Source: Thermodesulfovibrionia bacterium
GTDB taxonomy: Bacteria; Nitrospirota; Thermodesulfovibrionia; UBA6902
Assembly: GCA_945788685.1 (NCBI GenBank)
Contig: CALZMZ010000015.1
Location: 1 to 32,891, forward strand
Reading direction: 5' to 3'
DNA length: 32,891 nucleotides
Made by a program: the position numbers and the translations under genes. This document shows positions 1 to 32,891 of this stretch, piece by piece. The stretch's first letter is position 1; each line of letters opens with the position of its first letter. The notes under the pieces are model-generated. The model ran no database searches, was not told the DNA's origin, and saw only the letters and a program-made list of their open reading frames with translations.

Positions 1-264
1 GAGTAACACAGAGTCCGATATGTTTGTGCCGCTCTCCCGGATGACATCCAGCAGCCAGACTTTACCGAGAAACAGAATTAAAAGACTGGTAACAAACAGT
101 GGAACAGCTTCCGAGATCCAGAGAGTGGCGCCGACCAGCAGGATCACAAAAGCCACCTGAGTGGCTTTTTCCATACCGAAGGCTGAAAAAACACCAGATA
201 TCCCGCACAGGATATAACCGGCTATAAGAATACCGACAATCACTCTGTTTAAATTCCTGCTCAT
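1..264 (-). CDS. Partial DASS/SLC13-type anion symporter, N-terminus
   Basis: The gene starts at ATG 264 on the minus strand and runs off the left edge, so 88 residues are visible. Translation gives a basic start (MSRNLNRVIVGILIAGY), a first membrane helix at about residues 7-28, and a second segment with TLWISEAVPLFVTSLLIL. That W-I-S/T-E-A-x-P-L pattern is characteristic of sodium:dicarboxylate/sulfate symporters of the DASS family. A GGAG lies about 8 bases before the ATG, which decides the start. A TATAAT-like -10 on the same strand at 337-342 could serve it, but I see no good -35. Another minus-strand reading frame over the same bases (62-271) is a shadow without family features. Substrate cannot be told from this fragment. 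Confidence 0.72.
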   Translation of the reverse strand, partial: MSRNLNRVIVGILIAGYILCGISGVFSAFGMEKATQVAFVILLVGATLWISEAVPLFVTSLLILFLGKVWLLDVIRESGTNISDSVLL

Positions 265-433
265 TATCCATACTCCAGGATAAAGCTTACAATAATTCCC
301 TGTTCATTTTAGCAATAAATAAGACTTTAATTTTCTATTATAGACCGCACTGACTCTAAAAGCGGAAAAAGCAGAATGAACGGTTGATGACACGATAAGT
401 ATTGGAGGTGTTATATGAATGCAGTTCGGGTCA

Positions 434-705
434 ATGTGACAAGTTAGAGTTTTACTAAAATGAGTATCTTCCCGCTATGAAGAGTGGGAAATTCCACAAA
501 TTATCTGATGAATGTCTGGTTTGAGGAGTCAAGCACTAGGTCATTAATAGTGAGGCTGATGTAAATTCATTGATAATAAGAAAAAGTCCCACTATGAAAT
601 AAGTGCTGTTAATCCCCTACTAAGAGTCAAGAAATGCCCGTAATGACGATTTCTGTTGATTATCGTCAGATGTGAGTAAGGTCAGAAATGCGGGTTTATA
701 TCTAT
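434..705 (+). mobile_element. Probable group II intron 5' remnant (domains I-III, no RT)
   Basis: This stretch has no credible ORF but a dense set of hairpins. TTCCCGC pairs with GTGGGAA around 470-491. CACT pairs with AGTG in the segment around 588-605. TGACGAT (644-650) pairs with ATCGTCA (662-668), nested inside GCCCG/CGGG arms. The order of segments (ATGTGACAAGTTAG at the start, then CCCACT..GAAA..AGTGCTG, AATCCCCT, and a GCGGGTTTATATCT end) matches my recollection of chloroplast-like bacterial group II introns, whose 5' end is GTGYGAC. Here the first base appears to be A. No domain V/VI sequence and no reverse transcriptase ORF follow, so it would be a dead fragment. The identification rests on recalled pattern and hairpins only. 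Confidence 0.42.
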
Positions 706-793
706 TGTCAATAAATTGTTAAGGTTTAGAATTAGAGGATTACAGGTTGAAAGGTTGAGTTAGGCAGGTTTTCTTTTGAAGTACCGATTGCCT

Positions 794-1069
794 TCAAAGA
801 CTGCTCCGCTCACGTGCCAATTTATTTTTTATGTTATATTTTTTCCCTGCTTCAGACAAAACTCTTGAAATATATGGTCTGCACCTTTCATCAGGCTCAC
901 CGCTACATCTAAATTTTACATTCGCCCCTAACCAGTTACATCCATCTCCCTCTTCTTCTTCGTATTTCACAATGCCAATAAAGTGACAATCCTTACATTC
1001 CTCATATTTTGACAGTTCGTTATTAAGAATACGTATCAATTCTCTTTTTGAAACCAGCTCTCTTGCCAT
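794..1069 (-). CDS. Small cysteine-containing protein of unknown function (91 aa)
   Basis: This 91-residue ORF has a good ribosome binding site (GAGGGT, about 8 bases from ATG 1069). It is charged and soluble, with no signal peptide or membrane segment. It contains five cysteines: a CKDC pair at about residues 25-28, then CNW, FRC and RCRPY in the second half. An acidic run (YEEEEGDG) lies between the pair and the rest. The tail SRVLSEAGKKYNIK reads as a conserved helix. Similar small proteins of unknown function occur in proteobacteria, as far as I recall. The cysteine spacing could bind a metal, but this is inference. It sits alone between the intron-like remnant and the small-gene pair upstream on the same strand. 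Confidence 0.6.
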   Translation of the reverse strand: MARELVSKRELIRILNNELSKYEECKDCHFIGIVKYEEEEGDGCNWLGANVKFRCSGEPDERCRPYISRVLSEAGKKYNIKNKLARERSSL

Positions 1070-1146
1070 TTCAAAGTACCCTCATTGGTATTTATCAGTT
1101 AAGGGCTTATTCACATATTATAGCAAAGTAGGCGGACGGATAGATG

Positions 1147-1174
1147 AAATAAAGAGGCTTGGGATAACCAAGCC
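1147..1174 (-). terminator. Putative intrinsic terminator for the small-protein pair
   Basis: On the minus strand GGCTTGG-TTATC-CCAAGCC forms a perfect 7-bp stem with a 5-base loop (1156-1174), followed by TCTTTATTT. It lies downstream of the 59-aa gene and upstream of the 91-aa gene, so it would separate the two transcripts. The T tract is interrupted, so efficiency is uncertain. Confidence 0.42.
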
Positions 1175-1312
1175 AATCGTTAGTATTATAAATTAAATTT
1201 TTATCAATGTTTGTATTTTAAAGGAAAATGCTCATGCGTTTTTTTCAGTCTTTCCTTAAATTTAAATTAAAGAAAAAAACACTTCCCATGAAAAAACAAC
1301 ATGGTACAATTA

Positions 1313-1492
1313 CTATGCCGAAATAGGTTTGTTCTTCTTTATTTGTCTGGAGATAACCACTGCTTCCATTAAAAAACAACAAGCGTAGGCACTTTCACAA
1401 TTCTTGCAATTTTTACAGCCTGAATCCTTAATTAACAAACAATCTAAAATCGTATTTATTTCTTCCTTTATTTTATAAACATGATCGCTCAT
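1313..1492 (-). CDS. 59-aa cysteine-cluster small protein, unknown
   Basis: ATG 1492 is preceded by a strong purine-rich AAGGGGGA three to four bases away. Translation gives a 59-residue protein starting MSDHVYKIKEEINTILDCLL and ending KKNKPISA. It holds seven cysteines: Cys18, then CKNCKNC (Cys26, 29, 32), and Cys38-Cys39 in YACCFLMEAV. The first half is predicted amphipathic helix and the cysteine block is central, so a small iron-sulfur or zinc site is possible. The gene lies 42 bases downstream of the 39-aa membrane protein on the same strand and probably shares its transcript. I do not recognise the family. The ribosome binding site, compact operon position and non-random composition support it as real. 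Confidence 0.55.
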   Translation of the reverse strand: MSDHVYKIKEEINTILDCLLIKDSGCKNCKNCESAYACCFLMEAVVISRQIKKNKPISA

Positions 1493-1534
1493 GTCTCCCC
1501 CTTTTGCTCATAAAGATCCAATTGTTGCTGTATG

Positions 1535-1654
1535 TTAATTATTGAATTGTGACTTTATTCTCAATTCATCTTCGCCTCGTGCACTGAAAAATAGTGCTAT
1601 TATCATAATGACAGCTACCAACCACAATATTATTACCCCTATAAATAACATCAT
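1535..1654 (-). CDS. 39-aa single-helix membrane protein, unknown
   Basis: ATG 1654 (with a second in-frame ATG at 1651) follows AGGGGGA by about 5 bases. The product starts MMLFIGVIILWLVAVIMIIA, has one hydrophobic helix at about residues 2-24, then a charged tail (SARGEDELRIKSQFNN) that would sit in the cytoplasm if the N-terminus faces out. Its size and form resemble the tiny accessory subunits of membrane complexes such as CydX, CcoQ or KdpF, but no sequence signature identifies it. It is the first gene after the sigma-54-like promoter and is followed by the cysteine-cluster gene. An ORF on the opposite strand (1542-1724) has no ribosome binding site or family features and is treated as its shadow. 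Confidence 0.5.
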   Translation of the reverse strand: MMLFIGVIILWLVAVIMIIALFFSARGEDELRIKSQFNN

Positions 1655-1703
1655 GAGATCCCCCTTTCTGCTACTCAATAAACACAATCATACTCATAAA
1701 AAA

Positions 1704-1721
1704 AAGCATATTAAATGCCAA
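1704..1721 (-). promoter_or_regulatory. Candidate sigma-54 (-24/-12) promoter
   Basis: The minus strand reads TTGGCATTTAATATGCTT. The GG and GC dinucleotides are separated by exactly 10 bases, as sigma-54 requires, and TTGGCA matches the -24 element. The -12 element is ATGCT rather than TTGCT. Transcription would start about 40 bases ahead of the 39-aa gene. Confidence 0.42.
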
Positions 1722-1825
1722 TGATGTATAACAAACGAATGAAGCTAAATAATGATAATAAATCAAGATGTTATGGAATAATAAATTTAAGCGGTCAAGA
1801 GAATATTTATTCAAAAGCATTACGG

Positions 1826-1876
1826 TTTCGTAACAACAAAATTCTTTACATTACATTTTCGTTACACAATTCTTTA
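1826..1876. promoter_or_regulatory. Imperfect direct repeats, possible activator sites
   Basis: Two imperfect repeats, TTTCGTAACAACAAAATTC at 1826 and TTTCGTTACACAATTC at 1857, lie roughly 130-180 bases upstream of the sigma-54-like promoter. This is a usual distance for enhancer-binding-protein sites. The region 1655-1960 holds no credible gene apart from these signals; the plus-strand ORF at 1715-1927 lacks a ribosome binding site and looks random. Confidence 0.25.
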
Positions 1877-1960
1877 GTATTTTTGAATGTTTCTCAGTTG
1901 AAATCGGGAAGAAATCTTACAATCTGACAGATAATTGAAAATCACGATAGGAGCGAATCA

Positions 1961-2122
1961 ATGGGTGACCCCATGATTCGCATCAACCATGCTGGCAGTA
2001 ACGAATTCATCGAAGACATTACAGATAAATATCTGAAAGACAAACGCAATGACCGCAACCTCCCCTGGCCCCTCTCGGAGCGGGTCTGCGACTTTATTAC
2101 GATTTTGATAGGCATAATTTAA
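1961..2122 (+). CDS. 53-aa ORF of unknown function, possibly a gene remnant
   Basis: ATG 1961 follows AGGAG by 7 bases, a good translation start. The product begins MGDPMIRINHAGSNEFIEDI, continues with a charged helix (TDKYLKDKRNDRN) and ends PLSERVCDFITILIGII. The central part is richer in G and C than its AT-rich surroundings, which may indicate a different origin. The abrupt hydrophobic ending suggests a truncated larger gene, but I could not assign a parent family. A minus-strand ORF over the same bases lacks support. Moderate to low certainty that it is expressed. Confidence 0.35.
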   Translation: MGDPMIRINHAGSNEFIEDITDKYLKDKRNDRNLPWPLSERVCDFITILIGII

Positions 2123-2230
2123 TGTTGAGAGAGGTATAAAAAAGAAAGGAGACGTACTTACTCTCACTTGTCCTGAACACTATATGCACTTAAAATGTCT
2201 GTAAATGCTATTCCTGTTATCATAGGGAAT

Positions 2231-2420
2231 AAATAACAAAATCCAAATATCAAATAAGCACCAATGACCAAAAGCCAAAACATGAGATGAACAGGCGAGC
2301 CGGCAATGGTAACTTTTAGGAAAATAAGACTATTATCTTGTTATCCATAGTCTTGCAGCAGTTCTTTTTTGGAATTTGGATTTTGTAATTTGTTTGTAAT
2401 TTGGGAGTTGTTATTTGAAA
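2231..2420. repeat. AATTTG-type intergenic repeat with inverted arms
   Basis: The left arm (about 2231-2280) is built from phrases such as AAATCCAAATATCAAATAAG. The right arm (about 2371-2420) carries their complement, GAATTTGGATTTTGTAATTTG. The gap between the 53-aa ORF and the 72-aa ORF (2123-2526) holds this element and no supported gene. The same family recurs at 6391-6462, 15241-15270 and 27963-28019. Confidence 0.55.
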
Positions 2421-2526
2421 TTTAACAGCATAAGTCACAAAATACCTTTACAAGACGTGTAAACACTTTTGGTGACTATCGCATTTCACGTATGCTGGTG
2501 CCTGTTTAATTTGTACTAACCTGGTT

Positions 2527-2745
2527 ATGCCCTACGAACGAATACCTGGTATCAAAGGACTTATCTACGTTCCTCCAAAAACGGATAATAAATTCAAAAA
2601 ACATCCGTGCCCGGATTGCTTTGTCTGTCAATGGTGCGGTGAATCACGTTGTGCGTCCTGTCGTGGATCGTGCAGCGATGGAATGAGGAAACATCAGTCT
2701 GCTTCAACATGTTGCAAGACTGGAAGGCCGCATAATAAAGGGTGA
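2527..2745 (+). CDS. 72-aa CxxC-rich small protein, probable zinc-ribbon type
   Basis: The 72-residue ORF has a dense cysteine block at about residues 28-49: CPDCFVCQWCGESRCASCRG, followed by further cysteines (GSC, STCC). The spacing CxxCxxCxxC...CxxC suggests two metal sites. I recall CPDCxxCQWCxxxRCxxCR-like blocks from small hypothetical proteins of deltaproteobacteria, but cannot name a family. The basic C-terminus (GRPHNKG) and N-terminal beta-like segment (GIKGLIYVPPK) fit a compact protein. No good ribosome binding site precedes ATG 2527, and the next upstream in-frame codons offer no better start before a stop, so the start is the weakest part of the call. Confidence 0.5.
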   Translation: MPYERIPGIKGLIYVPPKTDNKFKKHPCPDCFVCQWCGESRCASCRGSCSDGMRKHQSASTCCKTGRPHNKG

Positions 2746-2841
2746 TTCTCAACCTTTAGAACGTCATAGTATGTGCTGAACACTAAAAGCATTTACATAT
2801 ACTGTAAATACAATTAATGACTTGATTAAAACCTTAATATC

Positions 2842-2869
2842 ATAGGGGCACGCAGCAACGTGTCCCTAT
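2842..2869. repeat. Dispersed GGGGCACG hairpin, copy 1
   Basis: ATAGGGGCACG and CGTGTCCCTAT pair over 11 bp with one wobble around a 6-base loop. It begins at the stop codon of the NYN gene on the minus strand. No T tract follows, so it is not a standard terminator. Related hairpins lie at 10338-10367 and 25982-26005. Confidence 0.6.
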
Positions 2870-3384
2870 GCAGTAGATTTTTTTCGTTTTGTTATGGTTT
2901 TTCTGGGGGCCTTGTAAACGAACCAGTCTTCTTTTGTTATTTCATGAAAATGGTCTGCTTCTTCAATTAATATACCGGCGGTTGTTTGCCTTACCGCAGC
3001 AATTTCAACCCTGACTCCTTCCCCTTTCATGTGAAGAACCAGATCAACAAAGTCGGAATCACCTGACATGATGATTATCGTATCTACTTTTGAGGATAGC
3101 TGAGTGGCTTTGATGGAAAGGGGGATGTCGGCTGATTTATGGCAGGGTATAACCGAACCATAATAATTTTCATGCAGTCTCTCTGCAAACTTGGAAGAAA
3201 TGGATTTTCCCTCACGAAAGTAGAGAAGTCTGTTCAGTCCTCTTCCGTTTAACAGCTTGGGAATCAGCTTATCAAAATTGATCATCGCGTTTTTAGACCT
3301 GGAGAGGTCATGTATGCTTCTTTCGATATTGTTACCGTCACAAAGGATTGCTACTGATTGATTAATTAATATGTTGTTGTCCAT
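2866..3384 (-). CDS. NYN-domain (LabA/DUF88-like) protein, putative ribonuclease
   Basis: The 172-residue protein is a single NYN domain of the PIN-like nuclease superfamily. The first strand carries the metal-binding aspartate in CDGNNIE (Asp16, Asn19). Further acidic residues are Asp86 in KSADIPLSIKA and Asp109/Asp111 in IIIMSGDSDFVDLV, the family hallmark. Together these form the usual acidic cluster. A basic tail (KAPRKTITKRKKS) could bind RNA. Proteins of this family are thought to cleave or bind RNA; the substrate is unknown here. It is a lone minus-strand gene with no operon partner. The ribosome binding site before ATG 3384 is weak (AGAG). The stop codon falls inside a dispersed hairpin. 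Confidence 0.85.
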   Translation of the reverse strand: MDNNILINQSVAILCDGNNIERSIHDLSRSKNAMINFDKLIPKLLNGRGLNRLLYFREGKSISSKFAERLHENYYGSVIPCHKSADIPLSIKATQLSSKVDTIIIMSGDSDFVDLVLHMKGEGVRVEIAAVRQTTAGILIEEADHFHEITKEDWFVYKAPRKTITKRKKSTA

Positions 3385-3619
3385 ATTTTTTCTCTAACTT
3401 ATTAATAATTAAAGTTATTATTGTTCAGGGAGCTTAAAGAACGTCTGTAATGCCAATCCCTGATTTGAGCAGTATTATGTAAGGTTAAGACAGGTAAGTC
3501 AAGAAATTACAACGAAAAGCAAAAATGTCAAATCAAGGCTAAAGAAATCATACATCTTGCCGATTCAATATATATATTAATGTGTTGTGTGAAGTTATAA
3601 AAAATACGGGGGGAATTAT

Positions 3620-3781
3620 ATGAATAACGTGGTACGTACTCAGCAAATATCAGACGATGCATCAACAGTATTAACAAAGGGCTCAACCGACAGCAAAAGT
3701 ATTAATGACGGGTTTCATAAATTTATAAATATCATTACCTTTGTAGACCTGCCCATAAAACAGAAATTCATACTCTTATGA
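3620..3781 (+). pseudogene. Detached N-terminus of the GGDEF membrane protein (frame break)
   Basis: ATG 3620 follows GGGGGGA by 5 bases, the best translation start in this locus. It encodes 53 residues ending NIITFVDLPIKQKFILL and then stops at TGA 3779-3781, which overlaps ATG 3778 of the next ORF. The ending is the typical cytoplasmic-to-first-helix segment of MCP-like or GGDEF sensors, and the next ORF opens with the rest of a helix (MMFAISLTMNV). One added base near 3777 would join them into FILLMMFAISLT and give a protein of about 650 residues. It may be a real frameshift, a sequencing error, or translational coupling through the ATGA overlap. Confidence 0.6.
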
Positions 3782-5571
3782 TGTTTGCCATAAGTTTAAC
3801 CATGAACGTAAACATCAACGACAAAATAGGTACTATTGTAAATGATATTGTTCCTGTGGACCGGGTAGCACAGAAAGTCAACAGAAAGCTCCAGCTGCTG
3901 CATATTGATTCAGCAGGAATATCAAAGACCTCAGATGCAGATATGCTTTCACAGACAATCCAGGTGTCCAGTGAAAGGATTAAGGACATTAAAGCCTTTA
4001 TGGCCGCATTATTAACAGGCGGCAGAATTGCGGACATTAACAGGGACAATGGCCAGCTCATAGAGAGTTTCAGTGTTGAAGCTATTCATGATGTCCCGGC
4101 ATTAAAATTTTATTCAGTTAATTTGAGTCCTCTGCTTGTTGAAATGGAAAGTACTATTGAATCGTTTGGGGCATTAAGCAAAAATGAGCTGAATAAATTA
4201 CGGGAAGATGGTGTGCTGGCAGATCAGCTAAGCGGGTATGATAATGTCCTGACTGATGCCAGAAAGCTGTCAAGAGCGTTTTCCGCTAATGTTACAAAGT
4301 TATATACGGCAAACTCAACACAGATAGTTGATGCAACCCAATTTACGTTTTATGCATTTATAGCAGTACTTTTTATAGCTACTTCCCTGCTCGTGATATT
4401 CACCATTTCAATTTCCAGATCAATTGCTGTGCCTGTTACCGCGATAATGCGTCAGATACGGCTGCTTGGAACAGGCAAGGTAGATATGTCAAATAAAATC
4501 AAGATCAGGTCAAAAGATGAGATCGGGCTTTTGTCAGAAGATTTCAATAAACTAACGAAAGAAATTAATGACATCGTAACATTCAAAAAGGTCATTGAAG
4601 AAGATGACAGTCTTGAAGATGTGTATTCACGGCTGGGCAAGTCATTCAGCGAAAAATGCAATATTAATGATTTTGTTATCTATGAAGTATCGAGTGCAAA
4701 GAGCAAGATGAGGCCGGTTCAGCCGATCATATTAAACCCGAAAGAGATATTCTGTAATGAAGAGATCCTGGACAACTGCGAATTATGTAAAGTCAAGAAA
4801 ACAGGACACACTATTTCATCAATGGATTATCCTGATGTATGCAAGCAGTTCAGGAGGGGGATTGAAAAGGTCCATCTGTGCATGCCCATGATAGTGGGAG
4901 GTAAAACAGGAGGGGTAGTGCAGTTCCTGTTTGACGATCACAATTATGAAGAAGAACTGAAATACAAAAGAATGTTCAAAGCAGAGCAGTTCATAAAGGA
5001 ATCATTGTCTGTAATCGAGGCAAAGAGGCTGATGAATACCCTGAGGGAATCTGCACTGAAAGACCCGCTGACCGGACTGTATAACAGAAGATTTTTACAG
5101 GAGTACACAGAGACCCTGGTAGCGGGTGCTCAGAGGAAGGGCAAGAGTGTAGGTCTGTTAATGTGTGACCTTGATTTCTTTAAGCAGATTAATGACCTTC
5201 ATGGTCATAATGTCGGAGATGCTGTTCTTAAGGAAACATCCAGCCTCATCAGTAAAAGTGTACGAAAGGCAGACCTCGTTATCCGGTTCGGAGGGGAAGA
5301 ATTTCTTGTCATATTAATGGACATTAATGAAGGGGAATCAATGCAGATTGCAGAAAAGATCAGGGAGACCATCGGAAAATCAAAAATAAAGATAACGGAC
5401 GGCACTATCACAAAGACAATCAGTCTCGGGATAAGTGAGTTCCCCTCAGACACGGAGAGCTTCTGGCAGGCAATTAAATTTGCTGATGTGGCCCTGTACA
5501 AGGCCAAAGAAACCGGCAGGAACAAGTCAGTGAGGTTTATTGAAGAGATGTGGTCAGAAGACGGTTTTTAA
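3778..5571 (+). CDS. Membrane diguanylate cyclase: sensor, HAMP, GAF-like, GGDEF
   Basis: The protein makes cyclic di-GMP from two GTP. In order: remainder of helix 1 (1-10), a helical periplasmic sensor (about 15-190), helix 2 (about 200-223), HAMP (about 213-265), a GAF-like region (about 280-400) with Cys326, Cys334, Cys337, Cys355 and Cys368, a short coiled coil, and a complete GGDEF domain (about 435-590). The catalytic motif is GGEEF (505-509), and an RxxD inhibitory site (RKAD, 496-499) stands five residues before it, so product inhibition is expected. The DPLTGLYNRR motif opens the domain. The N-terminal helix is split off into the preceding ORF, with ATGA overlap; as it stands this ORF lacks a full first membrane segment. 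I saw no c-di-GMP riboswitch in the 235-base leader. Confidence 0.9.
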   Translation: MMFAISLTMNVNINDKIGTIVNDIVPVDRVAQKVNRKLQLLHIDSAGISKTSDADMLSQTIQVSSERIKDIKAFMAALLTGGRIADINRDNGQLIESFSVEAIHDVPALKFYSVNLSPLLVEMESTIESFGALSKNELNKLREDGVLADQLSGYDNVLTDARKLSRAFSANVTKLYTANSTQIVDATQFTFYAFIAVLFIATSLLVIFTISISRSIAVPVTAIMRQIRLLGTGKVDMSNKIKIRSKDEIGLLSEDFNKLTKEINDIVTFKKVIEEDDSLEDVYSRLGKSFSEKCNINDFVIYEVSSAKSKMRPVQPIILNPKEIFCNEEILDNCELCKVKKTGHTISSMDYPDVCKQFRRGIEKVHLCMPMIVGGKTGGVVQFLFDDHNYEEELKYKRMFKAEQFIKESLSVIEAKRLMNTLRESALKDPLTGLYNRRFLQEYTETLVAGAQRKGKSVGLLMCDLDFFKQINDLHGHNVGDAVLKETSSLISKSVRKADLVIRFGGEEFLVILMDINEGESMQIAEKIRETIGKSKIKITDGTITKTISLGISEFPSDTESFWQAIKFADVALYKAKETGRNKSVRFIEEMWSEDGF

Positions 5572-5572
5572 C

Positions 5573-5745
5573 GGCAGTGAATAGTAATGAGTGATGAGTG
5601 ACAAGTGAAAAAAAGAATCTTATTGATTTTATATTATATTTTCGCGACGCGTTACTAGTTACACGTCATTGACATTAGAACTATCTATTATTAGAAGCAG
5701 AAAACCCGTCACTCGTTACTCATCACTCGTCACTGTCTTCACTAT
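5573..5745. repeat. GAGTGATGAGTGA-type inverted repeat element
   Basis: Left arm phrases (AGTAATGAGTGATGAGTGAC) are mirrored by a right arm (GTTACTCATCACTCGTCACTG) across an AT-rich centre. It fills the gap between the GGDEF gene and def. Related low-complexity elements occur at 8326-8470 and 28905-29012. Confidence 0.6.
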
Positions 5746-5785
5746 TTCCTTGTTATTTATGCATTAAATTGTTTAGATTAAAATT

Positions 5786-6295
5786 ATGGCTATACGGGAG
5801 ATAAAAAAGTATCCGGACGAGATATTAAAGAAAAAGACCGAAGCTGTTGATGATTTTGGTGATGATCTTCAGAAACTGATCGATGACATGGTTGAGACCA
5901 TGTATGCTGCTCCGGGTGTAGGACTTGCAGCAAACCAGGTGGGGGTCCCAAAGCGGCTTACTGTCATTGATGTAAGCGTTGGAAATGAAGAGACCTCCCT
6001 GATTGTCCTGTGTAACCCTGAGATCATCTGCCATGAAGGAGAAGAAGCGAATGAGGAGGGCTGCCTCAGCATCCCTGAATATACGACCATGGTCAAGAGA
6101 TTTGGAAAGGTCACGGTCAAGGGGCATGACAGGCACGGAAAGGAAGTTGAATTAGAGGCTGACGGCCTGCTTGCGAGGGCGCTTCAGCATGAAATAGACC
6201 ACCTGAACGGCATATTATTTGTTGACAGAATAGGCCGCATAAAAAAAGAGTTCTTCAAAAAAAGATATAAAAGAGAAAAGGCCGTAAGCAGTTAA
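5786..6295 (+). CDS. def: Peptide deformylase
   Basis: The enzyme removes the formyl group from the initiator methionine of new proteins in the cytoplasm. All three family motifs are present: GVGLAANQVG (44-53), EGCLSIP (91-97, metal ligand Cys93) and QHEIDHL (134-140, ligands His135 and His139, catalytic Glu136). At 169 residues it is of standard length. The ATG start gives the typical opening MAIREIKKYPDEILKK; no clear ribosome binding site precedes it because a repeat element ends about 40 bases upstream. fmt follows after 184 bases, the usual pairing of formylation and deformylation genes, although a repeat separates them here. Confidence 0.97.
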   Translation: MAIREIKKYPDEILKKKTEAVDDFGDDLQKLIDDMVETMYAAPGVGLAANQVGVPKRLTVIDVSVGNEETSLIVLCNPEIICHEGEEANEEGCLSIPEYTTMVKRFGKVTVKGHDRHGKEVELEADGLLARALQHEIDHLNGILFVDRIGRIKKEFFKKRYKREKAVSS

Positions 6296-6390
6296 CCTTC
6301 CATTCTTATTTGTCCCTTCATTGACAAAATCATCCTGATATAATAGATTCCAGAGAATTAATAGAACTAAGCGAATAATAAACTCAATCA

Positions 6391-6462
6391 TGATATTTCT
6401 AATTTGTAATTTGTAATTTCATGTTTGGGAATTATTTGTTATTTGAATTTTGTTATTTATTA
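6391..6462. repeat. AATTTG-type repeat upstream of fmt
   Basis: Iterated AATTTGTAATTTGTAATTT and TTATTTGAATTTTG phrases occupy most of the def-fmt gap. They belong to the same family as 2231-2420 and 27963-28019. Confidence 0.5.
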
Positions 6463-6479
6463 ATTGAAGGGGAGAAATT

Positions 6480-7406
6480 TTGAGAATCGTTTTTTTTGGT
6501 ACTCCTGAATTTGCAGTAGCACCACTAACGTCACTATTGGAATCAGAACATGAGGTCCTCACTGTTGTGACCCAGCCTGACAGACAGAGCGGGCGGGGAA
6601 GAAAGATGCATGCATGCCCTGTAAAAGAAGTGGCGCAGAAGTCAGGAATCCGGGTGCTTCAGCCTGAAACAGTAAGTGACAAGGATTTTATAAATGAGCT
6701 GATAGCACTGGATCCTGCAGTTATAGTTGTTGTTGCCTATGGTCAGATATTGCCATCAGACATCATACATCTTCCTGAAGCAGGATGTGTAAACATCCAC
6801 GCTTCATTACTTCCCAGACACAGAGGGGCTTCCCCGATTAACCGGGCTATAATTGATGGTGATGAAAAAACTGGCATAACAACAATGCTTATGGATGAAG
6901 GGATGGACACAGGGCCGGTATTGCTTCAGGAAGAAATCGAGATCAATTCTGATGATACTGCAGGAATGCTTTCGGCAAAACTTTCCCGGTTAGGCTCCCG
7001 ACTAATTTTGAAAACACTTGAGGAGCTGGAAAAGGGGAGTGTACAGCCTGTGCCCCAGTCCGGAGAAATTTCATATGCCCCTGTAATGAAAAAAACCGAC
7101 GGCCTGATAGACTGGACAAAGAGCGCAGCTGATTTAATGAATTTTATAAGAGGAATGAATCCATGGCCCGGAGCTTATACATTTCTTGAAGGGGAGAGGA
7201 TCAGGATCCTTGGAGTAAAGACACTGGATAGAGCCGGTAAAGCAGGGACCGTAGAAAATGTATCAAAGGATGAACTGGTGGTTGGCGCCGGCAAAGGAAG
7301 TATATCTATACTTGAGCTCCAGCCGTCAGGCAAAAAGGCAATGGATGTCAGGTCCCTTTTGCAGGGGAAAAAACTGGAAAAGGGCATGAAATTTAACACG
7401 CTATAA
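6480..7406 (+). CDS. fmt: Methionyl-tRNA formyltransferase
   Basis: The enzyme formylates initiator Met-tRNA using 10-formyltetrahydrofolate. The N-terminal domain opens MRIVFFGTPEFA. The active-site triad corresponds to Asn105, His107 and Asp143, within VNIHASLLPRHRGASPI and MDEGMDTGP. The C-terminal OB-like domain follows from about residue 205. At 308 residues the length is normal. The start is TTG at 6480, supported by AAGGGGAG about 6 bases upstream and by the family N-terminus. It partners def upstream. A MITE-like element begins 45 bases after its stop. Confidence 0.97.
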   Translation: MRIVFFGTPEFAVAPLTSLLESEHEVLTVVTQPDRQSGRGRKMHACPVKEVAQKSGIRVLQPETVSDKDFINELIALDPAVIVVVAYGQILPSDIIHLPEAGCVNIHASLLPRHRGASPINRAIIDGDEKTGITTMLMDEGMDTGPVLLQEEIEINSDDTAGMLSAKLSRLGSRLILKTLEELEKGSVQPVPQSGEISYAPVMKKTDGLIDWTKSAADLMNFIRGMNPWPGAYTFLEGERIRILGVKTLDRAGKAGTVENVSKDELVVGAGKGSISILELQPSGKKAMDVRSLLQGKKLEKGMKFNTL

Positions 7407-7451
7407 AAATACTTTTCAATATGAGTAAATTGTAATATCAAATATTAATTT

Positions 7452-7636
7452 GAGTCTGTCCATAAACTTAAACATTGAACCGTCATTCCCGCAGTATTTT
7501 GAGCGGGACGATGCGACTCCCGGTTGAAACGACTAAACTCCAACTCATATCGAGAATCCAGTGTTTTCAATGTATTCTGGATGCCCGATTAAGGACTTCG
7601 GGCATGAAAAAAAAATGGCAATTTATAAACAGACTC
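7452..7636. mobile_element. MITE-like element with GAGTCTGT terminal repeats
   Basis: The element is about 185 bp and has no ORF. Its ends are GAGTCTGTCCATAAA and the complement of GAGTCTGTTTATAAA, a 15-bp terminal inverted repeat with two mismatches. The interior carries a REP-like core (CGTCATTCCCGC ... TTCTGGATGCCCGA ... TTCGGGCATGA) shared with 27637-27719 and 28030-28094. No clear target-site duplication was seen. A lone GAGTCTGTCCAT end is present at 31846-31857. Confidence 0.55.
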
Positions 7637-7682
7637 TAATAATTTCTGAATTTTTCAGACACTTGATGTAAATTATTAGCAA

Positions 7683-8324
7683 ATGGTAAAGACTTTTTTA
7701 AAACTATTTTTTTATGTGCTTACATTAGAGGTACCGATGCTTGTTGGCAGGAATCTTCCGGAAGCAACAGAGCTGCTGAATAATGAACGACTATACATTA
7801 ATATTGCAGATAAAATGTATAGTGAAGAGATAGAAGAAGGTCATATTGTGAGTCAGAACGTTCAGGAGGGTGACAAAGTCAAAGCAGGCACTGAAATAAG
7901 TGTCATAGTAAGCAAAGGGACTGAAATGTACTCCATGCCGTCATTTGAAGGACAATTTCTGAAAGATGCAAAACTCACTTTATTTAATCTCGGAATGAAG
8001 ATGGGCAAGATAACAACGGTACACTCTGATTCCATTGAGAAAGGAATGATTATAGCCCAGAGGCCTCTGCCTGGGAATATTCAGAGCAATGTAATAAATT
8101 TCCTTGTAAGTAAAGGGCCTTACGATGTATCTTATAAATGTCCGTCATTTGTAAACATGAATATTGGTGATGCGAGAAAACTGGCAAAGGAACTGGGAAT
8201 TGTGCTGATAGAAAAAGACAAGGGCAGCAGAATAATATTTCAGAAACCCGAGGCAGAAAGTATCATTAATAAGGGGGCATCTGTAGAGGTGGCTCTTGGC
8301 CGCGGATGGGGAATGTGGTTTTAA
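7683..8324 (+). CDS. PASTA-domain protein, possibly with shortened membrane anchor
   Basis: After a short hydrophobic opening (VKTFLKLFFYVLTLEV) come three PASTA repeats at about 17-85, 86-150 and 151-208, each with the P-x-x-x-G-x-x-x-x-x-A-x-x-x-L core and an EG..I..Q.P or similar phrase. PASTA domains bind peptidoglycan fragments. Related proteins in this fmt-rpe position normally have a full N-terminal helix, but the one here is only about 11-15 residues. ATG 7683 has no ribosome binding site, while in-frame ATG 7737 (MLVGRNLPEA) follows GAGGTACCG at good spacing and would give a soluble 195-residue protein. A MITE ends 46 bases upstream and may have removed the original start. Periplasmic location is inferred only. 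Confidence 0.8.
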   Translation: MVKTFLKLFFYVLTLEVPMLVGRNLPEATELLNNERLYINIADKMYSEEIEEGHIVSQNVQEGDKVKAGTEISVIVSKGTEMYSMPSFEGQFLKDAKLTLFNLGMKMGKITTVHSDSIEKGMIIAQRPLPGNIQSNVINFLVSKGPYDVSYKCPSFVNMNIGDARKLAKELGIVLIEKDKGSRIIFQKPEAESIINKGASVEVALGRGWGMWF

Positions 8325-8325
8325 T

Positions 8326-8470
8326 AAGTGAGAAGTGAAAAGTATGAAGTTAGAGGTAAGAGGTAAGAGGTAAGAGGTAAGAGGTAAGAGGTAAGAGGTA
8401 AGAGGTAAGAGGTAAGAGGTAAGAGGTAAGAGGTAACTTCTTACTTATTACTTCTTAATTCTCACTTATC
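8326..8470. repeat. Tandem AGAGGTA heptamer, 12 copies, inside inverted arms
   Basis: Positions 8352-8435 are exactly twelve perfect copies of AGAGGTA. They are flanked by imperfect inverted arms (AATAAGTGAGAAG on the left, TTCTCACTTATCT on the right). It occupies the whole PASTA-rpe gap except the rpe ribosome binding site. Perfect identity implies recent slippage. Confidence 0.95.
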
Positions 8471-8486
8471 TTAGAGGAGGGATTTT

Positions 8487-9140
8487 ATGATTAAGATTGC
8501 GCCATCTATATTGTCTGCGGATTTTTCCAGGCTGGGCGAGGAAGTTATGGCTGCTGAAAAGGCAGGGGCTGATCTGGTCCATGTTGATGTTATGGATGGC
8601 CAATTTGTTCCTAATATTACAATAGGCCCCCTGGTGGTTAAAGCGGTCAGGAAAGTTGCGTCTATTCCGCTTGATGTGCATCTCATGATCGTAAACCCGG
8701 ATAAGTATGTGCAAGAGTTTGTTGACAGCGGCGCTGCTATAATAACTGTCCATTCCGAGGCCTGTGTTCATCTTCACAGGAGCATTCAACATATAAAGGA
8801 ATGCGGTGTGAAAGCTGCTGTCTCACTTAATCCTGCTACCCCAATAAGTGATATTGAGATCGTACTTCCCTATGTAGATATGGTGCTTATCATGTCTGTT
8901 AATCCGGGGTTTGGCGGGCAGAAATTTATTCCTGAAGCGCTTGAGAAGATAAAGACCCTCAGACAAATGATTTCAGAAAGAAACCTTGATGTTGAGATCG
9001 AGGTTGACGGCGGGGTGAATGTGGACAATGTAGCAGAAGTTTATAAAGCTGGAGCTGATATTGTTGTAATGGGAAGCGCCTTTTATTACTCGAAGGACTA
9101 TGAAGAAACAGTAAGGAAGGTCAGGGAAAGGTGTGCATAG
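8487..9140 (+). CDS. rpe: Ribulose-phosphate 3-epimerase
   Basis: The enzyme interconverts ribulose 5-phosphate and xylulose 5-phosphate in the pentose phosphate or Calvin pathways. The TIM-barrel signatures are all visible: APSILSADFSRLGEE (4-18), HVDVMDGQFVPNITIG (32-47), DVHLMI, SVNPGFGGQKF (phosphate binding) and EVDGGV. Asp34 and the Asp in EVDGGV are the expected acid/base pair, with His32 and His65 nearby as metal ligands. Its 217 residues are standard. A strong GAGGAGGG lies 5-6 bases before ATG 8487. The TPR gene starts three bases after the stop, so the two are cotranscribed. Confidence 0.97.
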   Translation: MIKIAPSILSADFSRLGEEVMAAEKAGADLVHVDVMDGQFVPNITIGPLVVKAVRKVASIPLDVHLMIVNPDKYVQEFVDSGAAIITVHSEACVHLHRSIQHIKECGVKAAVSLNPATPISDIEIVLPYVDMVLIMSVNPGFGGQKFIPEALEKIKTLRQMISERNLDVEIEVDGGVNVDNVAEVYKAGADIVVMGSAFYYSKDYEETVRKVRERCA

Positions 9141-9143
9141 TAT

Positions 9144-10178
9144 ATGACAGCTGGTCCTGATTTTTTTAAACAGGCTGAGAAGCAGAGGAAATCCAATGAA
9201 TATATAAGTGCCATAGACCTGTATAAAAAGGCACTGAAGAGCTATAAGAAAAAAGCAGACCTTCAGGGAGTGCTGGACTGTCTTATTGCTCTCGGTGACA
9301 CGTTGCGGGCAAAAGGGGACTTTGCAATAGCCGGAAAATATTATGAAGAAGGGAATGAGCTTGCAGAACTGCTTGATGATAAGACCTCTGTTGCTGATGC
9401 ACAGGTGGGACTGGGGCTCAGTCTCAGGGCGCAGGGTCTCTGGAAAGACGCCCTGAAGATAATCGGCATGGCGAGCAGGCTTTACCGGTCTCTTGATGAC
9501 GAGAAGGGAATTGCTTTTGCCTTATGGGCAAAGGCAGGCACCTACAGGATAAAGGGGGAACCGGTAAGGGCTGTTAATGAATATCTTAAGGCATATGAGA
9601 TTTTTAAAACATTAAGGGACAGGTCAGGCATTGCCTATTCATACTGTGGTCTTGGCGGAAGCTCAAGGGTTGCCTGCAGGTTTAAGGATTCTGAAAAATA
9701 CTATAAAAGAGCAAACAGCATGTTTGAAAAACTGGGTGACCGGTTCGGGCTTGCCTACTCATACTGCGGTCTGGGAAATGCAAGCAGAATGGAAGATGAC
9801 TACAGGAATGGGCTCAAGTATTTTAAAAAGGCTGAGAAACTGTATAAGAAGATCGGTGACCGGGTCAGTTACGCGTATACCCTTTGGAGCGTAGGTACAA
9901 CGTATAAAATGATGGATAAATATAAAGAAGCTGTTGACAGTTACAGGTCGGCGGCAGAGATGTTCAGAATAACAAAAGATCCAAGGGGGAACATATACTG
10001 CATACTTGGATTGGCAGAGGTTGATTATCTTAATGGTAATATTAAAAAGGCAAAGAACGGTTTTACGAAGGGGCTGAAGCTTGCCGTGCAGTATGGGTTC
10101 AAGGTAGAGAAGGGATATGCCGGTAGGCTCATCAGGGCTGCTGACAGAGGCAGGGGAATGCCTTTAAACCTGCCGTGA
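9144..10178 (+). CDS. Tetratricopeptide-repeat protein
   Basis: The 344-residue protein is made almost entirely of helical repeats of about 40 residues, of the longer TPR type found in scaffolding proteins. Examples are AISAIDLYKKALKSYKK-like helices, then GLAYSYCGLGNASRMEDDY and similar phrases repeated at about 160-280. No signal peptide or membrane segment is visible, so it should be cytoplasmic. It starts three bases after rpe and probably shares its transcript; a weak AAAGGTG lies about 10 bases ahead of the ATG. TPR proteins bind other proteins; no partner can be named. Two central repeats are nearly identical in protein and DNA (GIAYSYCGLGG and GLAYSYCGLGN), suggesting internal duplication. 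Confidence 0.88.
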   Translation: MTAGPDFFKQAEKQRKSNEYISAIDLYKKALKSYKKKADLQGVLDCLIALGDTLRAKGDFAIAGKYYEEGNELAELLDDKTSVADAQVGLGLSLRAQGLWKDALKIIGMASRLYRSLDDEKGIAFALWAKAGTYRIKGEPVRAVNEYLKAYEIFKTLRDRSGIAYSYCGLGGSSRVACRFKDSEKYYKRANSMFEKLGDRFGLAYSYCGLGNASRMEDDYRNGLKYFKKAEKLYKKIGDRVSYAYTLWSVGTTYKMMDKYKEAVDSYRSAAEMFRITKDPRGNIYCILGLAEVDYLNGNIKKAKNGFTKGLKLAVQYGFKVEKGYAGRLIRAADRGRGMPLNLP

Positions 10179-10337
10179 CACACCTGGTCTGCAATAATTG
10201 TAACAATGTCATTGACTCAATCTGAAATTCTCACAATTTTCCCTGTTCCCCTGTTTTTCAGGCGGCTTCCCGGTTTTTGATAAGGTGTTTGTATCATGAT
10301 GATGCCGTTGATACAGCACATGAAGTTTTCATTCAAC

Positions 10338-10367
10338 CGCAGGGGCATGTTGCAACGCACCCCTGCG
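10338..10367. repeat. Dispersed GGGGCAYG hairpin, copy 2
   Basis: CGCAGGGG and CCCCTGCG flank a core containing GTTGCAAC. It matches the GGGGCAC..TGCAACG..CCCC pattern of copies at 2842 and 25982 with some mismatches. Confidence 0.5.
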
Positions 10368-10376
10368 CAACCTGCT

Positions 10377-10397
10377 TATCGAAGTTGAACTTCGATA
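10377..10397. promoter_or_regulatory. 21-base perfect palindrome
   Basis: Arms TATCGAAGTT and AACTTCGATA flank a single central G. A palindrome of this length could be an operator for a dimeric regulator or a cruciform; no T tract follows, so it is not a terminator. Confidence 0.4.
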
Positions 10398-10516
10398 AAT
10401 AGGGCCGGTACAGTACTTATATATACCCCAAAATATCCAGAGGCACAGGCATGAGGTCACCTGTAAAAACAGGCAGAGGCTGTAAACTGTTGCCTGGTTT
10501 TCTGTAATAAAGACAG

Positions 10517-10542
10517 TTGAGAAATTTCTCAATATGTATAAT
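10517..10542 (+). promoter_or_regulatory. Putative promoter with overlapping palindromic operator
   Basis: TTGAGAAATTTCTCAA (10517-10532) is a perfect 16-base palindrome lying 4 bases before TATAAT (10537-10542). It would fill the spacer and -35 region, as repressor sites often do. A good -35 at 17-bp spacing is lacking. Transcription would start about 42 bases before the RDD gene. Confidence 0.4.
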
Positions 10543-10590
10543 GACTTATTGCAATATAATAGGCTATTTGTTACTATGGATTGAATTTAT

Positions 10591-11082
10591 ATGAACCAGT
10601 CAGAACCACAATATGAAGAGTCTCAAGAAAGCCGGAATGAGCTTGAAAAGGCCGGTTTTCCTGCAAGAATTATTGCAAAGACAATAGATTTTGCGATAGT
10701 TGTAGCCCTCTATGAGATCATCCCTGTGATAGGCTTTTTTGCTGCATTGACATATCTGTTACTATGCGATGGACTGTTTGAAGGTAAAAGTCCGGGAAAA
10801 AGCCTGACCGGGCTCAAGGTCCTGGATAAAGATACAAGGGAAAATTGCCGATATAAAGAATCAGCATTCCGGAATTTTCCTTTTGCCGTCGTGTTTATCA
10901 TTTTCGGCATACTTAACATAATTCCTTTGCTGGGATGGCTGATATCATTTGTATTAATAGTCGGAATAATTATTTTTGAAAGCATTGTAGTAGTTGGGAG
11001 TGAAAACGGCATGAGACTTGGCGACGAACTTGCAAATACCATGGTAGTTGATGACACTCAAGGGAGGGTAAATGTTTCATAA
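10591..11082 (+). CDS. RDD-family membrane protein
   Basis: The 163-residue protein carries the RDD signature: [16 protein letters not shown] (Arg and Asp at the first helix) and [16 protein letters not shown] after the second. Hydrophobic helices lie at about 31-60, 94-115 and 117-138. RDD proteins are small membrane proteins of poorly defined role; some have been linked to ion exchange. Here the gene heads the cell-shape operon and its end overlaps mreB by 11 bases, so translational coupling with mreB is likely. No good ribosome binding site precedes ATG 10591. A functional link to the elongasome is inference from position only. Confidence 0.85.
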
Positions 11083-12088
11083 AATTCTTGGATGGTTTTC
11101 CAATGACCTGGCAATAGATCTCGGCACGGCAAATACCCTGGTATTTGTCAAAGGCAAGGGAATTGTGTGTAATGAGCCATCTGTTGTGGCTGTGCAGAAA
11201 GACAAGGTTATAGCCGTAGGTACAGAAGCGCAGAAGATGCTTGGCAGAACTCCAGCTAACATTACTGCCATGAGGCCAATGAAGGAAGGTGTTATAGCAG
11301 ACTTTGATAAAACAGGGGAAATGCTGAAGTACTTTATCAGAAAGGTCCATAACAGGAAGAGTTTTATATCTCCCAGGATTGCCATTGGTGTGCCTTCAGG
11401 TATTACCCAGGTCGAGCAGAGGGCTGTGAAGGACGCTGCCCAGGCATCAGGGGCCAGAGAAATATACCTTATAGAAGAGCCAATGGCCGCTGCCCTTGGA
11501 GTCGGTCTTCCGATAGGAGAGCCGTCAGGAAATATGATAGTTGATATCGGAGGCGGTACAACAGATGTGGCTGTAATATCCCTTCATGGCGTTGTATACA
11601 GCAAAGCTGTCCGCATGGGAGGAGATAAACTGGACGAGGACATTGTCAATCACATAAAGAGCAAGGGCAGGATACTCATTGGTGACAGGACTGCTGAAAT
11701 GATAAAAAGTCAGATAGGGTCTGCTTATAAGATTGATGAAGAAAACAGGTCCATGGAAGTCAAGGGAAGAGACCTGGTGTCCGGTATTCCCAAGACAGTC
11801 ACGATATTTGAAGACGAGATAAGAGAGGCAGTAAGTGAAACTATAGTTGTAATAATAAATGCAATTAAAGTTGCCCTTGAAAATACTCCCCCTGAACTCG
11901 CATCAGACATTGTGGACAGGGGCATTGTCCTTGCCGGTGGAGGCGCTCTTCTGCGGGGCCTTGATTCACTTATACGACATGAAACCAGCCTGCCTGTTAT
12001 TGTTGCAGAAGATCCGCTCCTGGCTGTCGTAAATGGAGTAGGAGAAGTGCTTGACGACCTGGACATCTTAAGCAGGGTCTCATTATAA
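11072..12088 (+). CDS. mreB: Rod-shape determining actin-like protein MreB
   Basis: MreB forms membrane-attached filaments that orient peptidoglycan synthesis during elongation. The actin-fold nucleotide motifs are clear: [10 protein letters not shown] (phosphate 1), [14 protein letters not shown] (phosphate 2) and [11 protein letters not shown] (adenosine). The N-terminal [15 protein letters not shown] is the usual amphipathic membrane-binding helix. At 338 residues the length is normal. The GGGAGGG before ATG 11072 is a strong ribosome binding site lying within the RDD gene. mreC and mreD follow directly. Confidence 0.98.
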
Positions 12089-12100
12089 AAATTACTCGGG

Positions 12101-12892
12101 ATGTTAAAGAAAAAATTATTTCTTTTTGCCCTTTTTTTGCTTCTGGTATTTGCGCTGATTTCATATCAGAGTATCAAAGGTAAAAGCCACTTTATAGATT
12201 TCCCCATCTATCCCTTAAGACTTCTTGAGCAGGCGAGTTCTGCGGTCACAAAAAAAATCAATAATATTATTAACACATACATTCTTATTATCGGTAAAGA
12301 GGCTGAAAACAAAAGACTGCTTAGAGAGATAGAAGACCATAAGGCCGAGAAAAGCAGGTTCAGCGAACTGGAACGGGAAAATGAGAGACTCAGAAATATT
12401 CTTAAATTAAAATCTGCCAAACGAACTTATATTGCAACGGCGGATGTCATTGCAAGAGATCCTACTAACTGGTTCCAGACTTTCTGGATAAATAAAGGAA
12501 AGAGCTCCGGCATATCTAAAGACATGGTTGCTGTCACTCCGACGGGCCCGGTTGGAAAGGTAAACAGGGTTTTTGAAGAAGAGTCAAGCATCACTTTATT
12601 AACTGATGTAAACTCCTCTGTTGCCGGACGGCTTCAGTCATCCAGAATTGAAGGGGTGCTGGAAGGCAGGGGAGGAGAGCTGTGCCTGCTGAAGTATGTA
12701 TCAAAAGAAGCTGACGTAAAGCCGGGAGACAGGATAATAACATCAGGTCTTGACGGCATCTATCCCAAAGGCCTTTTACTAGGATATGTTACCAATATTA
12801 AAAAAGAAGAGGGAGAGATGTTTCAGGTTATTGAAGTAAGTCTTGCGCAGGACCTCTTCAGGGTGGAAGAGGTTACCATATTAAAAAAATGA
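12101..12892 (+). CDS. mreC: Rod-shape determining protein MreC
   Basis: MreC is a periplasmic scaffold that connects MreB to PBP2 and RodA. Visible parts are a short basic N-terminus and one membrane helix (MLKKKLFLFALFLLLVFALI), a coiled coil at about 62-105 rich in Glu, Lys and Leu, and the paired beta-barrel domain from about 110 onwards with VTPTGPVGKV and ITSGLDGIYPKGLLLGYV, both typical. It is 263 residues long, standard for the family. It starts 12 bases after mreB and overlaps mreD by ATGA. Confidence 0.96.
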   Translation: MLKKKLFLFALFLLLVFALISYQSIKGKSHFIDFPIYPLRLLEQASSAVTKKINNIINTYILIIGKEAENKRLLREIEDHKAEKSRFSELERENERLRNILKLKSAKRTYIATADVIARDPTNWFQTFWINKGKSSGISKDMVAVTPTGPVGKVNRVFEEESSITLLTDVNSSVAGRLQSSRIEGVLEGRGGELCLLKYVSKEADVKPGDRIITSGLDGIYPKGLLLGYVTNIKKEEGEMFQVIEVSLAQDLFRVEEVTILKK

Positions 12893-13356
12893 GACCTTTT
12901 CTTTTATACCTTTTTTTTATATATTGCAGCTTAATGATACAGGCAGTTTTTTTTGACGGTACCATCCCTGATATTGTTATTGTAATTATATGTATTTACA
13001 CTGTTAAATACGGACTGATCAATGGAGTCATTCTGGGAGCCTTGGCAGGTTTACTGATAGATACAACTAATGGATTAATATTGGGTCCAAATATATTTGG
13101 TAAAGCCATGGCCGCTTTTCTGACCGGAACTATAAAAGACAACCTGTTTCAATGGAATACGTTTATAAATGCGATTGTCGTGGCAATTGTATCAGCAGTT
13201 GATATTTTTCTGATATTTATAAGTCTTGAGGCATTTTCAAATGCATCTTTTCTGAACAGGTCCCTGCAAGATTCAGCCACACAGATAATATATACGGTCA
13301 TAGTAGCAATCATGTTATATCCTCTGATGTTTAGAAAGGAAAAAATGCGAATATGA
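12889..13356 (+). CDS. mreD: Rod-shape determining membrane protein MreD
   Basis: The 155-residue protein is almost wholly hydrophobic with about five to six helices. It has the charged helix-turn pattern of MreD, including PDIVIVIICIYTVKYG and GALAGLLIDTTNG. Identification rests on topology, length and its ATGA overlap with mreC. It is followed after 134 bases by mrdA. MreD is an inner-membrane partner of MreC. Confidence 0.92.
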   Translation: MRPFLLYLFFIYCSLMIQAVFFDGTIPDIVIVIICIYTVKYGLINGVILGALAGLLIDTTNGLILGPNIFGKAMAAFLTGTIKDNLFQWNTFINAIVVAIVSAVDIFLIFISLEAFSNASFLNRSLQDSATQIIYTVIVAIMLYPLMFRKEKMRI

Positions 13357-13490
13357 CATGTATATTTTTATTATGAACAGAAGCGGCCTGCGGGAGGATT
13401 GCATTAATGCTCCAATATTAATGGAATCAATGCGCCGGCTGTCAGATATGGATTATTAAATAATGATAGAGATTTCAGCAGAGAGATAAT

Positions 13491-15239
13491 ATGGAGAAAA
13501 GAATCTCAGTTTCCTTATATATTGTATCGATTCTGTTTTGCATATTTATATTCAGGCTCTTTAGTCTTCAGATACTGAAAGGAAATGAGTATAAGAAGAT
13601 TGATGAACATAATCGCATCAGAGTTGTTGACATACTGGCCCCGAGAGGCATAATTTATGACAGGCATGGCAGGGCGCTTGTTAAGAATGTTCCCTCCTTT
13701 GATATCACCGCTATAAAAGAGGACGTGCATGATGACAGCGATAAACTGTTGGCCATGAGCAGGTTTATCGGACTGAAAATAGATGTGCTCAAGACCAGGC
13801 TTAAAGGTTCAGCGGCCAGCCCTTTTGAGAATGTCATTTTAAAGCAGAATGTTTCATTTAAAGATGTTGCAAAGGTAGAAGCCGGGAAAGCAGATTTCCC
13901 GGGCCTGCAGGTAAATGTGGTGGGCGGGAGAGAATACCTCCATGGCCATTCAGCCAGCCATTTGCTGGGATACCTGGGCAGCCTTGGGCCCAGACAGTCA
14001 AATAAACCTGAATATAAAGGAGTCCCCAAAGGTTCATTTATAGGTCTGTTCGGGATTGAGAGGGTCCATGACATGACGTTAAGGGGTCTGGCCGGAAAAA
14101 AAATTCTTGAGGTTGATGCACTTGGAAGAATTATTAATGTTGTCAGAATACAGAGACCGGTCAAGGGACAGGACATTCAACTGACTATTGATATTGATCT
14201 TCAGATCGAAGCAGAGAAAAGTCTGAAAGGCAAAGCTGGATCTATTGTGGCGATGGACCCTGAAACAGGTGCAATTCTGGCCCTTGCCAGTTCCCCGACA
14301 TTTAATCCCAACCTGTTTGTCAGGGGAATTGAAACAAGAGACTGGAAGAGGCTGATCAGAGACCCCAGAAAGCCTTTGCTGAACAGGGCGATCCAGAGTC
14401 AATATGCTCCGGGATCGACATTTAAAATCATAACGGCAATCGCGGCCCTTGAAGAAGGGATTGTTGACAGGAATACAAACGTTTATTGCAGCGGTTCAAC
14501 CAGGTTCGGAAGGGTTTTTAAATGCTGGAAAAAGCAGGGACATGGCAGTGTTGATCTGCAGAAGGCTCTAGTTGAGTCATGTGACGTTTATTTTTATGAA
14601 GTCGGTAAAAAAATTGGGATTGATGTTCTGTCCGATTATGCCTCTGGATATGGTCTTGGAAACTTAACGGACATAAGGCTTGATGGTGAAGTTGCAGGCA
14701 TTGTACCGACCAGGAAATGGAAGATGGAAACAAAAGGTGATAGATGGTACAAAGGTGAAACCCTTAACACAGTGATAGGACAGGGATACCTGTCTGTGAC
14801 TTCATTACAGGTTGCATCCATGATGGCTGCTGTAGTAAATGGAGGAAAGCTGTATAGACCCTATCTTGTAACTGGTTCCGGGAGCCGGGTTATGGACGAC
14901 AGAATGAAGAAGATACGTCCATTGCATATCAAGTTATTAAAAAAAGCCCTGCTCGGAGTTGTAGAAGAGAAAAAAGGCACCGGACTGCTTGCAAAATCTG
15001 ATTTGGTCAGCATAGGAGGCAAAACAGGAACCACGCAGGTAATCGGCGGCGGTTTAAATGAAAAAGACACCCCGGAAAAATTCAGGGACCATGCATGGTT
15101 TGTTGCATTTGCCCCTGTTGATGAACCAAAGATCGTGGTTTCAGTCTTTGTTGAACATGGAGGCCATGGAAGCTCGGCAGCTGCACCTGTAGCAGGCAGA
15201 ATTATAGAAGCATTTTATAAAAGTGATATGGACGGATAA
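13491..15239 (+). CDS. mrdA: Penicillin-binding protein 2, elongation transpeptidase
   Basis: PBP2 crosslinks peptidoglycan in the periplasm together with RodA. One N-terminal helix (about 7-27) is followed by the dimerisation/pedestal domain (about 45-210), with the family phrases ILAPRGIIYDRHG and LLGYLG, and by the transpeptidase domain. Catalytic motifs: Ser309 in STFK (309-312), SCD (363-365, the SxN/D motif) and KTGT (511-514). At 582 residues it is of typical length. A purine-rich AGAGAG precedes ATG 13491. The 134-base gap from mreD holds no supported gene. rodA follows after an AATTTG repeat (15241-15270). Confidence 0.97.
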   Translation: MEKRISVSLYIVSILFCIFIFRLFSLQILKGNEYKKIDEHNRIRVVDILAPRGIIYDRHGRALVKNVPSFDITAIKEDVHDDSDKLLAMSRFIGLKIDVLKTRLKGSAASPFENVILKQNVSFKDVAKVEAGKADFPGLQVNVVGGREYLHGHSASHLLGYLGSLGPRQSNKPEYKGVPKGSFIGLFGIERVHDMTLRGLAGKKILEVDALGRIINVVRIQRPVKGQDIQLTIDIDLQIEAEKSLKGKAGSIVAMDPETGAILALASSPTFNPNLFVRGIETRDWKRLIRDPRKPLLNRAIQSQYAPGSTFKIITAIAALEEGIVDRNTNVYCSGSTRFGRVFKCWKKQGHGSVDLQKALVESCDVYFYEVGKKIGIDVLSDYASGYGLGNLTDIRLDGEVAGIVPTRKWKMETKGDRWYKGETLNTVIGQGYLSVTSLQVASMMAAVVNGGKLYRPYLVTGSGSRVMDDRMKKIRPLHIKLLKKALLGVVEEKKGTGLLAKSDLVSIGGKTGTTQVIGGGLNEKDTPEKFRDHAWFVAFAPVDEPKIVVSVFVEHGGHGSSAAAPVAGRIIEAFYKSDMDG

Positions 15240-15292
15240 ATAAATTACAAATTACAAATTTCAAATTGAATCTTTTTAGATAGGTAACAATC

Positions 15293-16414
15293 ATGATTGA
15301 CCGGAGACTTGTAGATAATTTTGACTGGGGGCTGTTGTTTGCAATGATAGCACTGTCTCTGATCGGCGTATTGACGATTTACAGTGCGACCAGACCTGTT
15401 CTTGATGCTGCCCAGAAGAGTTTCTATATGAGGCAACTTTACTGGATAGCATTAAGCCTGGTGGCTTTTCTGATACTTGTGAGTCTGGACTATAAATGGT
15501 TTATCAGCAATGCATATATTGTTTATGCTATCGGCATCATTCTCCTTGTGCTGGTGCTGGTTATAGGGAGAAAGGGGATGGGTGCCCAGAGGTGGATAAA
15601 TATGGGTCTGTTTTCATTTCAGCCTTCAGAATTTTTTAAAATTATTTTTATAATTACTCTCTCCCGCTATCTTACATACCATAAGGACGGGGCTGGCCCT
15701 GATTTGAGCATGATTATTAAAATGGTCGTCTTATTTCTGATAATCCCTGTTGTTCTTATCCTTAAACAGCCTGATTTAGGAACTGCCCTCATTCTATTTT
15801 TTATCTTTATATCAATGGTCCTTGCAGCAGGAACAAAGAGAAAAATAATACTGACTGTATTGATCATATCTCTTATATCTCTGCCATTTGCCGGCAAGTT
15901 CGTCTGGAGCGGACTTAAGGAATATCAAAAACAGAGAATTCTGACTTTTATAGATCCGCAGGCAGACCCCCAGGGTGTGGGGTATCACATAAACCAGTCA
16001 AAGGTTACCATAGGATCAGGCGGATTTAGCGGCAAGGGGTATATGGAAGGTACGCAGGGGCCGTACAGATTCTTGCCGGAAAACCATACTGATTTTATTT
16101 TTTCAATATTTGCTGAAGAATGGGGATTTCTGGGGAGTTTAGTTCTTTTCTTTATGTATTTTTTTATCATCTGGAGAGGGTTTGACACTGCCAGAAAAGC
16201 CCGGGACCGGGAGGGATGTTTTCTTGCCCTGGGCATCACCTATATGTTTTCATTTTATTTTTTTGTGAATGTCGGGATGACCCTGGGAGTAATGCCTGTT
16301 GTAGGTGCTCCGCTTCCCTTAATGAGCTACGGAGGAACTGCATTGCTTTCCAATTTTCTTGCCCTCGGAATCCTTGAAAATGTAAGAATGCGCAGATTTG
16401 CCCTGTACTATTAA
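15293..16414 (+). CDS. rodA: Peptidoglycan glycosyltransferase RodA
   Basis: RodA is the SEDS-family polymerase of the elongation complex, partner of PBP2 upstream. The protein has about ten membrane helices in 373 residues. Diagnostic phrases are KGMGAQRWINMGLFSFQPSEF (split here as the W-x-x-x-G and QPSE motifs), LKQPDLGTALI, the periplasmic GSGGFSGKGYMEGTQG loop, LPENHTDFIFSIFAEEWG and PLMSYGGTALLSNF near the end. The acidic residue in the ENHTDF loop region is the expected functional site. ATG 15293 follows TAGGTAAC. Confidence 0.97.
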   Translation: MIDRRLVDNFDWGLLFAMIALSLIGVLTIYSATRPVLDAAQKSFYMRQLYWIALSLVAFLILVSLDYKWFISNAYIVYAIGIILLVLVLVIGRKGMGAQRWINMGLFSFQPSEFFKIIFIITLSRYLTYHKDGAGPDLSMIIKMVVLFLIIPVVLILKQPDLGTALILFFIFISMVLAAGTKRKIILTVLIISLISLPFAGKFVWSGLKEYQKQRILTFIDPQADPQGVGYHINQSKVTIGSGGFSGKGYMEGTQGPYRFLPENHTDFIFSIFAEEWGFLGSLVLFFMYFFIIWRGFDTARKARDREGCFLALGITYMFSFYFFVNVGMTLGVMPVVGAPLPLMSYGGTALLSNFLALGILENVRMRRFALYY

Positions 16415-16487
16415 TGATTTTTATAAAGCTTACCTCCCTGGCTCACATATTTGTGGATAATGCGGGTCAGACCTTTCCTTATGTCGT

Positions 16488-16517
16488 TTGGATAAGAATA
16501 ACCGGATAAGTTATAAT
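16488..16517 (+). promoter_or_regulatory. Putative sigma-70 promoter
   Basis: TTGGAT and a perfect TATAAT (16512-16517) are separated by 18 bases. The start of transcription would lie about 36 bases before ATG 16560. The -35 is weak. Confidence 0.45.
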
Positions 16518-16559
16518 TACAGGTTAAACACACTCTGAATGTATATTTATAATGATAAA

Positions 16560-18350
16560 ATGAAAGTTTACAGGATTCTTTTAATAATGTTATCAACGGG
16601 TTTCTTTTTTGGGTCCATTGACAGAGCAGGTGCCGGACCTGTACAGGAGTCTGCTCCTATAGTTATTGAGTCATCTTCGAGAGATCATACTGGAATTGAC
16701 AATGCATTAAACAGAGTGCTGACATACTTTGCCAGGATAGATGGAGAAGTTGAAAGGATTGAAAACGGGACAGCCTGGATACGGGTCAAAGGACAGGTAA
16801 ATCTTGTCAATGAAATGAGGTTTTCTGTATTCAGGGAGGGAGGAGTATTTCATCATCCTGTTACGAATGATCCGATTGGAACATCAGAAGAATTTGTCGG
16901 ACGGATAGAGTTGAAGGATGATATGCCTGTGGACGGACTGTTCCCCTGTTCCATAGTCAATGGTGATATTCATTCAAAAGACAAAATTAGAATTACATCA
17001 TCCAAAATTAAACTTGCCTTTTTTCAAGACAGATCATCTGACTGGGCCATTTCAGAGCTTTTTTACGATGCACTGCAGAAATCAGGCCGTTTTGAGGTCC
17101 AGGAAGCTTACACCTCAACATATGAAACCGAAATCCTGACCGGCCTGGCAAGGGATCTTGGTGCTGACGTTGTTCTGATGTTCTCAACATCATCAGCAAA
17201 AAAATCAACTATTATCAATATCAAACTTTACTGGACCAGGGATTCAAAGATGTTCAGTTCGATTGAAGAACCTCTTGATCCTGACGATATTGAAGTGACT
17301 CCGGATGATACAACATCTTTATCACGTTCTTCAGGTAAACCGGGACTTCAGAAGATTTATGAACTGGACGGAGGTAATCTGTTTGCTATCGGGGACACTA
17401 TGGGCAATGGGAAAGATAATGTAGTAATCGGTGATGGCAACAAAGTTGTCATTTATTCGGTTAATGATGAACTTCAGGAAACATGGTCAGTCAATGGCCC
17501 CAGATCCAGTAATATTATTTCAATTGACATGCTTGATGTTAACAATAACGGCAGGTCTGAAATATTTGTGACTGCCCTTACCAAAAAGAAACAGATTCGA
17601 TCATTTGTAATAGAGTATGATCTGGACAGAGGCTATCAGAAAGTTATGCAGAATAATCCCTATTTTTTTCGTGTAAGAGGAAATGATCTGCTTATGCAGA
17701 AATTCGGGCGGGTCAGGACGTATAGCGGCCCGGTTTATGAGGCAGAGTGGAGTGACGGCAAATACAGAAAAAAAAGCAGGCTTAAGCTGGCTGAAGACAT
17801 AAATATATATGGTTTTACGTCCATTGACTGGGATGGTACAGGTCAAAGCCAGCTGGTTTCAATCAATGATAAGGGGTTCCTCAGGCTGTATAACAGTGAA
17901 GGCAAGGTGGAATGGGAGGGTGACAGATCATTTGGCAAACCAGAGATTTCATTCAGTAAAGAGATAGGCACTATCATGGAATATGAAGAGTGGTTTGTAA
18001 GGGGAAGGTTAATGACAGTAGCGGCCGGCAAAGGTGAGGCACTGGTGGTCATAAACAGGGTCCCGGCATATTCTGTATTGCCGGGCATTGGCAGCAGGGG
18101 AGGAGAAGTTTATTTGTTGTGGCGTGAAAATGGTATTATTCATGAAAAATTGATACAGAAGGAAATACCGGGTTCAATAACCGATTATTTAATAAAAGGT
18201 GATGATATGTTTCTCATAAGCAAAGGCAGCACAATATCAAATATAAAGAACATTGCCTCGGGTAAATCCAGAAAGAACAGTTTGCTGTTCCACATCAAAT
18301 TGGCCCCGGATAAGATTATATCAGTCAGCAGGGATCAGAAATCCAAATAA
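16560..18350 (+). CDS. Secreted protein with FlgT-like and FG-GAP/VCBS-like repeats
   Basis: From ATG 16560 the 596-residue product opens with a signal peptide (MKVYRILLIMLSTGFFFGSI, cut near AGAG), making it periplasmic or exported. An ATG seven codons upstream is less likely since the signal peptide then begins late. Residues about 45-125 resemble the FlgT-like pattern (GEVERIENGTAWIRVKG ... IGTSEEFVGRIEL). Residues 130-230 form an alpha/beta region like curli-type or amyloid-secretion accessory domains. From about 265 onwards are beta-propeller-type repeats with Asp-rich loops (GDTMGNGKDNVVIGDG, MLDVNNNGRSEIFVTAL, SIDWDGTGQSQLVSIND), which resemble calcium-binding FG-GAP/VCBS units. The gene ends 7 bases before uppS. 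Function unknown; position suggests an envelope role. Confidence 0.75.
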   Translation: MKVYRILLIMLSTGFFFGSIDRAGAGPVQESAPIVIESSSRDHTGIDNALNRVLTYFARIDGEVERIENGTAWIRVKGQVNLVNEMRFSVFREGGVFHHPVTNDPIGTSEEFVGRIELKDDMPVDGLFPCSIVNGDIHSKDKIRITSSKIKLAFFQDRSSDWAISELFYDALQKSGRFEVQEAYTSTYETEILTGLARDLGADVVLMFSTSSAKKSTIINIKLYWTRDSKMFSSIEEPLDPDDIEVTPDDTTSLSRSSGKPGLQKIYELDGGNLFAIGDTMGNGKDNVVIGDGNKVVIYSVNDELQETWSVNGPRSSNIISIDMLDVNNNGRSEIFVTALTKKKQIRSFVIEYDLDRGYQKVMQNNPYFFRVRGNDLLMQKFGRVRTYSGPVYEAEWSDGKYRKKSRLKLAEDINIYGFTSIDWDGTGQSQLVSINDKGFLRLYNSEGKVEWEGDRSFGKPEISFSKEIGTIMEYEEWFVRGRLMTVAAGKGEALVVINRVPAYSVLPGIGSRGGEVYLLWRENGIIHEKLIQKEIPGSITDYLIKGDDMFLISKGSTISNIKNIASGKSRKNSLLFHIKLAPDKIISVSRDQKSK

Positions 18351-18357
18351 GGAATAT

Positions 18358-19059
18358 ATGGAAATGAATATAGGACATGTTGCATTGATAATGGATGGAA
18401 ACGGACGCTGGGCCAAAGCCAGAAACCTTCCCCGGATAGAGGGGCATAGAAACGGTGTAAAAAAAGTAAATGAAATAATTGATGCTGCAATCGATCATAA
18501 ACTTAAAGCAGTTACTTTTTATACGTTCTCAATGGAGAACTGGCAGAGACCATCTGCAGAAGTCAGCGCACTTATGGGCATACTGAATTCTTACATAAAA
18601 AGCGAGATGAAAAGGCTGCATAATATGAACATTGTTTTCAGGTCGCTCGGGGATATCGAAAGATTACCTGATAAAACACGTAAACTGGTAACAGACTTTC
18701 AGGAGCTTACAAAAAATAATTCCGGTCTTATACTCTCAAGCGCGCTCAGTTACGGAGGAAGGGCAGAAATAGTTGCAGCTGTGAAACATATGATAGGGAA
18801 AGGAATGGGCATTGATGAAGTGAATGAAGAGAGCCTGGCAGAAAATTTATATACAGCAGGCATACCCGATCCTGACCTTATCATTCGTACAAGCGGAGAA
18901 ATGAGACTGAGCAATTTCCTGCTCTGGCAGTCAGCATATTCTGAATTTTATTTCACGGACACCCTCTGGCCGGATTTTGATAAGGAAGAATTCGGTAAGG
19001 CCATTGAGGAATTCAAAAACAGGGATCGCAGATATGGTGCGCTGCCGGGCAAGCATTAA
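18358..19059 (+). CDS. uppS: Isoprenyl (undecaprenyl) diphosphate synthase
   Basis: The enzyme condenses isopentenyl diphosphates onto farnesyl diphosphate to make the C55 lipid carrier for peptidoglycan. Motifs are HVALIMDGNGRWAK (catalytic Asp13), LPRIEGHRNG, TFYTFSMENWQRP, IRTSGEMRLSNFLLWQSAYSE and FTDTLWPDF. At 233 residues the length is right. The start is ATG 18358, supported by AAGGA 4-5 bases upstream and by the family N-terminus. An upstream in-frame start at 18253 would overlap the preceding gene by about 100 bases and adds residues unlike the family. cdsA follows after 36 bases. Confidence 0.97.
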   Translation: MEMNIGHVALIMDGNGRWAKARNLPRIEGHRNGVKKVNEIIDAAIDHKLKAVTFYTFSMENWQRPSAEVSALMGILNSYIKSEMKRLHNMNIVFRSLGDIERLPDKTRKLVTDFQELTKNNSGLILSSALSYGGRAEIVAAVKHMIGKGMGIDEVNEESLAENLYTAGIPDPDLIIRTSGEMRLSNFLLWQSAYSEFYFTDTLWPDFDKEEFGKAIEEFKNRDRRYGALPGKH

Positions 19060-19095
19060 ACACAGGATGATAATAATATATGAATAGTAAAAATA

Positions 19096-19920
19096 ATGGA
19101 AATAAAAATGTCTGTTAGGGCTGCCTCTGGATTTAACTGGAAAAGGATTGTAGTTGCTGCTGTGACGTTACCCGTCCTGTGGGTCTATCTCTATTATTTG
19201 CCGCCCATGCCTTACTTTCTCGCCTTTCTTACTGTTGTATGTGTTCTGTCATTGAATGAGTTCTATAGAATGTATGGACTGAGAAACAGGTTTATTATTC
19301 CGGGAGTGTTGATTGGTGGTATAATTTTTTATACGATATGCCGTCATCCGGAATTTTTATTAGAGGGTATATGCATAGGTTTTTTTGCTCTGATGGTCCT
19401 GAGATTATTTGATGAACGTACCCCTGAAGGCAGTATGTCAGAGCTTGGCCCGCTCAGTGCGGGTTTTTTATACATTACCGTGCTCTTGAGTTTCCAGTGG
19501 GTTCTCCGGATAACTGCCGGAGTGGAATATATTTTTTTATTATATGCTTCCGTATGGATTGCAGACAGTATGGCTTATTATATCGGTAAGTATCTTGGTA
19601 AAAACAAACTATATCCATCTGTAAGTCCCAACAAGACCATGGAAGGTGCAGCCGGAAGTCTCCTGGGAGGATCGGGCGGCGCGGTACTCATAACAAAAGT
19701 CCTGAATATCCAGGGACTGTCAGCATCAGGTGCAGCTGCAATAGGAGTGACGCTGGGATGTGCTACTATTCTTGGAGATCTCATAGAATCCATGTTTAAA
19801 AGAGATGCCGGGGTGAAAGACTCTGGAAGTCTGATTCCGGGACATGGAGGATTACTGGACAAGATTGACGGGTTTCTGGTTGCCGGTCCTGTACTTTATT
19901 TTATTGTGAGGTATTTTTGA
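19096..19920 (+). CDS. cdsA: Phosphatidate cytidylyltransferase
   Basis: The enzyme makes CDP-diacylglycerol, the precursor of membrane phospholipids. It is a polytopic membrane protein of 274 residues with about seven to eight helices. The family signature near the C-terminus is complete: SMFKRDAGVKDSGSLIPGHG then GGLLDKIDG, and PNKTMEGAAGS lies upstream of it. Two starts are possible, ATG 19096 or ATG 19108 (MSVRAASGFNWK); neither has a good ribosome binding site. Its stop overlaps the TTG start of dxr by four bases. Confidence 0.96.
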   Translation: MEIKMSVRAASGFNWKRIVVAAVTLPVLWVYLYYLPPMPYFLAFLTVVCVLSLNEFYRMYGLRNRFIIPGVLIGGIIFYTICRHPEFLLEGICIGFFALMVLRLFDERTPEGSMSELGPLSAGFLYITVLLSFQWVLRITAGVEYIFLLYASVWIADSMAYYIGKYLGKNKLYPSVSPNKTMEGAAGSLLGGSGGAVLITKVLNIQGLSASGAAAIGVTLGCATILGDLIESMFKRDAGVKDSGSLIPGHGGLLDKIDGFLVAGPVLYFIVRYF

Positions 19921-21074
19921 AAAAACTGTCTGTTCTTGGATCAACAGGTTCTATCGGCCGGAACACGCTCGAAGTTGTGGGCCGTAATCCTGACAGGTTT
20001 ACCGTCTGTGCTCTTGCAGCCAGAAATAATGTCGAATTGCTTGAATCACAGATTCATGCATTTAAACCGGATCTGGTGGCCGTATCTGACATTGCAGCAG
20101 CAGAGGAACTTAAGAAAAAAAATCTTTCTGTTGAAATTTTATCTGGAGAAGAAGGCATGATTGCAGCTGCAACCATTGATACGTCAGATATGGTTGTTTC
20201 ATCCATCGCAGGGTCTCCTGGACTGGTTCCCACATATGAAGCTATTAAAGCGGGCAAGGACATAGCCCTGGCCACCAAGGAAGCTCTTGTAATGGCAGGG
20301 AAACTGGTGATGGCCGAGGCATCCGGAAATGGTGTGAATATCATACCTGTTGACAGTGAACACAGTGCGGTTTTTCAGTGTCTTCATGGAAGGGACATGG
20401 ATGAGGTATCAAGAGTAATCCTTACTGCCTCAGGAGGTCCGTTTCGCAACAAGGGCCTGTCTGAACTTGTTTCAGTAACTCCTGCCGAGGCGTTAAAACA
20501 TCCTAACTGGGATATGGGCAGGAAAATAACTGTTGACTCTGCCACATTGATGAACAAGGGTCTGGAGGTGATCGAGGCCAGATGGCTGTTTGGTTTGCCT
20601 GCAGAAAAGATCAGTGTCATAATTCATCCCCAGAGCATAGTCCATTCAATGGTGGAATTCGTAGACAGCAGCATTATTGCCCAGTTGTCTCTTCCTGATA
20701 TGAAAGGACCGATCAGTTATGCGCTGTCTTATCCTGAACGGTTTGGAGATGTATTACCGCCGCTTCATCTTGCCGAGATAAAAGAACTGACATTTGAAGA
20801 GCCTGACAGGGAGAAGTATCCGTCGATTGATCTGACATACAGGGCGCTGACCTCAGGAGGCACCATGCCCTGTGTTTTTAATGCTGCGAATGAAATTGCA
20901 GTTGATGCATTTCTTGATGATAAAATATCTTTTACAGACATAACCCGGATAGTGTCAGGTACAATGGATAGCCATAAAGTAAAAGAATATGAAACAATAG
21001 AAGAGGTGTTAGAGGCCTCGGACTGGGCAAAAATAAAAGCAAAAGAACTGCTAATGGAGAAAATTAAATTATGA
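19917..21074 (+). CDS. dxr: 1-deoxy-D-xylulose 5-phosphate reductoisomerase
   Basis: The enzyme makes 2-C-methyl-D-erythritol 4-phosphate in the MEP isoprenoid pathway, feeding UppS. The NADPH motif GSTGSIG (8-14), ALATKEALVMAG, VDSEHSAVFQCL (metal-binding acidic residues), TASGGPF and MNKGLEVIEARWLF are all present. At 385 residues it is full length. The start is TTG 19917, chosen because MKKLSVLGSTGSIG is the family N-terminus and GTGAGG lies just upstream in cdsA. Both ends overlap neighbours (4 bases with cdsA, 4 with rseP), so expression is tightly coupled. Confidence 0.97.
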   Translation: MKKLSVLGSTGSIGRNTLEVVGRNPDRFTVCALAARNNVELLESQIHAFKPDLVAVSDIAAAEELKKKNLSVEILSGEEGMIAAATIDTSDMVVSSIAGSPGLVPTYEAIKAGKDIALATKEALVMAGKLVMAEASGNGVNIIPVDSEHSAVFQCLHGRDMDEVSRVILTASGGPFRNKGLSELVSVTPAEALKHPNWDMGRKITVDSATLMNKGLEVIEARWLFGLPAEKISVIIHPQSIVHSMVEFVDSSIIAQLSLPDMKGPISYALSYPERFGDVLPPLHLAEIKELTFEEPDREKYPSIDLTYRALTSGGTMPCVFNAANEIAVDAFLDDKISFTDITRIVSGTMDSHKVKEYETIEEVLEASDWAKIKAKELLMEKIKL

Positions 21075-22177
21075 CATTTATATGGGCGATTATTTTATTT
21101 GGATTGCTGATCTTTTTTCATGAACTCGGTCATTTTATACTGGCCAAGCTTGTTGGAGTCAAGGTGGTTAAATTCTCACTTGGTTTTGGTCCTAAAATAC
21201 TTGGAAGGAAAGTCGGGGAGACTGAATATCTTCTGTCAGCAATACCCCTTGGAGGCTATGTGAAGCCTTTAGGTGAAGAACCGGGAGAAGAGATATCAGA
21301 AGAAGACAGGCCACGGGCTTTTAATAATCAGCCTGTATGGAAAAGAGCATCAATTGTTCTTGCAGGTCCGGTCTTTAACCTCGTGCTGGCATACATTATA
21401 TTCGTAGTATTCCTGGGTGCTGACTTTCCTGTTGCAATCCCGAAACTGGACAGTATAACCACGACGATAGAGAATGTCATGGAAGACTCTCCGGCAATGA
21501 AGGCGGGTTTAATCAAAGAAGATACAATTGTGTCCATTAATGGAGAGTCCGTAAGAGACTGGAATGAAATGGCCGACATCTTTTCTGAGAATCCGGGCAA
21601 AGAACTTGCCGTTACTGTAAAAAGGAATGACGACCTGATAAACATGAAAATTATTCCGGAATCTACGAAAGTCCAGAATGAACAGGGTGAGGAAATCACG
21701 ATCGGAAGGATAGGCATATCAAAAAAGTTCAATGCCAAGATCATCAAGAGCGACAGTATTTTTTCTGCACCATTCAAGGGTATGCAGGCTGTTTATGAAT
21801 GGTGTGTTCTTACGCTGGACGTTGTTGTCAGGCTGTTTACCGGTACTGTATCGGCAAAGCAGATAGGAGGTCCTATTTTGATTGTAGATGCTGCTGCCAA
21901 AGCAGCTTCGGTCGGGGCTTTTACTTATTTCAATTTTATAGCGATAATCAGTATTAACCTGGCAATTTTAAACCTGCTGCCTGTGCCTGTTCTTGATGGG
22001 GGGCATGTAATGTTCTTTATTATTGAGGCCTTCAGGGGCAAGCCTGTAAGCGAAAAAATCATGATTGCTGCCAACAAGGTAGGCATGACCCTGCTTCTGT
22101 TATTAATATTTTTTGTGCTATATAACGATACGGTACGAGTCATCGTCCCATGGTTTCAGAAAACCATTAATCCCTGA
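21071..22177 (+). CDS. rseP: Site-2 intramembrane metalloprotease RseP
   Basis: RseP cuts membrane-anchored anti-sigma factors and remnant signal peptides. The zinc site is HELGH (17-21) in the first helix together with LDG (308-310) in NLLPVPVLDGGHV. A PDZ domain spans about 120-205 (only one, where E. coli has two). At 368 residues it is typical of the single-PDZ bacterial form. ATG 21071 overlaps the dxr stop as ATGA. No anti-sigma factor or sigma factor gene is visible nearby. The Nudix gene starts 7 bases after the stop. Confidence 0.95.
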   Translation: MTFIWAIILFGLLIFFHELGHFILAKLVGVKVVKFSLGFGPKILGRKVGETEYLLSAIPLGGYVKPLGEEPGEEISEEDRPRAFNNQPVWKRASIVLAGPVFNLVLAYIIFVVFLGADFPVAIPKLDSITTTIENVMEDSPAMKAGLIKEDTIVSINGESVRDWNEMADIFSENPGKELAVTVKRNDDLINMKIIPESTKVQNEQGEEITIGRIGISKKFNAKIIKSDSIFSAPFKGMQAVYEWCVLTLDVVVRLFTGTVSAKQIGGPILIVDAAAKAASVGAFTYFNFIAIISINLAILNLLPVPVLDGGHVMFFIIEAFRGKPVSEKIMIAANKVGMTLLLLLIFFVLYNDTVRVIVPWFQKTINP

Positions 22178-22184
22178 CTTTAAA

Positions 22185-22649
22185 ATGAGCAGACCACCTG
22201 AAATAAAAAAACTCACATCTTCAGGCGGTGTTATATCCCGGATATCTGGAGAGGGAGTTGAAGTGGTGCTTGTATCAGTCAGGGGGAAAAATACATGGTG
22301 TCTACCCAAGGGGATTATCGACAAGGGTGAACAACCCCCTGAGACAGCTCTTCGGGAAGTAAGGGAAGAGACAGGGCTGACCGGAAAGCTGATTGAAAAA
22401 ATCGGGCAGATTTCTTACTGGTACTTTGTAAAAGATGATATGTTCAAGATACATAAAACAGTCCATATGTATCTGTTTAAGTATATCAGTGGAAACACTG
22501 ATGACCACGATCATGAAGTTGATGATGCAAAATGGTTTCCTATTGACGTTGCTTTGAAAAAACTGTCTTATAAGAGTGAAAAAGAGATAATGCAGAAGGC
22601 CAAAGTTATGATTAATGACAGACTGGTTCAGTTTCAGAAGCATGACTGA
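22185..22649 (+). CDS. Nudix hydrolase
   Basis: The 154-residue protein has a complete Nudix box: GIIDKGEQPPETALREVREE then TGL, with the metal-binding glutamates in REVREE. The fold opens with SSGGVISRISGEGVEVVLVS and KNTWCLPKG, resembling Nudix proteins that act on diadenosine polyphosphates or (d)NTPs. Substrate cannot be fixed from sequence. ATG 22185 (MSRPPEIKK) is chosen; the longer in-frame start at 22113 would lie deep inside rseP and adds residues unlike the family. It ends the uppS-cdsA-dxr-rseP run. Confidence 0.88.
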   Translation: MSRPPEIKKLTSSGGVISRISGEGVEVVLVSVRGKNTWCLPKGIIDKGEQPPETALREVREETGLTGKLIEKIGQISYWYFVKDDMFKIHKTVHMYLFKYISGNTDDHDHEVDDAKWFPIDVALKKLSYKSEKEIMQKAKVMINDRLVQFQKHD

Positions 22650-22732
22650 ATATGTGTATCTTGCCCGTGTAAATATTTCTTATGGCTGCCCGGCCTCTTC
22701 ATTCTTGTAAATAAATTCGGAGGATATTTCAT

Positions 22733-24652
22733 ATGAATGTAGTACAGAAACTTATAGCGTCACATCTGGCTGAAGGGGAGATGAAAGCTGGAAACGAGAT
22801 AGCAATATCAATAGACCAGACACTGACCCAGGACGCTACCGGTACAATGGCCTATCTTGAGTTTGAAGCAATGGGGATACCAAAGGTCAGAACCAGGGTG
22901 TCGGTCAGTTATGTAGACCATAACACTCTTCAGTCAGGATTTGAAAATGCTGACGACCACCGTTTTCTCCAGACCATTGCGAGTAAATATGGTGTGTATT
23001 TTTCAAGACCCGGAAACGGCATATGCCATCAGGTCCATCTTGAGCGTTTTACAAAACCCGGACAGACGCTGCTGGGTTCAGACAGCCATACACCAAACGC
23101 CGGCGCTGTTGGCATGCTTGCTATCGGTGCCGGCGGACTGAACGTTGCCCTCGCCATGGCCGGTGAGCCGTTCTGGCTTGTCATGCCAAAGGTGGTTAAG
23201 GTGAATCTGAAAGGATCATTGAACAAAGGGGTAAGTGCAAAAGACATTATCCTTGATGTATTAAGACAGCTCACAGTAAAAGGCGGAGTAGGAAAGATTA
23301 TTGAATATACAGGCGAGGCACTTAAGGACCTTACCGTACCTGAGAGGGCGACTATTACAAATATGGGCGCTGAGCTGGGTGCCACTTCATCGGTTTTCCC
23401 GTCTGATGATCAGACACGGGCTTTTTTTACAGCTCAGGGACGTGCAGAAGACTGGACCGGGCTTATTCCTGACATTGATGCCGTTTATGACGAAGAGATA
23501 GAAGTAAATCTTGACTCCCTTGTGCCGCTTACAGCAGCGCCGTCCAGTCCTGATAACATTAAGACGGTAAAAGAAGTGCAGGGCATACCTGTAAAACAGG
23601 TGTGCATTGGAAGTTGTGTAAATTCTTCATATTCTGATTTAATGGTCGCCGCAAGGATGCTTAAAGGGAAAAAAGTGCACCCGGATGTAAGCCTTACGAT
23701 CAGTCCCGGGTCACGTCAGACATTGCAGATGGTTTCGGAAAACGGTGCATTGGCCGATATTGTATCTGCCGGTGCCAGGATACTTGAGAGTACCTGTGGT
23801 CCCTGCATTGGAATGGGGCAGTCACCTCCTACCGGGGCCGTGACGTTACGGACTTTTAACAGAAACTTTCCGGGAAGGAGTGGTACCCCCAATGACCAGT
23901 CTTACCTGTGCAGTCCAATGACTGCAGCAGCATCCGCGATCAAAGGTGCAATAACCGATCCCGCTGAAGAGTTGTCGGCTCCTGTTGTTATTCCTCTTCC
24001 TGACAGGTACATAATTGATGATGCCATGATCGTTGCACCATCAACAGAACCCGATAAAGTTGTGGTCGAAAGAGGCCCTAATATTAAACCCTTCCCTGTC
24101 AAGAAGCCCCTTGAAGCGTCTCTCACTGCCCGGATCATTATAAAGGTTGGAGACAATGTCACCACTGACGATATTATGCCGGCCGGGGCCAAGATATTGC
24201 CGCTCAGGTCAAACATTCCAGCAATATCTGAATATGTGTTTTCAAAAATAGACAACGAATTTACCTCAAGAGCAAAAGCGTCGGAAGGCGGTATTGTTGT
24301 GGGTGGAAATAATTATGGTCAGGGATCAAGCAGGGAACATGCGGCCCTGGCTCCGATGTATCTTGGAATTAAAGTCGTATTTGCAAAGTCATTTGCCCGT
24401 ATCCATAAAGACAACCTTATTAATTTCGGAATACTTCCCTTAACTGTAGAGCCGGAAATTTATGACTCTCTTGAAGAGGGAAGCGAGATTGAGCTGCCTG
24501 ATGCTGCAAAAGAAGTGAGGGAATCTGACAGCATAACATTTGTTGATAAAAAATCGGCAAAGAGCTATTCTACCGGGCATGGATTTACTCAGAGACAGAG
24601 GAAAATTATTCTTGCGGGCGGATTGCTTAATTACGTTAAAAACAAATCATGA
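22733..24652 (+). CDS. Aconitate hydratase, short (~640 aa) type
   Basis: The enzyme interconverts citrate and isocitrate using a [4Fe-4S] cluster. Iron-sulfur ligands are Cys295 in CIGSCVNSSY and Cys355/Cys358 in STCGPCIG. Other signatures are DQTLTQDATGTMAYLEFEAM, LLGSDSHTPNAGAVGMLAIG and GGNNYGQGSSREHAA in the C-terminal swivel domain. At 639 residues it belongs to the compact aconitase group common in anaerobic bacteria rather than the 900-residue AcnA. GGAGG stands 8 bases before ATG 22733. It is a single gene in a gap of ordinary leader sequence. Confidence 0.96.
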   Translation: MNVVQKLIASHLAEGEMKAGNEIAISIDQTLTQDATGTMAYLEFEAMGIPKVRTRVSVSYVDHNTLQSGFENADDHRFLQTIASKYGVYFSRPGNGICHQVHLERFTKPGQTLLGSDSHTPNAGAVGMLAIGAGGLNVALAMAGEPFWLVMPKVVKVNLKGSLNKGVSAKDIILDVLRQLTVKGGVGKIIEYTGEALKDLTVPERATITNMGAELGATSSVFPSDDQTRAFFTAQGRAEDWTGLIPDIDAVYDEEIEVNLDSLVPLTAAPSSPDNIKTVKEVQGIPVKQVCIGSCVNSSYSDLMVAARMLKGKKVHPDVSLTISPGSRQTLQMVSENGALADIVSAGARILESTCGPCIGMGQSPPTGAVTLRTFNRNFPGRSGTPNDQSYLCSPMTAAASAIKGAITDPAEELSAPVVIPLPDRYIIDDAMIVAPSTEPDKVVVERGPNIKPFPVKKPLEASLTARIIIKVGDNVTTDDIMPAGAKILPLRSNIPAISEYVFSKIDNEFTSRAKASEGGIVVGGNNYGQGSSREHAALAPMYLGIKVVFAKSFARIHKDNLINFGILPLTVEPEIYDSLEEGSEIELPDAAKEVRESDSITFVDKKSAKSYSTGHGFTQRQRKIILAGGLLNYVKNKS

Positions 24653-24741
24653 AGATGAAAGCTGACAAGTCTAAAAATACTTGCAAAACTGAGAAAAATA
24701 TGTTTATGTATTTATTAAAATTCATGGAAAGGAGGGATTAA

Positions 24742-25068
24742 ATGAAAATATTATCTATTTTCCTGATGGTGTTGATGCTGGCTCTGATAGGGTGTTCAAC
24801 AAAGTATACTTTTGAACCGGGAGATAAAGCATTACTAGATAGCGCCATGGATAATGCCAGAGATGCAAAAGCATCAGCAGACAGTGCGTCAGCTTCAGCC
24901 AGTAAGGCAACAAGTGAAGCTGACCGGTCCGAGGCTGCTGCTGACCGGTCCGAGGCTGCTGCTGACCGGTCCGAGAGAGCTGCCAACAGGTCGGAAAGAG
25001 CTGCTGACAGCGCAAATACAGCAGCGGAAAAAGCTGTCAAGGCATTTGAAATGAAACAGCGGAAGTAA
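24742..25068 (+). CDS. OprI/Lpp-like alanine-zipper lipoprotein
   Basis: A lipobox (LIGC, Cys18) follows a short signal peptide, so the mature protein is an acylated lipoprotein of 91 residues. The mature chain is one long helix of heptads rich in Ala, Ser, Asp and Arg (ADRSEAA repeated), an alanine-zipper pattern as in Pseudomonas OprI and E. coli Lpp. It ends KAFEMKQRK: the C-terminal lysine is the residue through which Braun's lipoprotein is joined to peptidoglycan. The mature part is longer than the 58 residues of E. coli Lpp. AAAGGAGGG precedes ATG 24742. The adjacent convergent gene is an L,D-transpeptidase of the type that performs this linkage. Trimerisation and tethering are inferred. 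Confidence 0.85.
   Translation: MKILSIFLMVLMLALIGCSTKYTFEPGDKALLDSAMDNARDAKASADSASASASKATSEADRSEAAADRSEAAADRSERAANRSERAADSANTAAEKAVKAFEMKQRK
24919..24981 (+). repeat. 21-bp tandem repeat encoding one heptad per unit
   Basis: The unit GCTGACCGGTCCGAGGCTGC plus one base is present as two perfect copies (24919-24939, 24940-24960) and a diverging third. Each unit equals seven codons, one turn-pair of the coiled coil, so copy number would change the helix length without a frameshift. Confidence 0.9.
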
Positions 25069-25947
25069 TTAATTGGATATTAAAGCGGGAAGCCCTGTTG
25101 CACTTTTTATTGATTTAATCATTAATGCAGTGTTTACATGTTTTAACAGGTGCTTCCCGTGAAGTTTTTTGATCACCGTTGCAATTAGCTCCGATTCAAC
25201 CATGTCTGAGTTATGGATCTCGATATATATTTTGTCACCATGCATTCCAACCTTTACCGGTTCACTGATAATTTTTACAGGTGTACCCACCGCGACATAA
25301 CTGAATAAATCTTTTATATCTTCAGGATAGAGCCTGATACATCCCTGACTGACTCTTCTCCCGATCCCATAAGGCCTGTTTGTTCCATGGATTCCGTATG
25401 AATCCAGGGAAAGCTGCAACCAGTGGCTTCCCAGGGGATTGTCCGGTCCCGGGTGCACATAGAGAGGCAGGTCCGGATCCTCCTTTCGGGAAGCTTCAGG
25501 AACTTTCCATATCGGGTCCCTGATCTTAAGGGTAATACGATACGTACCTGTTGGAGTGTTAAAACCCTGTCTTCCTATTCCTATAGGGTAGGTCTTTATA
25601 AATCTGGATTCCTGAACAGAGAAGAAATAATATAATCTCAGTTCCGCCAGATTGATAATAATGCTGTTCTCAATTAATTCCGGAATAAGCCATGATGTTG
25701 GAATAACTACTTCTGTTCCTTTTCCAGGCACCCATGGATCAATATGTTTATTGGCGTCCATAATTTCGTTATAGCCTGTATCATATGTCCTCGCGAGTTC
25801 AATCAGGCTTTCACCGTCCTTCAGGATGTATGATCTGTTCTTACCGATTAAATACATATGGTCGGAATCAACAGGAAATGCCCCGGATGCGGATATATCA
25901 GTCGGGGAAAAGATAATCGTCAGACATATAATTATAAAAATATACAC
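25069..25947 (-). CDS. L,D-transpeptidase, ErfK/YbiS type, with LysM domain
   Basis: The protein has a signal peptide (MYIFIIICLTIIFSPTDISA), a LysM-like peptidoglycan-binding domain (about 33-83) and a YkuD catalytic domain (about 95-215). Active-site residues are His187 in YGIHGTNRPYGIG and Cys203 in VSQGCIRLYPEDI; the SQGC form is the one found in E. coli ErfK-type enzymes. These enzymes attach lipoproteins to peptidoglycan or make 3-3 crosslinks. The start is GTG 25947, needed to include the signal peptide; no ribosome binding site is seen, and a -10-like TATAAT at 25965-25970 would leave a leader of about 11 bases. The stop codon directly abuts that of the convergent lipoprotein gene. 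Confidence 0.93.
   Translation of the reverse strand: MYIFIIICLTIIFSPTDISASGAFPVDSDHMYLIGKNRSYILKDGESLIELARTYDTGYNEIMDANKHIDPWVPGKGTEVVIPTSWLIPELIENSIIINLAELRLYYFFSVQESRFIKTYPIGIGRQGFNTPTGTYRITLKIRDPIWKVPEASRKEDPDLPLYVHPGPDNPLGSHWLQLSLDSYGIHGTNRPYGIGRRVSQGCIRLYPEDIKDLFSYVAVGTPVKIISEPVKVGMHGDKIYIEIHNSDMVESELIATVIKKLHGKHLLKHVNTALMIKSIKSATGLPALISN
25085..25170 (+). terminator. Putative terminator of the lipoprotein gene, inside the opposing gene
   Basis: GCGGGAAGCCCTGTT (25085-25099) pairs with AACAGGTGCTTCCCGT (25145-25160) with one bulge. The loop contains a nested TGATT/ATCA hairpin. GAAG and six Ts follow (25165-25170). It lies within the coding end of the L,D-transpeptidase on the other strand. 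Confidence 0.45.
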
Positions 25948-25981
25948 GGTGTTTATTTTACTTAATTATAGTTTTTTTTGT

Positions 25982-26005
25982 AGGGGCACGTAGCAACGTG
26001 CCCCT
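25982..26005. repeat. Dispersed GGGGCACG hairpin, copy 3
   Basis: AGGGGCACGT and ACGTGCCCCT form a perfect 10-bp stem with a 4-base loop (AGCA). It lies between the L,D-transpeptidase promoter region and the TPP riboswitch. Confidence 0.6.
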
Positions 26006-26053
26006 GCGTTTGTATGAGGTTGACTACTTTTCAACACAGAGGTATACTTTAAA

Positions 26054-26212
26054 TCTACCCTAGGGGAGGCATAGCCTGAGAGTCTCACTGACAGAACTCA
26101 GAGCCCGGAGCACAGACCCTGGAGTAACGAATTAATCTGTGTTCTGATATCTGTGTTCTGAAGTGGGAGACCCTCCGAACCTGAACTGGTTAATCCCAGC
26201 GAAGGAAAGGGA
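26054..26212 (+). promoter_or_regulatory. TPP riboswitch (THI element) with enlarged P3 arm
   Basis: The conserved cores are intact: GGGGAGGC, then GCCTGAGAG on the 5' side, and GACCCTCCGAACCTGAACTGG followed by TTAATCCCAGCGAAGGAA on the 3' side. This is the thiamine diphosphate aptamer. Between them the P3 arm is expanded to about 90 bases and includes a direct repeat (TCTGTGTTCTGATA then TCTGTGTTCTGA) pairing back to CACAGA and AGAAC. A terminator follows. It should repress the thi operon when TPP is abundant. Confidence 0.95.
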
Positions 26213-26226
26213 AGCGAAATCATATT

Positions 26227-26271
26227 CCGTATTTCCTTTGGCATGTGCCATTCCGGGAATACGGTTTTTTT
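26227..26271 (+). terminator. Riboswitch-controlled intrinsic terminator
   Basis: CCGTATTTCC (26227-26236) pairs with GGGAATACGG (26255-26264) over 10 bp with one wobble; an inner TGGCA-TG-TGCCA stem caps it, and seven Ts follow. It ends 12 bases before the first thi gene, the expected expression platform. Confidence 0.92.
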
Positions 26272-26283
26272 ATTTTGGTGCAA

Positions 26284-27594
26284 ATGAACAATATGATAAA
26301 TAGTGACAGAACATTAATTAAAGATATTCTTGACAAGTCCCTTGATCTGCAGGTGTTGAATCTGAAGGAAGTTTCAGCTTTGATAGACCTGCATGACAGG
26401 GAAGTCTGGGAAGAAGTGTATGATGCTGCACATAGAGTCAAGGAAAAGGTCTATGGAAAGAGAGTAGTGCTCTTTGCTCCTCTTTATCTATCAAATGAAT
26501 GCATGAATGACTGCCTTTATTGCGGTTTCAGAACGGGCAACAAAAATGCCGTAAGAAAGAGTCTGACCGTTGATGAGGCTGTTCAGGAAGCGGAATTTCT
26601 TTCCGGCAAAGGATACAGGAGACTTCTCCTTGTTTCGAGCGAACATTCTAAACGTACCGGCCTGGATTATATTGAAAAAGTTGCTGATGCCATTTACCGC
26701 AGGACCGATATTCGAATATTGCATGCCAACACAGCTCCGATGAGGGTTGCAGAGTTTAAACGGCTTAAAGCTGCCGGTATTGGAGTGTACCAGTGTTTTC
26801 AGGAGACCTACCATATACCGTCATACAGATATTTGCACCAAACCGGTACGAAGGCAGATTATGCGTCCAGATTGAATGTTATGGACCGGGCCATAGAAGC
26901 GGGCTTTGCTGATGTGGGCATGGGTGTGCTCCTTGGGTTGTATGACTGGCGCTGGGAGGTTGGGGCATTGATAGCACACAGCAGGAGATTGATCAGTAAG
27001 TACGGGTTCGGGCCGCATACACTTTCTGTACCCCGGCTGCAGCCGGCAGAAGGATCAGATGTGGATTTTGATACGTACAGGGTATCGGATGAAGAATTAA
27101 AAAGGATTGTTGCCATTTACAGACTTGCTCTCCCTTATGCGGGAGTTGTAGTGTCAACAAGAGAAAGTGCGGATTTGCGGGATGAACTGCTCTCTAAAGG
27201 AGCTTCACAGATATCAGCAGGTTCCAGAACCAGTCCCTGGGGATATATTGAAAAAGGTGATACAGAACAGTTTGAGATTGGTGACAACCGGAGCCTGGAA
27301 GAAGTAATTGCAAAACTTGCTGCAATGGGCATGGTTCCAAGCCTTTGCACCGCCTGTTACAGGGAAGGCAGGAGCGGTGAACAGTTCAGAAACCTTGCAG
27401 AGAATGAAAAAATGAAAAAGTTCTGCCATGACAATGCACTGCTTTCACTTAAGGAGTACATTGAAGACTGCTGTTCCGGTGATGTGAAGGAGAAACTGGA
27501 AAAACTTCTGAAGGCGGAAATTTCAAAGAGCTCAAATGGATTAATAAACAAAATGAAGCTTGTAGAACAGGGAAAGAGAGATGTTCACTCTTGA
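26284..27594 (+). CDS. HydG/ThiH-family radical SAM tyrosine lyase
   Basis: This radical SAM enzyme should cleave tyrosine to p-cresol and dehydroglycine, the thiazole precursor. The SAM cluster motif CMNDCLYC (Cys73, 77, 80; CX3CX2C) follows APLYLSNE. The C-terminus carries CTACYREGRSG ... FCHDNALL with Cys355, Cys358 and Cys381: a CX2CX22C motif, which is the HydG auxiliary-cluster signature and is absent from E. coli-type ThiH. ATG 26284 gives 436 residues, between ThiH (about 370) and HydG (about 470). The longer ORF from 26245 would start inside the terminator. No hydE, hydF or hydrogenase gene is nearby, and the TPP riboswitch and thiS/thiG neighbours point to thiamine synthesis. Confidence 0.9.
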   Translation: MNNMINSDRTLIKDILDKSLDLQVLNLKEVSALIDLHDREVWEEVYDAAHRVKEKVYGKRVVLFAPLYLSNECMNDCLYCGFRTGNKNAVRKSLTVDEAVQEAEFLSGKGYRRLLLVSSEHSKRTGLDYIEKVADAIYRRTDIRILHANTAPMRVAEFKRLKAAGIGVYQCFQETYHIPSYRYLHQTGTKADYASRLNVMDRAIEAGFADVGMGVLLGLYDWRWEVGALIAHSRRLISKYGFGPHTLSVPRLQPAEGSDVDFDTYRVSDEELKRIVAIYRLALPYAGVVVSTRESADLRDELLSKGASQISAGSRTSPWGYIEKGDTEQFEIGDNRSLEEVIAKLAAMGMVPSLCTACYREGRSGEQFRNLAENEKMKKFCHDNALLSLKEYIEDCCSGDVKEKLEKLLKAEISKSSNGLINKMKLVEQGKRDVHS

Positions 27595-27636
27595 TATCAG
27601 AGCCATTTACAAAAGTATTTAAGAAATGGCTGTTGG

Positions 27637-27719
27637 CGTCATACCCGCGAAAGCGGGTATCCAGAAGTCTTTGGTTTTGAAGAATACTGGATCCCCGATA
27701 AAGAACTTCGGGAATGACG
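27637..27719. repeat. REP-like element, GTCATACCCG type
   Basis: CGTCATACCCGCGAAAGCGG at the left and CGGGAATGACG at the right form inverted ends about 83 bp apart, with TACTGGATCCCCGA inside. It lies between the radical SAM gene and thiS. Confidence 0.65.
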
Positions 27720-27759
27720 AATAAAGACTCTTAAGGGCCGTATTATAAAAGATGAATAA

Positions 27760-27960
27760 ATGACACTTACTTTAAATGGTGAAAAAACAGATATCCATGA
27801 CAACCTGACTGTTGAAGGTCTGCTCGGCTATTTGAAGATAGAACCGGCCAGGGTCGCTGTTGAAGTTAACCTTGCTATCATTAAGAAAGATGATTTTCAT
27901 AACCGTGTTTTAAAAGACGGTGATAAGGTGGAGATCGTTAATTTTGTTGGGGGAGGGTAA
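27760..27960 (+). CDS. thiS: Sulfur carrier protein ThiS
   Basis: The 66-residue ubiquitin-like protein carries the sulfur for the thiazole ring as a C-terminal thiocarboxylate. It opens MTLTLNGEKTDI and ends EIVNFVGGG, with the required terminal Gly-Gly. Length and fold pattern match ThiS. No strong ribosome binding site is visible before ATG 27760, perhaps because a repeat element lies just upstream. The ThiF adenylating enzyme is not in this window. thiG follows after a second repeat block. Confidence 0.93.
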   Translation: MTLTLNGEKTDIHDNLTVEGLLGYLKIEPARVAVEVNLAIIKKDDFHNRVLKDGDKVEIVNFVGGG

Positions 27961-27962
27961 AG

Positions 27963-28094
27963 AAAATTTCAAATTACAAATTGCAAATATCAAATATCAA
28001 ATTCCAAATTACAAATAAATAAAATGTTTGTCATTCCCGCGAAGGCGGGAATCCAGAGATAAACAACGAGATTCCGCATCAAGTGCGGAATGAC
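27963..28094. repeat. Composite: AATTTG-type repeat plus REP-like element
   Basis: Positions 27963-28019 are iterated CAAATTACAAATTGCAAATATC-like phrases of the AATTTG family. Positions 28030-28094 are a REP-like element with GTCATTCCCGCGAAGGCGGG at one end and TGCGGAATGAC at the other. It fills the thiS-thiG gap. Confidence 0.65.
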
Positions 28095-28133
28095 GAATCC
28101 AGAGGATTACTTTTTTGATTGAAGGAGACAGTG

Positions 28134-28904
28134 ATGAACGATAATCTGATTATTAGGGACATTGAATTTAAATCGAGACTGTGGGTGGGCACTGGCAAGT
28201 ATAAGGATTTTGAAGAGACAAAGCTGGCCATTGAGGCATCAGGGGCTGATGTAGTTACTGTAGCGGTGAGAAGGACAAATATATTTGATAATAAGTCAGA
28301 AAACCTGCTCGATTTTATAGATCCAAAGAAATATAAAATACTGCCTAACACAGCAGGATGTTTCACTATGGAAGATGCTCTCCGGTATTCACGGCTTGCC
28401 CGGGAGACGGGCATTTCTGATCTTATAAAACTTGAAGTACTGGGTGATGAAAAAACTCTGTTTCCTGATGCATGCGCAACTCTTCAGGCAACGGAAATTC
28501 TGGCAAAGGAAGGCTTTATAGTCCTGCCTTACATTAATGATGACCCCATTATGGCCCAGCGACTTGTGGATGCAGGAGCAGCTGCTGTAATGCCCCTTGC
28601 TGCGCCTATCGGATCAGGCCTGGGAATCAGGAATCCCTATAACATTAAAATTATTCTTGAACAGGCAACTGTTCCGGTAATCGTAGATGCAGGCGTTGGC
28701 ACCGCTTCTGATGTAGCTGTTGCCATGGAACTGGGATGTGATGCTGTTTTATTAAATACCGCCATTGCAGGGGCAAAAGATCCCATTGCCATGGCAACAG
28801 CCATGAACCATGCTGTGAAGGCAGGGCGGCTTGCGTATAAGGCCGGAAGAATAGAACGGAAGCTGTATGCTACTGCCAGCAGTCCGATTGAAGGAATGCT
28901 GTAA
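28134..28904 (+). CDS. thiG: Thiazole synthase ThiG
   Basis: The enzyme builds the thiazole phosphate from deoxyxylulose phosphate, dehydroglycine and ThiS thiocarboxylate. The TIM-barrel protein opens [20 protein letters not shown]. The Schiff-base lysine is Lys99 in [36 protein letters not shown] and [10 protein letters not shown] are family motifs. ATG 28134 follows AAGGAG by 7 bases and gives 256 residues; the in-frame TTG at 28119 lies before this ribosome binding site and is rejected. Confidence 0.97.
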
Positions 28905-29012
28905 AGGCCGTGACGCGTAACGCGTGATGGGTAATGGGTAAAAAACAGTGACGTGTGACGATGATAACAGATAGAAAACTCTTCACTCATCACTCATCAC
29001 TCATTACGGCCG
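28905..29012. repeat. AGTGA-type inverted repeat overlapping the start of thiE
   Basis: GGCCGTGACGCGTAACGCG at the left and ACTCATCACTCATTACGGCC at the right are inverted arms ending in GGCCGT/ACGGCC. The right arm lies inside the thiE coding region. Confidence 0.55.
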
Positions 29013-29563
29013 TTAAGAAGGCGTTACAGGGTGGAATAAGGGCGGTCCAGCTGAGAGAAAAAGATATGGGTACGAGAGACCTTTTACAGCTTGCATACAA
29101 GATGAGAAATCTGACCGAAGAACATGATGCAAAGTTGTTTATAAATGACAGGTTTGACATTGCGCTTGCAGTGGGAGCTGATGGTGTCCACCTGACCCGG
29201 AACAGTATCCCTGTTTCCAAAGTCAGGGAAACGGTGAAAAAGAGACTTTTAATAGGTGTTTCAACCCACTCCCTTAAGGAAGCAAGAGATGCGGAACGGG
29301 GCGGGGCTGATTTTATTACTTTTGGACCGGTTTACAGAACGCCTTCCAAACTTGCATATGGTAAGCCTGTTGGAATTGATGCATTAAAACAGCTGAACAG
29401 GAAAATGAAAGTTCCTGTATTTGCCATAGGAGGAATCAATGGCAGCAGGATTAAGGACATAAGGGAATCAGGTGCTCATGGAGCAGCCATGATCCGTGAG
29501 GTGCTGGCCTCAGATAATATCAAAAGAAAATCTCAGGAACTAATTAATTTATCAGGAGCTTAA
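28955..29563 (+). CDS. thiE: Thiamine phosphate synthase ThiE
   Basis: The enzyme joins the pyrimidine and thiazole halves of thiamine. Signatures are AVQLREKD, DGVHLTRNSIPV, IGVSTHSLKEA, FGPVYRTPSK and PVFAIGGI. The N-terminal strand ITDRKLF is intact. The start is either GTG 28955 or ATG 28961 (MITDRKLF); neither has a clear ribosome binding site. Residues just after ITDRKLF (THHSSLIT) are encoded by the ACTCATCACTCATCACTC arm of a repeat family that is otherwise intergenic. At about 200 residues it is slightly short for the family. thiC starts two bases after the stop. Confidence 0.93.
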   Translation: MTMITDRKLFTHHSSLITAVKKALQGGIRAVQLREKDMGTRDLLQLAYKMRNLTEEHDAKLFINDRFDIALAVGADGVHLTRNSIPVSKVRETVKKRLLIGVSTHSLKEARDAERGGADFITFGPVYRTPSKLAYGKPVGIDALKQLNRKMKVPVFAIGGINGSRIKDIRESGAHGAAMIREVLASDNIKRKSQELINLSGA

Positions 29564-29564
29564 A

Positions 29565-30863
29565 ATGGCCACTATAAACAAAACAAGGATTGAACTTGCC
29601 AGAGAGGGCATAATAACCGACGAAGTAAGGGAGGTTGCCCTTGATGAGAGAGTATCTGATGAGCAATTGTCACAGGATATTGCAGACGGACTGACTGTCA
29701 TATCCAGAAATATTTCTCATGACATTAAACCTCTGGGTATAGGAAAAGGCCTGAGAACGAAAATAAATGCCAATATTGGAACTTCCCGTGACAGGATATC
29801 TCTGGATGAAGAGATGGAAAAACTGGATGTCCTTATCAGGTATGGGGCAGATGCAGTTATGGACCTGTCAACAGGAGGTCCCATCAGGGACATAAGAAAA
29901 CTGCTCATGAGGAAATCAACGGTTTCTGTTGGGACTGTTCCCATTTATGAAGCTGTTGCAAAGGCAGCTGAGGAAAAAGGATCTATTGCAAAGATGAGTG
30001 TGGATGATCTCTTTGATGCGATTGAGGGCCACGCTGAAGAAGGAGTGGATTTTGTTACGGTCCATTGTGGTCTGACAAGAAAGACCATAGAGACGCTCAG
30101 GGAAGACGGAAGAATATTGGATATCGTAAGCAGGGGCGGGGCATTTCTCGTGGAATGGATGATATATAATGACAAAGAAAATCCTCTTTATGAGAATTAT
30201 GACAGACTTCTTGAAATTTCCAGAAAACATGATCTTACATTAAGTCTCGGTGACGGCGCCCGCCCGGGATGCCTGTCCGACGCAACTGACAGGACACAGA
30301 TAGATGAGCTTGTTACATTGGGCGAGCTCCGCGACAGAGCGGTCAGGCAGGGTGTACAGGTAATTATTGAGGGTCCCGGCCATGTTCCTCTGAATCAGGT
30401 TGAACTTAACATAAAGATGCAGAAAGAGATCTGCAAGGGTGCTCCTTTTTATGTGCTGGGACCGTTGGTAACTGATATCGGTATGGGTTACGACCATATT
30501 TCAGCTGCCATTGGCGGTGCTTTAGGCGGAGCAGCAGGCGCTGATTTTCTCTGTTATGTTACGCCTGCAGAGCATATAAGGCTTCCGAATATTGATGATG
30601 TAAAAGAGGGTGTTATAGCATCAAAACTGGCTGCCCACGCTGCAGACATAGCCAAGGGTGTCAGGGGTGCCATAGATATAGACAATGAGATGGCAAGAAG
30701 AAGAAAGGCCCTTGACTGGAACGGCCAGATAGAGCTTTCTCTTAATCCTGAAAAAGTAAGAAGTTACCGCTCTGAAATACCTCCAACAGAGCCGCAGGTA
30801 TGCAGTATGTGTGGAGAATTTTGTGCAATCAAAACAGTTGAAGAGGCATTGAGAAAAAAATAG
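29565..30863 (+). CDS. thiC: Phosphomethylpyrimidine synthase ThiC
   Basis: ThiC is a radical SAM enzyme that rearranges aminoimidazole ribotide to the thiamine pyrimidine. The C-terminal cluster motif is CSMCGEFC, a CX2CX3C spacing, one residue shorter than the CX2CX4C of the E. coli/Bacillus form. Other family phrases are GADAVMDLSTGG, DFVTVHCGLT, SRGGAFLVEWM, LSLGDGARPG, EGPGHVPLNQVE and GPLVTDIGMGYDHISAAIGG. At 432 residues it belongs to the shorter bacterial group. AGGAG lies 6 bases before ATG 29565. It closes the thi operon. Confidence 0.97.
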   Translation: MATINKTRIELAREGIITDEVREVALDERVSDEQLSQDIADGLTVISRNISHDIKPLGIGKGLRTKINANIGTSRDRISLDEEMEKLDVLIRYGADAVMDLSTGGPIRDIRKLLMRKSTVSVGTVPIYEAVAKAAEEKGSIAKMSVDDLFDAIEGHAEEGVDFVTVHCGLTRKTIETLREDGRILDIVSRGGAFLVEWMIYNDKENPLYENYDRLLEISRKHDLTLSLGDGARPGCLSDATDRTQIDELVTLGELRDRAVRQGVQVIIEGPGHVPLNQVELNIKMQKEICKGAPFYVLGPLVTDIGMGYDHISAAIGGALGGAAGADFLCYVTPAEHIRLPNIDDVKEGVIASKLAAHAADIAKGVRGAIDIDNEMARRRKALDWNGQIELSLNPEKVRSYRSEIPPTEPQVCSMCGEFCAIKTVEEALRKK

Positions 30864-30886
30864 CCCATCAATACTGTTTTTATATA

Positions 30887-30915
30887 TTGACATTAATTTT
30901 CACATAAACTATAGT
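30887..30915 (+). promoter_or_regulatory. Sigma-70 promoter of the response-regulator gene
   Basis: A perfect TTGACA is followed after 17 bases by TATAGT (30910-30915). Transcription would start about 43 bases before GTG 30965. Confidence 0.75.
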
Positions 30916-30964
30916 GAAGTATTAACTGATTAATAAATCTTTCATAAAGAAAGGTGTTATTGGC

Positions 30965-31843
30965 GTGAGTAATTTATCCAACATATTAGTTACTGAAGAT
31001 GATGCAGTCTTGAATAATCTTATGCAAAAGGTTTTGCAAAGAGAAGGATTCGATACTGAAGGGGCCTTAAGCGGTGCAGAAGCCATAGACAAGTTTTCAA
31101 ACGGCAGGGATTCGTTATTACTTATTGATTATGGTTTACCCGATATGACAGGAGAGGATGTGATAGCTGCTCTTTCAGAGAAAAGCACCAGTAGCAGCAT
31201 TCCCTTTGTGCTTGTTACAGGTATGGGAAACGAGAGCATAGCTGTAGACATGATGAAGCGGGGCGCCATGGATTATATTATTAAAGATGATGTGTTTATT
31301 GAGGAACTGCCTGTAAAAGTCAGGTCTGTTCTCGCTGCACTGGATCAGGAAAAAGACATTGAAGAAGAAGAGGTTTTACTCCAGACAAAATCCTATTTTA
31401 ATCAGGTCCTGCTTGACAGCATGCCGTATATTGCAATTATCCTGAATCCGGTCACGAAAGAAATTATTGCGTCTAATAGAGCGGCAGAACAAATAAGAGT
31501 GGTCTCGGGAGTGAACTGTTTAATAACCTCCGGTGGAAATATGTGTCCATGGTGTACTCCCCCGGATTCACTTGAAAAGGGAGCAGAGTCAGATTCTGTA
31601 ATTGAAGACGCAGGAAAATTGTGGAACGCTAAATGGATGGCAATTGATGACAATATGTACATGGTCTTTGCTGTTGATATTACCGACTATAAGCATATGT
31701 TCAAGAAAGGCAAATCACAGAAAAAGGCTCTTAAAGACCTCTCTACGGTGGCTGACGGGATCGACAGTAATCTGAGCGGTCTTAAGGATAATTTAAATAA
31801 ACTGGCCAACAGCCTCCTTCAAATAAAGGACAGGTCGGAGTAA
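30965..31843 (+). CDS. Response regulator with cysteine-containing PAS domain
   Basis: The receiver domain (about 5-125) has the acidic pair Glu11/Asp12, phosphoacceptor Asp55 (LLLIDYGLPDMTG), Thr85 (VLVTGMG) and Lys107 (YIIKDD). A helical linker leads to a PAS-like domain (about 145-245) with Cys185, Cys194 and Cys197 in a C-x8-CxxC arrangement (NMCPWC). This recalls PAS domains with CPxC motifs in deltaproteobacterial sensors, possibly redox or metal responsive. A C-terminal helix follows (about 250-292). There is no DNA-binding, kinase or GGDEF output. The start is GTG 30965 with AAAGGTG about 9 bases upstream. It has its own promoter and no kinase neighbour. Confidence 0.88.
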   Translation: MSNLSNILVTEDDAVLNNLMQKVLQREGFDTEGALSGAEAIDKFSNGRDSLLLIDYGLPDMTGEDVIAALSEKSTSSSIPFVLVTGMGNESIAVDMMKRGAMDYIIKDDVFIEELPVKVRSVLAALDQEKDIEEEEVLLQTKSYFNQVLLDSMPYIAIILNPVTKEIIASNRAAEQIRVVSGVNCLITSGGNMCPWCTPPDSLEKGAESDSVIEDAGKLWNAKWMAIDDNMYMVFAVDITDYKHMFKKGKSQKKALKDLSTVADGIDSNLSGLKDNLNKLANSLLQIKDRSE

Positions 31844-31877
31844 AAGAGTCTGTCCATTATTCCCCTTTTCTGTTTTG

Positions 31878-32258
31878 TTACTCAGCCTGTTCCAGGCTGT
31901 TCCCGTTTAAATCAATTCCCGTAATTTCCCAGTCATTAAAACTGACATTAAAGCTGAGCACGCCTTTGCCGTCAATATCTTTCGGTATGTTAAAGACTTT
32001 GCGGTCAAGTGGAGGGGTATTCTGAGATTTCCCGATCATTGCGGTAGCAGATTCAATGGCTATATTCATGCTTAATATCAGAACAAATACCGGTTCATTC
32101 ATGACTGAACTGATTATGGGATTTTTTTTGCCAAATGCACCTTCTTCCAGCACTGTAATAAATGTGCCTGTTCCGAGAATGTTTTCATCCGGGATATGGA
32201 TTTCCGAACAGGTTATGCCCGGGAGCGGCTCTTCTTCGCGACTTTTTATCTCTGCCAC
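31878..32258 (-). CDS. Unknown 126-aa protein
   Basis: The ORF starts at GTG 32258 with a strong GGAGGT five bases upstream, good support for translation. The 126-residue product is soluble, acidic, with one cysteine (GITCSEIHIP) and predicted beta-rich segments (GTGTFITVLEEGAF, GVLSFNVSFNDWEITGIDLN). No signal peptide or domain signature is recognised. It lies convergent with the response regulator and divergent from trxA. A palindrome stands upstream of it. A plus-strand ORF (32056-32301) is its shadow. Confidence 0.6.
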   Translation of the reverse strand: MAEIKSREEEPLPGITCSEIHIPDENILGTGTFITVLEEGAFGKKNPIISSVMNEPVFVLILSMNIAIESATAMIGKSQNTPPLDRKVFNIPKDIDGKGVLSFNVSFNDWEITGIDLNGNSLEQAE

Positions 32259-32324
32259 TGTTACCTCCGACGTTCTTATAAAATTTACGAAAAGATTTTA
32301 ACACAGATCATTTATTTTTAAATA

Positions 32325-32350
32325 GGGACACTTCCCATGGGAAGTGTCCC
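32325..32350. repeat. 26-base perfect palindrome, GGGACACTTCCC type
   Basis: GGGACACTTCCC-AT-GGGAAGTGTCCC is self-complementary over its full length. It lies between the divergent unknown gene and trxA. A half-copy, CACTTCCCATG, occurs near 1279. Confidence 0.75.
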
Positions 32351-32367
32351 CGCAGGATGCCATCAAA

Positions 32368-32397
32368 TTGACAAAGTCCATATGCAGTCAATATAAT
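32368..32397 (+). promoter_or_regulatory. Sigma-70 promoter of trxA
   Basis: TTGACA and a perfect TATAAT (32392-32397) are separated by 18 bases. Transcription would start about 33 bases before ATG 32437, leaving room for the AGGAGGT ribosome binding site. Confidence 0.8.
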
Positions 32398-32436
32398 TAA
32401 TGTTTGAAATAACTTAATAATTAGGAGGTCATTCAT

Positions 32437-32766
32437 ATGTCAGATGCAGTTACAAGCGTTACGGGTGAGACTTTTGATCAGGTGGTTCTTCAATCTGAGA
32501 ATCTGGTTATGGTTGATTTCTGGGCAACATGGTGTGGTCCATGTAAAATTGTAGCTCCTGTTGTGGAAGAACTTGCGAAAGAATATGAAGGCAAAGTAGT
32601 TTTTGCCAAGGTCAATACAGATGAAAATCCTGACCTCGCAAGTAAATATGGAATCAGAGGCATACCTACCCTGATGTTTTTTAAGAGCGGAGAGGTCAAA
32701 GACCAGGTAGTAGGAGCTGTTCCAAAGGCCCAGCTGAAATCAAAGATAGATTCTTTTATGGGATAG
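32437..32766 (+). CDS. trxA: Thioredoxin
   Basis: The 109-residue protein reduces disulfides in the cytoplasm. The active site WCGPC gives Cys33 and Cys36, with FWATWCGPCK and the cis-proline loop GIRGIPTLMFF. Length is standard and there is no signal peptide. A strong AGGAGGT lies 8 bases upstream of ATG 32437, behind its own promoter. The thioredoxin reductase gene follows after 12 bases, an operon pair. Confidence 0.97.
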   Translation: MSDAVTSVTGETFDQVVLQSENLVMVDFWATWCGPCKIVAPVVEELAKEYEGKVVFAKVNTDENPDLASKYGIRGIPTLMFFKSGEVKDQVVGAVPKAQLKSKIDSFMG

Positions 32767-32778
32767 TCAAAGATTATC

Positions 32779-32891
32779 ATGTATGATGTATTAATTATCG
32801 GTGGAGGCCCTGCTGGCCTGACAGCAGGGCTTTATACTTCCAGGGCCAAATTAAAATCTCTTCTTGTTGAAAAAGGATTGACCGGGGGAAC
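32779..32891 (+). CDS. trxB: Thioredoxin reductase, N-terminal part (runs off the edge)
   Basis: Thirty-seven residues are visible from ATG 32779: [20 protein letters not shown] and onward to VEKGLTGG. The [12 protein letters not shown] dinucleotide-binding motif and the acidic residue at the end of the second strand (LLVEKG) are typical of the FAD site of thioredoxin reductases. The position directly after trxA supports the identity. Other members of this flavoprotein family could start alike, so the assignment rests partly on context. Confidence 0.88.

Follow-up and report, generated by a model that had tools for sequence, protein, structure and literature searches.

A convergent gene pair of an Lpp/OprI-like lipoprotein and an L,D-transpeptidase in Nitrospirota: a predicted outer-membrane tether and its ligase

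Organization of the Locus

The stretch of DNA analyzed here (the window, 32,891 nucleotides) was contig 15 in the draft assembly (2.6 Mb) of a Thermodesulfovibrionia bacterium (Nitrospirota). It carried a lipoprotein gene and an L,D-transpeptidase (LDT) gene in convergent orientation, with 0 bp between the two ORFs and their stop codons directly adjacent (Table 1).

Table 1. Features of the lipoprotein and LDT genes in the window
Feature	Position	Strand	Remarks
Shine-Dalgarno AAAGGAGGG	24728..24736	+	Strong; 5' of the lipoprotein start codon (ATG); conserved in relatives
Lpp/OprI-like lipoprotein gene, predicted outer-membrane tether	24742..25068	+	108 aa, 91 aa mature; orthologues in 21/61 related genomes (E ≤ 1e-20)
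Signal peptide MKILSIFLMVLMLALIG and lipobox LIG|C	24742..24795	+	Predicted lipidated Cys codon 24793-24795; Ser at +2
21-nt tandem repeat coding heptads	24919..24975	+	Perfect, 2.7 copies; 4.3 copies at 85% match, reaching 25008
C-terminal anchor box KAFEMKQRK	25039..25065	+	Terminal Lys codon 25063-25065, predicted linkage residue
ErfK/YnhG-type YkuD LDT gene, predicted ligase	25069..25947	-	292 aa; best PDB match 9tyw, 7.4e-59
YkuD catalytic domain	25270..25668	-	His187 and nucleophile Cys203 (codon 25339-25341) in HGTNRPYGIGRRVSQGCIR; columns invariant in the LDT alignment
LysM-like segment of LDT	25738..25830	-	aa 40-70; PF01476 19.2 bits, cut-off 20.9

The LDT scored 94.6 bits against the YkuD model PF03734 (cut-off 23.4), and its active-site motif, HGTN...SQGCIR, was intact. 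The nearest NCBIfam model was LdtE (2.8e-56), and the score against the LdtE equivalog NF047955 was 191.1 bits, which lay under the 480-bit cut-off. An earlier sequence-only reading of the locus had described the convergent neighbor of the lipoprotein as an ErfK-type LDT, and these matches supported that description.

Alanine made up 29% of the mature part of the lipoprotein, which contained the Ala-rich heptads RSEAAAD RSEAAAD RSERAAN RSERAAD, and the translated ORF ended in ...KAVKAFEMKQRK. Both curated Lpp/OprI models scored under their cut-offs (NF040598, 22.5 of 43 bits; PF11839, 13.8 of 23.1 bits), and the protein would thus be called just Lpp-like by score. Its assignment as Lpp/OprI-like is nevertheless firm because of its relatives: G17 and C18 of the lipobox were invariant in 17 aligned lipoproteins, and the terminal Lys was invariant as well. 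The lipobox, alanine-zipper helix and C-terminal lysine proposed from the window sequence were therefore confirmed. The PDB profile search with the lipoprotein returned generic coiled coils only and no PDB Lpp match by sequence. The genome search with PF11839 was silent in every control genome and was thus uninformative. When the window genome was searched for the pattern [ASTP]FExxQxK-stop, the lipoprotein was the sole match.

The window genome also encoded LolA and ten OmpA-domain proteins, and the latter indicated that non-covalent tethers coexist in this host. Two further YkuD proteins were found, one of the YcbB type (L176) and one of a short type with TDGCIA (L177). The short protein (L177 1363–1917, contig 99) had DpaA/YafK as its nearest curated model, with 42 of 365 bits; from its sequence, it is a candidate detaching enzyme that would fit a DpaA-like role better than the window LDT. 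For the window LDT itself, a role as a DpaA-like detachase was ruled out by SQGCIR, whose Arg DpaA lacks.

Conservation of the Pair in Related Genomes

Orthologues of the LDT (E ≤ 1e-80) were detected in 20 of 61 related genomes. The lipoprotein (E ≤ 1e-20) occurred in all 20 of these and in just one (G028) of the 41 genomes that lacked the LDT; these are raw counts, uncorrected for shared ancestry, but presence and absence alternated within one genome family. Co-occurrence of the pair was thus seen among the relatives. The lipoprotein was the convergent neighbor of the LDT in 19 of the 20 LDT-bearing genomes. The exception was G019, in which the lipoprotein contig carried just a C-terminal remnant of the LDT and the full LDT lay on another contig; this split may be genuine or may stem from misassembly. 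Repeat-like stretches (TGTCATTCCGGCTTGTCCGGAATC and similar) were observed at the expected place of the lipoprotein beside the LDT in G019 (L037 ~4000–4370, reverse complement).

G028 showed the otherwise conserved gene order with the LDT missing between thiH and the lipoprotein (L083 6551–6861), and is a natural loss of the LDT alone. The retention of the lipoprotein in this genome, together with the two further YkuD proteins of the window genome, would be consistent with anchoring by another YkuD enzyme, the window LDT having a different function, for example D-amino acid exchange. However, G028 also carried a second LDT-lipoprotein pair, and the other YkuD proteins of the window genome belonged to the YcbB type and the short DpaA-like TDGCIA type. 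Moreover, OprI of P. aeruginosa is anchored by LdtPae2 (PA14_27180) and by no other enzyme (PMC10434034). Anchoring by another enzyme is therefore regarded as very unlikely.

The second type of pair was found in seven genomes of the same family, where a longer LDT was followed by a different alanine-zipper lipoprotein on the same strand. An eighth genome, G009, possessed the second-type lipoprotein, and its LDT was cut by the contig end. The C-terminus of these lipoproteins was FQKSMKK or similar. SPOR domains were present in the single second-type LDT that was scanned, and the one second-type lipoprotein tested scored above the Lpp/OprI cut-offs (69.6 and 39.1 bits for NF040598 and PF11839, respectively). 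The occurrence of two LDT types with two lipoprotein types in two orientations argues for a functional link.

In the nearest relatives, the pair was flanked by the aconitase and thiamine genes, as in the window. All other neighbors changed in the distant members (L042, L046–L050) and in the same-genus genome G003, and the pair persisted. The LDT of G003 was identical to that of CP070644.1 (Nitrospiraceae bacterium), and the more distant genomes of the class grouped with Thermodesulfovibrio loci in a quick LDT tree.

Distribution of the Pair across Phyla

A scan of named genomes in a genome collection yielded 80 LDT loci, and 106 LDT loci were examined overall. Partners were recognized by a lipobox, a charged signal peptide, an Ala-rich helix and few Pro or Trp residues; a terminal Lys was not required. 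Convergent alanine-zipper lipoproteins were found at 63 of the 80 scan loci, and a nearby same-strand alanine-zipper gene at five more. The 63 paired loci belonged to Nitrospirota (18), Gammaproteobacteria (17), Alphaproteobacteria (8) and, for the remainder, mostly to Thermodesulfobacteriota and Myxococcota, of which Anaeromyxobacter and Geobacter are certain and some loci titled just Deltaproteobacteria may be misassigned between the two phyla. The pair in Geobacter was seen at loci L104 and L116. The lpp gene of E. coli was missed by the detector because its Ala content was just under the threshold.

Over the 106 LDT loci there were 84 convergent partners, with gaps of −35 to 347 bp, and other alanine-zipper lipoprotein candidates in the flanks numbered only 6. 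A terminal K was found in 81 of the 84 partners, compared with 8.6% of 455 flanking ORFs, and a fair background may exceed this percentage since a terminal Lys is reported for >20% of the periplasmic proteins and lipoproteins in E. coli (PMC12274547). The terminal lysine of the homologues was thus retained well beyond the close relatives. The three partners without it were L096, L097 and L122: one ended in KR and two were of the Magnetominusculus type. The Magnetominusculus-type partners (L096 2930–3304 and L097 2055–2420) had a long Lys/Ala/His-rich tail, and their LDT and its active site were intact.

As far as gene order tells, the pairing of an LDT with a lipoprotein is not special to the Nitrospirota lineage but is the norm in several phyla, and this kind of outer-membrane tether probably long predates, and extends far beyond, the gammaproteobacterial textbook system. 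The earlier proposal that substrate and enzyme genes are paired outside the gammaproteobacteria was accordingly borne out, as a gene pair, in Nitrospirota. Two publications describe Lpp and its covalent tethering as confined to a gammaproteobacterial or Pseudomonadota subclade (PMC12274547; PMC10260701, citing Witwinowski 2022). With respect to the open-access literature that was searched, both the occurrence in Nitrospirota and the wide distribution of the linked pair are new, and an earlier report may exist; the device itself, Lpp/OprI plus an LDT, is of a known kind.

The conservation of the aconitase and thiamine genes around the pair in the nearest relatives would be compatible with an adjacency that reflects chance or plain shared synteny without a functional link. 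However, the pair recurred in nearly all LDT orthologues while its flanks changed, and it was thus not due to chance; it persisted where every other neighbor differed and across several phyla, and the second pair combined another LDT type with another orientation. Chance adjacency was ruled out by the co-occurrence of the two genes, by their persistence amid changed flanks and by this spread, and an explanation without a functional link is hardly credible.

Comparison with Escherichia coli and Pseudomonas

The sequence-only reading had stated that the corresponding genes are not adjacent in E. coli. This proved incorrect: in strain MG1655, lpp (b1677, +) and ldtE (b1678, −) are convergent neighbors, 63 bp apart (L178 4422–5726). 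This arrangement suggests that the ancestral site of the Lpp ligase is the one now occupied by LdtE. The genes ldtA, ldtB and ldtC, which encode the proven Lpp-anchoring enzymes of E. coli, are located away from lpp. In a quick tree, LdtA, LdtB, LdtC and LdtE formed one fully supported clade within the paired LDTs, which points to duplication of a single ancestral partner in the E. coli lineage. Lpp resembles the window lipoprotein in its lipobox, coiled-coil rod, C-terminal Arg-Lys and convergent LDT neighbor; it differs in its mature part of 58 aa, in being anchored by enzymes encoded elsewhere and in having a neighbor, LdtE, that is assigned to 3-3 cross-linking and not to Lpp anchoring (PMC12729407). 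The adjacency of LdtE to lpp therefore means that gene order is no proof of the reaction, and LDT activities are not predictable from sequence lineage (PMC10434034).

These two points raise the main doubt about a ligase function, namely that the window LDT might make 3-3 cross-links like E. coli LdtE, its lipoprotein being free or a non-covalent coiled coil and the gene order a relic. LdtE adjoins lpp, is the closest curated model to the window LDT and has the cross-linking assignment (PMC12729407). On the other hand, the terminal Lys and the box KAFExxQxK were conserved beside the LDT, and the two genes were gained and lost jointly; a free lipoprotein would need none of these. In addition, the YcbB-type LDT (L176) is a separate candidate cross-linker in the window genome, and the single clade of the four E. 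coli enzymes means that the role change of LdtE can be local to its lineage. We consider cross-linking by the window LDT the less probable function, although it deserves to be taken more seriously than the other alternatives.

In two Pseudomonas-like genomes (OprI 98% and 89% identical), oprI was convergent with an LDT gene, the product of which was ~37–39% identical to the window LDT. This neighbor matches LdtPae2, as judged from its sequence and from locus tags and not from a named P. aeruginosa genome. One of these tags was PA2853. The other was PA2854 (PMC9948630). The OprI/LdtPae2 system resembles the window pair in its convergent genes, its alanine-zipper lipoprotein ending in Arg-Lys and its LDT of the ErfK lineage, and PDB 9tyw, the best structural match of the window LDT, is close to the Pseudomonas enzyme. 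The differences are that mature OprI has 64 aa and the window lipoprotein 91, that the LDT identity is only ~37–39%, and that attachment is proven in Pseudomonas and predicted for the Nitrospirota pair. For OprI, a Tri->KR adduct is reported (calculated 1,154.567; PMC10434034), and the Arg-Lys end of the window lipoprotein would yield the same one.

Rod Length and C-Terminal Tail

In the 17 aligned lipoproteins, all internal gaps of the helix were 7, 14 or 21 residues long, and other gaps occurred only in the N-terminal linker beside the Cys. Mature lengths among the relatives were 84, 91, 98 and 105, or two less with a short linker, and the nearest relative of the window lipoprotein was exactly one heptad shorter. 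Tandem arrays had a period of 21, 42 or 63 nt in 34 of 50 array-bearing partner genes, and the lengths of the 84 partners modulo 7 were mostly 0 or 3 (32 and 28, respectively). These sequences suggest that tether length varies naturally by whole heptads. Such steps are visible in the sequences of close relatives and would arise via gain or loss of 21-nt units. According to PMC8824477, Lpp length follows a strict rule to which Geobacter is the exception; that Geobacter protein is likewise an Lpp-like lipoprotein, of at least 99 residues, from outside the Gammaproteobacteria, but here most partners ranged from ~63 to 112 aa. The LDT is not discussed in the available portion of that paper.

The C-terminal tail was not restricted to the paired lipoproteins. 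In the Thermodesulfovibrio-like genomes G058–G060, KAFELQQKK ended the main lipoprotein, and a second lipoprotein ended with a near variant. The same tail ended a lipoprotein of 325–339 aa with weak propeller-like matches (read in G058 and G059). The larger lipoproteins were located at L089 3772–4791 (+) and L090 4424–5401 (−), and the G060 copy was placed by motif only (L088 ~4916–5104). In G037, an OprF-like beta-barrel protein (L087 5143–6003, −) ended as an Lpp-like alanine zipper with SFEKSLIK, and the paired lipoprotein ended in TFEKQLVK; the former is predicted from its sequence to be a covalently tethered barrel. The idea of a widespread family of barrel-zipper hybrids was rejected, as G037 stood alone among 200 genomes of the class. 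Within one genome, the tail varied in parallel among the proteins that bear it, as would be expected were a single enzyme to recognize it. A non-Lpp protein, D. dadantii OutB, is known to be attached covalently by a C-terminal Lys box that YkuD LDTs recognize (PMC12274547). It differs in being an inner-membrane protein with an Lpp box and no lipoprotein rod, and its enzymes are not described as gene neighbors in the accessible sections of that paper.

Proposed Function of the Pair

Based on the above analyses, the two genes most likely encode a substrate and its dedicated ligase, and we consider it probable that the LDT links the terminal Lys of the lipoprotein to peptidoglycan. After export and lipidation on Cys18, the lipoprotein would be delivered to the outer membrane, as suggested by the lipobox, the Ser at +2 and the LolA of the genome. 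Its 91-residue heptad helix, which like that of Lpp is probably a trimeric coiled coil, would span the outer periplasm as a rod. By analogy with LdtPae2/OprI and LdtA-C/Lpp, the LDT would load a peptidoglycan tetrapeptide stem on Cys203 with release of D-Ala, and then join the diaminopimelate carbonyl to the C-terminal Lys through the amine of its side chain. The outer membrane would thereby be bolted to the wall.

A broader scenario can be proposed, which as a whole has in our view about even chances of being right. The covalent Lpp-LDT tether would be an ancient module of Nitrospirota, Thermodesulfobacteriota, Myxococcota, Alpha- and Gammaproteobacteria and not an invention of a proteobacterial subclade; lpp-ldtE would be what remains of it after displacement, the anchoring role having been taken over by the in-paralogues LdtA, LdtB and LdtC; the rod would be a ruler adjusted in 21-nt heptad steps; and the tail would be portable, as on the barrel protein and the propeller-like lipoprotein. 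If substrate and enzyme are indeed a conserved pair in several phyla, the history of the attachment of the outer membrane to the wall would change, and each bearer would gain a predicted ligase. Rods differing by whole heptads would provide a natural series on whether Lpp length sets the width of the periplasm.

Elements Upstream of the LDT Gene

A TPP riboswitch, one stem of which carries a long insertion (~78 nt), was located in the window at 26052–26224 (+), 5' of a ThiH-like gene and thiamine genes. Its score of 51.8 bits fell short of the gathering score (54.3), and it was therefore missed at the default threshold. Between this riboswitch and the start of the LDT gene, there was a stem-loop of 13 bp, TGTAGGGGCACGTAGCAACGTGCCCCTGCG (25979–26008, +), which is either terminator-like or a dispersed repeat.
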